DNA of 64,000 bases, taken from NCBI RefSeq assembly GCF_015775515.1, contig NZ_CP065383.1, forward strand, positions 1,426,001 through 1,490,000, in the 5' to 3' direction. The notes below the pieces were generated by a model, which was not told where the DNA came from, made no database searches, and saw only the letters and a list, made by a program, of their open reading frames with translations. Below, piece after piece: positions 1 through 64,000 of the stretch. Positions within the stretch are counted from its first letter, which is position 1. Every line of letters begins with the position of its first letter. Position numbers and translations under genes: made by a program. This DNA is from Atribacter laminatus (lineage in GTDB: Bacteria > Atribacterota > Atribacteria > Atribacterales > Atribacteraceae).

Positions 1-138
1 AAAAGCCATGTCGCTGTTGCACCAGGTGACACTTTTGGGCAAAGTTCGGATGGATTTATCCGTATCTCAATCTGCAGGAAAAAAGGAGAAATCGAGGAGG
101 GCATAAAAAGAATCATTGCTGCTCGGAGTGAGCTATGA
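1..138 (+). CDS. PLP-dependent aminotransferase, C-terminal end (partial)
   Basis: An open frame runs from the window edge to a TGA at 136-138 and encodes the last 45 residues of a larger protein. The segment VAVAPGDTFGQSSDGFIRIS is typical of the C-terminal domain of class I/II (aspartate aminotransferase-like) PLP enzymes, where the small domain closes over the substrate. The stop overlaps the ATG of the next gene (ATGA at 135-138), so the two are translationally coupled in one operon. The catalytic lysine lies outside the window, so substrate cannot be judged. Confidence 0.75.
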   Translation, partial: KSHVAVAPGDTFGQSSDGFIRISICRKKGEIEEGIKRIIAARSEL

Positions 139-1163
139 ATCCAAGATTGCCAATTATTGCTATTACCCTGGGGGATCCCAGTGGTATTGGACCAGAAATT
201 ATTATACAAACTTTACAAAAATGGAGTTTCCCTGCTATCCCTCTGGTTATTGGTAATCGAAAGGTATTAAACCAGGCCGAGGAGGTCACTAAAACTTCAA
301 TCAGTTGGCAAAAATTTTCAGAATCGATTTCAAATCCAGGACCTTACCTTCTTGATTGCAGCAATGTTGATTTATCTTCCTTTCGATGGGGAGAGGTTTC
401 TTCTCGGTCGGGGCAAAGTAGCTTTGATTATATTCAGACCGCTATCCAGTTAGCTTTAAAAGGAAAAGTCGATGCAGTGGTGACTGCACCCATCAGCAAA
501 GAAGCACTGCATCTTGCTGCTGTTCCGTTTATCGGACATACTGAGATTTTTAAAGAATTAACTAAAAGTTCCGTTGCATTGACCATGTTTCAACTTGATC
601 AACTCCGAGTTTTTTTTCTTACTCGTCACCTCTCGCTTTTAGAAGCGGTCAAGGAAGTAAAAAAAGAGAAGATATATAAGTTTTTACTCGAAATGGATCA
701 ATATTTAAATTCAATGGGGCTATTTTCAGCAAGAATTGCTGTTGCGGCTCTTAATCCTCACGGAGGAGAAAATGGTTTGTTGGGTCAAGAAGAAATCAAA
801 GAAATAAACCCGGCTATTGAAGAATCACGAAAATTGGGAATTGATGTAAAGGGTATCTATCCTGCTGATTCGGTTTTTTGGTTTGCCCGACAGGGAAGAT
901 TTGATGCGGTGCTTTCTCTTTATCATGACCAGGGACACATTGCTACTAAATGTATGGATTTTTATGGAACGGTAAGCGTTACTCTGGGTCTTCCTTTTAT
1001 TCGAACTTCACCTGACCATGGCACCGCTTTTGATATTGCTGGACAGGGCAAAGCCAATCATCGTAGCATGGTTGAATCCTGTCGCTGGGCGGTTGAATAT
1101 GCTTTTGCCTATCGAGATTTTATCAAAAGAACTTCGGGAAAAAAGGAAAGTAATTCAGACTAG
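135..1163 (+). CDS. pdxA: 4-hydroxythreonine-4-phosphate dehydrogenase family (PdxA/PdxA2)
   Basis: A 342-residue protein, the usual length for the PdxA family, which oxidises 4-phospho-hydroxy-threonine or, in the PdxA2 branch, four-carbon acid phosphates such as D-threonate 4-phosphate. The N-terminal ITLGDPSGIGPEI, the metal and phosphate motifs GHTE (about residue 136), NPHGGENG (about 208), YHDQGH (about 264) and the C-terminal TSPDHGTAFDIAG are all present. It starts by ATGA overlap with an aminotransferase. No DUF1537 kinase gene is beside it, which would mark the PdxA2 pathway, so B6 synthesis versus catabolic use stays open. Confidence 0.88.
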   Translation: MNPRLPIIAITLGDPSGIGPEIIIQTLQKWSFPAIPLVIGNRKVLNQAEEVTKTSISWQKFSESISNPGPYLLDCSNVDLSSFRWGEVSSRSGQSSFDYIQTAIQLALKGKVDAVVTAPISKEALHLAAVPFIGHTEIFKELTKSSVALTMFQLDQLRVFFLTRHLSLLEAVKEVKKEKIYKFLLEMDQYLNSMGLFSARIAVAALNPHGGENGLLGQEEIKEINPAIEESRKLGIDVKGIYPADSVFWFARQGRFDAVLSLYHDQGHIATKCMDFYGTVSVTLGLPFIRTSPDHGTAFDIAGQGKANHRSMVESCRWAVEYAFAYRDFIKRTSGKKESNSD

Positions 1164-1268
1164 GAACTCATGGGATCAATCTATCATGATTCTATGCTTT
1201 GCCTGATAAGGACTGATCCCTAGGCATCTTTTGTTGCTCAAAGAAAGCAAAAAATACCTTTCTAAAAC

Positions 1269-1352
1269 CGTCGCTGCGAGGAGCGCAGCGACGTGGCAAT
1301 CTCACCCGCCCACTCCGTCATTGCGAGGAGCGCAGCGACGTGGCAATCTCAT
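1269..1352 (+). repeat. R1 palindromic repeat, two tandem copies
   Basis: Two copies (1269-1304 and 1315-1352) of the imperfect palindrome ending GCGACGTGGCAATCTCA. They lie between the convergent pdxA and glgB genes and have a GAGCGCAGCGACG arm. The rest of the 1164-1451 gap shows nothing else recognisable. Confidence 0.85.
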
Positions 1353-1451
1353 TTAAAAAAATGTTTTTTATGAGAAAACAAAAAGGCGAGAAATCCACGC
1401 CATTGAAAAACAATGGTTCTGATGATGTCATTTTTCAATTTATTCCTATTT

Positions 1452-3647
1452 TTAGGAAATCGGTTTTAAAACCACACAACCTAGTGGGGGGAGATTTAAA
1501 TCCACCGAATAAGGTTTTCCATGGCTGGGAATATTCTGAGCATAAACCTGCCCAAGGTTTCCAATATTACTTCCCCCATAATTTTCAGAATCACTGTTCA
1601 ATACCTCGTGGTAAATACCTTTTTTAGGAACACCAAGTCGATATCCCAAGCGTGGGACGGGAGTAAAGTTACAGGCAAAAATTAAAAATTCATCAGAGTT
1701 TCTGCTTTTTCGAACAAAGGAAAGAGTTGAGTTTTCTGAATCATCACAATCGATCCATTCAAAACCATTCCAAGAATTGTCAATTTCCCAGAGTGATTTT
1801 TCTTGCTTATATAAATAATTGAGATCCCTTACAAATAATTGAAGCTTTCGATGGGTATCATAATCGAGTAGATTCCAATTCAAACCAGCATCATGATCCC
1901 ATTCGCTCCATTGGCCAATTTCGTTTCCCATAAAGAGAAGTTTTTTTCCCGGAAATCCAAACATGGTTGCATAGCTTAGGCGAAGATTGGCAAATTTTTG
2001 CCACCAATCACCAGGCATTTTATTAATCATGCTGCGTTTTTCATGGACAACCTCGTCATGTGACAAGGGCAAAATGAAATTTTCTGAAAATGCATACATA
2101 AGAGGAAAAGTGAGATTTTGGTGGTGGTATTTACGATAAATTGGATCTTTACTCATGTAGGCGAGAAAATCATTCATCCACCCCATATTCCATTTGAACA
2201 AGAACCCCAAGCCTCCAGTATATGGAGGAAGGGTGACTCCTGGCCAAGCTGTGGACTCTTCAGCTATAGTCATAATTCCAGGGAATCGATGATAGATGCT
2301 TTCATTGAAGTAGCGAATAAGATCAATGGCTTCAATGTTTTCCTTCCCACCGTATTGGTTAGGAAGCCACTCACCTTGATTTCGGCCATAATCAAGATAA
2401 AGCATAGAAGCTACAGCATCAACCCGCAGGCCATCAATGTGGTATTCTTTCAACCAATACATAGCGTTGGAGACTAAGAAGCAGCGCACCTCTTTTCGAC
2501 CATAATTAAAAATATAACTTCCCCAATGGGGATGTTCTCCCCTTCGGGGATCAACGTGTTCATAGAGAGCGGTACCATCAAAGCGTCCCAGTCCATGACC
2601 ATCTTTGGGAAAATGAGCAATAACCCAATCTAGAATCACGCCAATTCCATTTTGATGGCAATAGTCGACAAAATACATAAAATCCTTTGGTTCTCCAAAA
2701 CGGCTGGTGGGAGCGAAATAACCAGTGGTCTGGTATCCCCATGATCCATTGAAGGGGTGTTCGCAAATCGGAAGAAGTTCAATATGGGTGAAACCCATTT
2801 CCCGAACGTAATCGACCAGTTGATGTGCTAAATCACGATAACTGAGAAATGAAGAATTTTCTCCTTTTTTCCATGATCCAAGATGGACTTCGTAAATGCT
2901 CATTGGGGTGGTGAGAAGGCTTAATGATTTCCGTTTTTCGATCCAATCTTGATCCTGCCAACTATAACCGCTTAGGTCGTAAGTGAGTGAAGCAGTGAGT
3001 GGAGTCTTTTCGGCATAAAAAGCTATAGGATCAGATTTCAAAAGGAGATTCCCTTCTCGGGTTTTAATTTCAAACTTATATCGTGTTTCTGCCCATACAT
3101 TTGGGATAAACATTTCCCATATTCCAGATGTCCCTATCATTCTCATTTGGTGGATTCGACCATCCCATCTATTGAAATCTCCCACAACGCTCACCCGTTG
3201 AGCGTTGGGAGCCCAAACACAAAAAAGCATTCCTGGTGCGTCGTCTATTGTTTTAGAGTGTGCCCCTAGGAATTCATAAATAGCTAAATGAGTTCCCTCG
3301 TTGAAAAGATAAATATCAAGGTCGGATAGAAGAGGAAGAAAGGAATAAGGGTCTCGGGTTAAAATAATTTCACCATTTTTTTTGGTCAATTTCAGAAGAT
3401 ACCGAAAAAAACTCCGATTGGGTATGAATACTTCATAAAATCCCTCCGAATGAATACGATCCATTGTCCATGGTTTACCGGGTTTTTCCGGATCAACAAC
3501 CTCAGCAGAGAGAAGATCAGGGTAAAATAATCGAACAAAAACCCCTTGACCACTGTCCGGAGAATGCATTCCTAAGATTTGAAATGGATCACTTCTATCG
3601 GCGTTAAGAATGGATTGTATCTCCTCTTGGGATAAGGATTCTACCAA
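1452..3647 (-). CDS. glgB: 1,4-alpha-glucan branching enzyme
   Basis: A 731-residue GH13 enzyme that creates alpha-1,6 branches in glycogen. It has an N-terminal N1 domain (about 1-105), a CBM48 domain (WAPNAQRVSVVGDFNRWDG, about 145-165), a TIM barrel and a C-terminal beta domain. Catalytic motifs are DGLRVDAVAS (nucleophile Asp, near 405), TIAEESTAWP (acid/base Glu) and LPLSHDEVVH (transition-state Asp). Length matches the E. coli enzyme. The start is TTG at 3645-3647 with GGGAGGG five bases upstream; it overlaps the stop of the exonuclease gene by a few bases, so both are co-transcribed. No glycogen synthase or GlgC is in the window. Confidence 0.95.
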   Translation of the reverse strand: MVESLSQEEIQSILNADRSDPFQILGMHSPDSGQGVFVRLFYPDLLSAEVVDPEKPGKPWTMDRIHSEGFYEVFIPNRSFFRYLLKLTKKNGEIILTRDPYSFLPLLSDLDIYLFNEGTHLAIYEFLGAHSKTIDDAPGMLFCVWAPNAQRVSVVGDFNRWDGRIHQMRMIGTSGIWEMFIPNVWAETRYKFEIKTREGNLLLKSDPIAFYAEKTPLTASLTYDLSGYSWQDQDWIEKRKSLSLLTTPMSIYEVHLGSWKKGENSSFLSYRDLAHQLVDYVREMGFTHIELLPICEHPFNGSWGYQTTGYFAPTSRFGEPKDFMYFVDYCHQNGIGVILDWVIAHFPKDGHGLGRFDGTALYEHVDPRRGEHPHWGSYIFNYGRKEVRCFLVSNAMYWLKEYHIDGLRVDAVASMLYLDYGRNQGEWLPNQYGGKENIEAIDLIRYFNESIYHRFPGIMTIAEESTAWPGVTLPPYTGGLGFLFKWNMGWMNDFLAYMSKDPIYRKYHHQNLTFPLMYAFSENFILPLSHDEVVHEKRSMINKMPGDWWQKFANLRLSYATMFGFPGKKLLFMGNEIGQWSEWDHDAGLNWNLLDYDTHRKLQLFVRDLNYLYKQEKSLWEIDNSWNGFEWIDCDDSENSTLSFVRKSRNSDEFLIFACNFTPVPRLGYRLGVPKKGIYHEVLNSDSENYGGSNIGNLGQVYAQNIPSHGKPYSVDLNLPPLGCVVLKPIS

Positions 3648-4510
3648 ATTAAGCCCTCCCTTTCTTTAAAAAATCGCAATTTTTCATAGCGAATTTCTTT
3701 GATTACCTCCGGGTAAATCCGGGAAGAGATTTGAATTTTTTTTCGAGGTTCCTCAAGAACCAGATAGGGGAAAGAGAGCCCGCTCACTCTATAGTTATAA
3801 TAATACACCATGAGTTTTTCAAGATTGACAGTATCTTCGACGTTATAAGCAATCAAAGTTTCTAAAGCTTCAGTACAACCTTCTAAATATTTCTGCCAGA
3901 GAAGAACTGCCATATACCCGTCGATACCTTTCAACTTGCCCCGATCTATTCCCAAAGATTTCTCACATACTTTTAATCCACCGGAAAGGCCCATGCTTTT
4001 CAACATGAATCTTAAATCGAAATGAATATGTGGGAGTTTAATATCAAAATACCTTTCAATAAAAGGGAGATCGAAGCATTTTCCATTAAAAGTAATGATG
4101 ATTTGATAGTGGAAAATATCATCAATGAAATCTTTCATGTTGATACCATGTATATAGGTTTTAATTTTCTTTCCGTCGAAAAGAGTGATAACGGTAATAT
4201 AATCATTAGGTGGATTCAATCCGCTGGTTTCAATATCCAGGAATACTGCTTCAGAACGAAAATGAGAAAAAATTCTCCAACGGTTAAAACTGTGAAGTTT
4301 TTCGTTAAAAAAACGGATATCTTTGTTTTCGATCTTTTCATAGGAACGAGCCACCATCGAATATGCCCGATCTGAGATATTCCCAGGAAGAATTTTTCGA
4401 AATAATGGATCAGTGAGAGCATCGTCCCAATTGAAAATTCCTTCCTGCCAAATTTTTCTTTCCGTCTTCTCGCCTATTGAGGGGACATGACAAAATGTAT
4501 GGAATAACAT
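3641..4510 (-). CDS. YprB-type RNase H-fold 3'-5' exonuclease-like protein
   Basis: A 289-residue protein of the RNase_H_2/YprB family. DEDD-type acidic motifs are visible: FLDIETSG (DxE, about 97), ITFNGKCFDLPF (about 148) and YNVEDTVNLE (about 234). These proteins are predicted nucleic-acid 3'-5' exonucleases. I chose the ATG at 4510 because AAGAAGG sits seven bases upstream; an ATG at 4534 would add eight residues but has no Shine-Dalgarno. It is the first gene of a two-gene unit with glgB, a pairing that does not obviously share a pathway. In vivo substrate is unknown. Confidence 0.75.
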   Translation of the reverse strand: MLFHTFCHVPSIGEKTERKIWQEGIFNWDDALTDPLFRKILPGNISDRAYSMVARSYEKIENKDIRFFNEKLHSFNRWRIFSHFRSEAVFLDIETSGLNPPNDYITVITLFDGKKIKTYIHGINMKDFIDDIFHYQIIITFNGKCFDLPFIERYFDIKLPHIHFDLRFMLKSMGLSGGLKVCEKSLGIDRGKLKGIDGYMAVLLWQKYLEGCTEALETLIAYNVEDTVNLEKLMVYYYNYRVSGLSFPYLVLEEPRKKIQISSRIYPEVIKEIRYEKLRFFKEREGLIW

Positions 4511-4602
4511 AGAATATCCTTCTTTCTGGGGCATGGTGGTTTCATATTTCTTTTTATATTGTAAAATATTCAGGATAGAATTCCAATGCCAGGAGGATTG
4601 AT

Positions 4603-5277
4603 ATGATAAACTTATTTGCTAGCAAAGATCTTAAGCTGGTTGATCTTTCCCAGAAAATAGTTCCTCCAGGGACACCTACTCGTCCTTTTCGGGTCGAACG
4701 AAGTTATTTGCACGATCAAACTTGGAAGCACGAAATTTTTACTCATTCTCATGTTGGAACCCACATTGAAAGCCCGGCTCATTTTTTTGAGAACGGGAAA
4801 GATTTGGAGCAGTTTTCACTCGAAGCCTTTTGTGGTCGAGCTTGGTTCTGTGATTTTTTTGATGTCAGTGAAGCTCATAATGAAGTGACTGCTGATTACC
4901 TTGAGGCCCAATTGGGCGAAAAAATTGAGAAGGGCGATATTGTTCTTGGGCGAAATTGTGATCAAGAGAATCTCCAAAAGGTCAAACAAACTGGTAAAAG
5001 AGAATTGCTCCCTTCTTTTTCTCCGGAAGCAGGAATTTGGCTTCGCGACCATGGAGTAAAAATGGTGGGAATTGACGCTCATTTTCATCTGGGAAAGAAC
5101 GTTGAAAAAACCCGTGAGTTTCATCAAATCCTCATGGCTCAAGATATTTTGCTAATCGAAGGCTTGGATAACTTAGACCAAATTACCATTGCCCCTTTCG
5201 TGTTTTTAGCTTTTCCTTATCGAGTAGAAGGGATTGACAGTAGTTTTGCACGAGCGGTTGCAATTTTAGAGAGGTGA
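4603..5277 (+). CDS. Cyclase family protein (kynurenine formamidase-like)
   Basis: A 224-residue metal-dependent hydrolase of the cyclase/KynB fold. The signature HSHVGTHIESPAHF (about residues 46-59) supplies the His/Asp-type ligands of HxGTHxDxPxH, here with Glu at the Asp position. A second conserved stretch, GIDAHFH, appears at about 158. Family members hydrolyse formamides, lactones or cyclic amides. A GGAGG lies seven bases before the ATG. It overlaps the phosphofructokinase gene, so the two are likely one operon. Actual substrate unknown. Confidence 0.8.
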   Translation: MINLFASKDLKLVDLSQKIVPPGTPTRPFRVERSYLHDQTWKHEIFTHSHVGTHIESPAHFFENGKDLEQFSLEAFCGRAWFCDFFDVSEAHNEVTADYLEAQLGEKIEKGDIVLGRNCDQENLQKVKQTGKRELLPSFSPEAGIWLRDHGVKMVGIDAHFHLGKNVEKTREFHQILMAQDILLIEGLDNLDQITIAPFVFLAFPYRVEGIDSSFARAVAILER

Positions 5278-5282
5278 AATAT

Positions 5283-6371
5283 ATGCCTATTCATCGAGTT
5301 GGAGTACTCAGCGCCGGTGGCGATTGTCCAGGGATTAATGCTGTGATTCATGCTGTAGTAAAAAAAGCTATATTAGATTACCAGATGGAAGTTTATGGGA
5401 TATTTGATGGTTTTGCCGGATTAGTAGAGGGGAGATGGAGAACTCTTCAATATAATGATGTATCAGGAATTATGCCCTTGGGAGGAACGATTTTGGGAAC
5501 CTCTAACAAAGCCAATCCTTTCAAATACCCTTGCACTGAATATGGAAAACTTTGCTTTAAGGACCTTTCTCAAGAAGTAATAGATAATTATCACTCTATG
5601 GGATTACAAGCACTAATTGCAATTGGTGGAGATGGGACTTTTCATATTTCTAATTGTTTTATTAAAAAAGGATTAAGCATAGTGGGTGTACCAAAAACCA
5701 TTGATAATGATTTGTCAGAAACCGATTTTACTTTTGGTTTTGATTCTGCGGTATGGGTTGCTACCGATGCAATTGACCGACTTCATACCACCGCTCAAGC
5801 CCATCATCGGGTTATGGTCGTTGAGGTGATGGGCCGTTATGCCGGTTGGATTGCTCTTCATTCGGGAATAGCCGGTGGTGGTGATGTGATTCTCATCCCA
5901 GAAATTCATTACAATATCGACAATGTGTGTACTTTTATTCGTAAACGAATTGCCGCCGGAAAAAAGTTTAGCATAGTGGTTGTTGCCGAGGGATCGAAAC
6001 CCCAAGGCGGAGATTATACCATTTTACGAAAAATTGAAGAGAGTCATGACCAAATTCGTTTAGGTGGTATTGGTCACGTTATTGGTGAGCAGATTGAAGA
6101 AAAGACCGGTATTGAAACGCGAGTAGTAATTCTTGGCCATTTATTAAGAGGTGGTTCTCCTACTCCCTACGATCGCGTGCTCGCCAGCCGTTTTGGAGCG
6201 GCGGCAGTGGATTTGGTTGCCCAAGAACAATTTGGGTTGTTTCCGGCTTTGAGAGGGAATGAAATAATGCCGACTCCCATTAAAAAAGCCATTGAAAAGC
6301 TTAAAATTATACCTTTGAACCATTCTTTGCTGCAGGTTGCTCGATCTACCGGAACCTGTTTAGGGGAGTAG
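5283..6371 (+). CDS. pfkA: 6-phosphofructokinase, G/K-type, probably ATP-using
   Basis: Phosphorylates fructose 6-phosphate in glycolysis. The N-terminal VGVLSAGGDCPGIN binds nucleotide; GGDGT (about 115-119) has Gly where pyrophosphate enzymes have Asp; PKTIDND (about 138) has Lys where classic E. coli-type ATP enzymes have Gly; MGRYAGW and LLRGGSPTPYDR follow. The Gly/Lys pair is known from group III ATP-dependent enzymes, so ATP use is inferred. I chose ATG 5283 because AGAGAGG (5268-5274) is eight bases upstream; the GTG at 5274 lies inside that Shine-Dalgarno. It follows the cyclase gene without a gap. Confidence 0.92.
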   Translation: MPIHRVGVLSAGGDCPGINAVIHAVVKKAILDYQMEVYGIFDGFAGLVEGRWRTLQYNDVSGIMPLGGTILGTSNKANPFKYPCTEYGKLCFKDLSQEVIDNYHSMGLQALIAIGGDGTFHISNCFIKKGLSIVGVPKTIDNDLSETDFTFGFDSAVWVATDAIDRLHTTAQAHHRVMVVEVMGRYAGWIALHSGIAGGGDVILIPEIHYNIDNVCTFIRKRIAAGKKFSIVVVAEGSKPQGGDYTILRKIEESHDQIRLGGIGHVIGEQIEEKTGIETRVVILGHLLRGGSPTPYDRVLASRFGAAAVDLVAQEQFGLFPALRGNEIMPTPIKKAIEKLKIIPLNHSLLQVARSTGTCLGE

Positions 6372-6414
6372 GAATGCAATTTTATTTAGAAAGATAAACA
6401 AGGACGAGAACTAG

Positions 6415-6558
6415 GAATGAAATCTTCACGGCTTCAGAATAAATAGCCTTAAAATGACGAATGAAAAGCACCCTCCCCGCCGTAAATGGCACCCCTCCAA
6501 GGAGAGGAATTGTTGAATATATTCCCCCATTGAGGGGGGATTTAAGGGGGGTGTGCCT
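6415..6558 (+). repeat. Degenerate R4 copy followed by a full R5 unit
   Basis: 6415-6460 is a decayed R4 (CTTCACGGCTTCAGAATA...). 6469-6558 is a full R5 unit with ends GCACCCTCCCC and GGGGGGTGTGCC and internal hairpins around CCCTCCAAGGAGAGG and CCCCCATTGAGGGGG. An R3-like tail (TATTTTCAGTATAG) follows at about 6597. Together they fill the gap before the phosphatase gene. Confidence 0.8.
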
Positions 6559-6626
6559 TTTTCTTTTTTTGTTTATTCTTTTTTCACCAATATTGGTATT
6601 TTCAGTATAGAAACGGAGAAATAAAT

Positions 6627-7427
6627 ATGTTTAAGGATCGCCTTAGTAAAGCATTAGAAATCGTCAAAGTTGCTGGGAAAATTGCCCAAGAACGACAGCA
6701 GTCCATAGGCCTTATTGAGGACAAAACCGGTCCCATGGATGTTGTTACCGATATCGACCGCGGAACTCAAGATTTGATATTAAAAACCCTTGAGAAAGAT
6801 TTTCCAGAAGATATCACCTGGGGTGAGGAAAGTGGTTATCCTTTAAGTGACTTTTCCTCGACCTGGGTCCTTGATCCCATAGATGGAACAACCAACTATA
6901 TTCATGGCTTACCACTCTATAGTATTTCACTAGCATACTATTACCAAGGAGTTCCAGTTATCGGTGTCATCGATTCACCTTCTTTTGGAGAAACCTTTTA
7001 TTCGGAGCGGGGAAGCGGAGCCTATCTGAACGAAAATCCCATTCACTTATCGGAAGTTAAAGATTTACGCCGAAGTCTTCTCTCGACCGGTTTTCCTCAT
7101 GAACAAAACCGTTGTGATATTATTATTCCTGTATACCACCATTTGTTATGCCGTTCTCAAGCTTTGCGCGCCATTGGTTCGGCTGCCCTAGGAATAGCCT
7201 ATGTCGCTTGTGGACGATTCGAAGCCTACTTTCAATTGGGGGTTTCTTTTTATGATGTAGCGGCAGGTGTCTGCATGTTGGAGGAGGTCGGTGGCAAGGT
7301 GCAACAAATCAATGAGAAGCCCTGGGGAACATCGAGTCGGTCAATTGTTGCCCTTAACCCTCTTATAGGGCAGCAACTCTTTGATGAGCTAAACCGATTC
7401 CAGATCCCTGAACCGGTCTATAGCTAA
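6627..7427 (+). CDS. Inositol monophosphatase family protein
   Basis: A 266-residue Mg-dependent sugar-phosphate phosphatase of the IMPase/SuhB fold. All metal-binding motifs are visible: GEES (about 71), WVLDPIDGTTNYIHG (about 86-100) and the C-terminal SFYDVAAGVCMLEEVGG (about 208). Substrates in the family include myo-inositol 1-phosphate, fructose 1,6-bisphosphate and PAPS. ACGGAG is well placed before the ATG. It sits between phosphofructokinase and a NagB-like isomerase, which fits sugar-phosphate metabolism; if it acted as a fructose bisphosphatase it would oppose the upstream kinase. That is inference only. Confidence 0.88.
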   Translation: MFKDRLSKALEIVKVAGKIAQERQQSIGLIEDKTGPMDVVTDIDRGTQDLILKTLEKDFPEDITWGEESGYPLSDFSSTWVLDPIDGTTNYIHGLPLYSISLAYYYQGVPVIGVIDSPSFGETFYSERGSGAYLNENPIHLSEVKDLRRSLLSTGFPHEQNRCDIIIPVYHHLLCRSQALRAIGSAALGIAYVACGRFEAYFQLGVSFYDVAAGVCMLEEVGGKVQQINEKPWGTSSRSIVALNPLIGQQLFDELNRFQIPEPVYS

Positions 7428-7599
7428 GGAAAAGAATTTTCAGCAGTGAATGATGAACAACGAATCGAGATGAGATTAAACTTTGTCGTTCTTAAGAGCC
7501 AACCTCGTTGGCGAGAGAAATCATCACGAAATAGAGTGAATAAAGAAAGCATTAAATTAAAGGATATCAAACAATTAATAATTTTTAGGAGGTATTAAA

Positions 7600-8517
7600 A
7601 TGGAATTTCAGTATGGCTTGTCTGATTTTATTCCTTTTAAAGATGCTAAAGAATGTGAACGGGTTAGGAAAATTAAAAAGGAAGATATTGTCAAGCATCA
7701 CAACCCAGATTTTAAAATTAAAGTTATTGAGGATCCCAACCAATTTTATATTGAATTTGCATTGGATTTAGTAAGCCGAATCAAGAAATCAGCCGAAAGT
7801 AATGAAAAGTTAGTTTTAATTCTTCCGGTCGGTCCTGTTCCCCAGTTCGAAATTGCCGCTCGTTTAATCAATGAGCTCAACCTTTCGATGAAAAATGTTC
7901 ATACTTTTAATATGGACGAATATGCCGATGAAAACGGCAATACTGCCCCAATTGATTGGCCAGGTTCTTTTCAAAAAGCCATGTGGGAAAATTTTTTTAA
8001 CAAGATCAAACCGGAATTACGACCAGATAATAAAAATATCCATTTTCCCACCAAAGATGCCCTTCCTAATTATGGAAAAATGATTGAAGACCTAGGTAGC
8101 GCCGATTGCTGTTATGGTGGCGTAGGTTGGTGTGGTCATATCGCTTTTTGGGAAGCACACTTAGGATTTGAATTTGGAAATGACTTAGAAGCTTATAAAA
8201 AACAGGGACCTCGTTGTGTTGAACTCCATCCCATGACGATTATGCAGAATGCCCTTCATTCTTTTAGCGGAGACTGGTCTTGGGTTCCTCCCAAAGCTAA
8301 CACAATTGGTCCTGCCCAAATTGTTGGTGCAAAAGATCGGAGTTTCTGGTTAGATGGATATATTGGAGGGGGGGTCAGCTGGCAGCGATTCATTGCCCGT
8401 TTAGCAGCTCATGGTCCGGTTAATACTTTAGTCCCAGCCTCTCTTTTGCAAACCGTTCCAGGGACTTATACTATACTGGGTGGTGTCGCTGATAATGTTG
8501 AAATCCATATGGCTTGA
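7600..8517 (+). CDS. Glucosamine/galactosamine-6-phosphate isomerase family (NagB-like)
   Basis: A 305-residue NagB-fold sugar isomerase/deaminase. It shows LPVGPVPQFEIAARL (phosphate loop), FNMDEYAD (the proton-shuttling Asp, about 105) and GGVGWCGHIAFWEAH (the ring-opening His region, about 193). It is longer than typical 240-260 residue NagB, with an N-terminal extension, and the loop motif GVGWCGHIAF departs slightly from GIGxDGHIAF, so the substrate may differ from glucosamine 6-phosphate. AGGAGG precedes the ATG. A bidirectional terminator separates it from the convergent ROK regulator. Confidence 0.82.
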   Translation: MEFQYGLSDFIPFKDAKECERVRKIKKEDIVKHHNPDFKIKVIEDPNQFYIEFALDLVSRIKKSAESNEKLVLILPVGPVPQFEIAARLINELNLSMKNVHTFNMDEYADENGNTAPIDWPGSFQKAMWENFFNKIKPELRPDNKNIHFPTKDALPNYGKMIEDLGSADCCYGGVGWCGHIAFWEAHLGFEFGNDLEAYKKQGPRCVELHPMTIMQNALHSFSGDWSWVPPKANTIGPAQIVGAKDRSFWLDGYIGGGVSWQRFIARLAAHGPVNTLVPASLLQTVPGTYTILGGVADNVEIHMA

Positions 8518-8541
8518 AAAATAAGTTGCCAGATTGTAGTT

Positions 8542-8576
8542 AAAAAAGGAGTGTAATTTTATTATGCTCCTTTTTT
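8542..8576. terminator. Bidirectional intrinsic terminator
   Basis: Stem 8542-8556/8562-8576 (AAAAAAGGAG paired with CTCCTTTTTT plus inner A-T and wobble pairs) with a five-base loop. It has A-rich and T-rich flanks, so it can end both the NagB-like gene and the convergent ROK gene. Confidence 0.8.
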
Positions 8577-8616
8577 AATATCTTTTAGTATTTGCATTAT
8601 TTAACCAAATGAGAGG

Positions 8617-9828
8617 TCAAAAAAACTCATTTCCTTTAAATAGCTGGTTAAGAACCAATGATGCCGCCCCACGGGCTGCTGGCCGATCTTTAATTTCAGC
8701 AACTTTAAAGGCAAGATTACGGGTGGTTAATTCTAAGGATTGACGGCGTACTGTTCCCTTTACTGGGTTAAGAATCAGGTCGCCGAGATCGGCAAGTTCT
8801 CCACCGATGAGTATAGCTTCGGGATTGAGAAAATTCACTACGTTCGCAATTACTTCTCCTAACGTTCGGCCCATTTCTTCAACCAAACTGATACAGAATT
8901 TATCATTTTTATTAGCTGCCTGAATGAAGGATTGAATTGATAAAAATTTAGAATTTTCACGGATTTGGTCCAAGAAGGGAGAAATGACACCGTGTTGAAC
9001 AGCATTTTTAATTGATCGCATTACTGCCGAAGAAGAAACATACGTTTCCAAACAGCCGTAGCTCCCACAACTGCAGATCGGGCCACTTTTATCATACTGA
9101 ACATGCCCTAATTCCCCTGCTAACCCCTGAGCACCATAGTAAAAGGAACCATGAGTCATTAAACTGGCACCAATCCCATAGGAAAGGTCAATATAAATCT
9201 GATTTTGAAAGTTCCTGCCAGCGCCAAAAAGGCTTTCGGATAATAGCTTACAATTGGTGTTGCCCTCAACATAGATTGGGAGTTGAAATTCCTTTTCCAT
9301 AATCTGACGCAGAGGAACATTCCTCCAATCGGCAATTTGTGAACAGAACAATGAAACACCTCGTTCTCGATCAACTAAACCGGGGTCGGCAATGCCGATT
9401 CCCAATAATGGTGGTAAATGAGTTGAACCGGTATGATTGAGTTGGTGTATAGTTTTTTTTAATAACGCAACGATTTGGTTGCCTGCAGTTCCTTCTGGGA
9501 GAGTATAATTCTTCTGGCCGATAATTTTATTTTCAAAGTCTATTAGTAAACCATGAATAAATTGGGGATCAAACTCAATCCCGATAACTTTTCCTCCATT
9601 GGGATTTAAAGTTAAAAGGCGCTGTTTTTTCCCTTTTTCATTCTTTCCTAATCCTTTTTCAATTAAAATATTTTCTTCCATTAATTCTCTGGTGAGCTGA
9701 GTTATCGATGCCGGCCGAATACACATCTTTTTTTGAATCTCAGTACGGGATAGGGAGCCGTTTTCGTAAATTAACCTTTTAATTGCCGCTTTATGGTGGC
9801 TTTTGGCAAAGGATTTACGTCTTTTCAT
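8617..9828 (-). CDS. ROK family transcriptional regulator (NagC/XylR type)
   Basis: A 403-residue protein with an N-terminal winged helix (about 12-65: SRTEIQKKMCIRPASITQLT) and a C-terminal ROK sugar-binding domain. GELGHVQYDKSGPICSCGSYGCLE (split here as GELGHV and CSCGSYGCLE, about 240-263) holds the zinc-binding cysteines and sugar-contacting Glu/His. Such proteins are repressors relieved by a sugar or amino-sugar ligand. The gene is divergent from the DegT aminotransferase operon and both promoters carry the same 14-base sequence with a CTTATAAG core, so it probably controls itself and that operon. Confidence 0.88.
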   Translation of the reverse strand: MKRRKSFAKSHHKAAIKRLIYENGSLSRTEIQKKMCIRPASITQLTRELMEENILIEKGLGKNEKGKKQRLLTLNPNGGKVIGIEFDPQFIHGLLIDFENKIIGQKNYTLPEGTAGNQIVALLKKTIHQLNHTGSTHLPPLLGIGIADPGLVDRERGVSLFCSQIADWRNVPLRQIMEKEFQLPIYVEGNTNCKLLSESLFGAGRNFQNQIYIDLSYGIGASLMTHGSFYYGAQGLAGELGHVQYDKSGPICSCGSYGCLETYVSSSAVMRSIKNAVQHGVISPFLDQIRENSKFLSIQSFIQAANKNDKFCISLVEEMGRTLGEVIANVVNFLNPEAILIGGELADLGDLILNPVKGTVRRQSLELTTRNLAFKVAEIKDRPAARGAASLVLNQLFKGNEFF

Positions 9829-9855
9829 TTTTTTTGTCCCTAATTTTTATTTTAT

Positions 9856-9870
9856 TTACTTATAAGAAAT
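9856..9870. promoter_or_regulatory. Candidate ROK operator, regulator side
   Basis: TTACTTATAAGAAAT with palindromic core CTTATAAG, 28 bases upstream of the regulator's start. The first 14 bases are repeated exactly at 10087-10100 in front of the divergent operon. Confidence 0.5.
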
Positions 9871-10057
9871 AAATAAATGAGAAACGAACGATTTAGCGTT
9901 TCCATTTTATCAAAATAAAAATTAAATAAATAGCTATGATGAATAGGTATATATATTATTTAAATATTGTTCATTTCTAATGGAAATATGAAATTTTACT
10001 GAAATATAAAAATTCGGTTTGTAGTAAAAATATAAGAAAAGACCAGAAAAACGATAA

Positions 10058-10100
10058 TTGACGAAGACAAATAAAAAAGGATATACTTACTTATAAGAAA
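10058..10100 (+). promoter_or_regulatory. Promoter with candidate ROK operator for the aminotransferase operon
   Basis: TTGACG (10058-10063), 18-base spacer, TATACT (10082-10087). The operator-like TTACTTATAAGAAA (10087-10100) overlaps the end of the -10 box, a position suited to repression. The remainder of the 9829-10131 gap is AT-rich and shows no gene. Confidence 0.5.
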
Positions 10101-10131
10101 AAAACAATTCCTTTCTGAAGGAGGAGATTTT

Positions 10132-11409
10132 ATGTCTGAGCGATTGGCAAAGTTGGGAGGAGAACCAATTTTTAAAGAAAAATTTCCCATGTGGCCTAAC
10201 TTCTCAGAAAAAACCAAACGAGAAGCCTTGGTTCCTCTTGAAACTGGATTGGTGAATTATTGGACGGGAAGCAAAGGAGTTGAGTTCGAAGAAAAATGGG
10301 CTCAATATTGTAACTGTAAATATGGAATATCGACCTCAAACGGCACTTCGGCTCTTCATACCGCTTTAGCTGCCTGCGGGATTGGACCGGGGGACGAAGT
10401 TATTGTTACTTCATATTCATTTATTGCATCATCCTTTTGTGTTGTTCAAGCCGGAGCTATACCAGTATTTGCTGATGTTCGAAAAGAGACCCATACCATC
10501 GATCCGGCATCAATTGAGAAAAATATTACCACAAGAACCAAAGCTATCATTCCTGTTCATCTTTACGGAATTCCCTGTGATATGGACGAAATCATGGCCA
10601 TTGCTCAGAAACATAATCTTTTCGTCATAGAAGATTGTGCCCAAGCTCATGGAAGTGAATACCGAGGAAAAAAAGTGGGGAGCATTGGTCATGCTGGTTG
10701 TTTCAGCTTTTGCCAGTCTAAACATTTCACTACTGGAGGCGAGGGAGGAGCGATAGTAACCAACGATGAGAACCTTGCCTGGGCAGCTCGTTCTTTCCGA
10801 GACCATGGTTATGATGTTCGAGAAAGGCTGCGGTTATTGGAATTAGAAAAGAAATTATTCTATATTCATCAACGAGTTGGTTTTAACTACCGGCTAACAG
10901 AAATCCAATCGATAATAGGTCTCTGTGAGTTAGAGCGTTTTGACGAGTGGAATAAAAAACGCCGGATTCAAATTGGTGATAAATTATTGAAGGCTTTACA
11001 GGGCCATGAAGCGGTTCAATACCTTCCTCCTCATGGGAAAGAGAAGAAATTAATTTCTTATTGGCTTTTTCCAATAGTAATTAATTTAGATCGCATAACC
11101 TGTACGATTAAAGAATTTTGGGAAGCCATAGAAGCCGAAGGAATTCCGGTGGCTCCAGTGCTCTGGCCTCAAATGTACAGAGAAAAAGCTTTTATTGAAC
11201 ACAATGGATTTGGCACGGTGAAGTTCCCCTTTGATTCCAAAGAATATACCGAAGTCCGGTCGGTTGATTATCGAAGTGTTACTTGTGAAAATGCCGCCTG
11301 GATTGAAGAAAGAACCTTTTGCTTTCCAACTCATCCGGTTTATGAAGATCGACACGTTGATGCCATGGTAGCTGCTTTTGAGAAAGTTTATAAACATTAT
11401 AAAAAATAG
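10132..11409 (+). CDS. DegT/DnrJ/EryC1 family aminotransferase (1)
   Basis: A 425-residue PLP enzyme of the sugar aminotransferase family, which transfers an amino group to keto-sugars or keto-cyclitols. Visible features are GTSALHTALAA (phosphate cup, about 64), VIEDCAQAHGSEY (the PLP-contacting Asp, about 166) and SFCQSKHFTTGGEGG with the Schiff-base Lys at about 197. AGGAGGAG lies upstream of the ATG. It follows a ROK-regulated promoter and is followed by a strong terminator, so it may be monocistronic. Similarity to AHBA-synthase/inosamine aminotransferases is a family-level impression. Confidence 0.88.
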   Translation: MSERLAKLGGEPIFKEKFPMWPNFSEKTKREALVPLETGLVNYWTGSKGVEFEEKWAQYCNCKYGISTSNGTSALHTALAACGIGPGDEVIVTSYSFIASSFCVVQAGAIPVFADVRKETHTIDPASIEKNITTRTKAIIPVHLYGIPCDMDEIMAIAQKHNLFVIEDCAQAHGSEYRGKKVGSIGHAGCFSFCQSKHFTTGGEGGAIVTNDENLAWAARSFRDHGYDVRERLRLLELEKKLFYIHQRVGFNYRLTEIQSIIGLCELERFDEWNKKRRIQIGDKLLKALQGHEAVQYLPPHGKEKKLISYWLFPIVINLDRITCTIKEFWEAIEAEGIPVAPVLWPQMYREKAFIEHNGFGTVKFPFDSKEYTEVRSVDYRSVTCENAAWIEERTFCFPTHPVYEDRHVDAMVAAFEKVYKHYKK

Positions 11410-11442
11410 GCGTTGTATACCCGATAGTATCAGATAAAAATT

Positions 11443-11483
11443 ATTGATGTGGGCGCAATTTATTGCGCCCACATCAATTTTTA
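11443..11483 (+). terminator. Strong intrinsic terminator
   Basis: A perfect 17-bp inverted repeat (11443-11459/11462-11478; ATTGATGTGGGCGCAAT) with a two-base centre, followed by TTTT. It closes the first aminotransferase gene. The GGGCGCAATTTATTGCGCCC core is of a kind also seen as dispersed hairpins (compare ATAAATTGCGCCC near 51239). Confidence 0.8.
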
Positions 11484-11757
11484 AATTTATTCAGGGGTTT
11501 GATTTATCCCTTCCCATTTTAAAACCGTGTTGGTTGCTATCCTTCCAGCGACCTCTTTTAAAGAGCAACTGTATAAAACATCCAAATACCCTCAAACTTA
11601 TAACATTTCCAACTAAAAAATTAAAAATGGTTAAAAAATACTTAATAATTTTTATAAAAGAACAAAAATGAAAATAATTAGCCAAAATATTACCAAAAAT
11701 ATCTGTAAATATGTCGTAATTGAATTATAAACTCATTAAATCGATGAAAAATTTAGT

Positions 11758-11790
11758 TTGACAAATAAAATTTATAAAAGATAGTATAAT
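11758..11790 (+). promoter_or_regulatory. Probable promoter of the second aminotransferase/CUT2 region
   Basis: TTGACA at 11758-11763 followed by TAGTAT (18-base spacer) or TATAAT at 11785-11790 (21-base spacer). It ends an AT-rich gap (11484-11757) in which I see no gene. The first transcribed bases would include a weak GGGGA...TCCCC hairpin before the ribosome site. Confidence 0.45.
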
Positions 11791-11875
11791 AAAATCAATA
11801 TTAATCCATAAAAAAGAACTAAGGGGGAGTGAATAAAAACCGAGCTTTCCCCAAAAGTTGAGAAGGAGGAAACGA

Positions 11876-13174
11876 ATGCCTAAAAAACCTTCAGATTTTC
11901 GCTACAATACTGGGCCATCTCAAGTGCCCTGGGCAGCAGTTGGAGAAAATTATAATGCATCTGATATTATGGCTTTGATTAAATTTTTGATCATGAAAAA
12001 TGACGATGAATATGATAATGCCTTGAAAGAAGTGGAAACAGCAATTCAGAAATTGTCCAAACATGGAAAAGCGCCGGGTAAACTGTCCTTAGGTGATAAT
12101 GTTTCACTTTTAGAAGAAAAAATCAATCATTATTTAGGAACCAATAATGCCACCTTTATAACCAATGCGACAGCGGGATTTGAAATCGCTTACAAATATG
12201 CCAACTTGGGTCCTGGAGACGAAGTGATAGCTCCAGCTATTACTTTTATGGCGACCATATCTTATCCCCTCTCGGTAGGAGCCAAAGTTGTCTTTGCTGA
12301 TGTCGACCCTCGAACTATAAACATGGACCCAGCCGATGTGGCGAAAAAGATTACTAAAAAGACGAAGGTCATTGTCCCTGTTCATATCGGCGGTTGGCCA
12401 GCCAACATGGATCCGATTATGGAATTATCCAAAGAACACGATATTGTTGTTTTAGAGGATGCTGCACATGCTTTTGGGTCTATCTATAAAGGGAAGAAGG
12501 CTGGAACCATCGGGCATTTTGGAGCCTATAGTTTTCACGAAGTGAAGAATGTAACCTCTTTTGGTGAAGGTGGTGTTCTTGTTTCAACTCTTCCCTTCGG
12601 TGAAGACTTAAAGAAATGCCGCTTTTTGGGATTAGATCTCAGCAGAAAAATCAAAAATTGGTTGTATGATGTGGTTGCCGTTGAGGGCAAATATGGACCA
12701 TTTGCTGCCGGCAACTGTTCATCAACCGAAGTCCAAGCGCTGGGTTTGATTCAACAAATGGGTCGAATTGATGATATTATCGCGGTGAGAAGAAGAAATG
12801 CCCAATATTTAACCAAACGATTTGAAGAAAATGAAGCTATTATACCTCAATTATTGGATACCGAAGAGATTCGATCAACTTATCACCTTTACCTTCTCCA
12901 AGTTGATCCGAAGAAGTTAAAAGGGGATATTCAAAATTTGAAACAAAAATTGGACGAACGAGGAATTACCAACATCCCTCACTTTGCACCTCTCTATAAG
13001 TTTAATGTTTTGAAGAGATTAGGGTATAATCAAGAAGAGTGGGAGAAAGCTTGTCCTAATGCCGAAAATGCGTTTAATCATTGCTTTACACATCTCCCCT
13101 TGTATGGTTTAACTCAAGAACAACTTGAATACATGGCCGAAAATGTCTTACAATCGGTAAAAGAGCTCCAGTAA
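11876..13174 (+). CDS. DegT/DnrJ/EryC1 family aminotransferase (2)
   Basis: A 432-residue PLP-dependent sugar aminotransferase. It has ITNATAGFEIAYK (phosphate cup), VVLEDAAHAFGSIY (PLP Asp) and SFHEVKNVTSFGEGG with the Schiff-base Lys near residue 224. The start is ATG 11876: AGAAGGAGGA ends five bases upstream, whereas an upstream in-frame TTG at 11858 lies before that signal. It is clearly different in sequence from the aminotransferase at 10132, so the two are not a recent duplication. It precedes a CUT2 sugar transporter. Confidence 0.9.
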   Translation: MPKKPSDFRYNTGPSQVPWAAVGENYNASDIMALIKFLIMKNDDEYDNALKEVETAIQKLSKHGKAPGKLSLGDNVSLLEEKINHYLGTNNATFITNATAGFEIAYKYANLGPGDEVIAPAITFMATISYPLSVGAKVVFADVDPRTINMDPADVAKKITKKTKVIVPVHIGGWPANMDPIMELSKEHDIVVLEDAAHAFGSIYKGKKAGTIGHFGAYSFHEVKNVTSFGEGGVLVSTLPFGEDLKKCRFLGLDLSRKIKNWLYDVVAVEGKYGPFAAGNCSSTEVQALGLIQQMGRIDDIIAVRRRNAQYLTKRFEENEAIIPQLLDTEEIRSTYHLYLLQVDPKKLKGDIQNLKQKLDERGITNIPHFAPLYKFNVLKRLGYNQEEWEKACPNAENAFNHCFTHLPLYGLTQEQLEYMAENVLQSVKELQ

Positions 13175-13234
13175 ATAAACCCTCCTGTTGATTTGCAGTA
13201 CTAGGTAACAATGAAAAATTTATATGCTGATCAA

Positions 13235-13400
13235 ATTCCCCCCTTTAGAAAAGGGGGTGAGGGGGATTTGAATTATTTCCTGTTCCGTCATTGCGAGGAG
13301 GTCAACCGATTTTTGGTTGAACGACGTGGCAATCTCTGCCATCTAATTTGCCATTCTGAGGAGTCTGGTGTTTTCTACCGGACGACGTGAGAATCTCATC
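13235..13400 (+). repeat. R2 followed by two R1-type copies
   Basis: R2 at about 13235-13272 (CCCCCTTTAGAAAAGGGGG). A full R1 at 13285-13337 has an unusual inner arm TCAACC...GGTTGA (13302-13307/13315-13320). A diverged R1 at 13350-13400 ends GACGACGTGAGAATCTCAT. Confidence 0.8.
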
Positions 13401-13454
13401 TTTTTATTCTTTTTTCTAGGTGATTTTCTCAATATATCAAGGAAAATCCGAAAG

Positions 13455-13548
13455 GCACCCTCCCCGCCGTAAAACGGCACCCCTCCAAGGAGGGGAATTG
13501 TTGAATTCATTCCCCCATTGAGGGGGGGGGAATCCAGGGGGGTGTGCC
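13455..13548 (+). repeat. R5 unit, full copy
   Basis: A 94-bp unit closely matching the copy at 6469-6558, with GCACCCTCCCC and GGGGGGTGTGCC ends and a run of nine or more G in the right half. An R3-like TTTTCAGGATAGG follows at about 13590. No gene is seen in 13175-13777. Confidence 0.85.
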
Positions 13549-13777
13549 TTGTCTTTTTTTGTTTATTCTTTTTTCATCAATATCGGCATTTTCAGGATAG
13601 GTTACAATAGTTTTTGAGAATGAGGAGGTGAAGATTCCAATTTTAAAAAATAAGCGTCACAATTGAATAAGATTTATATAACCATTGAGATTGTCCTTTT
13701 TATGCCTGAGAAGTTGTAGTGGGTTAAAGGAATATGGTAATAGGGAAAAAGATTTTAAAAAATGGAGGGAAAAAACC

Positions 13778-14755
13778 GTGAAAAAAGGTATATTTTTAGT
13801 AATGATGGTGATTTTTCTGCTTTCTATAACTATGATAGCCAACGCTCAAGAGCTTACTATTGCTGTTATCCCGTTATCTCTTGGTCACCCCTGGTGGGTA
13901 CGTTGTGAAGAAGGTGCCAAGATGGCTGGAGAGGAACTCGGTATCAACATTATTTATACTGCACCGGAAAAAGAAGATGCCGCCAAACAACTGGATTATT
14001 TTAATGACCAAGTCAATAAGGGTGTTGATGCTATTATTTTGGCAGCAGTTGATGCCGAAACTATGAAAAAGCCGATTGCTGATGCAATAGCCAAGGGAAT
14101 ACCGGTATTTGGTTTTGATATTGGTGCACCAGGCACTGAAATTATCTGGACCGCTTCAGGATGGGAGCCAGCTCAAAGTGGTACAAACATTGGTGAGGGC
14201 TTAGCAAAAGAGATTGGTGGCAAAGGAAAAGTTGCTTTAATCACCGCTGGCCTTGGGCAACCCTATCTTGAAAAAAGACAAAAAGCTATTGAAGCGGTAT
14301 TGGCTCAATATCCGGATATTTCAATTGTGGGCTTGTATGCCAACGATAATGACTATGAGAAAGCCTTAAGCCAGTGTGAATCAGTATTACTCGCTCATCC
14401 TGATTTAGCTGGTTTTGCCAGCACGACCACCACTGGAATCCCAGCAGCAGCTCAAGCAATTATTAATGCTGGTTTGGAAGGAAAAGTAGCGGTTTGGGGA
14501 GTTTCAATGCCGAAACAAAACGCTGATTATGTCAAGAATGGAATTGTAAAAGGCGGATTGGCATTGGATTCAGCTCAGATGACTTACTTAGGAGTACGAA
14601 TTGCTTACGATTATCTCACCAAAGATAAAGTTCTTCCCGTTCCAGGGAACGAATATGGCTGGGCTGAAGTACCAGTCACCGATATTGAAGAAAAGTTTTC
14701 CTATGTTCCCGATACACTATTAACTCCAGAAAACGTTGATACCTTCGGATTCTAA
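13778..14755 (+). CDS. Sugar ABC transporter substrate-binding protein (CUT2, RbsB-like)
   Basis: A 325-residue periplasmic-binding protein of the ribose/inositol type (Peripla_BP_4). A signal peptide (KKGIFLVMMVIFLLSITMIA, cleavage after ANA) leads to two alpha/beta lobes; DAIILAAVDAETMKKPI and GIPVFGFDIG are typical hinge/ligand segments. The start is GTG 13778 with GGAGGGA seven bases upstream; an in-frame ATG at 13703 would bury the signal peptide 25 residues inside. It heads a transporter operon with ATPase and two permeases, and a terminator-like hairpin follows it. Ligand is likely a monosaccharide, amino sugar or cyclitol. Confidence 0.9.
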   Translation: MKKGIFLVMMVIFLLSITMIANAQELTIAVIPLSLGHPWWVRCEEGAKMAGEELGINIIYTAPEKEDAAKQLDYFNDQVNKGVDAIILAAVDAETMKKPIADAIAKGIPVFGFDIGAPGTEIIWTASGWEPAQSGTNIGEGLAKEIGGKGKVALITAGLGQPYLEKRQKAIEAVLAQYPDISIVGLYANDNDYEKALSQCESVLLAHPDLAGFASTTTTGIPAAAQAIINAGLEGKVAVWGVSMPKQNADYVKNGIVKGGLALDSAQMTYLGVRIAYDYLTKDKVLPVPGNEYGWAEVPVTDIEEKFSYVPDTLLTPENVDTFGF

Positions 14756-14773
14756 AAGCAGTTGCTATATACT

Positions 14774-14820
14774 GGAAGGTTATAAAAAGTGTTTTTATGA
14801 CCTTCCGTTTCTGTTTTTTT
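14774..14820 (+). terminator. Hairpin with T-run between binding protein and ATPase genes
   Basis: Fifteen-base stem 14774-14788/14792-14806 (GGAAGG...CCTTCC, one wobble) with a three-base loop and a run of seven T ending at 14820. It can act as a partial terminator or 3' stabiliser that leaves the binding protein more abundant than the membrane parts. Confidence 0.7.
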
Positions 14821-14879
14821 ATGCTGCAATAAAGATAAATCCAATATGATATAGCAACAAGGAATGAAGGTGGAACCCG

Positions 14880-16367
14880 ATGATTCGCATTGATCATGTT
14901 TCCAAATCATTTCCAGGAGTCGTCGCGCTCAATGATATATCTTTCCAGATTGATTCTGGCACAGTACATGGTTTAGTTGGAGAAAATGGTGCCGGGAAAA
15001 GTACCTTGATTAAAATAATTTCTGGAATTTACACCGATTATGAAGGAGATATATTTATTGATGATCAACAACTTCAGATAAACTCTGTTCATGAGTCACA
15101 AAAAAAGGGAATTGCTACTATTTTTCAAGAACTGACTGTTGTTCGGGAACTTACTGTAGCTGAGAATATTTTTTTAGGAAGAGAACCAGTTGGTTTTGCT
15201 GGGGCTTTAGATCGAGCGGAGATGGAAAGAAAGAGCCAGCAAGTTTTAAATGAATTGAATGTTTCTTTTTCTCCCCGCGATAAGGTTGGAGACCTCTCAG
15301 TTGCCAATCAACAGATTGTTGAAATTAGCAAAGCCTTGGTTTTGAACACCCAGATTTTAATTATGGATGAACCCACTTCATCTCTTACCGAAAAAGAAGT
15401 TCAAAATCTATTTTCGGTCATTCATACTCTGAAAAGCAAAGGAATCACCATTCTTTATGTTTCCCATAAATTAGAAGAAATCTTCGAAATATGCGACGCT
15501 ATTACCGTTCTGCGAGATGGAAAACACATTCATACCAGTGCCAAATTTGAAACAAACCCTCCTGATGTTATTCGAATGATGGTTGGTCGGTCACTGAACA
15601 TGTTGTTTCCACCCCGGACTACCAAAAAAGGTGATTTGCTCCTATCGGTAAAGGATCTAACCAGAGAAGGCGAATTTAAAGATATCAATTTTGAAGTTCA
15701 TGCTGGAGAAATAGTTGGTTTTGCAGGTTTAATTGGTTCGGGAAGAACTGAGCTCGCCAAAGCATTATTTGGAGCAACTTGTCCTGACCAAGGGGAAATA
15801 AAAATTTGCAACCAGAAAATGAAGTTATTTTGTCATCCTCGCGAAGCGATTACTCAAGGTCTGGTTTATCTTTCCGAAGACCGAAAGCAAGAAGGCCTCA
15901 TCCTCCTTTTATCAGTGAGAGAAAATATCTCCCTTCCAATAATAAAGAAAATATCTCAAAATCTTTTTGTCAAGAGGAAAGAAGAGCAAAATATTGTTGA
16001 TTCATTGATCGAAAAACTAAAAATTAAAGTATTTAGCCGAGATCAGGTGGTTGAAACCCTATCGGGGGGAAATCAACAAAAAGTAGTTATTTCCAAATTG
16101 CTACTCACCAATGCCCAGGTATTCATCTTTGATGAGCCTACCCGTGGTATTGATGTTGGGGCTAAATACGAGATTTACAAAATTATGAACGACTTGACTG
16201 CTGATGGGAAGGGAATAGTATTTATTTCCTCAGAACTTCCAGAAATTATAGGCATTTCGGATCGAATTTATTGTATGCGGGAAGGGTCAATTGTCAAGGA
16301 ATATACTCGGGAAAAAGCAAATCCTGAGAACGTGATGTCAGCTCTTACAGGGGGTTCATCGATATGA
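14880..16367 (+). CDS. Sugar ABC transporter ATP-binding protein (double ATPase, RbsA-like)
   Basis: A 495-residue protein with two fused ABC ATPase domains as in RbsA/MglA. The first has Walker A GENGAGKST (about 34-42), signature SVANQQIVEI and Walker B ILIMDEPTS. The second has a degenerate Walker A GLIGSGRTE and an intact LSGGNQQKV signature and FIFDEPTRG, the usual asymmetry of this family. It energises the permeases encoded next; its stop overlaps the first permease start (ATGA, 16364-16367). Confidence 0.95.
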   Translation: MIRIDHVSKSFPGVVALNDISFQIDSGTVHGLVGENGAGKSTLIKIISGIYTDYEGDIFIDDQQLQINSVHESQKKGIATIFQELTVVRELTVAENIFLGREPVGFAGALDRAEMERKSQQVLNELNVSFSPRDKVGDLSVANQQIVEISKALVLNTQILIMDEPTSSLTEKEVQNLFSVIHTLKSKGITILYVSHKLEEIFEICDAITVLRDGKHIHTSAKFETNPPDVIRMMVGRSLNMLFPPRTTKKGDLLLSVKDLTREGEFKDINFEVHAGEIVGFAGLIGSGRTELAKALFGATCPDQGEIKICNQKMKLFCHPREAITQGLVYLSEDRKQEGLILLLSVRENISLPIIKKISQNLFVKRKEEQNIVDSLIEKLKIKVFSRDQVVETLSGGNQQKVVISKLLLTNAQVFIFDEPTRGIDVGAKYEIYKIMNDLTADGKGIVFISSELPEIIGISDRIYCMREGSIVKEYTREKANPENVMSALTGGSSI

Positions 16368-17332
16368 ATATGCCATTGGAGCAGAAAATACAGGAAAAAC
16401 GGAGTCCACTTCGTAATTTTCGTGAGCTACCCATTTTTCTTTATATAGTTGGTATGTTAGTTGTATTTTCTATTGTTATTCCAGGATTTTTCTCGGCACG
16501 GAATTTCGTCAATATTTCTCGTCAGATAGCGGTAGTAGGAATCTTATCCATGGGTATGACTTTAGCAATTTTAACCGCTGGCATTGATCTATCGGTTGGT
16601 TCAATTTTATCCTTTGCTATAAGCATTGGAGGAATGGGAATACCCGATGGGAGATCAATTTGGGTTGTCTATCCTCTGGTTCTTGGATTGGGATTGATTC
16701 TGGGGTTAGCGAATGGATTCTTGATCACTCGGGTTGCAGTACCGGCGATTATTATCACCTTGGGGACCATGAATATTTACCGTGGAATAACCATGATCGT
16801 TACTCAGGGGAGATATATTACTCCCATACCTTCCCAGTTTTTATATATTGGCCGAGGATTAACACCATTTTTGTTTTTGCTTGGAACGGTTATTCTTTTC
16901 ATTTATATCACTCTTTTTACTCGTTTTGGACGAAATATTTATGCCATTGGCGGCAGCGAACAGTCGGCGGTCTATTCGGGGGTACCGGTGCAAAAATATA
17001 AGGTCGCTGTTTATGCAATTAGTGGTATTCTTTCAGCTTTTGCTGGTTTAATTTTTGTTGGGAGAAGCGGTTTCATCCAACCTCAAGCTGGCATTGGTTA
17101 CGAGATGAATGCCATAGCCGCAGTTGTTATTGGTGGTACCAGTATTACCGGTGGGGTAGGGAGTATTTTAGGGTCTTTCCTTGGATCAGTTTTAATGGGT
17201 TTAATTTTAGCTGGTTTGACCATGCTTTCAGTTGATCCATATTGGCAGGGTTTAGTTACCGGAATACTCATTATCTTAGCCATTTCTATGGACTCTTTCC
17301 GGCAACTCCGTAACGATAGGAGGACCCCATGA
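16364..17332 (+). CDS. Sugar ABC transporter permease (RbsC-like, 1)
   Basis: A 322-residue inner-membrane permease of the BPD_transp_2/RbsC family with about eight to ten hydrophobic segments. The conserved DLSVGSILSFA, AIGGSEQSAVYSGV and VVIGGTSITGGVGSI stretches identify it. It overlaps the ATPase gene and the second permease gene by four bases each, implying translational coupling and a heterodimeric pore with its neighbour. Confidence 0.93.
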   Translation: MNMPLEQKIQEKRSPLRNFRELPIFLYIVGMLVVFSIVIPGFFSARNFVNISRQIAVVGILSMGMTLAILTAGIDLSVGSILSFAISIGGMGIPDGRSIWVVYPLVLGLGLILGLANGFLITRVAVPAIIITLGTMNIYRGITMIVTQGRYITPIPSQFLYIGRGLTPFLFLLGTVILFIYITLFTRFGRNIYAIGGSEQSAVYSGVPVQKYKVAVYAISGILSAFAGLIFVGRSGFIQPQAGIGYEMNAIAAVVIGGTSITGGVGSILGSFLGSVLMGLILAGLTMLSVDPYWQGLVTGILIILAISMDSFRQLRNDRRTP

Positions 17333-18312
17333 AACCGGGAAGTGAACAATTTCGATCGATCCTCATTCTCATTCTAGTTAATGTTGGCATCATTGTTGTT
17401 CTTTCTTTGTTGTCACCAACATTTTTAACCTATGAAAATTTACTTTCGGTTCTCAAGCGTATGAGCGAGTTGGGCATGCTCGCTATTGCTGAAACTATTG
17501 TTTTTATTAGTGGTGGTTTTGATCTATCCATTGGGACAATAATGGCTATATCCGGTTTAATTGCTGGCCAAATGTACATACTCGGACTTCCGTTTTTCCT
17601 CTGTATTTTGCTTGCTTTATTAGGAGGGATGGCTGCCGGATTGATGAACGCACTTTTTATCGTTAAATTACGGTTACAACCCTTTATCGTGACTCTGGCG
17701 ACCATGTCTATCCTTCGGAGTATTGTTTATGGTGTGCTTCGAGGGAAAACTCTCAGCCATTTCCCCGAATCCTATCTAGCTTATGGTGATATGACAATTT
17801 TGGGTTTCCCTTTCCTATTTATTGTTTTAGTTATTTTTGCGGTATTCGCTACACTTTTCCTGCAAAGAACCTATGTGGGGAGGCAAATCTATGCTGTAGG
17901 TGGAAATGAACGCTCAGCATATCTTTCTGGGATATCGGTCAATCGAATAAAATATACCGTTTATATTTTAAGTGGTTTTATTTGTGCATGTGCCGGTCTT
18001 CTCTTTTCGATTCGAATACGAGCAGTTATCCCCGATGCCGGATTAAACTCACCTCTCGAAGTGGTGACTGCGGTAGTCATCGGTGGAACAGCTATTACCG
18101 GCGGTAAGGGTACAATTGCCGGTTCTCTTTTAGGTGTCCTTGCACTTTTTCTTTTAACAAATGGATTTAGCTTATTAAATTTAAATCCTTTTTGGCAGTT
18201 AGTCGTTTTAGGTTTGCTGCTCATTTATGTTGTTGGCAGGGAGGGAATATCAAAGGCATTGATTGGAAAGAGATTAAAAAAGAAATCACATCAGTCTGTT
18301 GGTATTAAATAG
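17329..18312 (+). CDS. Sugar ABC transporter permease (RbsC-like, 2)
   Basis: A 327-residue paralogue of the preceding permease with the same landmarks (FDLSIGTIMAISG, AVGGNERSAYLSGI, VIGGTAITGGKGTIAGS). Two different permease genes rather than one suggest a heterodimeric channel. It is the last gene of the transporter operon. A basic C-terminus (KRLKKKSHQS) faces the cytoplasm. Repeats and an IS element follow directly. Confidence 0.93.
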   Translation: MKPGSEQFRSILILILVNVGIIVVLSLLSPTFLTYENLLSVLKRMSELGMLAIAETIVFISGGFDLSIGTIMAISGLIAGQMYILGLPFFLCILLALLGGMAAGLMNALFIVKLRLQPFIVTLATMSILRSIVYGVLRGKTLSHFPESYLAYGDMTILGFPFLFIVLVIFAVFATLFLQRTYVGRQIYAVGGNERSAYLSGISVNRIKYTVYILSGFICACAGLLFSIRIRAVIPDAGLNSPLEVVTAVVIGGTAITGGKGTIAGSLLGVLALFLLTNGFSLLNLNPFWQLVVLGLLLIYVVGREGISKALIGKRLKKKSHQSVGIK

Positions 18313-18316
18313 ACTC

Positions 18317-18425
18317 CCATGACACTTTCGCAGCGCCAGATGATGATGAAAATAGGTATCCAGGAATCGTTTCCCCCTTTAGCAAAGGGGGTAAAGGGGA
18401 TTAAATTTTTTCCTGTTCCGTCATT
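18317..18425 (+). repeat. R3 and R2 leading into an R1 copy interrupted by an IS
   Basis: R3 (GCAGCGCCAGATGATGATG, 18332-18350) and R2 (CCCCCTTTAGCAAAGGGGG, about 18373-18391) are nearly identical to 20379-20474. The following R1 begins CCGTCATT and is cut at 18425 by the IS. Confidence 0.85.
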
Positions 18426-20176
18426 CAGACTGTGTCACAATTATCGGTTTTTTTGAACAAAAATAATAACTAAAAACTCAATAAAATCCTTATTCTACAA
18501 GGCATTTAGCCCATAATATGGTACAATAAAAGGGTAAGATAAAAGTATGAGAGTCAAGAAAGGATACCCCGATCATGGCATATCGATATGCGAATAGAAA
18601 CCAACTCCAACTCTTCCCGTCGAGTATCGAAGACTACATTCCTCTCGATGATCCGGTCAGAGCCTATGATGCCTTTGTCGAAGCACTCGATCTTGAAAAG
18701 TTGGGATTGAACCTGGATCCCCACCAAGCCGGGAACCCCCAATACCACCCCAAGGTGATGTTGAAACTTGTGGTCTATGGCTATGCCTATGGGATCCGGA
18801 GTTCCCGAAAATTGGAACGAGCGAACCATCATAACCTCTCCTTTATCTGGCTGACCTCAGGGCTCACACCCGACCATAAGACCATTGCTGAATTCAGAAG
18901 AAAAAACCGCTCTCAGTTAGCTGACATCTTAAAACAGTGTGCGAAGATGTGTATCCAGCTCAATCTGATCGAAGGCAACACCCTCTTTGTCGATGGCAGC
19001 AAATTCAAAGCCAATGCCTCCATCAAAAAGAGCTGGGATAAGAAAAAAGCCCACAAAGTCCTCAAAGCGATCGATCAGCGGATTGCTGATATCCTCAACC
19101 AGTGTGAGACGGTCGATGAGGCTGAAAAGGGGTGTGGCTCTTTGGTCAAAATGGATCAGGAATTACAAGACCAAGACGTCTTAAAGACCAAAGTCCAGGG
19201 TATCTTAAAAGAACTGGAAACCAAAAAGCAAACATCCCTGAACACCACTGATCCGGACTGTACCCGGATCAATAGTCTTGCTGGAACTCACGCCGGCTAC
19301 AGCGTCCAAAGTGTCGTTGATGAAAAGCACGGTCTGATTCTCTCCGCTGATGTCGTCAGTGAGAATAACGATCTCAATCAGTTCAGCCGACAGATCAACC
19401 AAGCCAATGCACTCTTAGAGCATAAGTGCCAGGTCGCCTGTGCTGATTCCGGTTATGCCTCGACCACGGAATTAGCGAAAATTGACCAGCAAGGGATCAA
19501 AGTCGTCGTTCCCTCCCAAAGACAGGCCTCAGAAAAAATACCGTCTCCTTTTGCCAAAGACCAGTTTAGCTATGATAAGATCCATGATTGCTATATCTGC
19601 CCCGAAGGACACACACTCACCTTTTCTTCTCTCAATAAGAATAAAAAAAACGGTCATAAACACTATCTGATCTCAGCCAAGAAAATCTGTTTAGCTTGTC
19701 CCCATTATGGGGTTTGTACTTCCTCTCAACACGGGAGGAAAGTCATCCGACTGGTCAATGAAGAACTCAGAGAAAAGTTCGAGGCCCAGTATAAAGAGCC
19801 TGAGTCCCAAGCCATCTACCGAAAAAGAAAAGCCAAAGTCGAGCTTCCCTTTGGACATATCAAACGTAACTTAGGTGTGAATGCCTTCCTCTTAAGAGGC
19901 CTGCCAGGAGTCAAAGCCGAAGCGTCACTCTTTGGGACCTGTTTTAACCTGGTTCGGATGATCACCCTCCTCGGGGTAACCACCTTAGTGAGTCTCTTGA
20001 AAGAGATAGGAGGGAAATATCCCACCTCTTTAGGGGGTATCGGATAAAAACCAACCAGAATTAGCTAAGATCGAGTCTAATACCAGCCGAGATCTATTCT
20101 TAGCTTAACTTTTATCTGAAATTTTTTGAATCTACGAAAGATTACGGCTAAATAGTGACAGATGTGACACAGCCTG
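18426..20176 (+). mobile_element. Intact IS1182-like insertion sequence
   Basis: A 1,751-bp element with terminal inverted repeats CAGACTGTGTCACA (18426-18439) and the reverse complement of CAGGCTGTGTCACA (20163-20176), 13 of 14 matching. The target duplication is ATT (18423-18425, 20177-20179). Removing the element and one ATT restores a normal R1 repeat (CCGTCATTGCGAGGAG), which independently proves the boundaries. It carries one intact transposase gene. Confidence 0.9.
18575..20047 (+). CDS. IS1182-like family transposase
   Basis: A 490-residue DDE transposase, full length and uninterrupted. The N-terminal DUF772-type domain (about 50-120: YHPKVMLKLVVYGYAYGIRS, TIAEFRRKNR) is followed by the catalytic core with FVDGSKFKANAS (first Asp), ACADSGYAS (second Asp) and the C-terminal KVELPFGHIKRNLG (Glu), plus a Cys cluster CLACPHYGVC. 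Codon use is more GC-rich than its neighbours, in keeping with recent arrival. It is probably active or recently so. Confidence 0.93.
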   Translation: MAYRYANRNQLQLFPSSIEDYIPLDDPVRAYDAFVEALDLEKLGLNLDPHQAGNPQYHPKVMLKLVVYGYAYGIRSSRKLERANHHNLSFIWLTSGLTPDHKTIAEFRRKNRSQLADILKQCAKMCIQLNLIEGNTLFVDGSKFKANASIKKSWDKKKAHKVLKAIDQRIADILNQCETVDEAEKGCGSLVKMDQELQDQDVLKTKVQGILKELETKKQTSLNTTDPDCTRINSLAGTHAGYSVQSVVDEKHGLILSADVVSENNDLNQFSRQINQANALLEHKCQVACADSGYASTTELAKIDQQGIKVVVPSQRQASEKIPSPFAKDQFSYDKIHDCYICPEGHTLTFSSLNKNKKNGHKHYLISAKKICLACPHYGVCTSSQHGRKVIRLVNEELREKFEAQYKEPESQAIYRKRKAKVELPFGHIKRNLGVNAFLLRGLPGVKAEASLFGTCFNLVRMITLLGVTTLVSLLKEIGGKYPTSLGGIG

Positions 20177-20324
20177 ATTGCGAGGAGCGTCCTTTGCGAC
20201 GTGGCAATCTCATCCACTCACTCCGTAATTCTGCGGAGCGTATTATGCGACATGAGAATCTCATCCCTTATAATTATTGAATTCATTCCCCCATTGAGGG
20301 GGGGGGGTTCAGGGGGGTGTGCCT
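20177..20324 (+). repeat. R1 remainder, second R1, and right half of R5
   Basis: 20177-20212 is the right part of the R1 split by the IS. 20222-20263 is a diverged R1 (CCGTAATTCTGCGGAGCG...). 20279-20324 is a right-half R5 (CCCCCATTGAGGGGG...GGGGGGTGTGCC). Confidence 0.8.
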
Positions 20325-20359
20325 TTATCTTATTTTAATTCCTTTTTACTCATTTCTAT

Positions 20360-20590
20360 ATTTTCAGGATAGACTTTCATGCTGCTTTCGCAGCGCCAGA
20401 TGATGATGAAAATAGGTATCCAGGAATCGTTTCCCCCTTTAGCAAAGGGGGTTAGGGGGATTTGAATTTATTCTTGCTCCGTCATTGCGAGGAGCGTCCT
20501 ATGCGACGTGGCAATCTCATTTAGTAACTTTTTTTGAATAATTAAAAGATGAGATTCTCACTCGGGAAAGCACTAATCCGGAAGACTTTA
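20360..20590 (+). repeat. Composite repeat R3-R2-R1-R4
   Basis: R3 (about 20360-20420), R2 (about 20431-20465), R1 (20479-20520) and an R4-like stretch (GAGATTCTCACTCGGGAAAG, from 20551) follow one another. This is the most complete composite in the window and the template for recognising partial ones. Confidence 0.8.
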
Positions 20591-20646
20591 ACGTAAAACG
20601 ATGTTATATTTTCAGGACAGAATTCATGTGAAAGGTTAAGATTAAA

Positions 20647-21453
20647 ATGGTGAATGTCAAGGGTCAGTTAGTTGGAAAAAAAGCATTAATTACCGGTGCT
20701 GGAGTTGGTATTGGGAAAGCCATTGCTTTACGTTTTGTTCAAGAGGGGGCAGAAGTTGCCGTTCATGTGAACCGGAGCTGGGAAAATGGTTTGCAAGTCG
20801 TTCAGGAAATCACACAAAATGAAGGAAAGGCTATACTGGTTCAAGGAGACCTAACTAAGAAACAGGAAATTGAAGCCGTGGTTAAAAAGGCTACTTCAGA
20901 ATTGGGTAGTATTGATATCTTAGTTTATAACAGTGGGGTTGGAACACAGCATTCATCTGATATGGTTCATACTATTACCGAAGAAGATTGGGATAACGTA
21001 CTCTCAGTTAACCTCAAAGCTTTTGTTTTTCTCTCCCAACTTCTTCTTCCTGCTATGATGCAGGCAGGTAAGGGTTCAGTTATTACCATATCTTCTATCC
21101 GGGGTTTATTAGGGAATCCGGTATTAGCTTCTTACTGCGCTTCAAAAGGCGGGATGGTGCTTTTGACCAAACAAATGGCACTTGATTATGCAAAGTACAA
21201 CATCCGGGTAAATTGTATTTGCCCTGGTTTTGTCGATACTGAGATGTTTCGATTTTATCTGGGGAAACAATCGGATCCAGAAGCTTCTCGGAGAGTTTTT
21301 GCGGGTATGGCGGCAATGAACCGGATTGGACGTCCAGAAGAAATTGCAGCTCCAACAGTCTTTTTTGCTTCCGATGTATCTTCTTTTGTAACTGGAGTCG
21401 CACTCCCTGTCGATGGAGGATATACGGCTAATGGAGTGAGGGAAATACAATGA
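20647..21453 (+). CDS. Short-chain dehydrogenase/reductase (1)
   Basis: A 268-residue classical SDR that oxidises or reduces a hydroxyl/keto group with NAD(P). It has TGAGVGIG (cofactor loop, about 17), YNSGVG in place of NNAG (about 97), and the catalytic Ser and YxxxK in SSIRG and SYCASKGG. The C-terminal FVTGVALPVDGGYTANG is the usual SDR end. It overlaps the next SDR gene by four bases. The pair lies downstream of the DegT/CUT2 block and may interconvert a sugar or cyclitol and its ketone. Confidence 0.9.
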   Translation: MVNVKGQLVGKKALITGAGVGIGKAIALRFVQEGAEVAVHVNRSWENGLQVVQEITQNEGKAILVQGDLTKKQEIEAVVKKATSELGSIDILVYNSGVGTQHSSDMVHTITEEDWDNVLSVNLKAFVFLSQLLLPAMMQAGKGSVITISSIRGLLGNPVLASYCASKGGMVLLTKQMALDYAKYNIRVNCICPGFVDTEMFRFYLGKQSDPEASRRVFAGMAAMNRIGRPEEIAAPTVFFASDVSSFVTGVALPVDGGYTANGVREIQ

Positions 21454-22214
21454 TGAAATTTGCCGATAAAAAGGTCTTTATTTCAGGAGGAGCAACTGGT
21501 ATTGGGGAAGCGGCAGCATTATTATTTGCTCAACAAGGGGCTATCGTAACCATTTTCGATCGAGATATTGAAAATGGCGAGAGATGCCTCCAGAGAATCT
21601 TGAATGAAGGAGGAAGGGGAATCTTTATTTCCGGAAACCTGATTTACCCTGATGAGGTTGAAAAAGCCGTCGAGGAATCTTTAAATGCTTTCGGAGGCAT
21701 CGATATTTTAATCAATAATGCCGGAGTGGAATCTCCTTATTCGGTTCATGAAATGCCTGTAGAAGAATGGGACCGGGTGATGGCAGTTAACCTGCGAGGT
21801 ATGTATCTAATGGCCAAAGCCGTTATTCCTATTATGAAAAAATCCGGTGGCGGAGCTATTGTCAATACCGCTTCTATTTCTGGCCTATTAGGTTGGCCAG
21901 TCTCGGCTGCTTATTGTGTCTCCAAGGGAGGGGTTATTCAGCTCACCAAACAAATGGCGATTGATTATGCTCAGGATAACATTCGGGTAAATTGTATCGC
22001 TCCTGGGACAACGTTGACTCCATTAATCGAGCGGATTTTCCAACAAGAACCCGAACCGGAGAAGGCGAAACAACAAATTTCTCAGATGCATCCTTTGGGA
22101 AGATTTGCTCAACCAGAAGAAATCGCCCAGGCGATTCTTTTCTTAGCATCGGAGGATGCTTCCTTTATAACCGGGGCCGTACTGCCGGTTGACGGCGGAT
22201 ATACAGCCAAATAA
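21450..22214 (+). CDS. Short-chain dehydrogenase/reductase (2)
   Basis: A 254-residue classical SDR with GGATGIG (cofactor loop), NNAGVE (intact, about 89), TASISG and AYCVSKGG (YxxxK). It ends in ITGAVLPVDGGYTAK. The start overlaps the previous stop (ATGATGA at 21450), so an ATG at 21453 is equally possible. About half the residues around the motifs match its neighbour, suggesting an old tandem duplication with divergence. Confidence 0.9.
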   Translation: MMKFADKKVFISGGATGIGEAAALLFAQQGAIVTIFDRDIENGERCLQRILNEGGRGIFISGNLIYPDEVEKAVEESLNAFGGIDILINNAGVESPYSVHEMPVEEWDRVMAVNLRGMYLMAKAVIPIMKKSGGGAIVNTASISGLLGWPVSAAYCVSKGGVIQLTKQMAIDYAQDNIRVNCIAPGTTLTPLIERIFQQEPEPEKAKQQISQMHPLGRFAQPEEIAQAILFLASEDASFITGAVLPVDGGYTAK

Positions 22215-22263
22215 TTTTTAAAAGATGATTGTATTGGTTTTTTTATTGCTTCCCACCTTGATC

Positions 22264-22423
22264 TTTTTGCTCCTTCTCCCTTGATGGGAGAAGGTTGGGA
22301 TGAGGGTGAGAACCATGTTCCGAGTCGAGGTTTAGTGTTTTTATAAATAAGCTTGATTAAAATTCCAAGCATCCCCCTCACCTTAATCCTCTCCCACCAG
22401 GGGCGAGGAAAACAAGGTAAAGT
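22264..22423 (+). repeat. R6 two-hairpin repeat, copy 1 (left flank of the DUF559 gene)
   Basis: First hairpin TTCTCCCTTGATGGGAGAA (about 22274) with tail GGTTGGGATGAGGGTGAGAA. A variable middle of about 60 bases follows, then CCCCCTCACCTTAATCCTCT with hairpin CTCCCACCAGGGGCGAG. The same unit, direct orientation, lies right after the DUF559 gene. Confidence 0.85.
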
Positions 22424-22466
22424 CAGAAGGTGAGGTTGAGGGTGAATATCTTGTTAAGGATGGTGA

Positions 22467-22830
22467 ATGGATTCTGGATTTAAAGAAAAAAATCTTAGCA
22501 AGAAAACTTAGAAGAAATATTACCGAAACCGAATTATTTCTTTGGAAAAGAATTAAAGACAGACAACTCTTTGGTTTGAAATTTCGAAGACAAGTCCCAA
22601 TGGGACCCTATATTGTCGATTTTGTATGTTTTGAGCAAAAAATCATTATTGAACTAGACGGTGGACAGCATCAAGAACAAATTGAAAAAGATCAAAAACG
22701 AGACCAATTTTTCCAGAATCAGGGCTATAAAGTACTTCGGTTCTGGGATAACGAGGTTTTCCAAAATATCAACGGAGTTCTCGAAGTTATTCGAATGAGT
22801 TGCAAAAATAAATCTCATGTTTCATCCTGA
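22467..22830 (+). CDS. DUF559 endonuclease-like protein, start out of frame by one A
   Basis: The reading frame from 22486 to the stop encodes a complete DUF559 domain (Vsr-like PD-(D/E)XK fold): ILARKLRRN, ETELFLWKRIKD, LFGLKFRRQVPMGPYIVDFV and IIIELDGGQHQEQ, then VLRFWDNEVF. No ATG, GTG or TTG opens this frame before 22576, mid-domain. ATG 22467, with AAGGA six bases upstream, is in another frame; reading the A7 tract at 22486-22492 as A6 gives MDSGFKEKILARKLRRN, a natural N-terminus. It is therefore a one-base frameshift, a read error or a slippage site. Function in this family is unproven. R6 units flank it on both sides. Confidence 0.7.
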
Positions 22831-22985
22831 TCTTTTTGCTCCTTCTCCCTTGATGGGAGAAGGTTGGGATGAGGGTGAGAACCAGGATTTTGATTCCAAG
22901 TTAGGTGTTTTAAATTAACCTTGAAGTTTAACCAAGCATCCCCCTCACCTTAATCCTCTCCCGCCAGGGGAGAAGAGAAAAAAGA
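22831..22985 (+). repeat. R6 repeat, copy 2 (right flank of the DUF559 gene)
   Basis: Same order as copy 1: TTCTCCCTTGATGGGAGAA hairpin, variable middle, then CATCCCCCTCACCTTAATCC and CTCTCCCGCCAGGGGAGAAG. It begins directly at the DUF559 stop codon; TGATCTTTTTGCTCC is shared with copy 1. Decayed extra hairpin arms continue to about 23030; nothing else is seen before the next gene. Confidence 0.85.
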
Positions 22986-23150
22986 AAAGATCTCTCCCAC
23001 CAAGGGAGAGGAAATATTGAGAGTTGATTCTTCTGCCAGGGGAGGGATAAAAAGAAAATGTGGGAAAGTTAAGATAAGGGTGAAATTTTATTGTTTACTA
23101 CTTGCAACTCACTCCTCACCTTATTTTCAAAATAGAAAGGAGAAATGGTT

Positions 23151-23855
23151 ATGGAAAATCCAATATCATTTTTTAAGAACCGAAAAATCATCGATATAAC
23201 CGGAGAATTAGAAAATAACCTTTGGGGTTATTATTCTTTGCCCGGCATGGAAAAGGTTGTTCCACCGGTAGAAATCAGTACCGTTGCCACAGTTGAAAAC
23301 CAGGGATTTTTTGCTTCAAAAATATTGGTCAGCACTATATCGGGGACCTATTTGGAAGCCGGGTCTCATGTACTTACCAAGGGAAACAATCTTGACCGGC
23401 ATTCTCTGAATCAATGCATTCTTCCTGCCAAGGTTATTCAACTCCCCAACCAGAAACCAAAAGCCCTGATCTCCGTCGATTTATTGGCTCAATTTGCTCC
23501 AGAGATAAACCCAGGTGATGCCCTGTTGATAGGCACCGGTTGGGATCACCAGTGGAATAAGCCAGGTTTTGTCCTTGACTCACCAAATTTGGAAAGAAAA
23601 GCTCTTCAATGGATTATCGATAAAAAAATTGCTTTATTGGGGGTTGATTTAACTTGTATTGAAGCTTCTTGGTCTGAAGATGATGAGGAAACCAAGGGCA
23701 GTCTTCTGAGTTCTCTCTTTGAATCAGGTGCTCTTTTGTTGGCTCCCATTGTCAATGTTCGAAGCATCTCTCAAAAAGAAGGTATTCTTCTTGCTCTTCC
23801 TATGAAGGTAAAAGGGACATCAGGGGCGCCAGTAAGAGCAATTTTCTTAGAATGA
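23151..23855 (+). CDS. Cyclase-like protein with altered metal motif
   Basis: A 234-residue protein that aligns in outline with the cyclase family: IIDITGELENNLWGYYS at the N-terminus, SGTYLEAGSHVLT (about 63-75) where the family has GTHxDxPxH, GDALLIGTGWDHQW and GVDLTCIEA. The first His of the motif is Tyr and the Asp is Glu, so metal binding or catalysis may differ from the canonical cyclase at 4603. ATG 23151 is preferred: AGGAG is eight bases upstream, versus two for ATG 23145. Stand-alone gene after the R6 block. Confidence 0.65.
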   Translation: MENPISFFKNRKIIDITGELENNLWGYYSLPGMEKVVPPVEISTVATVENQGFFASKILVSTISGTYLEAGSHVLTKGNNLDRHSLNQCILPAKVIQLPNQKPKALISVDLLAQFAPEINPGDALLIGTGWDHQWNKPGFVLDSPNLERKALQWIIDKKIALLGVDLTCIEASWSEDDEETKGSLLSSLFESGALLLAPIVNVRSISQKEGILLALPMKVKGTSGAPVRAIFLE

Positions 23856-23952
23856 GACTGGTGTTTGTTAAAGATTAAGTCTTAAATACCGATAACAAAA
23901 CTAATGAAATATTTATTCGTTCTTCACTTAACTCTGGTAGGAGGGGTTATCT

Positions 23953-24765
23953 TTGAGACTGGATATAAATCTATTTAGAAATTATTCTGAATTTCGCAAA
24001 ATACTGGTTTACATCCTATTCTTAATTAGCGTTATACTGTCAATTATTCCCGGTCCAATCGCCCAACTCATACAAATTGCAGCCATTATTCTTTTGGGTT
24101 GGTTTATTCTTCAAATCTTCTTTGAAATTTTAAATCCACCAACCGTTTTAGAGCGCCCTCGACAGTATGATAATTTTTATAATGCCTGGCCAGATATTAA
24201 AGATTATTTAATGAATACTTTAAAAAAAGGTTCCCCTTTTACAATTTGCTGGTTAGATAGTTCGTTGGAACATGCCTCGGTTTTGATTAGCGATGTACTC
24301 AAACCAATTTTACTAGATAGCTCAAAAAACCCTCTGAAGATTGAATTGGCAATGTTAGATCCAAATTGGGCAGAAATAGATAAAATAAATCCTTCTTGGG
24401 CATCTTTGGCTAAGTCTAACTATGAGAGCTTAAAAGTCTTCTTGGATGTATACCAAGAAGAAATTCGCAAACATGAATGGTCAATCGATTTGTTACTTTA
24501 TCGTTTTTTGCCTAATATTCAAGGGATATTGATAAATTTTGAACATCTTTTTATTAGTTCTTGTACTTGGAGAAATGGTCAGATGAACCACGATAATTTT
24601 TATGAGCTCTACCATTTTAATGACAACTTTGCCGGAAAAGAAAAAATCGATCAATTTAGAAGTTGGTTTGAACATTGTCAGAAGGAAAATCAAAACCTTG
24701 CTCAACCAACACCATCGAGTCAAGGTGTTACTTTTTTCATTACCACCGAGGATGATAAGAAGTAA
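23953..24765 (+). CDS. Membrane-anchored protein of unknown function
   Basis: A 270-residue protein beginning at TTG 23953 with GGAGGGG six bases upstream. Two adjacent hydrophobic segments (about 15-35 and 38-62) anchor it; the rest is soluble. The soluble part has a pattern LKIELAMLDPNWAEIDK ... HLFISSCTW ... FYELYHFND that resembles the PLD-like tail domains found in some regulators (LLLDP ... LFVSPY ... LFELY), a weak and unverified likeness. No catalytic HKD motif is visible. Neighbours give no functional clue. Confidence 0.6.
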   Translation: MRLDINLFRNYSEFRKILVYILFLISVILSIIPGPIAQLIQIAAIILLGWFILQIFFEILNPPTVLERPRQYDNFYNAWPDIKDYLMNTLKKGSPFTICWLDSSLEHASVLISDVLKPILLDSSKNPLKIELAMLDPNWAEIDKINPSWASLAKSNYESLKVFLDVYQEEIRKHEWSIDLLLYRFLPNIQGILINFEHLFISSCTWRNGQMNHDNFYELYHFNDNFAGKEKIDQFRSWFEHCQKENQNLAQPTPSSQGVTFFITTEDDKK

Positions 24766-25063
24766 ATAAATTCTTAGTTATTAATTTAACCAATCCTGGC
24801 TTTTAATGGCGCATACAAAAACCGTTCATTTACAAAGTGATCAGTATCAGCTACTTTCAAAGATAGTGAATAATTGTAGTGATGAGTCGAAGAAAGGCTT
24901 GAGTTTTTAGAATTTTAATAGAAGTATCTATCATATTCACTTTCAAATGTGCCAATAACTTTAAAAACTGGTATATTAATGGGAGTAAATGAAGAAAAAG
25001 GATTGGATAAAAAAACAAAATTTTACTTTTATTAAAAAAATAATATAAAAATAGGGTAATTTA

Positions 25064-27487
25064 TTGAATTATTTTCCTATCATTCTTCAGACAACAGGCA
25101 TCATAGTTTTTACTTTTGGTTTGATAATATGGGACCGTAAATCACTACTCAGCAGTAACTTAGCCTTACTAGCCTTTGCTTTAGCTCTTTGGTCGATTAC
25201 TGATAGTTTTTTATATGTCAGTCCTCCTCTAAAGCACAAAATCTATTGGGCAGTTATTGGATATCCTGGTTCTCAATTTTCTCCAGTCTTACTATTCTTT
25301 TTTTTCTTTAATTTTACTGGTCTGGAAAAATTACTCACTCGAAAAAGAATTATTCTTCTCTGTATATTACCGTTAATTTCAGTGGTTATGGCTGCAACCA
25401 ATAGTTGGCATCATTGGCTTTGGGCTAGTATAAAAGAAACAGAAGGATGGTTTGGGTCAGGAACATTATTCGTTCACGGACCATGGTTTTGGGTGGAAGT
25501 AATTTATAGTTATACATTAATTGGGGTTGGGGTATTCCTTTATCTACGTTTTCTAATAAAATCTTCGAAAGAACTTTCTTTAAAAGCTCGACAAATTCTG
25601 ACACTATCAATTTTTCCTTTCTTTGGGCACCTTTTGTATATATTTTATCCAGAGGCTTTTTCTGGGTGCGATTTGACTCCCTTAATATTTGGTGCTGTGG
25701 TCTTAATTTTTATCTGGTTTTCCTTCCGCTATCAATATATCGATCTGGTTCCAATTGCTCGATCAACTTTGATTGATAATCTTGAAGTCGGATTTTTATT
25801 TCTTGATATTTTTAATCGAATCGTTGATATTAATCCAAAAGCAAAAAATTTTTTAAATCTCACCAATTCAGTTATTGGAAAATCAGCTGAAAATTCTATT
25901 CCTATTTGGTCAAAATTGGAAAAAATATCCAATGATCCAATAATTGTTGACCTGGGGAATAATAAAAAACATATTTATCTGAGTGTTTATAGTTCTCCAG
26001 TTATAAATAAAAACAAAAGTTGTATCGGAAAAGTTATCGTTTTCAATGAAATAACTGAACAGCTGATGATCAAGGAGGCGTGGTTAAAGACTGAACAAGA
26101 AAAATCTCTCATCCTTCAAGCGATGAACGATATGGTTGCTTTTTACAACAGTCCAGACCTCACCATCAGTTGGGCAAATCCTGCGGCAGCTATTTCAGTC
26201 AATCGGAAATTAGATGAAATTACAGGACTTCATTGCTATGAAATCTGGAATCAAAGATCAGAACCTTGCGAAGGTTGTCCAGTTTTAAAAACTTTTGCTA
26301 CAGGTGAAAAGCAAACTATTGAAAAAGAAACTCCGGATGGTCGAGCATGGGAGTTACGTTCTTACCCAGTTTTTGATAAACAAAAAAATATTTTAGGGGT
26401 AGTAGAATTAGGTTATGATATAACAATTCGGAAGAATTTTGAAAAAAGAATGAGATACTTCAGTTTTCATGATGCCTTAACTGGCCTCTATAATCGAGCC
26501 TATTTTGAGGAAGAGCTCAAAAGGCTTTTCGGAAGTAGAGAAATTCAGATTGGAATACTTCTTGCCGATGTGAATGGCTTAAAATTGGTTAATGATGCCT
26601 TTGGACATCAAGCAGGGGACTTGCTGTTAAAACGAGTTGCTGACATATTGAGACTAGCTTGCAGGAAAGAAGACTTAATTGCTCGATGGGGAGGAGATGA
26701 ATTTATTGTTCTTCTCACGAATGTCAATATAGAAAATTTAAAAGAACTGGAAATAAGGATCCAGGAGGCATGTTTAAAAGATAATAACGAACCGGTTCCC
26801 CTGAGTATTTCAGTTGGATACGCAATCAAAGAAAAAAGAGGAACTATAGAAGAGCTTTTAAAAATCACTGAAGAAAGAATGTACCGAAAAAAGCTGGATG
26901 AGGGTCCATTCAACCGCCATAGAATTCTTGACTATTTAGAAGATGTTCTGGAAAAGATATCCAGTGAAAATGGAAAACAAATGGAGAATCTAACCAGTTT
27001 ATCCAATGCTTTTGCTCAAGAACTTGGTTTATCCGAGCATGAAAAAAAGCAGTTAGATTTATTGATTCGCTTTCATGATTTAGGGAAAATAACCATTCCT
27101 CAAGATATAATTAATAAAACTATCGAGCTAACTCCCGAAGAATGGGAGAGCATTAAGAAACATTCTGAAATCGGATATCGGATTGCCAATTCATCTCCCG
27201 AATTAGCTCCAATAGCTGAAGCGATTCTTGCCCATCATGAGCATTGGAACGGTCGAGGTTATCCCCAAAACCTCGAAGGTGAAAAAATACCCTTATTAGC
27301 TCGAATTCTTGCCATTGTTGAAGCCTACGATGTGATGCTAAGGGGTAGTTCGTATAAAGCTCCGATGACCGAAATACAGGCTTGCAGAGAAATCCAAAAT
27401 CAAGCGGGAAAACAGTTTGACCCTCGCTTGGTTGAGGTTTTTCTCAAATTAGTTCATCAAACTAGGCTAAAGAAGGTAGCTGAGTAA
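25064..27487 (+). CDS. 7TM-PAS-GGDEF-HD-GYP signalling protein
   Basis: An 807-residue cyclic-di-GMP enzyme. It has about seven membrane segments (1-235, histidine-kinase-type 7TM sensor), a PAS region (about 240-330) and a second PAS-like region with CEGCPVLK (about 345-455). A GGDEF domain follows (GGDEF at 543-547, with an RKED inhibitory-site motif five residues before it). Last is an HD-GYP domain (HDLGK at about 671, HHEHWNGRGYP at about 724). Both synthesis and breakdown motifs are intact. The start is TTG without a clear ribosome site, so the N-terminus is less sure. The 298-base upstream gap shows nothing recognisable. Confidence 0.9.
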   Translation: MNYFPIILQTTGIIVFTFGLIIWDRKSLLSSNLALLAFALALWSITDSFLYVSPPLKHKIYWAVIGYPGSQFSPVLLFFFFFNFTGLEKLLTRKRIILLCILPLISVVMAATNSWHHWLWASIKETEGWFGSGTLFVHGPWFWVEVIYSYTLIGVGVFLYLRFLIKSSKELSLKARQILTLSIFPFFGHLLYIFYPEAFSGCDLTPLIFGAVVLIFIWFSFRYQYIDLVPIARSTLIDNLEVGFLFLDIFNRIVDINPKAKNFLNLTNSVIGKSAENSIPIWSKLEKISNDPIIVDLGNNKKHIYLSVYSSPVINKNKSCIGKVIVFNEITEQLMIKEAWLKTEQEKSLILQAMNDMVAFYNSPDLTISWANPAAAISVNRKLDEITGLHCYEIWNQRSEPCEGCPVLKTFATGEKQTIEKETPDGRAWELRSYPVFDKQKNILGVVELGYDITIRKNFEKRMRYFSFHDALTGLYNRAYFEEELKRLFGSREIQIGILLADVNGLKLVNDAFGHQAGDLLLKRVADILRLACRKEDLIARWGGDEFIVLLTNVNIENLKELEIRIQEACLKDNNEPVPLSISVGYAIKEKRGTIEELLKITEERMYRKKLDEGPFNRHRILDYLEDVLEKISSENGKQMENLTSLSNAFAQELGLSEHEKKQLDLLIRFHDLGKITIPQDIINKTIELTPEEWESIKKHSEIGYRIANSSPELAPIAEAILAHHEHWNGRGYPQNLEGEKIPLLARILAIVEAYDVMLRGSSYKAPMTEIQACREIQNQAGKQFDPRLVEVFLKLVHQTRLKKVAE

Positions 27488-27551
27488 TCTCAAAATGACT
27501 TTAAACCGCGCCTGTTAAAGCAAAAACGAGAGGTTAAGGGAGGGGTATATT

Positions 27552-28097
27552 TTATTTTTTCTCAAGTCGATAGAGAAGAAAATGTGCTAATTCAAAGACT
27601 TCGATTCGAGAAAATCCAGTTTGATCAGCCAAACGATTTATTTCATCTCTGTCAACTCGATGAGCAATCGGTGGACCAGACTCTTGGATACGGTATGGCC
27701 ACTCCAGGATAGCTAACCGAAACCGAGTCACTCGATAAGCTTCTTGTAAAGCTTTAAGTCGGTTATCAGTTTCATGGAAGACTAAACCCATAAAAACTAG
27801 ATCGAAGGATTCATCTGGGAAAGGAAGCGCTTCTGCCAGTCCTTCTATAAATTGAACCTGGGGTGCGATTTTTTTGGCAAGAGGGATAAATTCTGGATTA
27901 GCATCGACTCCAACAATTTCATAACCATACTGATAAAAAGCTTCGGCAAAAACCCCACTTCCAGTTCCAACATCTAAAATGCTGTGAAATAAAGTTCCTT
28001 CGGTGGCAATGTTAACCACCCGATTCAGTTCAAGGCGCTCCAGTCGTTCAGGATAGCGAAGACGATTGATATCACCTTGAAATCGGCGTTCGTGCAT
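27552..28097 (-). CDS. Class I SAM-dependent methyltransferase
   Basis: A 181-residue methyltransferase of the Methyltransf_11 type. Motif I is ILDVGTGSGVFAEAF (about 41-55), motif II acidic VGVDANPEF, and motif IV FDLVFMGLVFH. A C-terminal EWPYRIQESGPP stretch is shared with small UbiE-like methyltransferases. A GGGGGA precedes the ATG. It is convergent with the GGDEF/HD-GYP gene and divergent from perR. Substrate unknown. Confidence 0.85.
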   Translation of the reverse strand: MHERRFQGDINRLRYPERLERLELNRVVNIATEGTLFHSILDVGTGSGVFAEAFYQYGYEIVGVDANPEFIPLAKKIAPQVQFIEGLAEALPFPDESFDLVFMGLVFHETDNRLKALQEAYRVTRFRLAILEWPYRIQESGPPIAHRVDRDEINRLADQTGFSRIEVFELAHFLLYRLEKK

Positions 28098-28186
28098 CTT
28101 TAGTCCCCCAATTTTGAAGAAATCACATTAGATTACTCAACGATTTTAACCGAAATAGCTGATATCTTCAAATAAATTAAAAAATA

Positions 28187-28225
28187 TTGACAAGGTATAA
28201 ATATTAAACTATTCTTAATTTATAC
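28187..28225 (+). promoter_or_regulatory. perR promoter with inverted repeat
   Basis: TTGACA (28187-28192), 17-base spacer, TATTCT (28210-28215). An inverted repeat GTATAAAT (28195-28202) / ATTTATAC (28218-28225) spans the spacer and -10 box, suited to autoregulation by the Fur/PerR-family product; it only loosely resembles the Bacillus Per box. Confidence 0.55.
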
Positions 28226-28324
28226 TCATTCCAAAGATGATAAATATTCAAGTTAGTAAATCAATAAAGATAATAAGAATTTTAAAAATTCGTTTGATTT
28301 ATTCCTTTTAATGAAGGGTATACT

Positions 28325-28744
28325 ATGGATAAACCACTACAAGAAATTGTCAATGAATTAAAAAAAAGAAATATTCGACCTTCTTATCAGAGACTTAAAA
28401 TCTTAGAATACCTAATGAAAGAACGATACCACCCAACTGTTGAAGATATATACTTTGACCTTCTTAAAAAAATTCCAACTCTTTCTAAATCCACCATATA
28501 TAACACCTTAAAACTCTTTATTGAAAAGAAATTGATAAAAGAAGTATCCATAGAGAACAACGAAACCAGGTATGACATCATCCTCACCAATCATGGGCAC
28601 TTTAAGTGTAATAAATGCGGTGTGATTATTGATTTTAAGGTAAATATCGATGATTTCATCGCCGAAAATTTAAATGATTACAAAATTCAAGAAAAGAATG
28701 TTACCTTTAAGGGCATTTGCCCCAAATGTTTTAAGGAGAAGTAA
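28325..28744 (+). CDS. perR: Fur family regulator, PerR-like
   Basis: A 139-residue metalloregulator. The winged helix (about 18-80, TLSKSTIYNTLKLF) is followed by HGHFKCNKCG (regulatory His ligands and first CxxC) and a terminal CPKCFKE (second CxxC), forming the structural zinc site. Asp at positions expected for peroxide-sensing (VIIDFKV) fits PerR rather than Fur. It lies upstream of a catalase gene in the same orientation, the classical PerR target. Function as peroxide sensor is inferred from context and family. Confidence 0.82.
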   Translation: MDKPLQEIVNELKKRNIRPSYQRLKILEYLMKERYHPTVEDIYFDLLKKIPTLSKSTIYNTLKLFIEKKLIKEVSIENNETRYDIILTNHGHFKCNKCGVIIDFKVNIDDFIAENLNDYKIQEKNVTFKGICPKCFKEK

Positions 28745-28765
28745 ATTTTTCAACACGCTTTCTTG

Positions 28766-28806
28766 CTCCTTCTCCCTTGATGGGAGAAGGTTGGGTTGAG
28801 GGTGGG
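28766..28806 (+). repeat. R6 left half
   Basis: CTCCTTCTCCCTTGATGGGAGAAGG and a GGGTTGAGGGTGGG tail between perR and the catalase gene; only the first hairpin of the R6 unit is present. Confidence 0.8.
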
Positions 28807-28930
28807 TGAAAAAAATTTTTAAAAGGCCAAAGGTGTTTTAGTTATAAGTGAAACTCAAAAAATCCCATTTCTAAAAATTTAGGTCGATAATAGGCAAATA
28901 TTAGTAAATTAAAAGATTGGGGGGTAAAAA

Positions 28931-30391
28931 ATGAAAGAAAAGAAAAAGAAATTAACCACTGCTGCCGGAGCTCCTGTGGTTGACAATCAAAATGTCATAA
29001 CCGCTGGACCTCGAGGGCCAATGCTTATGCAGGATGTCTGGTTTTTGGAAAAAATGGCCAATTTTGACCGGGAAGTTATCCCGGAAAGACGTATGCACGC
29101 TAAAGGATCTGGTGCTTTTGGGAACTTCACGGTAACCCATGATATTACTCGATATACTAAAGCGAAAATATTCTCTGCGATTGGGAAAAAAACCGATGTT
29201 TTTGCTCGTTTTTCCACGGTTGCCGGAGAAAGGGGAGCAGCTGATGCCGAACGAGATATCCGGGGATTTGCTATTAAGTTTTATACTGAAGAAGGAAACT
29301 GGGACCTGGTGGGGAACAATACTCCGGTTTTCTTTTTACGAGATCCTTTGAAGTTTCCTGATTTAAACCATGTTGTGAAGCGAGATCCACGAACCAACTT
29401 AAGAAGTCCAAAAAATAATTGGGATTTTTGGACACTCCTTCCAGAAGCACTTCATCAGGTTACTATCACAATGAGTGATCGGGGTATACCTTTATCCTAC
29501 CGACATATGCATGGCTTTGGGAGCCATACTTTTAGTATGATTAATGCGAAGAATGAACGTTTCTGGGTGAAATTTCATTTCCATACTCATCAGGGTATTA
29601 AAAACTTAACCGACCAGGAAGCCGAAGCTCTTATTGGCAAAGATCGAGAAAGCCACCAGCGAGACCTCTTAGAAAGCATTGATCGAGGTGATTTCCCTCG
29701 CTGGACCATGTTCATCCAAGTTATGCCGGAAAAGGATGCCGCAAAAATGTCCTATAATCCCTTTGACCTCACCAAAGTATGGTTTAAGAAAGACTTTCCT
29801 CTCATCGAAGTTGGAATTTTAGAGTTAAATCGAAATCCGGAGAACTATTTTGCCGATGTTGAACAAGCCGCTTTTAATCCGGCAAATGTTGTCCCAGGTA
29901 TCGGTTTTTCACCAGATAAAATGTTACAAGCTCGGCTTTTCTCCTATGGAGATGCTCAGCGATATCGATTGGGCGTTAACCTCCATCAGATCCCGGTCAA
30001 TGCATCCCGCTGTCCGTTTCATAGTTATCATCGTGATGGGGCAATCCGGGCGGATGGCAACTATGGAAGCACTCTGAGTTATGAACCCAACAGCTATGGA
30101 GAATGGCAGGAACAGCCGGAGTACAAAGAACCGCCTCTGACTATAGATGGTGCCGCTGACCACTGGAATTTCCGAGAGGACGACGATGATTATTATACCC
30201 AACCGGGGATTCTCTTCCGGTTAATGACACCTCAACAACAACAGGTGTTGTTTGAGAACACTGCCCGTCATATGGGTGATTGTCCAAAAGAAATAAAAAT
30301 AAGACACATCGGGAATTGCTTAAAAGCTGATCCAGCCTATGGAAAAGGGGTGGCTAAAGCAATGGGGATTCCCCTCAGTGAAGTGAAATAA
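28931..30391 (+). CDS. katA: Monofunctional heme catalase
   Basis: A 486-residue small-subunit catalase that dismutates hydrogen peroxide. The distal His lies in [13 protein letters not shown] (about 57); the distal Asn and heme contacts in [18 protein letters not shown] and [12 protein letters not shown]; the proximal heme Tyr in [12 protein letters not shown] (about 339). The length is standard. GGGGGGT precedes the ATG. Position behind perR indicates peroxide-responsive control. A strong terminator follows. Confidence 0.96.
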
Positions 30392-30406
30392 AAGTAACTA
30401 TGAAAA

Positions 30407-30443
30407 GACCAGGAGGAGGAACTTTCCTCCTGGTCCATTTTTT
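30407..30443 (+). terminator. Intrinsic terminator after catalase
   Basis: A perfect 11-bp stem GACCAGGAGGA (30407-30417) / TCCTCCTGGTC (30425-30435) with a seven-base loop and a T-run at 30438-30443. Confidence 0.9.
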
Positions 30444-30458
30444 ACTTGGAGGAATCAT

Positions 30459-30890
30459 GTGACAATGAAACCGGTGGTTCGATATTTATACATCATATTG
30501 GGGGTAATATTCCTCAGTTTAGGGGTTATTGGTGTTTTCCTGCCAATACTTCCAACTACACCATTCTTACTACTCACTTCTTTCTGCTTTCTTCGCAGTT
30601 CCAAACGACTGTATAATTGGTTGATTAATCATCGTATATTTGGAGTTTTTATTTATAATTATCTGACTTATAAGTCGGCTACCAAAAACACTAAAATAGG
30701 AACTATCATCTTTCTATGGGCTTCACTATTTATTTCATCTCTTTTTATATCTCAGTTCGCAATAAAATTAGTATTATTAGCGGTTGGCATTGGGGTCACC
30801 ATTCATATCTGTACTTTAAGGACCTTTGTCCAAAAAAGAGAAACTCAATCAATTCCCCAATTCGAAACGGCCAGAAGGAATACCGGATAA
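30459..30890 (+). CDS. DUF454 (YbaN-like) small membrane protein
   Basis: A 143-residue protein with three or four membrane segments. The signature LGVIGVFLPILPTTPFLLL with FCFLRSSKRLYNWL identifies DUF454. GTG 30459 is used: GGAGGA ends five bases upstream (ATG 30465 is 11 away). Function of the family is not established. It is separated from the catalase gene by a terminator, so it is probably transcribed separately or by read-through. Confidence 0.8.
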   Translation: MTMKPVVRYLYIILGVIFLSLGVIGVFLPILPTTPFLLLTSFCFLRSSKRLYNWLINHRIFGVFIYNYLTYKSATKNTKIGTIIFLWASLFISSLFISQFAIKLVLLAVGIGVTIHICTLRTFVQKRETQSIPQFETARRNTG

Positions 30891-30993
30891 ATTATTTATC
30901 TTATAGAACAACGGTTTGATAAATCAAGCTTTTATAAAAGAATTAAAACTATAGGGATGCAATTTGTTGCACGCTATCTTCATATAATGTAGT

Positions 30994-31011
30994 GACATGC
31001 CATGGCATGTC
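30994..31011. repeat. Perfect palindrome GACATGCCATGGCATGTC
   Basis: An 18-bp perfect palindrome in the large 30891-31717 gap. Its 16-bp core recurs exactly at 51201-51216. Function unknown. Confidence 0.7.
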
Positions 31012-31037
31012 GAATCCCGGGTTCTACCTTTATCCTA

Positions 31038-31228
31038 TTTTTTTTCCTCTCCCCTGGTGGGAGAGGATTAAGGTGAGGGGGAAACTTAATGTTACCCTTA
31101 AATTTAAATTCGAAGTACCAAACTCTAGACCTAAATCCAAGCTTTCACCCTCATCCTCACTTTCTCCCATCCAGGGAGAAGGAACTCTGAATCGTCATTG
31201 CGAGGAACGAAGTGACGTGGCAATCTCT
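31038..31228. repeat. R6 in inverted orientation, then R1
   Basis: 31038-31185 is an R6 unit read on the minus strand (CCTCTCCCCTGGTGGGAGAGG first, TTCTCCCATCCAGGGAGAA last). 31193-31228 is an R1 copy on the plus strand with arm GAGGAACGAAGTGACG. Confidence 0.8.
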
Positions 31229-31301
31229 CATGCTCAATCTTTATTATTTTCTCTCTTTGTATAAAGGGAAATTAAGAAGGATTCAATAAGTTACTAAAAA
31301 A

Positions 31302-31540
31302 CTCAAATCCCCCTCACTCCCTTTGCTAAAGGGGGAAACGATTCCTGGGTAAGTATTTTCATCACCATCTAGTGCTACGAAAGCAGCATGAGAGTCTATC
31401 CTGAAAATACCATCAAATGAATTCTTTAATCGGTCATCCTGAGGCTTCGTATTTAGAAGCCGTGAGGATCTCATCTTTTAATTACTTAAAGAATGGCTAA
31501 ATGAGATTGCCACGTCGCCTAGGACGCTCCTCGCATTGAA
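31302..31540 (-). repeat. Composite repeats R2-R3 and R4-R1, minus strand
   Basis: R2 (CCCTTTGCTAAAGGGGG, about 31318) and R3 (to 31412) are followed by R4 (31432-31474) and R1 (31501-31540), all readable on the minus strand. A degraded R2/R3-like tail continues to about 31625. No gene is seen in 30891-31717. Confidence 0.8.
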
Positions 31541-31717
31541 GGAGCAGGAAAAAACTCAAATCCACTTTTTATCTCATTTTCATCCTTATCTTGTACAACG
31601 AAATTGGCATAAAGGTCTATTCTAATTATTGAATAAATAGGCTTAAAATTTCCTCATTGTAGTTTGATAATAAAACTGTTAGGATTATTGGTAATAAAAA
31701 AGAGGAGGAGACCTTAA

Positions 31718-32296
31718 ATGGATCTCATAGATTTGATTAAACAATTGAATAATGACGATGTTTTAGGTCAAGTCAGTCAATCGATGGGCGTTGAGCCTCA
31801 ACAGGTAAAGAAAGTTACCCAATTAGGATTGCCAACTTTAGTTGAAGCCATGAATCGAAATGCCAAAACTCAGGAAGGAGCTCGGTCTTTGGAAAGAGCT
31901 TTGGAACAACATCAGGATGATGAAGTCGATGATTTATCGAAGTATATCCGCCATGCTGATGCTCACGACGGCGAAAAAATCCTTCGCCACGTTTTTTCTG
32001 ATAAAAGCGAGAGAGTTGAAAGCAAGATTGCTAAACAAACCGGATTGGATATGAGTCAGGTTATGGGAATTCTGGCTCAATTTGCACCGCTGGTCCTTGG
32101 CCTTTTGGGCAAAGAAAAGAAGGAGAAAAATATAGATTATAACGGTGTTGCCAATATGACTTCCTCTATAGCCAATCAACTGGGAGGAGAATCTGGTTCT
32201 GGACTAATGGGAATGGTGTCTCAATTTTTAGATTCCGATCAAGATGGAGACATCATGGATGATTTAGGTGGATTGTTTGGCGGTTTGTTTGGATAA
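31718..32296 (+). CDS. DUF937 domain protein
   Basis: A 192-residue acidic, helical protein. The DUF937 features are LIKQLNNDDVLGQVSQSMGV at the N-terminus and QLGGESGSGLMGMVSQFLD near the end. The tail DSDQDGDIMDDLGG looks like a calcium-binding loop of the dockerin/EF-hand kind, followed by glycine-phenylalanine repeats. No signal peptide. AGGAGGAG is well placed before the ATG and a terminator follows, so it is a single-gene unit. Biological role of the family is unknown. Confidence 0.8.
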   Translation: MDLIDLIKQLNNDDVLGQVSQSMGVEPQQVKKVTQLGLPTLVEAMNRNAKTQEGARSLERALEQHQDDEVDDLSKYIRHADAHDGEKILRHVFSDKSERVESKIAKQTGLDMSQVMGILAQFAPLVLGLLGKEKKEKNIDYNGVANMTSSIANQLGGESGSGLMGMVSQFLDSDQDGDIMDDLGGLFGGLFG

Positions 32297-32307
32297 ATAT
32301 TTTTTAA

Positions 32308-32342
32308 AAAAAAGGGCGCATTAAATTTGCGCCTTTTTTTTT
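32308..32342 (+). terminator. Intrinsic terminator after the DUF937 gene
   Basis: GGCGCA (32315-32320) pairs with TGCGCC (32328-32333), extended by A-run/T-run pairing, with a T-tract of more than eight bases. Confidence 0.85.
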
Positions 32343-32493
32343 AAATTTGGTCTTATTTGCTCCTTACGATAAGATAAAAACTAAAAAATCTCATCTATTT
32401 CAATCCCATAACATTTAACAAATGAGATCCAATTTTCTTCAAAAAGTCCTAATGATAACATTTTGGTATTCGCTACATGAGGATGGAAATTCA

Positions 32494-32600
32494 ATCCCCC
32501 TCACCCTAATGTAATTCCTCTCTAATGCCGCAAATCTTTTGCCCCTTCTCCCTTGATGGGAGAAGGTTGGGATGAGGGTGAAACCCGAGATTCAGATCCA
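32494..32600 (+). repeat. R6 copy with rearranged halves
   Basis: A CCCCTCACCCTAATGTAATTCC half lies at about 32494-32519, before rather than after the TTCTCCCTTGATGGGAGAA hairpin (about 32547-32566). This suggests fusion of two neighbouring units. Nothing else is seen in 32343-32651. Confidence 0.7.
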
Positions 32601-32651
32601 AGCTTGGTGTTATGAACCGAGATTAAGGTTGAAATGAATATCCATTGCTCG

Positions 32652-35039
32652 TTAATGCCTTTTCCCAGAAGAGACCCAGCAAATACCCATGGCATCAACA
32701 ATAATGTCCGATTTTCGGGGTCGAACGATACTGGGATGCAAATCCAATGACATTGGATCAACATCGATGTGAAGAGGAGCTAACGCTTCGTCAAACTGCT
32801 CTTGAAGCGCTTTGAGTTGTTCTTGCAATTCTTCCAATCTTTCTTGAGCACGTTGAACTTCAGCTTTTTCTTTTCCAATTCTACTCATACTTTTAGCCGC
32901 GGTAGCAGCTCGGCCGACCGTCCCAACGCTGGAGCTTCTTCCTAACAAAGCTCCTAATAGTGTGGCTCCCACAGAAACATAAGTGCTGACTTTTTGTTGA
33001 CTGGCTTGTGATTTTTCCCTCTCAATCCGCTCTTCGGAGACACGAATTTTGTTTTCAAGGGTTTTAAATTTTGGTGCAAATTTAGCCTTAATTTTTGCCA
33101 CTTCCAAATCACGTTTTTCTCGCAAAGCTTGAGCAACTCGAGCGCGAAAATCGCCTTCACTCTCTTCTGGTTTTGAAATTAATTTCAACTCGGGATAGTT
33201 CATTAGTGTGAGTGTGTCATGCTGATACAAATGGGTTGATAATATCTTTTTCCAGCTTTCAACCACTCCTGAATTGGTTACGCCAGTTGGCAATGGAGAG
33301 AACTGTCCTTCAGCTGTTGGTTCGGAGGTCAATTCATTGGTTAAATCGCCGTGTAATTCTGCTTCTTCCCATAATGCATCACGACCATCTTCAGATAGCG
33401 GGGCAATTAAAGTACGGGTAATCCAGGTATCGACTTTAGCCCTAGCGCTCACGAAATGCATTTTGGCAACACCGATTGCAGTTGGGCGATATACTACCGA
33501 TCCTGTAACTCCTTGAGGATGTAGGTAATATTCTTGAACATCGGGAGGCAGGATAGGATGTGGAACTGGAACAGCTTCATAAGCTGGTGTATCAAATCGA
33601 GATGGTGTAGGGGAAGGCGCAACTGCTGCCATTCCAGCAGAAAGAGCCTGAATTTGAGGAAGTGTTAGAGGACCACGGAGATAACTCATTACCCAACGAG
33701 TTTGAAAGACTACGGGATTTTGCTCATGAACATTCCGCATGAGAAATACCCGATTTCCTAATCCGGCAAGAATTTTTTCCATTTGTGGCCGATCAAAACC
33801 CCCAGTAGCGCTCACCGCAGCACCTTCCAACCCTTCGATTACCCGCAATTTATCACGTTCGGTTTGTAGCCGCCCGATAAACCAGGTTCCACAGTTAGCA
33901 AGTCCCTTGTAATCAAGGTCCACCGGATTTTGAGTAGCAAGGACAACTCCTAGCCCGAAGGCACGAGCTTGCTTGAGCAAAGTCAACATTGGTAGCTTCG
34001 ATGGTGGATTGGCAGTAGGTGGAAAGTAACCGAATATTTCATCCATATAGAGTAAGGCACGTAGACTGCTGGTACCTGATTGGTTCCGCATCCAGGCTAC
34101 TATTTCATTAAGAAGCAAGGTTACAAAAAACATTCGCTCGGGATCAGAAAGGTGGGCGATAGAGACGATAGAAACCCGGGGTTTCCCTTCTGGTGTATAG
34201 AGAAGACGTTGGATATCGAGTGGTTCGCCTTCAAGCCAAGTTGTAAATCCCGGAGAAGCTAACAAGTTATTTAGACTGATTGCCAGTTTAAACCGTTCCT
34301 TAGCTGGATAGAAGGACTCTAAATCAAAAACTCCAATTTTTTTAAAAGACGGTTTTTGAATTTCATGAATCATACCAGCAATATCCAGGCTTCTTCCATC
34401 CCTCCAAGCTTGATCGAGGATATTGGATAGAAGAATGTGATCACGACTTTGAACTGGGTCAGCATCAATTCCTAGTAGGCTAAGCAATCCAGATATAGTT
34501 GATATAATGCGGTCGCGAAGGGCTGAAGTATCCTGCAGGATACTGGCTGAGGGAGGAGCGAAAGAGCGAAGGATCTGTAAAGGCCGACCGGCAGTATTCC
34601 CTGGTGTATAAATTGTCATAGAAACAGTATCCTTCAAACGTTGAATACGCTCTGGTTCTTGTCCCCACTGTGCTAAGCCATTTTTCCAGCTTTCGGCGGT
34701 TTTTGCGGCAAAAGCATCAGGATCCATTCCCTTGCGAGCAGCTTCAGCCTCGTCGATCCAAGGTCGGAAATCTTCCGGTTGAAGACCAGGAAATTGCAAG
34801 AGGAGATTTCCTAAATCACCCTTGGGATCGATAAGAATAGAGGGGATACCATCAATGGCAGCTTCTTCAAGAAGGCCGATAGCCAAACCGGTTTTTCCAC
34901 TACCAGTCATACCCACTATCATGGCGTGGGTAGTTAAATCTTTAGCATCATAAAGAATTAAGTCGTCTTTCAGCTCATTATTGGTTAAGTCATATTCTTT
35001 CCCTAAATAGAACACCCCAAGTTTTTCAAAATCCTGCAT
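32652..35039 (-). CDS. HerA/DUF853-type ATP-binding protein
   Basis: A 795-residue ATPase of the helicase-HerA-like family. Walker A VGMTGSGKTG is at about 42-50, followed by ILIDPKGDLGNLL; Walker B LLYMDEIFGYFPP is at about 335. VLATQNPVDLDYKG is the sensor region and the Arg-rich IGRLQTERDK follows. After about 520 the protein has a long coiled coil broken by a Gly/Ala stretch (GATLLGALLGRSSS). I chose the Met at 35039: GGGGGGAT is eight bases upstream, against none for 35081. Such proteins are hexameric DNA translocases or membrane-associated ATPases; the role here is unknown. Confidence 0.83.
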   Translation of the reverse strand: MQDFEKLGVFYLGKEYDLTNNELKDDLILYDAKDLTTHAMIVGMTGSGKTGLAIGLLEEAAIDGIPSILIDPKGDLGNLLLQFPGLQPEDFRPWIDEAEAARKGMDPDAFAAKTAESWKNGLAQWGQEPERIQRLKDTVSMTIYTPGNTAGRPLQILRSFAPPSASILQDTSALRDRIISTISGLLSLLGIDADPVQSRDHILLSNILDQAWRDGRSLDIAGMIHEIQKPSFKKIGVFDLESFYPAKERFKLAISLNNLLASPGFTTWLEGEPLDIQRLLYTPEGKPRVSIVSIAHLSDPERMFFVTLLLNEIVAWMRNQSGTSSLRALLYMDEIFGYFPPTANPPSKLPMLTLLKQARAFGLGVVLATQNPVDLDYKGLANCGTWFIGRLQTERDKLRVIEGLEGAAVSATGGFDRPQMEKILAGLGNRVFLMRNVHEQNPVVFQTRWVMSYLRGPLTLPQIQALSAGMAAVAPSPTPSRFDTPAYEAVPVPHPILPPDVQEYYLHPQGVTGSVVYRPTAIGVAKMHFVSARAKVDTWITRTLIAPLSEDGRDALWEEAELHGDLTNELTSEPTAEGQFSPLPTGVTNSGVVESWKKILSTHLYQHDTLTLMNYPELKLISKPEESEGDFRARVAQALREKRDLEVAKIKAKFAPKFKTLENKIRVSEERIEREKSQASQQKVSTYVSVGATLLGALLGRSSSVGTVGRAATAAKSMSRIGKEKAEVQRAQERLEELQEQLKALQEQFDEALAPLHIDVDPMSLDLHPSIVRPRKSDIIVDAMGICWVSSGKRH

Positions 35040-35252
35040 GACAATATCCCCCCAATGAGATTCGGTAATAAACAATTTCAATTTAATTCTACCGCATTAC
35101 GAAGCCGTGTACAATCAAATAAAGAGTAAGGCCATTATCCAGTATATAAATCCAAAAATTGTGTCATCCGGATTGGTACTTTTCCGGGTAAGAATCTCAT
35201 CTTTTTATATGTTTTTCTTTATCCTTTTCTCAGAATAATCAGTAAGAAATGG

Positions 35253-35590
35253 AACCCTCCCCACCGCAAAAGCAGCACCCCTCCAAGGAGGGGAATTGTT
35301 GAATTTATTCTTTCTCATTTCGTTTAAATCCCTTTTCACTTATTCCGATATTTTCAGGATAAACCTTCATGCTACTTAGCGGCACCAGATGAGGATATAA
35401 AAAAACTGAGGAGGAGAATGGGTGAGGGGGTGCGAAATTTTTAGGAAAGTATTGTGCAACGTGGCAATCTTTTTCACTCAACTGTCGTTGTGTAATTGTT
35501 TTATAAAGGTGTTGATTCGAATAAAGGTGAAAAAATGAGATCCTCACACGGGAAAGTACCGCTCAGAATGAAACTTTCGACGTCAAATGA
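35253..35590. repeat. R5 left half, R3, degraded R1 and R4-like sequence
   Basis: R5 left half at about 35253-35300 (CCCTCCCCACCGC...), R3 at about 35351-35402, an R1 tail (CAACGTGGCAATCT) near 35457, and R4-like GAGATCCTCACACGGGAAAG at 35536. The order matches the composite at 20360-20590. No gene is seen in 35040-35689. Confidence 0.65.
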
Positions 35591-35689
35591 GATTTTTACA
35601 GTTTCTAAAAGTGAAACATCAGGATGGCGTCATTTTTAATCATTAATGTATCATCAGGCAGGATAAATTATCTTTTGGAGGGGAATAAA

Positions 35690-35839
35690 ATGAATGATTC
35701 TATTACTCGTGTTGAAATTGACAACTCAGTTTGGAAGAGTCTTTATAAAATCGCTGCTATAGCTTCCCTGACCGTGTTGTTGCTCATGTCAATCCAGATT
35801 GTTGTCTTCACATCCTCTGGCCATCACCGAACACCGTGA
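35690..35839 (+). pseudogene. 5' part of a split DUF4386-like membrane protein
   Basis: Forty-nine residues (MNDSITRVEIDNSVWKSLYK then one membrane segment) ending at TGA 35837-35839. GGAGGGG precedes the ATG. The sequence matches the start of DUF4386-like proteins, which are single polypeptides of about 230 residues; the remainder continues in the next frame from 35836. It could be a frameshifted gene, a read error, or a natural pair coupled by the GTGA overlap. Confidence 0.6.
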
Positions 35840-36393
35840 TCGACTGGTTCAATCTTTTTCAGATTAATAAGTTTGTAGGGTTGCTCGACATGGACTTACT
35901 TCTAATTGTCGATTATGCCTTATTGGGTTTGGTGTTCCTCGCTCTCTGGGCTGCCCTTAAACGATTCAATCAATCTTTCATGGCAATTGCTTTGATCCTC
36001 GAGCTCGTCGCGATCACGACCTACTTCGCATCGACTGCAGCTTTCGAGATGCTTTCCCTGAGCAACCAATATTTGATTGCAACCACCGATGCAGAGAGAT
36101 CTGTTTTATTGGCCGCAGGTCAGACCATACTTGTGATCTGGGTAGGTACAGCGTTCAATGTGAGCTATATTCTTAGTGCTATTGCCCTTTTGATCGTCTC
36201 GATTATCATGGTACGCAATCCAATCTTCAGTAAGACTACCGCTTATATGGGAATCTTGGCGAGTTTATTGATGTTCGTACCACCGACCGCCGGGTCAATG
36301 GGTGTTTTTCTTTCCCTCATATCTCTCATTCCTACGGCAATTTGGTTAATTTTGATTGCTCGAAAATTCTTCCAATTAGGTCGGAGAGAATAA
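35836..36393 (+). pseudogene. 3' part of a split DUF4386-like membrane protein
   Basis: 185 residues with about five to six hydrophobic segments. Codons just before GTG 35836 read Pro-Asn-Thr, continuing naturally into VIDWFNLFQ, which suggests the frame once ran through from the upstream piece and a small indel lies between about 35800 and 35835. SFMAIALILELVAITTYFAS and YMGILASLLMF fit the DUF4386 pattern. Function of the family is unknown. Confidence 0.6.
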
Positions 36394-36805
36394 AAGAAGA
36401 GATGAATAAATTATCAAATTCCTGGGAAAACTTTAAACCATTATTAGTTTTTTTAAAAAGTCGTTCATTCAGTGTTTTCAGCTACGGTATTGGAAAAACT
36501 TAATAATACCACTTAGAAATTCTTCTATAACAATTCCAAGTTGGATAGGTTCCTCAAAGATAAATAAAAGAGTAAGGTGAAAGTCAGTATTAAGGCGGAT
36601 CTATGAGTTCGTTTTTTTGTTTATTAAATGAGTAAAGGGGAAAGTTAAAGAGGATTTAAAAGTTCTGAGTTTTGATACATTTAGAAAAGATAAACTACTG
36701 CGCCATAAATAAAATTGTATCAGAGAAAAATTTAGGTAAAAAAATAAATTTAAACCAATAGATTTGGTGTTTATAAATTATTTATAGACCAACTTGCATT
36801 ACTAT
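36394..36805. other. AT-rich gap without recognised features
   Basis: About 410 bases before the furanoside operon promoter. Short imperfect hairpins only (for example GGTATT...AATACC near 36487-36516). None of the R1-R6 repeats occurs here. Confidence 0.5.
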
Positions 36806-36867
36806 TTGACAATTAAAACGTTGATGTGTTATCGTTATCACATTATGTGATAACGATAACACATCAA
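36806..36867 (+). promoter_or_regulatory. Promoter with 47-bp perfect palindromic operator
   Basis: TTGACA at 36806-36811 is followed 18 bases later by an extended -10-like TG-T-TATCGT. Bases 36821-36843 and 36845-36867 form a perfect 23-bp inverted repeat around one T, containing GTTATCGTTATCA and its complement TGATAACGATAAC. The palindrome covers the -10 region, 38 bases before the first gene. It is LacI-type in style, and a LacI-family gene lies in the same locus (44411-45445). Confidence 0.8.
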
Positions 36868-36904
36868 TTAAATACTTTTATCTTTATTGAGGGAGGAATA
36901 GGGA

Positions 36905-38176
36905 ATGGAAAAATTTGGGACTTCTTTTTTAGATGATTTAACAAAATTACGGAATTTTAAAAGTAAAAGAATTTCCAGCTGGGATAGAACAGGCAAGAAC
37001 TATGACTGGCTCCACATGAAGCCACATTCAACATATACGATTGCCGAAATTGAAGGACCAGGTTGCATCAAACATTTCTATATGATTCCATTTTCTTTAG
37101 AATTGTTTTATTACCGGAAAACTATATTAAGAATATTTTGGGACGGAGAAAGCCAGCCGAGTGTTGAAGTGCCCCTTGGAGATTTTTTTGGAATTGGGAA
37201 TTGTTTACCTCGGTATTTCACATCGCTTTTATTGACGGTTAATCCAGGTGATCCCAACCTTGGTACTCAAGGAATAAATAGTTATTTTCCTATGCCTTTT
37301 AGAAAGTCAGCCCGTATTGAAATAATTAACGAATCAGACATACCCTTTGATTGTATTTGGTATCATATCGACTATCAATTGTATGAAGAGATTGATGATG
37401 TAGCATATTTCCACGCTCAATTTCGTAGAGAAAGTCCAACAATTACAAAAGGTGAAGCGGAGTTTAGTAAAAATGAACCATTATGGGAAGGGATAAATGA
37501 TACAGGGAAAGATAACTATGTTTTTTTGGATACCGAGGGAAATGGGCAAATAGTCGGCGTATTTTTTAATGTTGATAATATAGCAGGAAAATGGTGGGGT
37601 GAAGGTGATGATATGATTTTTATTGACGGTGAAGTATGGCCTCCCTCATTCCACGGAACTGGAACTGAAGAGATATTTGGCGGTGGAGCCTGTCCAGCAG
37701 ACGAATATGCCGGTCCATACACGGGGTTCCCACTAATTAGTAATAAAAATTTCTCCCGAAAAAGTTCCATGTATCGGTGGTATATACCCGATCCAATTCG
37801 ATTCTATAAATCTATCCGTATGACAATTGAACATGGCCATGCAAATAACTACGAAAATGATTATTCAAGTGTTGTTTATTGGTATCAAGAAGAACCACAC
37901 AAAAACTTTCCAACTTTCCCATCGGCAAATGAAAGGATTCCTTTTTTAATTCCAGGCGAACAAGAAGTAGCCGAAAAACACATGAATATGTGTATCGATT
38001 TTTATAAAAAAGCTAAAACTCTTCAAGGAGAACCCCAAGGAAGTTTTCCACAAAAACAATGTACGATTTACATACTTCCAAAAATTGGGATGGTTCGTGA
38101 TGCCTTTTTCCAAGGGAAATATGATTATGCCCTCAAAGAATTGAAAGAGCTACATGATTATGTAAGGCAATTATAA
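36905..38176 (+). CDS. DUF2961 / GH172 family protein (1)
   Basis: A 423-residue DUF2961 protein. This family was reclassified as GH172, acting on alpha-fructofuranosides, difructose anhydride and D- or L-arabinofuranosides. It shows ISSWDRTGKNYDW, IEGPGCIKHFY, EVPLGDFFG, and the acidic cluster GEGDDMIFIDGE followed by WPPSFHGTGTEE, where the catalytic glutamates are expected. A C-terminal helical tail of about 70 residues follows EHGHANNYENDYSS. No signal peptide, so it acts in the cytoplasm. It is first in the LacI-type locus and closest to the protein at 45508. Confidence 0.85.
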   Translation: MEKFGTSFLDDLTKLRNFKSKRISSWDRTGKNYDWLHMKPHSTYTIAEIEGPGCIKHFYMIPFSLELFYYRKTILRIFWDGESQPSVEVPLGDFFGIGNCLPRYFTSLLLTVNPGDPNLGTQGINSYFPMPFRKSARIEIINESDIPFDCIWYHIDYQLYEEIDDVAYFHAQFRRESPTITKGEAEFSKNEPLWEGINDTGKDNYVFLDTEGNGQIVGVFFNVDNIAGKWWGEGDDMIFIDGEVWPPSFHGTGTEEIFGGGACPADEYAGPYTGFPLISNKNFSRKSSMYRWYIPDPIRFYKSIRMTIEHGHANNYENDYSSVVYWYQEEPHKNFPTFPSANERIPFLIPGEQEVAEKHMNMCIDFYKKAKTLQGEPQGSFPQKQCTIYILPKIGMVRDAFFQGKYDYALKELKELHDYVRQL

Positions 38177-38287
38177 AAATATTCATTATGAGAAGGGAGG
38201 TGTTGAGCGAATCTTTCTCGGAGCTAAATTTAATGAATATAAGTTGTCAAAAAAGAATTAATGCATATGAAAAAGGGGGATACTTCA

Positions 38288-39568
38288 GTGAAGCTTACTA
38301 TTAAACTATTCGTAATTATTATGATGTTGATTGCAGTAATTGGTGTTAGTTATGCTCAGGAAAAGGTGACCATCGATGTTTATGGTGTTCAATGGTTGCC
38401 TGGTCATTTAGAAGAAATGCCCAAAATTATTGCTAAATTTAATGAAACCCATCCTAATATCAGAATAAATTACATCCAAGGACAGTGGGCAGCTCTTAAA
38501 ACTATGATGACTACTGGAGCAGCGGCTGGAAATTTACCAGACCTTATTAACTTAGAGACTTCGACAGCTATGGAATTTGGAGAAAGAGGAGCTCTGGTTG
38601 ATTTGAATGAATTTTTAACCGACGAAATAAGAGCTCAACTTCTTCCAACTGCTATTGAAGGAGGTTTGGATTTTAACGAAGAACATGTTTGGTATCTTGG
38701 TGATGAATGGGAAGTAAATAGTTTAGTTTATTACAATGCTGGTCTTCTTAAAGATTCTGGTATTGAACCACCGGCACGAGATCAAATTTGGAGTTACGAA
38801 CAGGGCCGAGAAGCCATGAAAAAAGTTACAGATCCAGCCTTTGATCGTTGGGGACTTATGCAAAATGTAACTATGGATGTTCAAGAATGGTTCATTCCAG
38901 CCCTTTGGTGTTGGGGATCGGATATTTTTGTTAAGGAAGGTGACAATTGGCGAGTAAAATTTGGACAAGAGGCTGTAGATGTTTTGAAATTCTTTAATGA
39001 TCTTGTTGTTGTTGATAAAAGTCTTTCTTCTGAAACTGCCGGAATATCTACTGAAGGAATGGTATCCCGATTCATTGATGGTAAACTGGGATTTGTTAGT
39101 TGGGGTCCATGGTTTTGGGATTTAGTTGACCGTGCAGCTGGTGAAGACCTTGAATGGGGTGTTATGCATCCTTGGAATGAAAAGAAAACCGTAACCCAGG
39201 TTGAAGCAACTGGATATGCTATGGCAGCCAATACTAAACATAAAAAAGAAGCTTGGGAAGTTCTTTGGTTTTTAATGACTGATGAAACCAAGAAACCATA
39301 CAATAAAAAAGGCAGAATGTTCCCAACCAGTAAAGTGCTCATTGAAGACCCAATGTTCCAAACTCAAGATGATTTTATGGATGTTCAATTGTTAGCCGCA
39401 CAAAGTGGGAGACAACAGACAAAACACCCAGTGTTCGAAGGTCTTCATAAAGAGGTTATGATTCCGTTTGTCGGCATGATGTTCAATGGTGAAATGACAC
39501 CTGAACAAGTAGCACAAGTAATTGAAAATGAAGGGAATTATCTCATTCAAGAAATGCAAGGAAGATAA
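38288..39568 (+). CDS. Sugar ABC transporter substrate-binding protein (CUT1)
   Basis: A family 1 extracellular solute-binding protein (about 427 residues). It has a signal peptide (VKLTIKLFVIIMMLIAVIG, cleavage near SYA), then FNETHPNIRINYIQGQW, LPDLINLETSTAMEFGERGA and a C-terminal lobe. The start is GTG 38288, with GGGGGA seven bases upstream; ATG 38261 lies before the ribosome site. It binds an oligosaccharide for the two permeases downstream, from which it is separated by a 16-bp hairpin. Confidence 0.9.
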   Translation: MKLTIKLFVIIMMLIAVIGVSYAQEKVTIDVYGVQWLPGHLEEMPKIIAKFNETHPNIRINYIQGQWAALKTMMTTGAAAGNLPDLINLETSTAMEFGERGALVDLNEFLTDEIRAQLLPTAIEGGLDFNEEHVWYLGDEWEVNSLVYYNAGLLKDSGIEPPARDQIWSYEQGREAMKKVTDPAFDRWGLMQNVTMDVQEWFIPALWCWGSDIFVKEGDNWRVKFGQEAVDVLKFFNDLVVVDKSLSSETAGISTEGMVSRFIDGKLGFVSWGPWFWDLVDRAAGEDLEWGVMHPWNEKKTVTQVEATGYAMAANTKHKKEAWEVLWFLMTDETKKPYNKKGRMFPTSKVLIEDPMFQTQDDFMDVQLLAAQSGRQQTKHPVFEGLHKEVMIPFVGMMFNGEMTPEQVAQVIENEGNYLIQEMQGR

Positions 39569-39582
39569 CTGAAAATTAATCA

Positions 39583-39625
39583 AATCTGGATAGAAGAATT
39601 AGTTACTAGTTCTTCTATCCAGATT
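39583..39625 (+). promoter_or_regulatory. 16-bp perfect hairpin after the binding-protein gene
   Basis: AATCTGGATAGAAGAA (39583-39598) and its exact complement (39610-39625) with an 11-base loop and no T-run. More likely an mRNA-stabilising or attenuating stem than a full terminator, since the permeases follow. Confidence 0.75.
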
Positions 39626-39656
39626 GCATGATTGAAAGGAGAAAAAATGCCTCATT

Positions 39657-40556
39657 ATGGGAGATAAAAAAACAGTTTCTTTAGCGCAAAGTAATGTTAG
39701 ATTTTGTTGGTATGCATTAACACCTGCAATGATTGTCATTTTAGCAGTGATCGCCTTTCCACTTTTATATGCACTTTATATTAGTTTTACTGACATGAAT
39801 TTTATGAGAGTTGAATACAGTTGGATAGGTCTTAGCAACTATCAAAGATTATTTTTTGGGGATTTATTTTTTTGGCCCTCAGTATTTACAACTATTAAGT
39901 GGGTAATTGGTACTACATTTATTCCTTATGTTATTGGATTAGTCATCGCTCTTTTATTGAATCAGAAATTCCATGGAAATACTTTTTTTAGAGTGGTCAT
40001 TATTATTCCATGGGTAGTCCCTAACGTTATTGCAGCTTATATGTGGGAAAGGCTCTATGATACTTCTTATGGCGCGGTGAATTATATTTTAAGTGTTTTT
40101 TCTGGGAAAGAGGTTACCCTTCCCTGGCTATCATCTCCAAGTTTGGCTCTTTACGCCCTTATGGGTATCATGATCTGGAGAAACATTCCCTTTATGTCAG
40201 TTATGTTATTAGCAGCCTTAAAAACTATACCAAAAGAACTCTATGAAGCATCCACAATTGATGGTGCTGGAATTTTACAACAGTTTCGCTATATTACTCT
40301 CCCCCAAATAAAAAGTGTCAGTGGTGTAAGTCTTCTTTTGATGTTAATCTGGATGTTCAATCATTTTGATATTCCATATGTTCTTTTGAAAGGGGGACCT
40401 GGAACAACTTCTAGATTATTACCCATTAATACTTATGTAACCGCACTGAATCAACTCCGGCTTGGGTATGGAAGTGCTTCAGGAGTAATTTTAATGCTCA
40501 TTATCTTAGTTTTGTGCGGTTTGTATTTAAGAACAATTTTACGACAGGATGGGTGA
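39657..40556 (+). CDS. Sugar ABC transporter permease (MalF-like)
   Basis: A 299-residue inner-membrane permease with six membrane segments. The EAA loop reads YEASTIDGAGILQQFRYITLP (in part EASTIDGAG, about 200), which docks onto a MsiK-type ATPase; no ATPase gene is in this locus, so a shared ATPase elsewhere is expected. GGAG is 15 bases from this ATG and only five from an upstream ATG (39647), which opens a seven-codon frame ending across the start, so translation may be coupled to that mini-frame. Confidence 0.9.
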   Translation: MGDKKTVSLAQSNVRFCWYALTPAMIVILAVIAFPLLYALYISFTDMNFMRVEYSWIGLSNYQRLFFGDLFFWPSVFTTIKWVIGTTFIPYVIGLVIALLLNQKFHGNTFFRVVIIIPWVVPNVIAAYMWERLYDTSYGAVNYILSVFSGKEVTLPWLSSPSLALYALMGIMIWRNIPFMSVMLLAALKTIPKELYEASTIDGAGILQQFRYITLPQIKSVSGVSLLLMLIWMFNHFDIPYVLLKGGPGTTSRLLPINTYVTALNQLRLGYGSASGVILMLIILVLCGLYLRTILRQDG

Positions 40557-40562
40557 TAAAAA

Positions 40563-41399
40563 ATGCGTAAAAGAAAATGGCTTAGGGAGTTATTAATTAT
40601 TATTGCAATTAGCTTGATTTCTTTTTATATTCTCCTTCCCATAGCAGAGATGGTATCCTTATCATTTAGACCCCCTGAAGAGATGAGGTTGTATAAAGGT
40701 TTAGTAAAAATACCAGAGAATCCGACATTATCGAATTATAAATGGGTGTTTACTTATAGTATCTTCCCCCGAAATATATTTAATACGATCTTAGTGGGTG
40801 GAATTGTAGCCTTAGTTGGAATAGGAATAACGGTTTTTACTGCTTATAGCATATCTCGATTTAAGTATAAAGCTTTAGGTCCAATATCAATTTTTTTGTT
40901 GGTCCTCCAGATGTTTCCCGCTGTTTTATTACTTATCCCAATTTATCTTATTTGGTCACGGCTTCAATTAACCGATTCCTATATTGCGCTAGTTCTTACC
41001 TATTGTACTTTTGTAATTCCCTTTTGTGTTTGGATGCTCAAGTCTTATTTTCAAGGAATTCCACAAGACCTTGAAGAGGCGGCAATGATTGATGGTTGCA
41101 CGAGGATGCAAGCCATTACGAAAATAATTTTACCTGTTCTTTCTCCAGGAATCATAGCAGTTGCATTATTTTCTTTTGTTCTTGCTTGGCAAGAGTTTCT
41201 TTATGCCTCAGTATTAATTCGAACCAACGAAATGGCAACGGTTGTTCCGGCAATTTATATGTATGCTGGAACCAGCCGAACAGAATGGTCGATCATTGCT
41301 GCTGAATCGGTATTAGCTATTATTCCAGTGGCAATTCTTTTTGTTTATCTTCAGAAACATTTAGTTGCCGGATTAACAGCAGGTGCTGTTAAAGGATGA
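40563..41399 (+). CDS. Sugar ABC transporter permease (MalG-like)
   Basis: A 278-residue permease with six membrane segments and the EAA loop EEAAMIDGCTRMQAITKI (about 177-194). It ends in the typical LVAGLTAGAVKG. It begins six bases after the MalF-like gene and completes the CUT1 transporter with it. Confidence 0.93.
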   Translation: MRKRKWLRELLIIIAISLISFYILLPIAEMVSLSFRPPEEMRLYKGLVKIPENPTLSNYKWVFTYSIFPRNIFNTILVGGIVALVGIGITVFTAYSISRFKYKALGPISIFLLVLQMFPAVLLLIPIYLIWSRLQLTDSYIALVLTYCTFVIPFCVWMLKSYFQGIPQDLEEAAMIDGCTRMQAITKIILPVLSPGIIAVALFSFVLAWQEFLYASVLIRTNEMATVVPAIYMYAGTSRTEWSIIAAESVLAIIPVAILFVYLQKHLVAGLTAGAVKG

Positions 41400-41511
41400 T
41401 AAATTTGTGTTTTTTAACTCTTAATCTTAATGGATTTAATCTATAAAAAAAGAACGATTTTGCTGTATTAAACCCAAATTTTCTAAATTGAGTTTGTTTT
41501 AGGAGGAAAAA

Positions 41512-42570
41512 ATGCTGGGATCTTCCCTTCGTGATTTGCCAAAATTAAGGAATTGCATTAGAAAGAGAGAGTCGAGTTGGGATAGAACAGGAGGAAATGA
41601 TGACCGAGTATATATAAAACCCGGCGAAAAGAAATTGATTACTGATATAACCGGTATTGGTTGCATAACTCACATTTGGATGACTGCTCAATGTGAGGAG
41701 CAATATTTCCTAAGAAAAATTTTGCTGCGAGCCTGGTGGGATCAAGAAGAGAGCCCGAGTATAGAAGTTCCACTTGGTGATTTTTTTGGAATGGGGCACG
41801 CTAAAACCAAAAATTATGTTTCTTTGCCATTGAGCATGGGGCCGCAAAATGGTAAAGCCTTTAATTGTTTTTTTCCAATGCCATTTTTCAAAGAAGCAAA
41901 AATTGAAATAGATAACGGATGTTCTCAAAATGAACTCATCCTTTATTATTTTGTTGATTATGAGATTTATTCTACTCAAGAAGAATTAGGTGAAGTTGGT
42001 TTATTTCATGCTTGTTGGCATCGAGATAATCCATGTCAAGGTATCAAGCATTCTCCAGAAACTTGGCATAAACCTGGTTTTACTGGCTATAACTTAGATG
42101 GGAAAAACAATTATATCATTCTTGATGCTGCAGGTAGGGGTCAATATGTAGGATGTAATTTAAATATAGAGAATCTTGGGAAGCCTCTCGAGTGGAATTA
42201 TTACGGCGAGGGGGACGACATGATCTTTATTGACGGTGAAAAATGGCCGCCCTCTCTTCATGGTACCGGAACTGAAGATTATTTCAATCTGGCTTGGAGT
42301 CCAAATCAAGAATATTACGCTCCCAATCACGGAATATTATTAAAAGGTGGTAACAATTGGTCGGGGAAGATTACTTATTATCGATTTCATATTGAAGATC
42401 CAATTTGTTTCCAGAAATCAATTCGAGTTACGATTGAGCATGGCCATGCCAACGATCGATCTGATGATTATTCCAGTACCGCTTACTGGTATCAAACCGA
42501 ACCACATCAACCTTTTTCTCCCATGTTATCAGTTGTACAAAGACTTCCGATGGAAATTGAAGAATTATAG
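41512..42570 (+). CDS. DUF2961 / GH172 family protein (2), short form
   Basis: A 352-residue DUF2961 protein. It keeps ESSWDRTGGNDD, EVPLGDFFGMG, GEGDDMIFIDGEKWPPSLHG and TGTEDYFNLAW, but differs from the two other copies by having TEDY rather than TEEI after the acidic cluster, an insert near residues 165-185, and no C-terminal helical tail. It probably has a different substrate within the same furanoside-degrading pathway. No signal peptide. AGGAGG precedes the ATG. Confidence 0.83.
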   Translation: MLGSSLRDLPKLRNCIRKRESSWDRTGGNDDRVYIKPGEKKLITDITGIGCITHIWMTAQCEEQYFLRKILLRAWWDQEESPSIEVPLGDFFGMGHAKTKNYVSLPLSMGPQNGKAFNCFFPMPFFKEAKIEIDNGCSQNELILYYFVDYEIYSTQEELGEVGLFHACWHRDNPCQGIKHSPETWHKPGFTGYNLDGKNNYIILDAAGRGQYVGCNLNIENLGKPLEWNYYGEGDDMIFIDGEKWPPSLHGTGTEDYFNLAWSPNQEYYAPNHGILLKGGNNWSGKITYYRFHIEDPICFQKSIRVTIEHGHANDRSDDYSSTAYWYQTEPHQPFSPMLSVVQRLPMEIEEL

Positions 42571-42612
42571 TCAAAAAATTAGTTAAAAAATAAATAATTG
42601 GTGGTGTAATCA

Positions 42613-44400
42613 ATGTTGAACAATCAAGTTGATACTAAGAAAGTTAAAGAAAATATTCATCCCTTCAATTTTTCAGGGGTACAACTCAAGCAAGGACGAT
42701 TTAAAAAGCAGTTCGATGATATGAAAGAGTATTATCTCAATATTCCAAATGATAATATTTTAAAAGGATTTCGTGAAAGAGCAAAGATAGACGCACCAGG
42801 AGAAGATCTTGGTGGTTGGTACACAGGAGACTCAACATTTCTACGGGTACACCCTGAAATTGATAAACCATCAAATGTTTTCAGTGCTTTCGGCCAATGG
42901 TTGGGGGCATTTGCCCGCATGTATAAAGTAACTCAAGATCAAAGAATCAAATCTAAACTTGAATACTTACTTCATGAATGGGGTAAAGCAATTGCTCCAG
43001 ACGGTTATTTTTATTATGGAAACAATCCGAATGGTCCTCATTATGAATTTGATAAGACTGTTGGCGGTTTAGTAGATATCTATGAATATGTAGGGTTTGA
43101 TGTGGCTATGGATTATTTAAAAAAGATAACTAAATGGGCTGAAAAGGGATTAAATCGCAGAAGAATTCCACCAACACCGGATAATTTTACCGGGGGAGGA
43201 TATACTGGTGGATTTGATAGTGATAACGAGTGGTACACGCTCTCTGAAAATCTTTACCGAGCCTATTTACTTACTCATGACGAATTTTATAAAAATTTCG
43301 GCGAAACATGGCATTATAATACCTATTGGAACGACCTTGCTTCAAACCAACATTGTATGACAGCTCTTCATGCTTATAGTCATGTAAATACTTTAAGCAG
43401 TGCTGCCATGGCTTACAAAGTAACCGGTAATGAACTCTTTTTAAATGCTATACTTAACGCTTATGAAATTTTTAAAAATAAGCTAACTTTTGCAACTGGT
43501 GGGTATGGACCTTGGGAACGTTTATCGAACCAATATGGTTCTCTGGGTAACTCTTTATGGTTAGAAGAAAGGTCTTTCGAAGCACCCTGTGGGTCATGGG
43601 CTGTATTTAAGATTACCAGATATTTGCTTTCTCTCACCGGAAAAGCTTTTTATGGTGACTGGACTGAAAAAATTCTATTTAACGGCATAGGCGCTTGTCT
43701 TCCCATGGCTGAAAATGGAAAAACGTTTTATTATTCAGATTACCGAGTAACTGGTGGTCTGAAAAAATATTATTCCGATACTTGGCCTTGCTGTTCTGGT
43801 ACTTATCCTTTAGCAGTTACTGATTATCATAATATAATATATTTTTATGATGATGAAGGAATATATATTAATTTATTTGTTCCTTCTCAAGTAGATTGGG
43901 AGACCAAAGGCACTTCAGTTAGAGTAGTTCAGGAAACTGATTTTCCCGAACAAAATAAGATTCATTTAAAAATTCAAACTGCTAATCCTGTAGAATTTTC
44001 GATAAAATTCCGAATTCCTGGATGGATTAAGGAAGATGTCTCAATAAAGGTAAACGGTAAAGAAAGAATACATAACTTTAAAATTGGTGATTGGGGTAAT
44101 ATATCTCAGACATGGGAAAACGGAGATACTATTGATATTAAACTACCAATGCAGCTTGAAATGTTACCAGTTGATTCACAGCATTTACAATTAGTTGCAT
44201 TATGTTATGGCCCAGTGGTTTTAGCATCAAATCAACCAGGACCCCTCAAGGCAGAGATTAAAAACCCATCGAAACGGATTCAGAGAATAGCTCAAGACAA
44301 ATTAGTATTCCAAGCAAATGATAATTTAAATTTTAAACCATATTATTCTTATCAAGAAGGAGAAGTATATTATCTCTATAATTTAATTAATAAAGACTAA
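42613..44400 (+). CDS. GH127-like (DUF1680) glycoside hydrolase
   Basis: A 595-residue protein with an (alpha/alpha)6-barrel domain and C-terminal beta-sandwich domains, as in beta-L-arabinofuranosidases of GH127/GH146. Candidate zinc/nucleophile residues are Glu and Cys in SFEAPCGSWA (about 323-326) and the CysCys pair in WPCCSGTY (about 392-393), matching the Cys-Cys motif of GH127, where one Cys is the nucleophile. The E-x-x-C spacing differs from the E-x-C of characterised members. FRIPGWIKEDVSIKVNGK marks the beta domain. Cytoplasmic, no signal peptide. Confidence 0.8.
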   Translation: MLNNQVDTKKVKENIHPFNFSGVQLKQGRFKKQFDDMKEYYLNIPNDNILKGFRERAKIDAPGEDLGGWYTGDSTFLRVHPEIDKPSNVFSAFGQWLGAFARMYKVTQDQRIKSKLEYLLHEWGKAIAPDGYFYYGNNPNGPHYEFDKTVGGLVDIYEYVGFDVAMDYLKKITKWAEKGLNRRRIPPTPDNFTGGGYTGGFDSDNEWYTLSENLYRAYLLTHDEFYKNFGETWHYNTYWNDLASNQHCMTALHAYSHVNTLSSAAMAYKVTGNELFLNAILNAYEIFKNKLTFATGGYGPWERLSNQYGSLGNSLWLEERSFEAPCGSWAVFKITRYLLSLTGKAFYGDWTEKILFNGIGACLPMAENGKTFYYSDYRVTGGLKKYYSDTWPCCSGTYPLAVTDYHNIIYFYDDEGIYINLFVPSQVDWETKGTSVRVVQETDFPEQNKIHLKIQTANPVEFSIKFRIPGWIKEDVSIKVNGKERIHNFKIGDWGNISQTWENGDTIDIKLPMQLEMLPVDSQHLQLVALCYGPVVLASNQPGPLKAEIKNPSKRIQRIAQDKLVFQANDNLNFKPYYSYQEGEVYYLYNLINKD

Positions 44401-44410
44401 GAGAATTGAA

Positions 44411-45445
44411 ATGAAGATTGATAAAAAGAACATTACCCTAAAAGATGTAGCATTACGGGCTGGTGTTTCAGTTGCGACCGCCAGCCGTTCTCTGGGTAAT
44501 TATGGATATGTGGATAAAGAAACCAAAAAAAAGGTTCTGAAAGCAGCCAAAGACCTGAATTATCATTTTAATTCTATTGCAAAGGGACTAAGAACCAAAA
44601 GAACTCATACTATAGGATTTTTGCTTCCAGATATTACCAATCCTTTTTATACAAGAATTGCGAAGGGCATTCAAGATTATGCCTATGAAAAAGGGTATAG
44701 TGTAGTTATTGCTTATGATGATAGTATGAGTAATAAAACCATTAAATTTTTTGAAATGTTTTTTCAAGATCGGATGGAAGGCTTGATTTTTTCAACACCT
44801 TATAATGAAGTATTAGAAGAAATGTGCCGGAATACTTTAAAAAAAGGAATACCAGTTGTGAGTTGTTATGGAACGAAAAAAGTTCGATTTTCAGATCTAA
44901 TTCAAAGCGATGCTATTGGTGGTTGTTATAAAGCAACAAAATTTTTATTTGATTCAGGTTTTCCAAATTTTTTTGTTATTAAAGTAAAAGATAGTTCTAT
45001 TAGCCAAAGGCGATTTGAAGGAATTGAAAAGTTTTATGAGGAAATTGGAAAAAAATTGAATAAAGATTTTGTGTTGGAAGTGAAGGACTATTCAGATAGA
45101 TGTGGATATGAAGCAGCAAAGGAAGTTTTTATTCTTGGAAAAAAGCCGACGGCAATATTTTGTTTTGGTGAGCAATTAGCTATTGGAGTTATGCGGGCAG
45201 CGAAAGATTGCAATATTTCAATTCCCGATGAGCTATCATTGGTAAGCGTTGATGATGTAATTGCATCTCAACTTACCCCATCTATAACGAGTGTATCGTT
45301 ACCGGTTTATCACGCAGGACAGGTTGCTGCAAATCTAATAATTGAAAGAATAGAAGGAAAAAAACGCATTAAAAGCCGAGAAATTTACTTAGAGGAGAGA
45401 TTTATTATTCGAGAATCAACAAGTTATAACCGGTTAGGAAATTGA
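44411..45445 (+). CDS. LacI family transcriptional regulator
   Basis: A 344-residue repressor. The N-terminal HTH TLKDVALRAGVSVATASRSL (about 8-27) and hinge HFNSIAKGLRTKRT are followed by a periplasmic-binding-like ligand domain (IGFLLPDITNPFYTRI; DELSLVSVDDV; SITSVSLPV). It lies 10 bases behind the GH127-like gene. It is the only LacI-type gene in the window and so the natural candidate to bind the 47-bp palindrome at 36821-36867, with a sugar from the degraded glycan as inducer. Confidence 0.92.
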   Translation: MKIDKKNITLKDVALRAGVSVATASRSLGNYGYVDKETKKKVLKAAKDLNYHFNSIAKGLRTKRTHTIGFLLPDITNPFYTRIAKGIQDYAYEKGYSVVIAYDDSMSNKTIKFFEMFFQDRMEGLIFSTPYNEVLEEMCRNTLKKGIPVVSCYGTKKVRFSDLIQSDAIGGCYKATKFLFDSGFPNFFVIKVKDSSISQRRFEGIEKFYEEIGKKLNKDFVLEVKDYSDRCGYEAAKEVFILGKKPTAIFCFGEQLAIGVMRAAKDCNISIPDELSLVSVDDVIASQLTPSITSVSLPVYHAGQVAANLIIERIEGKKRIKSREIYLEERFIIRESTSYNRLGN

Positions 45446-45507
45446 GTTTAATTATGATGACTAAATATGACTAAATAATAGAAGGATTAAAGAGGAGAAT
45501 GTCAAAT

Positions 45508-46791
45508 ATGAATAATATAACTCATTTTAATTATTCGTTATATGACGAGCTTACACGAGCAAAGAGTTTTACCAGTAAGCGTATTTCAAGCTGGGATAGA
45601 TCTGGGAAAAATTATGATTGGTTACATGTTCTTCCTGGAGAAAAAGCCGTTTTAGCAGAGATAGAAGGACCGGGATGCATTCGACATATATATGCTTTGA
45701 TTCTTAGTTTCGATTTGTTTTTTTATCGTAATCTAATCTTAAGAATGTATTGGGATGGAGAAACCTCACCCAGTGTTGAAGTCCCAATTGGAGATTTTTT
45801 TGGCATTGGATTGTGTAAGCCACGATTATTTAGCTCTTTGATGTTAACGGTAAATCAAGGGGATCCGTTGTGGGCAACTCAAGGTTTAAACTCTTATTTC
45901 CCTATGCCATTCTCAAAATCAGCAAGGATTGAAATTGAAAATCTATCAAATATTCCTCTGGAATCTTTTTGGTATCATATTGATTATCAGCTTTATGAAG
46001 AAATTGATGATAATGTGATGAGATTCCATGCTCAGTGGTGGAGAGAATCGCCAACTCTAGCACAAGACCAGTTAACCAAAAATATAGTTCTTTGGGACGG
46101 AATCAATGAAAAAGGTAAAGGTAACTATATGGTTATGGAAGCAGAGGGTGATGGTCAGTTAGTTGGGATTTTCCTTGAAGTTGATAATATCGTAGGTGAT
46201 TGGTGGGGTGAAGGTGATGATATGGTTTTTATTGATGGTGAGACATGGCCTCCATCTTTTCATGGAACTGGAACAGAAGAAATATTTGGAGGAGGAGCTT
46301 CACCTACCCAAGAATACGCTGGTCCATATACTGGATTTCCGTTGATAAGTAGTCCAAATTATTACCGTCAATCAGCAATGTATCGTTTTTTTATCACTGA
46401 TCCTATACGTTTTAAAAAATCTATTAAATATACAATAGAACATGGTCATGCAAATAACTATGAAAATGATTATTCAAGTGTTGGTTACTGGTACCAATTT
46501 GAACCTCATAAACAATTAATAGCTTCCATAAATACTCGGGATCGGATTCCAGTATTAACCGATGGTCAAAAGCAAGTTTTTCAAAAACAGACCCAGGTAG
46601 CCCTTGATCTTTATAAGAAAATTAAAAAGTTGCAAGGAGATGCAAAGGGACCTTCACAATCAGATCTCAGAGTCACACGTGAACAAATTTCTTTATTCCG
46701 TAGCCGTGCTTTGAAGGCTTATCATGAAGGAATTTATGACCTTGCTTTAAAAGAATGGGAGATGGCTGAAAAATTTATAAAAAGCTTGTAA
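45508..46791 (+). CDS. DUF2961 / GH172 family protein (3)
   Basis: About 427 residues, the closest relative of the protein at 36905: RISSWDRSGKNYDW, EVPIGDFFGIG, GEGDDMVFIDGETWPPSFHG, TGTEEIFGGGAS and EHGHANNYENDYSS are shared. It has the same C-terminal helical tail. ATG 45508 gives a 10-base spacing from AGGAG; ATG 45499 would give one base. The pair probably arose by duplication and flanks the transporter and GH127-like genes. Likely a cytoplasmic furanosidase. Confidence 0.85.
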   Translation: MNNITHFNYSLYDELTRAKSFTSKRISSWDRSGKNYDWLHVLPGEKAVLAEIEGPGCIRHIYALILSFDLFFYRNLILRMYWDGETSPSVEVPIGDFFGIGLCKPRLFSSLMLTVNQGDPLWATQGLNSYFPMPFSKSARIEIENLSNIPLESFWYHIDYQLYEEIDDNVMRFHAQWWRESPTLAQDQLTKNIVLWDGINEKGKGNYMVMEAEGDGQLVGIFLEVDNIVGDWWGEGDDMVFIDGETWPPSFHGTGTEEIFGGGASPTQEYAGPYTGFPLISSPNYYRQSAMYRFFITDPIRFKKSIKYTIEHGHANNYENDYSSVGYWYQFEPHKQLIASINTRDRIPVLTDGQKQVFQKQTQVALDLYKKIKKLQGDAKGPSQSDLRVTREQISLFRSRALKAYHEGIYDLALKEWEMAEKFIKSL

Positions 46792-46839
46792 AATTTTTCC
46801 TTTTTAAAGGAAGAACAAACAAGGAAGGATGTAGCTTTT

Positions 46840-48594
46840 ATGAAAAATTTTGTCCCCATAGTTCCCAAAACGCTGAATTTAGAAGAACATGCTGAATTAG
46901 CTTTCAATCATTTAACCAACAATCTTGATGCTAATCGTAATTTCTTGCCATATTTTCATACAATTTTTGAAACTGATCCAGCAGAAGCTCGCCATGAAAT
47001 GTTTGATTATGGTGACTTAACAGCACGGTATTTAGATGCCCTCATTTTATGTCGAAATATGTGCGGTTCTGGTCAAGGGATAAATTATGAAAATAAGCTT
47101 AAAGAATTACTATTGGGTTATTTTGATGAAAACGATGGATTATGTTATCGACCTGCTCATACCTCACTATTTTCAACAGCTGTCTTCGATGCTGATTCGG
47201 TTCATTTAAAGCTCCAAAAAGACCTTCCAGTTATGTACAATTGCCATGTTGCTGAATTATTTGATCAAAGCCGAACTCTTATTGGACTTATTACCTGGTA
47301 TAAGGATAGCTGTGAGGTTGAAGTCAAAGATAAAATTGATGCTCTTATTGAAGGACTTGATCGCATTAGTATTAAAAAAGATGACTACTGTTATTTTTCT
47401 AAAACCGAATATTCTCCTGGTTATGTTCCTGCAAACGATGAGGTCCCTAACCATGCGCCAATATATTTTGGTGGAACTTTGATTTATCCTCTTTTAAAAT
47501 ATTATGAACTTACAAAAAGTAGAAAGGCTTTCAAACTAGCAGAAGGCTTATCAAAACATATTATTTTTCATACTAAATCCTATGAATCAAACGGCGGTTT
47601 TGCTGGAAAAGACCATAATGGACAATCTCATGGTCATATGTCGGCATTAACCGGTCTTATTTTCTATTCAATTACGATTAATAATCAAGAATTACTACAA
47701 TGGAGCAAAAAAGCCTTTGATTGGTTTATTCAGAATGGGTCTTCTTTTGGATGGTTCCCTGAATTTATCGGACGTCTTGCTCCTTCTCAAGAAGGATGCG
47801 AAACTTGCACAATAAATGATGTAATTTGTTGCGCCATCCTATTAGCTCGCTCAGGTTATTATGAGTACTGGGATCATATTGAAAGATTTACCAGGAATCA
47901 GTTGGTTGAAAATCAGCTTCGGGATACAAAATGGATGAAATCCTCTTGTCGGAAGGAGGATACCTGGTTATCTAGTTTTGACAATATTCCGGAGAGAGTG
48001 AGAGGCGGGTTTGCAGGTTGGGGAGGAATCAATGATTTTATTGGCAGTAATCCAATGTTTTCTCATCGAATGATGAATTGTTGCAGTCCATCAGGAGTCC
48101 ATGCTCTCTATCTTGTCTGGGAAAATATTGTAACCGAAAAAAATAGTGAAATTTATGTGAATCTTCTGCTTAATCACAGATCTAAATGGCTCAAATTATA
48201 TAATTTTATGCCTTATGAGGGTAAAATATTTGTTTCTGTAGATAATGCTCATATAGTAAATATTAAAATTCCTACTTGGGTAGAATTTTCACAAATAAAT
48301 TTTTCAATAAACAACGAAAACCAGGATTTTCTTGTTAGCGAGGGAGATTACATTCGAATTAAAGGCTTAAAACCAAGGGATACGATCGTAATTGAATTTC
48401 CTTTAAAAAAGGAAGTAATACCAGAAACAATTGCCGGAACTGAATACAAAATTTATTGGAGAGGGAACACAGTAATACGAGTGTTTCCCGAAGGGGAAGA
48501 GTACCCTCTTTATCAAAGAAATCATTTAGATAGTGATCAGGCAATTTACGAACAAAAAAGCTATAATTTGTCATTAAAAAGATTAAATTGGTAA
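46840..48594 (+). CDS. Putative alpha/alpha-barrel glycoside hydrolase, GH127-like
   Basis: A 584-residue protein I do not recognise with certainty. Its plan parallels the GH127-like enzyme: a helical N-terminal two thirds, a CysCys motif (MMNCCSPSG, about 413-414), and a beta-sandwich end (INFSINNENQDFLVSEGDYI, EYKIYWRGNTVIRV). CETCTINDV at about 323 could provide the Glu and Cys of a zinc site. It is the last gene of the furanoside locus and has no signal peptide. An uncharacterised branch of, or neighbour to, GH127 is my inference. Confidence 0.55.
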   Translation: MKNFVPIVPKTLNLEEHAELAFNHLTNNLDANRNFLPYFHTIFETDPAEARHEMFDYGDLTARYLDALILCRNMCGSGQGINYENKLKELLLGYFDENDGLCYRPAHTSLFSTAVFDADSVHLKLQKDLPVMYNCHVAELFDQSRTLIGLITWYKDSCEVEVKDKIDALIEGLDRISIKKDDYCYFSKTEYSPGYVPANDEVPNHAPIYFGGTLIYPLLKYYELTKSRKAFKLAEGLSKHIIFHTKSYESNGGFAGKDHNGQSHGHMSALTGLIFYSITINNQELLQWSKKAFDWFIQNGSSFGWFPEFIGRLAPSQEGCETCTINDVICCAILLARSGYYEYWDHIERFTRNQLVENQLRDTKWMKSSCRKEDTWLSSFDNIPERVRGGFAGWGGINDFIGSNPMFSHRMMNCCSPSGVHALYLVWENIVTEKNSEIYVNLLLNHRSKWLKLYNFMPYEGKIFVSVDNAHIVNIKIPTWVEFSQINFSINNENQDFLVSEGDYIRIKGLKPRDTIVIEFPLKKEVIPETIAGTEYKIYWRGNTVIRVFPEGEEYPLYQRNHLDSDQAIYEQKSYNLSLKRLNW

Positions 48595-48603
48595 AATTTT
48601 ACC

Positions 48604-48822
48604 GGGGTCTATTATACAATTTAAAGAGGATAACGAGGCATTTTCATTACAACATGCTGTTTGAGACGGGGGTGTGGCTGTTGGGGTTCGTTATCCAGGA
48701 AACTGGATTCGCTCGGGCTCTTGAAATGCCGCCCTCGTTTTTTTTATTGCACCAAGACATCTGCTGGGATGGTGCCGTTCATATGACTATGGCTCTATGA
48801 ATAGACGCAATAACGACAACTG
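48604..48822 (+). ncRNA. Structured RNA-like element, tandem unit 1
   Basis: A 219-base unit repeated directly downstream. CGAGGCA (about 48634-48640) can pair with TGCC..CCTCG near 48727-48737, followed by a run of eight T. Inside is a stem ATCCAG-GAAA-CTGGAT with a GNRA-type loop, and a 47-base block (48660-48706) identical in both units. After the T-run, ATTGC/GCAAT can form an outer stem around ACATCTGCTGGGATGGTGCC. No convincing protein is encoded. The position ahead of an IS110 remnant suggests a bridge-RNA relative; this is not proven. Confidence 0.5.
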
Positions 48823-49046
48823 GGGGTCTATCATACAATTTTGAGAGGATAACGAGGCATCCCCGGATAAAATATGCTATGCTATTTGAGACGGGGGTGT
48901 GGCTGTTGGGGTTCGTTATCCAGGAAACTGGGTTCACTCGACTCTGAAATGCCGCCCTCGTTTTTTTATTGTCCCGTAACATCTGCTGGGATGGTGCCGG
49001 TCGTGTGACTGTGGCTCTGTTAATAGACGCGATGTGGGACAATAAA
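48823..49046 (+). ncRNA. Structured RNA-like element, tandem unit 2
   Basis: The second copy lies about 40 bases before the IS110 transposase start, where IS110 elements carry their bridge RNA. The core 48885-48931 is identical to unit 1. The segment 48860-48884 is different in sequence and length from unit 1. The outer stem is ATTGTCCC/GGGACAAT instead of ATTGC/GCAAT, and the inner stem has CTGGGT for CTGGAT, so pairing is kept while bases change. Confidence 0.5.
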
Positions 49047-49086
49047 GAATACATCCTCAATATATCAAGCTTACAAGGCTCCGCTC

Positions 49087-50310
49087 ATGAACGAACACCT
49101 TCTGGTTGGCATCGATGTTGGATGTCATTCGCATCAGGTTGCCATTGCAGAATCAAATGGCACACATCTTTAAAGAATTTGGGATTTCTCATAATGCCAG
49201 TGGTTTTAACTCTCTTTTTTCTGAAATTAATCATTATGAATCAACTTTGAAATGTCCAGTCATAATCGGAATGGAAGGGTTTAATGGGTATGCTCGACCT
49301 CTTGATCAATTGATTCAACAGAAAGGCTATATCCTGTATAACATCAATAATTTAAAACTGGCTCGATTCAAAGAGCTGTTCTTAAGGTCCTGCAAAAACT
49401 GATGTGATTGTGCCCTAAAAGATTGTCGAGTTCATGCGGATTGCTCCTTCTTTCCAAGGAGAGCGTTGAGCCATCACTCAAAATCAAACCAGGAAACGGA
49501 GTGAATCAGACCCTCAAACGATTGACTCCGATACGTGCGACAGTTGGTGAATGAAAAGATCAGCATCCAGAATCGAATGCAAGGCTTTCCTTTCAATCAG
49601 TCGCTCCGGGGTTAGTTGATTTGGTGAAAAATGTTGATAGTCGCTGGTATCTCCATTTTCTCACCTGCCGTCCTTCACTCCGAAATCTCGCTACCATGCG
49701 GAAAGAGAGTCTCCTCAAGATTAAAGGAGTCGGGAAAAAGTATGCTGCAGTAATCGCTTCCTGGCAAAAAGAAGCTCATTTTTCTACTGATGTTGACTTG
49801 GTCAGCTCCATGATCATTGAGGATGCCAAACGCATACTAGCGCTTATGGAAGCCATTGCAACCATTGAACAGGAGCTCGAGCCTCTCTGCGAACAATCAG
49901 ATCTTGCCGGAATCATCGGAAGTATTCCTGGTTTTGGACCAATTTCTTCAGCTGAACTAGCTGGTGAAATTGACGATCTCAGTCGTTTTCCGCAAGATAT
50001 GAGCTTAGCTTTGTACCTAGGAATGGCACCACTTGATAATAGTTCAGGGAAAAAAGAAGGGTGTAAGGTTGCCAAATCAGTGAATACTCGAACTAAAGCA
50101 GCAATGATGGTTGCGGTGGCTCATCATTCTTGGCAAGTCGAAGAATCAAAGCGATACTATGAGAAAAAACGATTAGAAGGGAAAAAGCATAATCAGGCTA
50201 TCCGATCACTGGGGAGACATCTGGTCAGGGTTATTTGGTCACTCATAAAAGAAAAGCGCTTCTATGAAATCCGAGAAGAAAACGAGAGAAATATTTTAAA
50301 AATGGCTTGA
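49087..50310 (+). pseudogene. IS110-family transposase, decayed
   Basis: Pieces of one IS110 transposase lie in several frames. The N-terminus is LLVGIDVGCHSHQVAIAESN (RuvC-like domain, first Asp) from ATG 49087. A shift follows at about 49165 to ASGFNSLFSEI, then IIGMEGFNGYARPL (Glu), then AKTDVI broken by a stop near 49420. QLVNEKISIQNRMQ lies near 49550. An intact C-terminal Transposase_20 half runs from 49621 to 50310 (IGSIPGFGPISSAELAGEI, NSSGKKEGCKVAKSVNTRTK). The enzyme cannot be functional as read. Element ends were not identified. Confidence 0.85.
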
Positions 50311-50321
50311 AATTTGTAGTG

Positions 50322-50355
50322 GGATGTTCAGGTCTTGATTCTTGAATTTTTAATG
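50322..50355 (+). repeat. 34-base sequence also present at 61996-62029
   Basis: GGATGTTCAGGTCTTGATTC and the following 14 bases are identical at both places. It lies just after the IS110 remnant, so it may mark an element end or a separate repeat. Confidence 0.7.
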
Positions 50356-50356
50356 A

Positions 50357-50540
50357 CTTTTGCTCCTTCTCCCTTGATGGGAGAAGGTTGGGATGAGGGT
50401 GAGAACCAGGATTTTGATTCTAGGTTAGGTGTTTTAAATTATCCTAGGTGTAATTTCAAGCATCCCCCTCACCTTAATCCTCTCCCACCAGGGGAGAGGA
50501 AAACAAAGCAGAGAACTCTCTAGCTAGAGGAGAGGAAAAG
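50357..50540 (+). repeat. R6 repeat, full copy
   Basis: CTCCTTCTCCCTTGATGGGAGAAGG, a middle nearly identical to copy 2 at 22831 (GATTTTGATTC.AGGTTAGGTG), then CATCCCCCTCACCTTAATCC and CTCTCCCACCAGGGGAGAGG. A decayed third arm follows (CTCTCTAGCTAGAGGAGAGG). Confidence 0.85.
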
Positions 50541-50574
50541 ATAAAAAATCAAAAATATTTAGGAGGGATTAAGT

Positions 50575-51126
50575 ATGAAAAGGTTAGCTATACTGTTTCT
50601 TTTGCTAGCTATCTTCAGTTTAGTATTACTCACTGGATGCATTGAAACCAAAGCTACTTTTACCTTTCATGATGATGGAACCTATGATTCAAAGGTGGTT
50701 TTTAAAGCCGATAAAATCATGGGTGGCGATGAGCTTACCTTCCTTGGCTGGCAAATTGAATACATTTTTCCCTTTCTCATGACTGAGTATGAGCACACTT
50801 TTCAAACCACCAAAGTTGATTATTCTGAATATCTTGAACATATCTTTGCTGCCAATGGGCTTGATATTGATACTTTTAACGTCCGACCGAATTATCAGTT
50901 TATTCAAAAGGATGATGGAACCTACACTTTTGAAAGCATCATTCCTCAACTCATTGATAAGGTTACTGAAGAATCAAAAGACAACAAAGTCATTGAAATT
51001 GAAGTGCTAATGCCTGCTCCCATCGACATGGCCAATACCACCAATGTCGTTGATAATAAAGCAACCTGGATTCTTACTCAAGCTGACTTCACCCACGAGA
51101 ATAAATTGAGGATTATCACTCAGTAG
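50575..51126 (+). CDS. Lipoprotein of unknown function (LppM-like)
   Basis: A 183-residue protein with a lipoprotein signal (KRLAILFLLLAIF, lipobox LLTGC with Cys at about 22). The mature start CIETKATFTFHDDGTYDSKV resembles LppM/DUF3153-type domains, which begin similarly, but the C-terminal membrane anchor of that family is missing. GGAGGG precedes the ATG. It lies alone between R6 and a composite repeat. Membrane-attached; role unknown. Confidence 0.7.
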   Translation: MKRLAILFLLLAIFSLVLLTGCIETKATFTFHDDGTYDSKVVFKADKIMGGDELTFLGWQIEYIFPFLMTEYEHTFQTTKVDYSEYLEHIFAANGLDIDTFNVRPNYQFIQKDDGTYTFESIIPQLIDKVTEESKDNKVIEIEVLMPAPIDMANTTNVVDNKATWILTQADFTHENKLRIITQ

Positions 51127-51200
51127 AAATTTTTGTATCTTATAACAATAAGTCCTCATGCCTTTTTATACCAACAAAAAAAATGAAAACCTATAATTCG

Positions 51201-51216
51201 ACATGCCATGGCATGT
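51201..51216. repeat. Perfect palindrome ACATGCCATGGCATGT
   Basis: Exact second copy of the 16-bp core seen at 30994-31011, again in a repeat-rich gap and near an ATTGCGCCC-type sequence (about 51241). Confidence 0.7.
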
Positions 51217-51302
51217 TGCTACATGAATCGGGCACGATAAATTGCGCCCCTCCATTTTATAATCTTATGTAGAGGCTTGATTGATCATGCCCGCGGGTTT
51301 TT

Positions 51303-51540
51303 ATGATAGGCATCCACGCTACTTTACAGCACCAGATGAGGATGAAAATACCTATCTTAATCCGTCATTGCGAGAAGTCCAAACGATTTTTGATTGGACG
51401 ACGTGGCAATCTCATTTAGTAAATTTTTTAAATAATGAAAGTATGAGATCCTCACGGCTTCTGAATACGAAGCCTCAGGATGACGCTTGCAACGTCAGAT
51501 GAGATCCTCACGCCCTCATAAAACCACCGCTCAGGATGAC
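51303..51540 (+). repeat. Composite repeat R3-R1-R4-R4
   Basis: R3 (about 51308-51350), R1 with a GTCCAA...TTGGAC arm (51361-51415), R4 (51444-51484) and a diverged R4 (51500-51540). The first R4 is the same sequence as 31432-31474 in opposite orientation. Nothing else is seen between 51127 and 51680. Confidence 0.8.
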
Positions 51541-51680
51541 GGCAATTTTAAACATTAATGGATTTTCGGGACAAATAGATCGAAACACGGAATTTTGTTT
51601 CTTAACAGATAAGATTATATGAGTTGACTTAAATTCCTTATCCTTTTATGAAAGGCAAATGATTTTAATCGAAAGACCAT

Positions 51681-51708
51681 TTCGTAATCATATGATAACG
51701 AATATAAT
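51681..51708 (+). promoter_or_regulatory. Near-perfect palindrome abutting TATAAT, toxin-antitoxin promoter
   Basis: 51681-51702 is a 22-bp palindrome (TTCGTAATCAT/ATGATAACGAA, one mismatched pair) immediately followed by TATAAT at 51703-51708. It occupies the -35 to -10 interval, as expected for an autorepressed operon; the HTH antitoxin encoded downstream is the likely binder. Confidence 0.65.
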
Positions 51709-51738
51709 GAATTGGAGGGATTTGTCATATCAAGAGAT

Positions 51739-52020
51739 ATGATTCAGGAATTCCTAAAAACTTTCCGAGGTTATTTGAGAAACCACCGTTTTACAATGTG
51801 GTCACGGCAAGAAAATCAGCAAACTTTTGCAGAACTCGGAATATCGATTGGGGAGTTCAAAGAGATATTGTGCAAAATAAACCTGAATGATTATCACAGT
51901 GGTCCTTATCAAGATCAACAATATTCCTATCTCGAATGTTGGGTTTTTAAAAAGACCATAAAAGGGAAAGTATTTTACCTTCGATTGCAAGTAGATGATG
52001 AAGACCAAGTTGCGATTTGA
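51739..52020 (+). CDS. MqsR-family toxin-like protein
   Basis: A 93-residue (up to 102) protein of the MqsR/RelE-fold mRNA interferase type. AELGISIGEFKEILCKINLNDYHSGPYQD (here AELGISIGEFKEILCKI and LNDYHSGPYQD) and the closing ECWVFKKTIKGKVFYLRLQV match the family's middle and C-terminal strands. The start is uncertain: GGAGGG lies at 51714-51719, with ATA at 51727 at good distance and ATG at 51739 twenty bases away. Next gene encodes an MqsA-like antitoxin. Toxic activity is inferred from family and context. Confidence 0.7.
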   Translation: MIQEFLKTFRGYLRNHRFTMWSRQENQQTFAELGISIGEFKEILCKINLNDYHSGPYQDQQYSYLECWVFKKTIKGKVFYLRLQVDDEDQVAI

Positions 52021-52079
52021 CAATCATTTCATCTTCCTAAATATTCCATGCAATAACCTCTTAAAAAGGAGGAGAATAG

Positions 52080-52495
52080 ATGAAAAAACTGTATATTGCC
52101 TTCCTTGTCGAAAAACCGTTGAGGCTGATGTAGTAGAGAGGAAGGAAACTTATACAGTGAAAGGTGAACCAATCGAAGTTCTTGCTCAAGTAGCAGTTTG
52201 CCCTCAGTGTAACCAAGATCTCTATGATGATGAACTGGATTCACAAACCCAGCAATCAATCTTTAACCAATACCGACAAAAACATGGCCTCTTAACATCG
52301 GAAGAAATTCTGAGGATCCGTGAAAAATATAAATTAAGTCAGAAAGCATTCTCTCGGCTGCTTGGTTTTGGAGAAGTGACTATCCATCGGTATGAATTGG
52401 GTTCAATTCAAGAGAAAACGCATGACCTTTTGATTCGTCAAGCTGAAGATGCCGTTTTATTCATCGCCGGTATGAGGAAAACTCAAAAGCGATGA
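52080..52495 (+). CDS. MqsA-type antitoxin (YgiT zinc finger plus HTH), start shifted by one base
   Basis: An N-terminal zinc finger with two CxxC pairs (YCLPCRK, VCPQCNQ) joins a C-terminal HTH (LTSEEILRIREKYKLSQKAF ... LLGFGEVTIHRYELG), as in MqsA. The strong site AAAAAGGAGGAG points to ATG 52080, but that frame stops after 17 codons. Adding one A to the A6 tract (52083-52088) gives MKKTVYCLPCRKTVEAD, the expected N-terminus. So this is a one-base frameshift, a read error or slippage. An in-frame ATG at 51995 lies inside the toxin gene. It should bind the toxin and repress the promoter at 51681. Confidence 0.75.
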
Positions 52496-53100
52496 AACCT
52501 CATGAGAAAAAAGCCTTTGAAGAACATTTAGCCGATTTACTACAAAAGAAACAGTCTAAATTCTTATCACCCAAGGTTTCATTTTATAAGAATAGGGATA
52601 TCTATACCGGTTTCCGTGAATTTGATCTGCTGAAAACCATGAATATGATTCTTTATTTTACCAAAGAGTGTTTGGTTGCTTTTTACCCGACTAAAGCGAA
52701 TAAAATGCTCTGGTATGCTGATGTGCTTCATTATCGATTGTATAGCTGTTCCATCAGTGGTTCACGATACATACACCATCAGCATGGTCCGGTTCCTGAA
52801 GAATTTCAGTTATTATATCCGTTGATGGAGAAAGAAAGATTCATTGAGCTGGAGTATCGGGAAATTGATGCAGAAAAGGGAATTGTTGGTCAGGTTATTC
52901 ATGCAAGACGTGATTGGGATAAAATGCTTTTCTCGGAAAGTGAAATAAAAATTATGAAATTTGTCGCTAAGCGGTTCAGGCTTCATTCAAGTCGTCAAAT
53001 ATCTGAAGAATCCCACGAAGAAGAGGCATATAAAGAGACACCCAAGTTTGAATTCATCCCATATTCCTATGCTAAAAAATTTTATTTATATTTCCATTAA
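52492..53100 (+). CDS. Panacea (DUF4065/SocA-like) domain protein
   Basis: A 202-residue protein with the Panacea signature NKMLWYADVLHYRLYSCSIS and GSRYIHHQHGPVPEEFQLL (about 67-105). Panacea domains act as antitoxins or chaperone-type adaptors paired with many toxin folds, often fused behind an MqsA-like HTH. Here the HTH is a separate gene overlapping by ATGA (52492-52495), so the usual fusion is split. It overlaps the convergent ROK gene tail-to-tail by 15 bases. Confidence 0.8.
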   Translation: MKPHEKKAFEEHLADLLQKKQSKFLSPKVSFYKNRDIYTGFREFDLLKTMNMILYFTKECLVAFYPTKANKMLWYADVLHYRLYSCSISGSRYIHHQHGPVPEEFQLLYPLMEKERFIELEYREIDAEKGIVGQVIHARRDWDKMLFSESEIKIMKFVAKRFRLHSSRQISEESHEEEAYKETPKFEFIPYSYAKKFYLYFH

Positions 53101-54225
53101 AGATAAAATTGCAGCCCCCATAACTCCAGCATTGCTATCAAGGCAAGATAGTTTTATATCCAGATCTTTTGTTATATTAGATATTGAGTATTCTCTTATC
53201 ATTCTTTTAATTGGTTCAATAATTAGGTTATCAGCGTTTTTAAGGCACCCCCCAATTACTATTGTGGGTATTCCCAATAAGTTAATTACTTGAGATAAAA
53301 CAAAACCAATTTTTTCACCAGAGTTGTTAATAAGCTTATAGCAGAACTTATCACCCATTTTTGCTTCAATAATAATGTTTTCAATAGTAATATTGTTATG
53401 GTTTAATGATGTTCTAACCCCAGAAGCAATGGATTTTCTTGCATTCTGGACAATAGCTGAACAGGATGCAACAACTTCCAAACATCCTCTATTACCACAA
53501 CCACAAGCTGGTCCGTGTTCGTCGGAAAGGAAATGTCCAATCTCTCCAGAAATACCCATAGTTCCTCTATATAATTCACCATTAAAAATTATAGATAAGC
53601 CTATACCTTTATCTAAATAAATGTATAAAAAATCATTTAATTGTTGAGCAACACCAAGTTTTTTTTCGGCAAAAGCAAAAGCTCTGCTTACATCGTCAAT
53701 AATAACTGGTAAATTAAATTTTTTTTCTAATGCTTTTTTAATCGGAAGATTTGTCATATCTTTACGATGAGAAGAAAAAAGCGAAATACCAGTTTTATAT
53801 TCGACAAGACCAGCACTAGCAATGCCAATCGATTTTATTTCAGAATTAGAATTGAGAATTCCGTATATAAAATGATTTAAAGAAGTCAAAAAATCAGGAG
53901 ATATCCACATTTCGCTTATCCCACTATTAATTATATTTCCCCCAGCAGTTGTTATGATCCATTTAATGTTATCGCCTCCAATTTCTATTCCGAGTGATGG
54001 TCCATAATCAGGATTTATACTTAGTAGCCTAGCTCTTCTTCCACCAGTAGAAGTATCATGCCCAATTTCGGCAATAAGTTTCTTTTCAAGAAGATAATCA
54101 ACATAGTTACCAATTGTCGATCGGCTAATATTTGTTATTCGGGAAATTTCTGTTCTTGAAATAGCTCCTCTTTTCTTTATTACATCAAAAATAATCTTTG
54201 CATTTAATTCTTTTACAGCAAGCAT
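53086..54225 (-). CDS. ROK family transcriptional regulator (2)
   Basis: A 379-residue NagC/XylR-type repressor. The winged helix (GAISRTEISRITNISRSTIG, about 18-37) precedes a ROK domain with GEIGHFLSDEHGP and the zinc motif CGCGNRGCLE. CGGAG lies well before the ATG. It is divergent from the amidohydrolase/aminotransferase/CUT1 operon, which it probably controls, and convergent with the Panacea gene. Confidence 0.9.
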   Translation of the reverse strand: MLAVKELNAKIIFDVIKKRGAISRTEISRITNISRSTIGNYVDYLLEKKLIAEIGHDTSTGGRRARLLSINPDYGPSLGIEIGGDNIKWIITTAGGNIINSGISEMWISPDFLTSLNHFIYGILNSNSEIKSIGIASAGLVEYKTGISLFSSHRKDMTNLPIKKALEKKFNLPVIIDDVSRAFAFAEKKLGVAQQLNDFLYIYLDKGIGLSIIFNGELYRGTMGISGEIGHFLSDEHGPACGCGNRGCLEVVASCSAIVQNARKSIASGVRTSLNHNNITIENIIIEAKMGDKFCYKLINNSGEKIGFVLSQVINLLGIPTIVIGGCLKNADNLIIEPIKRMIREYSISNITKDLDIKLSCLDSNAGVMGAAILSLMEI

Positions 54226-54333
54226 TTCAAATCTCCGTTCTAAGTAATAAAAAAAAAATTGCTATAATCTTATACCAATATTTTATCAGATAAATCCTAT
54301 TATATTAATTAATGCAAATATTAGAATAATAAC

Positions 54334-54362
54334 TTGACATATTTATATACTTAGTATTATAT
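54334..54362 (+). promoter_or_regulatory. Promoter with ATACTTAGTAT palindrome
   Basis: TTGACA (54334-54339), 17-base spacer, TTATAT (54357-54362). An 11-base palindrome ATACTTAGTAT (54347-54357) sits in the spacer and may be the operator of the divergent ROK repressor. Confidence 0.55.
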
Positions 54363-54433
54363 ATTTACAAAGATACCATTATTTATGGTTTTTTAACGGA
54401 TAATATATCAAAAGATAGAAAAGGGGACAAATT

Positions 54434-55162
54434 ATGTTAGTCGATCTTCATTGTTGTTTAGGTGAGGATTTGGACGTTAAGTCGAGTTCTGAAGACATTA
54501 TTACCTATATGGGGAAGCATAATATTTCAAAAGCTGTTCTATCGACCCTTGGAAAAGGATTCATTCACCATTTTGTAGAAGAGAATCAAAAAATTCTAAA
54601 TCTTATAAATTTATTTCAGGAGAAGTTTATAGGATTTTGTAGTGTAAACCCATGGTTTGACAATTCAATAGATGAATTAAGAAAAAGAGTAGTATCCGAT
54701 GGGTTTAAAGGAGTTGTGTTTAATCCTTCTTTACAAGGTTTTAAAGTATTTTCTCCTCTTATAGAACCACTTATTGATACATGTGTTTTACTGAAAATTC
54801 CAGTTTATTTTTATTCTGGAACTTCATATTATGATCTTCCGTTAGACATGGCTTTATTGGCAAAAAAATACCCTCAAGTTAATTTTGTTATAGGTCAAAT
54901 GGGAACTTCTGATTTTTGGATGGATATCGAACCATCATTACAACTGGCTAAAAATTTATATATAGAAACTTCAGTTAATCCCAATACAGATTTATTAAAA
55001 GATGTTGTTTACCATTTTGGACCAGAAAGGATAATTTTTGGAACTGGTTATCCATATACTGATCCTGAATATGAATTATTGAAAATAAAATTATGTAATT
55101 TTAACAAAAAAGAAGTTGATCTTATTATGCATGAAAATGCAATGCGTTTATTAGGATATTAG
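54434..55162 (+). CDS. Amidohydrolase-2 family protein with altered metal site
   Basis: A 242-residue TIM-barrel protein of the Amidohydro_2 type. Compared with its downstream neighbour, the N-terminal metal motif HxH is HCC (VDLHCCLGED) and the C-terminal Asp of the (T/S)D(S/Y)P motif is Gly (FGTGYPYTDPE); GQMG replaces GHMG in the middle. Loss of three metal ligands suggests it is non-catalytic or binds metal differently, perhaps as a partner of the next protein. First gene of the operon behind the ROK promoter. Confidence 0.75.
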   Translation: MLVDLHCCLGEDLDVKSSSEDIITYMGKHNISKAVLSTLGKGFIHHFVEENQKILNLINLFQEKFIGFCSVNPWFDNSIDELRKRVVSDGFKGVVFNPSLQGFKVFSPLIEPLIDTCVLLKIPVYFYSGTSYYDLPLDMALLAKKYPQVNFVIGQMGTSDFWMDIEPSLQLAKNLYIETSVNPNTDLLKDVVYHFGPERIIFGTGYPYTDPEYELLKIKLCNFNKKEVDLIMHENAMRLLGY

Positions 55163-55175
55163 GAGGATAACGAGC

Positions 55176-55922
55176 GTGATGATCGATGTACACGTTCATT
55201 ACTATGGTAATCAACAGTCAGAACCGGGTAAAAGCGATAAAGAACTAATAGATAAAATGAATCGTTGTGGAATTTCTTTATCCATTGTGAATTCTTTAAC
55301 TGGTTTAACGGATAATGATTCCTCAACGGGGAATTTAGAAGTTTTTAATTTAGTATCTTCTTATCCGAAACGACTGTTAGGTATGGCTTCGGTGAATCCC
55401 TATCATAGAATAGTGGCTGAAAATGAATTAGAAAAATGCCTGTCAGTTTATAAATTTCGAGGTTTAAAACTTCATCCTTGGATTCAAGGTTATTATGCGC
55501 ATAATAAAATTTGTTTTAAAATTTTTGAAATATGTGAGCATTATAATGTTCCTATTCTTTTCCATAGTGGTACACCTCCCTATTCTCAGGTAGGACAAAT
55601 TGCTTATATTGCTGAGCAATTTTCAAATGTAAAGATTATTCTTGGCCATATGGGATTAACCTACCAGTGGAGAGAAGCTATTGAGTTGGCAAGTTCATAT
55701 GAAAATTTATTTTTAGATACCTGTGGAATAACCTATCCCTTTGCTTTAAAAAAAGCAATTAGTAGAGTTGGAGTCGAAAAGATACTTTTTGCAACTGATT
55801 CACCATTTTTAGAACCAGAGATGGAAACATTAAAATTAAGAAATCTTAAATTATCTTCTGAAGACTGGGAAAAAATTGCCTATAAAAATGCGAAATTATT
55901 ATTTAGAATAAATGATCTTTAA
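55176..55922 (+). CDS. Amidohydrolase-2 family hydrolase
   Basis: A 248-residue TIM-barrel metal hydrolase with all ligands visible: IDVHVHYYG (HxH), LKLHPW, FHSGTPP, ILGHMG and FATDSPFLEPE (metal Asp). The family hydrolyses amides or lactones or decarboxylates. AGGAGG precedes the start; ATGATG gives two possible first codons. It is a likely heteromeric partner of the preceding paralogue. In context it could open a lactone or hydrolyse an amide of a cyclitol or sugar acid. Confidence 0.82.
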   Translation: MMIDVHVHYYGNQQSEPGKSDKELIDKMNRCGISLSIVNSLTGLTDNDSSTGNLEVFNLVSSYPKRLLGMASVNPYHRIVAENELEKCLSVYKFRGLKLHPWIQGYYAHNKICFKIFEICEHYNVPILFHSGTPPYSQVGQIAYIAEQFSNVKIILGHMGLTYQWREAIELASSYENLFLDTCGITYPFALKKAISRVGVEKILFATDSPFLEPEMETLKLRNLKLSSEDWEKIAYKNAKLLFRINDL

Positions 55923-55964
55923 ATAAAAAATTAAGGATTATTCTCCTTATGGGAGGGAAATAAA

Positions 55965-57263
55965 TTGAGTAAGCTAGCTATTAACGGGGGGAGTAAGGTT
56001 CGAGAAAAACCATTTCCTGATTGGCCGATTTTTGATGAACAGGAACTCAAATTGCTTACTGAGGTTCTAAATTCGGGTAAATGGTGGAGAGGTGCTTATA
56101 GTAGTGTTGAGTTAGGTGGAGGGATTGTAAGTGGTCGCTCTAAAGTTGAAGAATTTGAGGAAAAATTTAGTGCTCATCATAAGGCAAAATATGCTGTTGC
56201 TACATCCCATGGATCAGATGCTTTAGATATAGCTATTAAAGCGTTAGGCGTTGGTCCTGGGGATGAAGTAATTGTTCCCCCTTATACATTCGTAGCGACT
56301 GCTACATCTGTATTGCATAATAATGCTATTCCAATTTTTGTTGATATTCATCCTGATACTTACAACTTAGATCCAAATAAGATTGAAGAAGCGATAACCG
56401 ATAGAACAAAGGCAATAATACCAGTTCATTTTGGCGGAGCATTAGCTGATATGGGTCGTATAAATCAAATTGCAAAGAAATACAATATTAGAGTTATAGA
56501 AGATGCAGCACATGCACATGGAGTTGAATGGGAAAATGGAAAAATGGCAGGAACATTTGGAGATATTGGAATGTTTAGTTTTCAACAATCTAAAAACATG
56601 GCCGCAGGTGAAGGTGGAATTGTTATTACTAATGATGAGGAACTTTACTCTCTTTGTTTTTCTTATCACCATTACGGGCGTGAAAAAGGTCGCCCATGGT
56701 ATGAGATACATCGACTCGGTTGGAACTTTCGAATGACAGAATTTCAAGGTGCTGTATTAATTCCTCAGCTCGGTAGATTAGAAAGGCTTAATGCTAAAAG
56801 AACAGAAAATGCAAAATATCTCACTAATAAATTATCCCAAATTGATGGGTTAGTACCATTAACGGTGGATAGTCGAATTTTTAAACCAAGTTATTACCTC
56901 TATATTTTTAAATATAATAAAAATGCTTTTAAAGAAATACCAAGAGACGTATTTATTAAAGCTTTAAATTCGGAAGGCATACCAATCACACAGGGTTATG
57001 ATTTCCCAATATATAAAAATCCTCTTTTTTTGACAAAGAATTTCTCAAATAATCAATGTCCGGTAAATTGCAGTTATTTTTCAAAAGACATTAATTATTC
57101 TTCTTTTGAAGAAAAATGCCCGGTTTCTGAAAAAGCTTGTAATGAAGAAGCATTATGGTTAACGCAAAATCTTTTTATAGGAAACAAAAACGATATTAAT
57201 GATATTTGCGATGCTATTTGGAAAATTATAGAAAATTTAGATGAACTTTTAAAAATTTCATAG
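55965..57263 (+). CDS. DegT/DnrJ/EryC1 family aminotransferase (3)
   Basis: A 432-residue PLP sugar/cyclitol aminotransferase: SHGSDALDIAIKAL (phosphate cup), VIEDAAHAHGVEWE (PLP Asp) and SFQQSKNMAAGEGG with the Schiff-base Lys near residue 210. The start is TTG 55965 behind GGGAGGG. It differs from most relatives in a Cys-rich insert near residues 365-390 (CPVNCSYF, EEKCPVSEKAC). It is followed by a Gfo/Idh/MocA dehydrogenase, a pairing known from aminocyclitol and amino-sugar pathways, where one makes the ketone and the other the amine. Confidence 0.88.
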   Translation: MSKLAINGGSKVREKPFPDWPIFDEQELKLLTEVLNSGKWWRGAYSSVELGGGIVSGRSKVEEFEEKFSAHHKAKYAVATSHGSDALDIAIKALGVGPGDEVIVPPYTFVATATSVLHNNAIPIFVDIHPDTYNLDPNKIEEAITDRTKAIIPVHFGGALADMGRINQIAKKYNIRVIEDAAHAHGVEWENGKMAGTFGDIGMFSFQQSKNMAAGEGGIVITNDEELYSLCFSYHHYGREKGRPWYEIHRLGWNFRMTEFQGAVLIPQLGRLERLNAKRTENAKYLTNKLSQIDGLVPLTVDSRIFKPSYYLYIFKYNKNAFKEIPRDVFIKALNSEGIPITQGYDFPIYKNPLFLTKNFSNNQCPVNCSYFSKDINYSSFEEKCPVSEKACNEEALWLTQNLFIGNKNDINDICDAIWKIIENLDELLKIS

Positions 57264-57289
57264 TTATTTTTTATCGGGGAGGGTTAGAA

Positions 57290-58306
57290 GTGATAAAATG
57301 CGGCATCATTGGTACTGGAATAATGGGAGACCTTCATGCTATAGCTTGTAAGCAATATTCAAAGTGCGAATTGGTAAGCGTATGTGATATTGACGAAAAA
57401 CGAGTTTTAAGTTTTGCCAATAAGTATAATATCCCCAAAACGTACTTAGAATTTAAGGAAATGATAAAAAATGAAGATATTGATACCGTAATTATAGCAA
57501 CACCAGACTACCTTCATTGTGATCCAGTTCTTGCGGCAATAAGGGCAGGAAAAAACGTGCTTGTCGAAAAGCCCATGGCCACAACCCTTAATGATGCACA
57601 ATTAATTTTAAAAGCAGCAAAAGACAATAAAAATTTATTCATGGTAAATTTTTCTTCTCGATGGATCCCTACTCATCAAAATACAAAAAAAGCGATTCTA
57701 AATGGTGAGGTTGGAGATATTCGATACGGTCATATACGACTTGAAAATACTTATTATGTACCCACGAAAATGTTGAGTTGGTCTGAAAAAAGTTCACCAA
57801 CTGAGTTTCTTCTTCCCCATTCTATTGATTTGATAAGGTGGTTTTTATCTTCGGAGGTCACTGAAGTTTATGCTTTAAAAACTGATGGGGTTTTAAGATC
57901 TTTAGGAATTAATACCCATGATAGCCTTCAATCTTTGGTGACTTTTTCTACTGGTGCTGTAATTAATTTTGAAACTTCGTGGATTCTTCCTGAAACTCTT
58001 CCTTACATGGTAGAGAACGCTCTGAGATTAGTAGGGTCAAAGGGCGCTATTTATACAGATTTAAGCAAACAATGTTTGCAAATATATGGTAGTCAGACTA
58101 ACAGCCCTGGAAGTTTTTTAATGGAATATCTTAATGGAAAATGGTCGGGATTCTTTTTTGATTCTGTATGCCACTTTTTTGATTGTATACTTGATAACTC
58201 TCAAAAACCATTAACCAATGTTTATGATGGATATAAGAACACTGAAATAATTGTTGCAATGATAAAATCGGCAATGGAAAAAAAGAGCATACAATTGCCT
58301 CTTTAA
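57290..58306 (+). CDS. Gfo/Idh/MocA family oxidoreductase
   Basis: A 338-residue NAD(P)-dependent dehydrogenase. The Rossmann motif GIIGTGIMGDLHA opens the protein, EKPMATTLNDAQ is the conserved EKP segment with the catalytic Lys (about 94), and HSIDLIRWFL carries the HxxD-type catalytic His. It oxidises a ring hydroxyl of a sugar or inositol. The start is GTG 57290 behind GGGAGGG. Placed between the aminotransferase and a CUT1 transporter. Confidence 0.9.
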   Translation: MIKCGIIGTGIMGDLHAIACKQYSKCELVSVCDIDEKRVLSFANKYNIPKTYLEFKEMIKNEDIDTVIIATPDYLHCDPVLAAIRAGKNVLVEKPMATTLNDAQLILKAAKDNKNLFMVNFSSRWIPTHQNTKKAILNGEVGDIRYGHIRLENTYYVPTKMLSWSEKSSPTEFLLPHSIDLIRWFLSSEVTEVYALKTDGVLRSLGINTHDSLQSLVTFSTGAVINFETSWILPETLPYMVENALRLVGSKGAIYTDLSKQCLQIYGSQTNSPGSFLMEYLNGKWSGFFFDSVCHFFDCILDNSQKPLTNVYDGYKNTEIIVAMIKSAMEKKSIQLPL

Positions 58307-58407
58307 GTAAGAATGATTTTTTCATCTAAAGATAGGAGGTGAAATGCTGTAAAAAGTGTCCAGTTGTAAATAAGAACAATTCAAAAAAATAGGAGGGTTA
58401 TTTAAAA

Positions 58408-59688
58408 ATGACAAGAAAAAATAATAACCGAATGAATATAATGTTAATTTTAACGATGCTTTTTTGTGTTTTGATACTTTCAATGTTTGCTTTTGCTGAG
58501 GATGTTGAAATAGTAACTTTAAATGCAGGCACATCTGAAGTTGAACAAAAATGGGGTTTTCAATATGTCGAAGAATGGAATAAAAATAATCCACAAATGA
58601 AGGTAAGATATGAATTAGTTCCATGGCCGGATCTTCATACAAAAGTGATGGCGTATATTGCAGCTGGGACTCCTCCAGATATGGCATGGTATTTTATGGA
58701 CCAAATTAATGAATGGCATAAAATGGGTGTCCTAGAGCCCCTGGATGAATGGTTAGGAGATTCCAAAAACGAATATTTAGATGCACTCGTTAATCCAGGA
58801 AGTGATGCTTATTTTGATGGTAAAGTATATGGTGCTCCATTTAGCTTGGTAGCTTCAGGCTTAGCAGTAAGACGTGACTTGCTTGAAGAAAAGGGTTTAT
58901 CTCCGGAATCTATAAAAACATGGGATGATTTTAAAAACGCAGTTAAGGTTCTCACGGATCCGCCAAATAGGTATGGTACTATGATTATTCTTGGGGAACC
59001 AAGAATGACATCTCTTGACTTAGGCTGGTGGGCAGTCTCAAATGGTTTGGGAAGTATTTCTGATTTTAATCCTGAGAAAAAGAAAAATTATATAGAACTT
59101 CTCCAATTTGTTGTTGATCTTTCTCCTTATATGGCTCCCGCACAAATTGGTTGGATCCACCGAGATTCTATGACATCATTTGCTCAAGGGCTTGTTGGTA
59201 TGTACGCAACTGCATCTTACTTTTATGGGGAAATTCATCCAATTTCAGCTGATGTTATGTCTGAAGAAAAAACTGTTTTTATTCCTTTGCCATACGGGCC
59301 AAGTATGAAATCACATTCGACACCCATGTATACAGTCGGCTATGTAATGTTTAAAGATGCTCCACATAAAAAGGAGGCAGCAGAATTTCTTAAATATTGG
59401 GTTAGTGATGATGTTAGTAAAGCGTTTCCGATGAACCTTAGTCCGAAGAAAAATGTAACGATTGATGATCGTACTTCGGCTCTTGGTGAAGATGTGCGTT
59501 GGTTTGAAAATCAATGGAATAAGATTATTCGTGAAACAAACGGAGTTGGATTGAAACCAGTTGTTCCAGCTGAAGAGATATATAGGATATTCAATGAAGA
59601 AATAATAAAACTCTTCAAAGGAGAAACTACACCAGAAGAAGCATATGATTATCTTAAGGCAAATATCGAACCTTTATTGTTAGACTAG
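58408..59688 (+). CDS. Sugar ABC transporter substrate-binding protein (CUT1)
   Basis: A 426-residue family 1 solute-binding protein. Basic N-terminus, hydrophobic stretch MLILTMLFCVLILSMF and cleavage near AFA form the signal peptide. QYVEEWNKNNPQMKVRYE and AYIAAGTPPDMAWYF are typical. GGAGGG lies upstream. A two-codon frame (ATG CTG TAA, 58343-58351) with its own AGGAGG precedes the gene. A 16-bp hairpin follows before the permeases. Confidence 0.9.
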   Translation: MTRKNNNRMNIMLILTMLFCVLILSMFAFAEDVEIVTLNAGTSEVEQKWGFQYVEEWNKNNPQMKVRYELVPWPDLHTKVMAYIAAGTPPDMAWYFMDQINEWHKMGVLEPLDEWLGDSKNEYLDALVNPGSDAYFDGKVYGAPFSLVASGLAVRRDLLEEKGLSPESIKTWDDFKNAVKVLTDPPNRYGTMIILGEPRMTSLDLGWWAVSNGLGSISDFNPEKKKNYIELLQFVVDLSPYMAPAQIGWIHRDSMTSFAQGLVGMYATASYFYGEIHPISADVMSEEKTVFIPLPYGPSMKSHSTPMYTVGYVMFKDAPHKKEAAEFLKYWVSDDVSKAFPMNLSPKKNVTIDDRTSALGEDVRWFENQWNKIIRETNGVGLKPVVPAEEIYRIFNEEIIKLFKGETTPEEAYDYLKANIEPLLLD

Positions 59689-59694
59689 AATGAA

Positions 59695-59738
59695 TATAGT
59701 TTTGCAGGGAGTTTTCAGAAATTCCCTGCAAAACTATA
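59695..59738 (+). promoter_or_regulatory. 16-bp perfect hairpin after the binding-protein gene
   Basis: TATAGTTTTGCAGGGA (59695-59710) and its exact complement (59723-59738) with a 12-base loop, no T-run. Same place and stem length as 39583-39625 in the other CUT1 operon. Confidence 0.75.
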
Positions 59739-59791
59739 TATATTGTTAAATTTATTAATAATAATTAAAAATTAGATAATTACAAAAATAT

Positions 59792-60691
59792 ATGATATCT
59801 AACTCAATCATGAAAAACTTAAAAAAAGGAAATTCATACGGTCTGATATTAACTATACCTGCACTATTAGGAATAGCAATATTCATTGCTTTACCTTTGG
59901 TCAGGAGTATATTATTGAGTTTCAATAGTTTATATCTTCTCGAAGGAATGGATTCAGGAAAGTATATCGGTTTTAAAAATTATGTAAAATTTTTCAATGA
60001 TCCTAACCTATTTCTTTTTCTTAAAAACACAATAATATGGGTTTTTGGATCTGTGTTTGGGCCAGGAATTCTGGGAATGATTCTTGGATTATTACTTAAC
60101 AGGCGCATTAAAGCCCGACCGCTTTGGAGGGGCTTGGCGTTAATCCCGTGGGTTATGCCTCCAGTTGTAGTTGGAATGATCTGGAGGTGGATTCTTGACG
60201 GACAATGGGGAATTTTAAACCGTCTCCTTCAGCAAATTCATATTATTGATAAACCAATTCTCTGGTTAGCCGATACAAGCTATGTAATGTTAAGTATTGT
60301 TCAAGTAGCAATCTGGAAATTTTTTCCATTTTGGTTTGTAAATATTTTAGCTGGTTTACAAGTTATTCCACAAGAAATGTACGAAGCTGCAATAATAGAT
60401 GGAGCTTCCAGTTTTAATGTTTTCACAAAAATTACACTTCCTCAATTACGTCCAATATTGTTTGTTTTAGTATTGTTGCAAACGATATGGAGCTTTAATG
60501 AATTTACTATAATATGGGTATTAACTCAAGGAGGGCCAGGTAATACGTCTATGACACTTGCTCCCTTAGTATATGTTAATAGTTTTAAATATTATAGAAT
60601 GGGATACGGGGCAAGTATTGGTGTTGTGATAATGATTATAACAATGATTTTTACTGCTATTTACCTTAAAAGAGAAAAGATTAACTCATAA
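59792..60691 (+). CDS. Sugar ABC transporter permease (MalF-like)
   Basis: A 299-residue permease with six membrane segments and EAA loop YEAAIIDGASSFNVFTKI (about 205-222). VLTQGGPGNTSMTL is a conserved family stretch. No clear ribosome site precedes ATG 59792 or ATG 59810, so the exact start is open and translation may be weak relative to the binding protein. Confidence 0.9.
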   Translation: MISNSIMKNLKKGNSYGLILTIPALLGIAIFIALPLVRSILLSFNSLYLLEGMDSGKYIGFKNYVKFFNDPNLFLFLKNTIIWVFGSVFGPGILGMILGLLLNRRIKARPLWRGLALIPWVMPPVVVGMIWRWILDGQWGILNRLLQQIHIIDKPILWLADTSYVMLSIVQVAIWKFFPFWFVNILAGLQVIPQEMYEAAIIDGASSFNVFTKITLPQLRPILFVLVLLQTIWSFNEFTIIWVLTQGGPGNTSMTLAPLVYVNSFKYYRMGYGASIGVVIMIITMIFTAIYLKREKINS

Positions 60692-60710
60692 AATTATAAA
60701 GAGGTATTCA

Positions 60711-61568
60711 TTGAGACGTTTATACAGTGGAAAAAAGAAAAAAAGGATTGTTAATTTTTTATTAAATATTATCCTTGCTATCATTTTGGCATGGGTTGTA
60801 TTCCCATATTTTTGGGCTGTAAGCTCGGCCTTAAGGCCCATATCAAAGTTATTTACTCTAATACCAGAGTGGTTGCCATCACCTTTAACTCTGGAAAATT
60901 ATAAATGGGCATTTACCGATAAAAACTTTTTAATCACCCTTAAAAATTCAATTATTATTGGAATTTTAACGGCCTTATTTTCTTTGGTACTTAGTTCTCT
61001 TTCTGGTTATAGTTTAGCCCGTTTTAAGTTTAAAGGGAAAAAAACTATAGTTACTTCATTAATTGTTAGTCAAATGGTACCAGGAGTTCTTTTAATCATT
61101 CCGATATTTGTAATATTTTCACAATTACATTTAGTAAATACTTATTTAGGATTAATGCTTGCTTATTCAACGTTTTCAATACCCTTTTGTGTTTTATTAC
61201 TTCGTAGCTTTTTTGCTCAGTTTCCTGAAGAATTGGAAGAAGCAGCTATGGTTGACGGTTGCTCGAGGCTTGGGTCTTTTGTTAGAATAACATTACCTCT
61301 GTCGTTTCCAGGTATTATGGCAGTCACCCTTTTTTGTTTTATCTTGGCATGGAATGATTTCCTATTTGCTTTAGTTTTAACAAGAGATACAACAGTAATG
61401 CCTGTTGCCCTACAACTTTATAATATTTCAACTGTTCAATTCGCTGCGGGAAATTGGGGAGGGATTCTTGCCCAAGGTACAATTATTACTTTGCCAGTCG
61501 CTATTTTATTTGTTCTTTTACAACAATATTTAATTCAGGGCATGACTTCAGGAGCAATCAAGGGTTAA
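60711..61568 (+). CDS. Sugar ABC transporter permease (MalG-like)
   Basis: A 285-residue permease with six membrane segments, EAA loop EEAAMVDGCSRLGSFVRI and the end LIQGMTSGAIKG. The start is TTG 60711 with AAGAGG seven bases upstream. It is the last gene of the operon; no ATPase gene follows, so the transporter needs a shared ATPase. Confidence 0.92.
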   Translation: MRRLYSGKKKKRIVNFLLNIILAIILAWVVFPYFWAVSSALRPISKLFTLIPEWLPSPLTLENYKWAFTDKNFLITLKNSIIIGILTALFSLVLSSLSGYSLARFKFKGKKTIVTSLIVSQMVPGVLLIIPIFVIFSQLHLVNTYLGLMLAYSTFSIPFCVLLLRSFFAQFPEELEEAAMVDGCSRLGSFVRITLPLSFPGIMAVTLFCFILAWNDFLFALVLTRDTTVMPVALQLYNISTVQFAAGNWGGILAQGTIITLPVAILFVLLQQYLIQGMTSGAIKG

Positions 61569-61995
61569 TATAAAAAACATACTGATTGATCAAAAATTTT
61601 AAGGATTAAATAATGATTCTTAAAATATATAAAGCTTTAAAATTGAAGAATCGTGGAACTGTGGAGCTGAGAAAAACTAAAGGATGAGGTCTTCACACGG
61701 GATAACATAACTCATGATGAAGTCGTTTTTATTCATTGCTGCTCTTCATGTTAGATACATTTTTTGAATAAAGTTCATTGAATCCGTGGCTCTGCTTCTT
61801 TTTTCATATTAATAATATGTTGCTCTTTTTATACAGTCATTTGACTGAAACCAGAGTATCAATACAAGGAAATTCTGGATCTCTGGTTACTAATGGTGTA
61901 CTATGACGTTAAACCAAGGCAACTGCAAAAGCATTAGCATAAGAAATTGAGTGTTTAGCTTTAATACGGATAGCCTCCAGCGCTAACAATCTCTT

Positions 61996-62029
61996 GGATG
62001 TTCAGGTCTTGATTCTTGAATTTTTAATG
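61996..62029 (+). repeat. 34-base sequence also present at 50322-50355
   Basis: Exact second copy of the sequence that follows the IS110 remnant; flanking sequence differs on both sides. Confidence 0.7.
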
Positions 62030-63072
62030 TATAAGATAATTTAAATACTCAATATTTGGCAAACTAAAGTCCCAGTACTCCTTATTTAATTAATGGTTTA
62101 AACTTGAATGTTTAGAACGATAACTCTTTCCAGTTAACAGTAAAAAATGACAAAGATGGATTTTCTGGATTTAGAACATTAGGATGGTCTCGACGCTATC
62201 AAGAAAGAGTTATCTTCAAGTTATTACAATCAGCGTATTTTCATAGCTCCGATATCATGATTGGTACTTTTAGCAATTATATGAAGTGATTTCTCATTAA
62301 AACTATTAAATATTGTTTGATATGATCAATTTATAATCATTTTGAGCATCTTTTCTTTTTCTCTTTTTTCTCATCCTTGCTGTGAACAAGCAAAAGGGTA
62401 GACAATTTTACATAGTACTGGTAATGGTTGTTTTTATTTTAAAGTAACTCCCTAATTTTTTTACTTACCATTTGCTGTTTTATTTGGCTAATTGATTGTA
62501 TTCATAGTGAATTCAATTTAGTTTTCTTCAGTCTTCCAAAAACCCTGTATGTAGAATATTAATATAGAAGATTTTATAGTTTTGAAAGCGCTTGGATACC
62601 ATCAGAAATTCAAGTGTTTCTATTAGGGCCTATTGACAGGGAAAGTAGTTAGCTTTATTATTTAGTGGTAAAGACAATAATACCTTTTTATGTTTTGCCC
62701 AGAAGACAGGGTGTGTCTAGCTTCAATTATTAGGTTTTGGTATCAAACATTTAAAATGTGATTCCTTATCAAGATATAAATTTAATTTGTTTTAAACGTA
62801 AGACTAAAAAATGTTTTTATTAATCCACAAACTGGGACTGTATCAGCCCCGGATATAAAAGTTAAATTAATAAAATAGAAGTGCTTAATTGGTAAATCAA
62901 TCCAGGTATTCAATATGGTAACCTCATTTTTTTAAGTTATGGTGAGTTGTTGAGTCGTAGAATATTTTAAGCAGGGGAGAAAATATTATAAAATGATATC
63001 TAGCATTTTTAATTCCAAAGCTCCAAAATTCCTCACAAGCATCTTACAATAAAAATGAAGATTTAACATCTT

Positions 63073-63104
63073 TAGCCCTGAATATGTTTTTCAGGGCTAT
63101 TTTT
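63073..63104 (+). terminator. Intrinsic terminator in the gene-poor region
   Basis: TAGCCCTGA (63073-63081) / TCAGGGCTA (63091-63099), nine-base loop, then TTTTT. It implies that something upstream in the region is, or was, transcribed. Confidence 0.7.
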
Positions 63105-63642
63105 GAATGTTTATATTGTGTTTTTTCTATCAGCATAAATTTTCAAACTCAGCATGTCAAAATTTATTTTAATTGTCATTTTTGAGACTTTTTATTAACT
63201 TTATAAGATGGATCTTCATGCTGCTTAGCATTATAAGGCAATGAAAAGCATGAGTTTCTATCCTTATCAGTTTTTTATTTTATTTATTTTTAACTTTTCA
63301 ATCTTACGCTGTAGGCTGTTAAATTATGTAGCTTTCAGGATAGAAAATCGAATAGCTTAACGGTAACATATAATGATGAAAAATTAGGATTCTATTCTTT
63401 TGTTTATTATTCTTTTTAAATATTTCTATTTTGGAATGTATTCCGGAGACCCGCTGTAATTTACTGAATAAAGCCATCAATAAAAAGATCCTTGAAATAT
63501 CTTTTTTTATTAATGGGTAAAAAAATTCACTTATTAAAAGTAAAACCAGTATTTTTTAGTTGCTTTTCTCAAATGCCAGATAAAAATATGAAATGAAGCA
63601 GTTTTTTATAGAAGTTTTTTAGAAAAGAGGGGGGACTTTTTA

Positions 63643-64000
63643 ATGCGAAAAGAAGCAGCACGAGGATGGGCTTTTTTACTCCCAACAATGTTATTTCTAG
63701 TAATATTAACCATATACCCTTTCATATTTACTGTTTCAGCTAGTTTAACAAACTGGTACTTACCAGAAACAAAAAGGACATTTATTGGGATACAAAATTT
63801 TATAAATTTATTCAAAGACCCCTGGTTCTGGTCTTCGTTAAGAATCACCCTAATATTTTTGTTTGGGTGTTTATTTTTCGAACATTTTTTTGGATTTTTA
63901 TTAGCTTTACTCCTCAGTCTTTTAGGAAAAGCAAAAAGCTATCTGCCATTATTTTTTATTGTTCCGATGATGTTACCGCCTATTGTTTCTGCCTTGATAT
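63643..64000 (+). CDS. Sugar ABC transporter permease (MalF-like), N-terminal part
   Basis: Open from ATG 63643 to the window edge, 119 residues so far. GAGGGGGGAC is placed nine or so bases upstream. RGWAFLLPTMLFLVILTIYP (first membrane segment), ASLTNWYL and GIQNFINLFKDPWFWSSLRI are typical of CUT1 permeases of the MalF/UgpA kind. No binding-protein gene precedes it here, so the rest of its operon lies to the right. Confidence 0.88.
   Translation, partial: MRKEAARGWAFLLPTMLFLVILTIYPFIFTVSASLTNWYLPETKRTFIGIQNFINLFKDPWFWSSLRITLIFLFGCLFFEHFFGFLLALLLSLLGKAKSYLPLFFIVPMMLPPIVSALI

What the first reader, a model, noticed from the sequence alone, without database searches (positions are those of the whole stretch)
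48604..49046. Tandem structured RNA-like units directly upstream of an IS110 remnant
Two 219-224-base units lie head to tail just before an IS110-family transposase remnant. They share an identical 47-base core, a GAAA-capped stem, a closing stem over a T-run and an outer stem whose bases change in step (ATTGC/GCAAT in one, ATTGTCCC/GGGACAAT in the other). IS110 elements are known to encode a bridge RNA in this position. A tandem pair is unusual and might be a relic of nested insertion, or an RNA locus that has outlived its transposase.
Basis: partly seen in the sequence, partly recalled or inferred. Interest (0 to 1): 0.8.

Follow-up and report, generated by a model that had tools for sequence, protein, structure and literature searches.

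The report
Nested IS110 bridge-RNA relics
Two copies of the guide RNA of a jumping gene (an IS110 insertion sequence) lie head to tail in an Atribacterota genome because one copy inserted right beside the remains of another; the RNA type is known, but the locus shows such RNAs surviving and spreading after their transposase was broken.

Summary
The two units are real: 48604-48822 and 48823-49060, 84% alike, with an identical 47-base core. Each is the left end of an IS110-group insertion sequence and holds its bridge RNA. Unit 2 belongs to a complete but pseudogenised element (48829-50327). Unit 1 is an older left end without a transposase. The host is Atribacterota. An intact relative (405-aa transposase, homologous RNA, same ends and target) lies in a related genome. 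Evidence: covariation across 24 relatives; target-loop and donor-loop sequences that match the insertion site and element ends; a TTGAAA-N17-TATCAT promoter that forms only when the ends join in a circle; and a 27-bp REP-like repeat, TGGGGTC^AGGTCTTGATTCTTGAATTT (71 places in this genome), into which the element inserts at ^. The tandem is best read as element 2 inserting into such a site at the right edge of decayed element 1. This genome has about 21 model matches to the unit, mostly without transposase. Its five near-complete copies share the same inactivating lesions, so the family probably spread in trans, or by gene conversion, after the enzyme died. New member of a known kind, of modest interest.

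The parts
48604..48609 (+). GGGGTC: left half of the target repeat (with TC core) at the left edge of element 1
   Evidence: same hexamer flanks most left ends; empty sites read GGGGTC-AGGTCTTGATTC
48610..48822 (+). element 1: decayed IS110 left end with bridge-RNA unit 1, no transposase
   Evidence: 84% identical to unit 2; R1 model 151 bits in genome search
48679..48692 (+). unit 1 target loop, 5' strand (TGTTGGGGTTCGTT)
   Evidence: structure and alignment
48798..48806 (+). unit 1 donor loop, 3' strand (TGAATAGAC, reverse complement of left end GTCTATT)
48823..48828 (+). GGGGTC: left half of the target of element 2; TC core at 48827-48828
   Evidence: joins with 50330-50349 to restore the 27-bp repeat found at 71 places
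48829..50327 (+). element 2: full-length IS110 copy, transposase pseudogenised
   Evidence: same termini in five copies with unrelated flanks
48829..48834 (+). TATCAT: -10 box of the circle-junction promoter
   Evidence: TTGAAA-N17-TATCAT when the ends are joined; the same in the intact relative L056
48851..49043 (+). unit 2 bridge RNA, structured part
   Evidence: folding z -3.7; covariation
48858..48899 (+). 5' stem-loop of the bridge RNA
   Evidence: 16-bp helix in L056, 13/16 pairs kept in unit 2
48904..48917 (+). target loop, 5' strand (LTG): TGTTGGGGTTCGTT, near match to GGGGTC
   Evidence: exact GGGGTC in L056 and L119
48918..48933 (+). GAAA-capped inner hairpin of the target loop
   Evidence: 97% of cells paired, 3 pairs with changes on both sides
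48934..48950 (+). target loop, 3' strand (RTG): TCACTCGACTCTGAAAT
   Evidence: pairs TCAG-GTC with one bulge; L119 has the exact 7-mer
48961..48967 (+). T-run between target and donor domains
   Evidence: sequence; most transposase-less homologues stop being similar here
48968..49043 (+). donor stem-loop, closed by ATTGTCCC/GGGACAAT
48987..48993 (+). donor loop, 5' strand (LDG): TGGGATG, identical to the right end
   Evidence: 7-nt run, p about 0.016-0.024 against shuffled loops
49021..49027 (+). donor loop, 3' strand (RDG): TAATAGA, reverse complement of left end TCTATTA
   Evidence: core-anchored p 0.0008 in c1141, 0.01 in unit 2
49087..50310 (+). degenerate IS110 transposase (several stops; second D of the DxxD motif lost)
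   Evidence: PF02371 E 1e-18; PF01548 at 1475163-1475582 of the genome, with stops; lesions
50307..50312 (+). TTGAAA: -35 box of the circle-junction promoter, in the right end
50316..50329 (+). right end GTAGTGGGATGTTC, core TC at 50328-50329
   Evidence: identical in all full copies and in L056
50330..50349 (+). right half of the target repeat, AGGTCTTGATTCTTGAATTT

Best explanation
The units are two bridge RNAs (seekRNAs) of one IS110-group insertion sequence family of Atribacteraceae. When the element is excised as a circle, its right end (TTGAAA) and left end (TATCAT or TATTAT) meet and form a promoter, which transcribes the roughly 210-nt RNA. Its first internal loop (TBL) specifies the target GGGGTC-AGGTC. 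Its second (DBL) specifies the element's own ends. The DEDD transposase then recombines at the TC core, inserting the circle into a 27-bp REP-like genomic repeat. Here, element 1 inserted first and lost its transposase and right part. Element 2 then inserted into a GGGGTC^AGGTC site at the right edge of element 1, which gives the tandem. All transposases of this subfamily in this genome are now broken, so the RNAs are relics. Shown: ends, empty sites, homology, fold covariation, guide matches, junction promoter, shared lesions. Inferred: transcription, RNA-protein binding, order of insertions, spread in trans.
For: Transposase domains PF01548 and PF02371. Intact 405-aa relative with homologous ncRNA, same ends and same target. 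Five copies with identical termini and unrelated flanks. Target repeat at 71 places against 0 for the reversed pattern, with unrelated flanks. Covariation with 0 of 500 shuffles as high on three covariation measures. Circle-junction promoter with 17-bp spacer in three variants. RDG changes with the LE: LE TCTATTA has RDG TAATAGA, and LE TCTATAAT in L118/L119 has RDG ATTATAGA (core-anchored p 0.0008-0.002). L119 target loop holds exact GGGGTC and TCAGGTC. The domain order (5' stem-loop, target loop, donor loop) and strand rule are those published for IS621 (PMC11208160). Nesting: 48823-48828 plus 50330-50349 restore the repeat.
Against: In the window-type copies the RTG matches the target for only 4 contiguous bases (7 with a bulge), the LTG carries an extra T, and the LDG match stops before the core. 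Single guide p-values are modest and many comparisons were made. The outer AACGAGG/CCTCGTT helix has little covariation. No expression data. The right end of element 1 is not recognisable, so a deletion could have joined the two units instead of an insertion.
Confidence: 0.9

Rival explanations
1. The tandem is not a nested insertion. One element's left end was duplicated, or a deletion fused two neighbouring elements, leaving two RNAs in front of one transposase.
For: Element 1 has no recognisable right end. Unit 1's end, AACTGGGGGTC, is also readable as a damaged right end (compare AGTGGGATGTTC). Copies c1764 and c2564 do carry a 25-bp tandem duplication of the left end.
Against: The units differ by 16% and by lineage-specific variants (unit 1 shares ATTGCACCAAG with L055, L057 and L060; unit 2 shares ATTGTCCCGTAAC with L054), so this is not a recent duplication. 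Element 2's two flanks rebuild the known 27-bp target exactly where the model predicts.
Confidence: 0.2
2. The tandem pair or the solo units work as an independent regulatory RNA locus, kept by selection without a transposase.
For: Units occur in G003 and G005, where no close transposase was found. One solo unit is orthologous between two species, upstream of a flavin-oxidoreductase-like gene (1130001(-) and L068). The GAAA-loop stem shows excess pairing in solo copies (p 0.011).
Against: Solo copies have eroded 5' stem-loops (74% paired, no excess over shuffles) and mostly lack the donor domain. Unit 1's 5' stem-loop and donor stem are decayed. G003 and G005 are incomplete assemblies.
Confidence: 0.07
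3. The units are a REP-like or riboswitch-like structured repeat that IS110 happens to use as its target.
For: Units are more numerous than transposases (about 21 against 5).
Against: The unit begins exactly at the element's own terminus and is present in the same register in all five copies and in the intact relative. The actual target is a different, 27-bp repeat. No Rfam match.
Confidence: 0.02

Closest known systems
IS621 bridge RNA (IS110 group; Durrant et al. 2024, PMC11208160)
   Same: RNA in the long left end upstream of tnp; 5' stem-loop then two loops, target first and donor second; 5' loop strand matches the top strand, 3' strand its complement; circle-junction sigma-70 promoter; REP-type target; two-base core
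   Different: Core TC; target GGGGTC-AGGTC in a REP-like Atribacterota repeat; longer RNA (about 210-240 nt against 177); a T-run between target and donor domains; transposase dead in this genome
seekRNA of ISEc21 and IS1111 elements (PMC11187229)
   Same: ncRNA guides target choice; transposition of a mini-IS works with transposase and RNA supplied in trans
   Different: IS1111 elements carry the RNA in the right end with long subterminal inverted repeats; here it is in the left end and the right end is only 17 nt
ISPpu9 small RNAs of Pseudomonas putida (PMC8450116)
   Same: IS110-type element in REP sequences with small RNAs encoded beside tnp
   Different: Studied as regulators of tnp expression; no tandem or solo units described in the abstract read

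Membership tests
IS110 group of the IS110 family | DEDD N-terminal domain (PF01548) and C-terminal PF02371, about 300-460 aa | tested here: met
   Intact relative P0001, 405 aa, both domains; the window copy is a broken homologue
IS110 group of the IS110 family | Long non-coding left end, short right end | tested here: met
   Left end 258 nt (48829-49086), right end 17 nt (50311-50327)
IS110 group of the IS110 family | Insertion at a short core, no target duplication, specific (often REP) target | tested here: met
   Flanks rejoin to GGGGTC-AGGTCTTGATTC, a repeat found at 71 places without need of the element
IS110 group of the IS110 family | Promoter formed at the joined ends of the circle | tested here: met
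   TTGAAA-N17-TATCAT/TATTAT in silico, three variants; activity not tested
[quoted passage not shown]
   Named structure 84-87% paired with covariation
Bridge RNA (IS110 type) | Donor loop complementary to element ends | tested here: met
   LDG 7 nt, RDG 5-8 nt, co-changing between clades; LDG match does not reach the core
Bridge RNA (IS110 type) | Target loop complementary to target | tested here: inconclusive
   Exact in L119 (GGGGTC, TCAGGTC), half in L056 (LTG exact, RTG with bulge and wobble), weak in the window copy
Bridge RNA (IS110 type) | Transcribed and bound by its transposase | not testable with these tools
   needs RNA-seq and binding assay
IS1111 group | RNA in a long right end, subterminal inverted repeats of 7-17 bp | tested here: not met
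   Right end 17 nt, RNA in the left end; subterminal repeats not scored separately

The most novel reading that the evidence does not exclude
The target-loop half of the bridge RNA has become a separate, dispersed element in the genus (S1 type, about 400 nt, at least five copies in four species, no donor loop, no transposase). It could persist as a stand-alone RNA, or act in trans as a guide or decoy for IS110 transposases.
Probability: 0.07. Interest if true: 0.7.

Novelty: new member of a known kind. Interest (0 to 1): 0.3.

Why it matters
It places a complete, decodable bridge-RNA system (ends, core, target repeat, guides, promoter) in Atribacterota, with an intact relative as a candidate for programmable-recombinase work. 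It also shows the guide RNA outliving its enzyme: five copies share the same inactivating lesions, which suggests spread in trans or gene conversion. No family in the Rfam copy searched (release 15) matched these RNAs, so annotation against it would miss them.

Tried and rejected
Rfam at gathering and permissive thresholds: nothing above chance. A genome-wide file of the host was not available. A synteny test of the empty window locus failed because the left-flank gene region has no match in the five other genomes of the genus held. The right-flank query hit a high-copy unrelated repeat. The genome-contig scan gave only one close relative. Considered a diversity-generating or inversion system because units cluster near 0.14, 1.13 and 2.52 Mb; rejected because the clusters are relics with unrelated flanks. 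Considered coding; rejected, since no frame is open across homologues. Considered functional selection on solo units; only one helix shows weak excess pairing.

Full report
Observation. Units 48604-48822 and 48823-49060 are head to tail, 84% identical, and share an exact 47-nt run. Both carry a GAAA-capped stem, an AACGAGG/CCTCGTT closing stem and a T-run. Unit 2 has the ATTGTCCC/GGGACAAT stem and folds with z -3.7; unit 1 has z -1.7. The claimed matching stem of unit 1 (ATTGC/GCAAT) is not at the homologous place.

Surroundings. Downstream lies a degenerate IS110 transposase. PF02371 matches the window copy and PF01548 its sister copy c153; the window's own N-terminal part scores below the PF01548 cut-off and contains stops. 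The genome is a 3.1-Mb single contig of Atribacterota: the close relative found by scan is a Ca. Atribacteria MAG, and species identity with Atribacter laminatus is my inference. Five near-complete copies of the element exist there, all broken. Four intact IS110 copies of a distant kind (360 aa, about 24% identity) also exist.

Ends and target. Aligning the five copies gives a left end after GGGGTC and a right end GTAGTGGGATGTTC, followed by AGGTCTTGA. Rejoining the flanks gives GGGGTCAGGTCTTGATTCTTGAATTT. A 21-base part of it occurs at 71 places with up to 3 mismatches, against 0 for the reversed control, with unrelated sequence on both sides. It is a short REP-like repeat. A Y1-transposase-like gene (PF01797, just under the cut-off) lies next to one copy, so a RAYT origin is possible but not shown.

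Intact relative. G008 contig 193 (L056) holds an open 405-aa transposase with homologous RNA, the same right end and a GGGGTC / AGGTCTTGA site. L118 and L119, about 35% identical transposases in another family of the phylum, have diverged RNAs with the same layout.

RNA. On ten full units the named structure is 87% paired (slid versions 38-47%), with 6 doubly changed pairs against 2.5 expected. On 24 left halves 13 pairs are doubly changed against 5.3 +/- 1.9, and no shuffle of 500 reaches it. No frame is open across homologues.

Guides. By the published rule (PMC11208160) the 5' loop strand equals the top strand and the 3' strand its complement. Donor loop: TGGGATG equals the right end in unit 2, c1141 and L056; TAATAGA is the complement of TCTATTA in c1141, and ATTATAGA of TCTATAAT in L118 and L119. 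The RNA and the end thus change together between clades. Target loop: GGGGTC exact in L056 and L119, TCAGGTC exact in L119, weaker in the window copy. For L118 and L119 the right half of the target was taken from the host repeat, because their own right flanks are not in the contigs. Tests are small and several were made; the agreement across four loop strands and two clades carries the weight.

Promoter. Joined ends give TTGAAA-17-TATCAT or TATTAT, the arrangement described for IS110 circles (PMC11208160). The inserted form loses the -35 box.

Tandem. Element 2's flanks restore the repeat, so element 2 entered a GGGGTC-AGGTC site that lay directly after unit 1's donor stem. That site may be the junction between element 1's damaged right end and its own right flank, or a separate repeat copy. 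The two units belong to different sublineages, which argues against a recent duplication.

Relics. The left-half model finds 21 matches in the host and 42 in six genomes of one family. Most host matches have no transposase. Two genomes (G003, G005) have units but no close transposase, though both are incomplete. One type (S1) is a dispersed ~400-nt element whose right part is unrelated to IS110 and ends in an inverted copy of the target repeat. Solo units keep 74-96% of pairs by helix, without clear evidence of selection apart from the GAAA stem (p 0.011).

Spread after death. All five copies share the loss of the second Asp of the DxxD motif (TDVIVP for TDAIDA) and a TGA a little further on, while L054, L055 and L056 keep both Asp residues there. 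The five sit at different sites with exact ends. Either the dead element moved in trans, which mini-elements do in the laboratory (PMC11187229), or gene conversion spread the lesions. I favour the former weakly.

Verdict. A new member of the known IS110 bridge-RNA kind, in nested and decayed form. Confidence 0.9 for the RNA identity and about 0.75 for nested insertion.

Noticed in passing
window 51183-51300: High-copy interspersed repeat with dozens of hits in the host and in most of the other genomes of the genus, unrelated to the bridge RNA.
   Followed up: no
G000:C1:1764739-1764800 and 2564887-2564950 (loci L004, L003): Two element copies carry a 25-bp tandem duplication of the left end (TATCATACAATTTTGAGAGGATAAC), which doubles the -10 box.
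   Followed up: no
L026:6293-6700, L029:6880-7283(-), L058, L062, L072: S1: a ~400-nt dispersed non-coding element made of the target-loop half of the bridge RNA plus an unrelated conserved right part that ends in an inverted target repeat.
   Followed up: partly
L022:1854-2002(-) and L068:1499-1647(-): A transposase-less unit kept at the same place upstream of a flavin-oxidoreductase-like gene in two species.
   Followed up: partly
G000:C1:1794365, 1847255, 2671291, 2845843: Four intact copies of a distant IS110 (360 aa) in the same genome; its RNA and target were not studied.
   Followed up: no
L056:2247-2308: Fluoride riboswitch (RF01734) near the intact element in the relative.
   Followed up: no
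window 45499-46791 and 46840-48594: Two long ORFs (430 and 584 aa, carbohydrate-active-enzyme-like by eye) directly left of the tandem; the second region has no DNA match in the other genomes of the genus.
   Followed up: no
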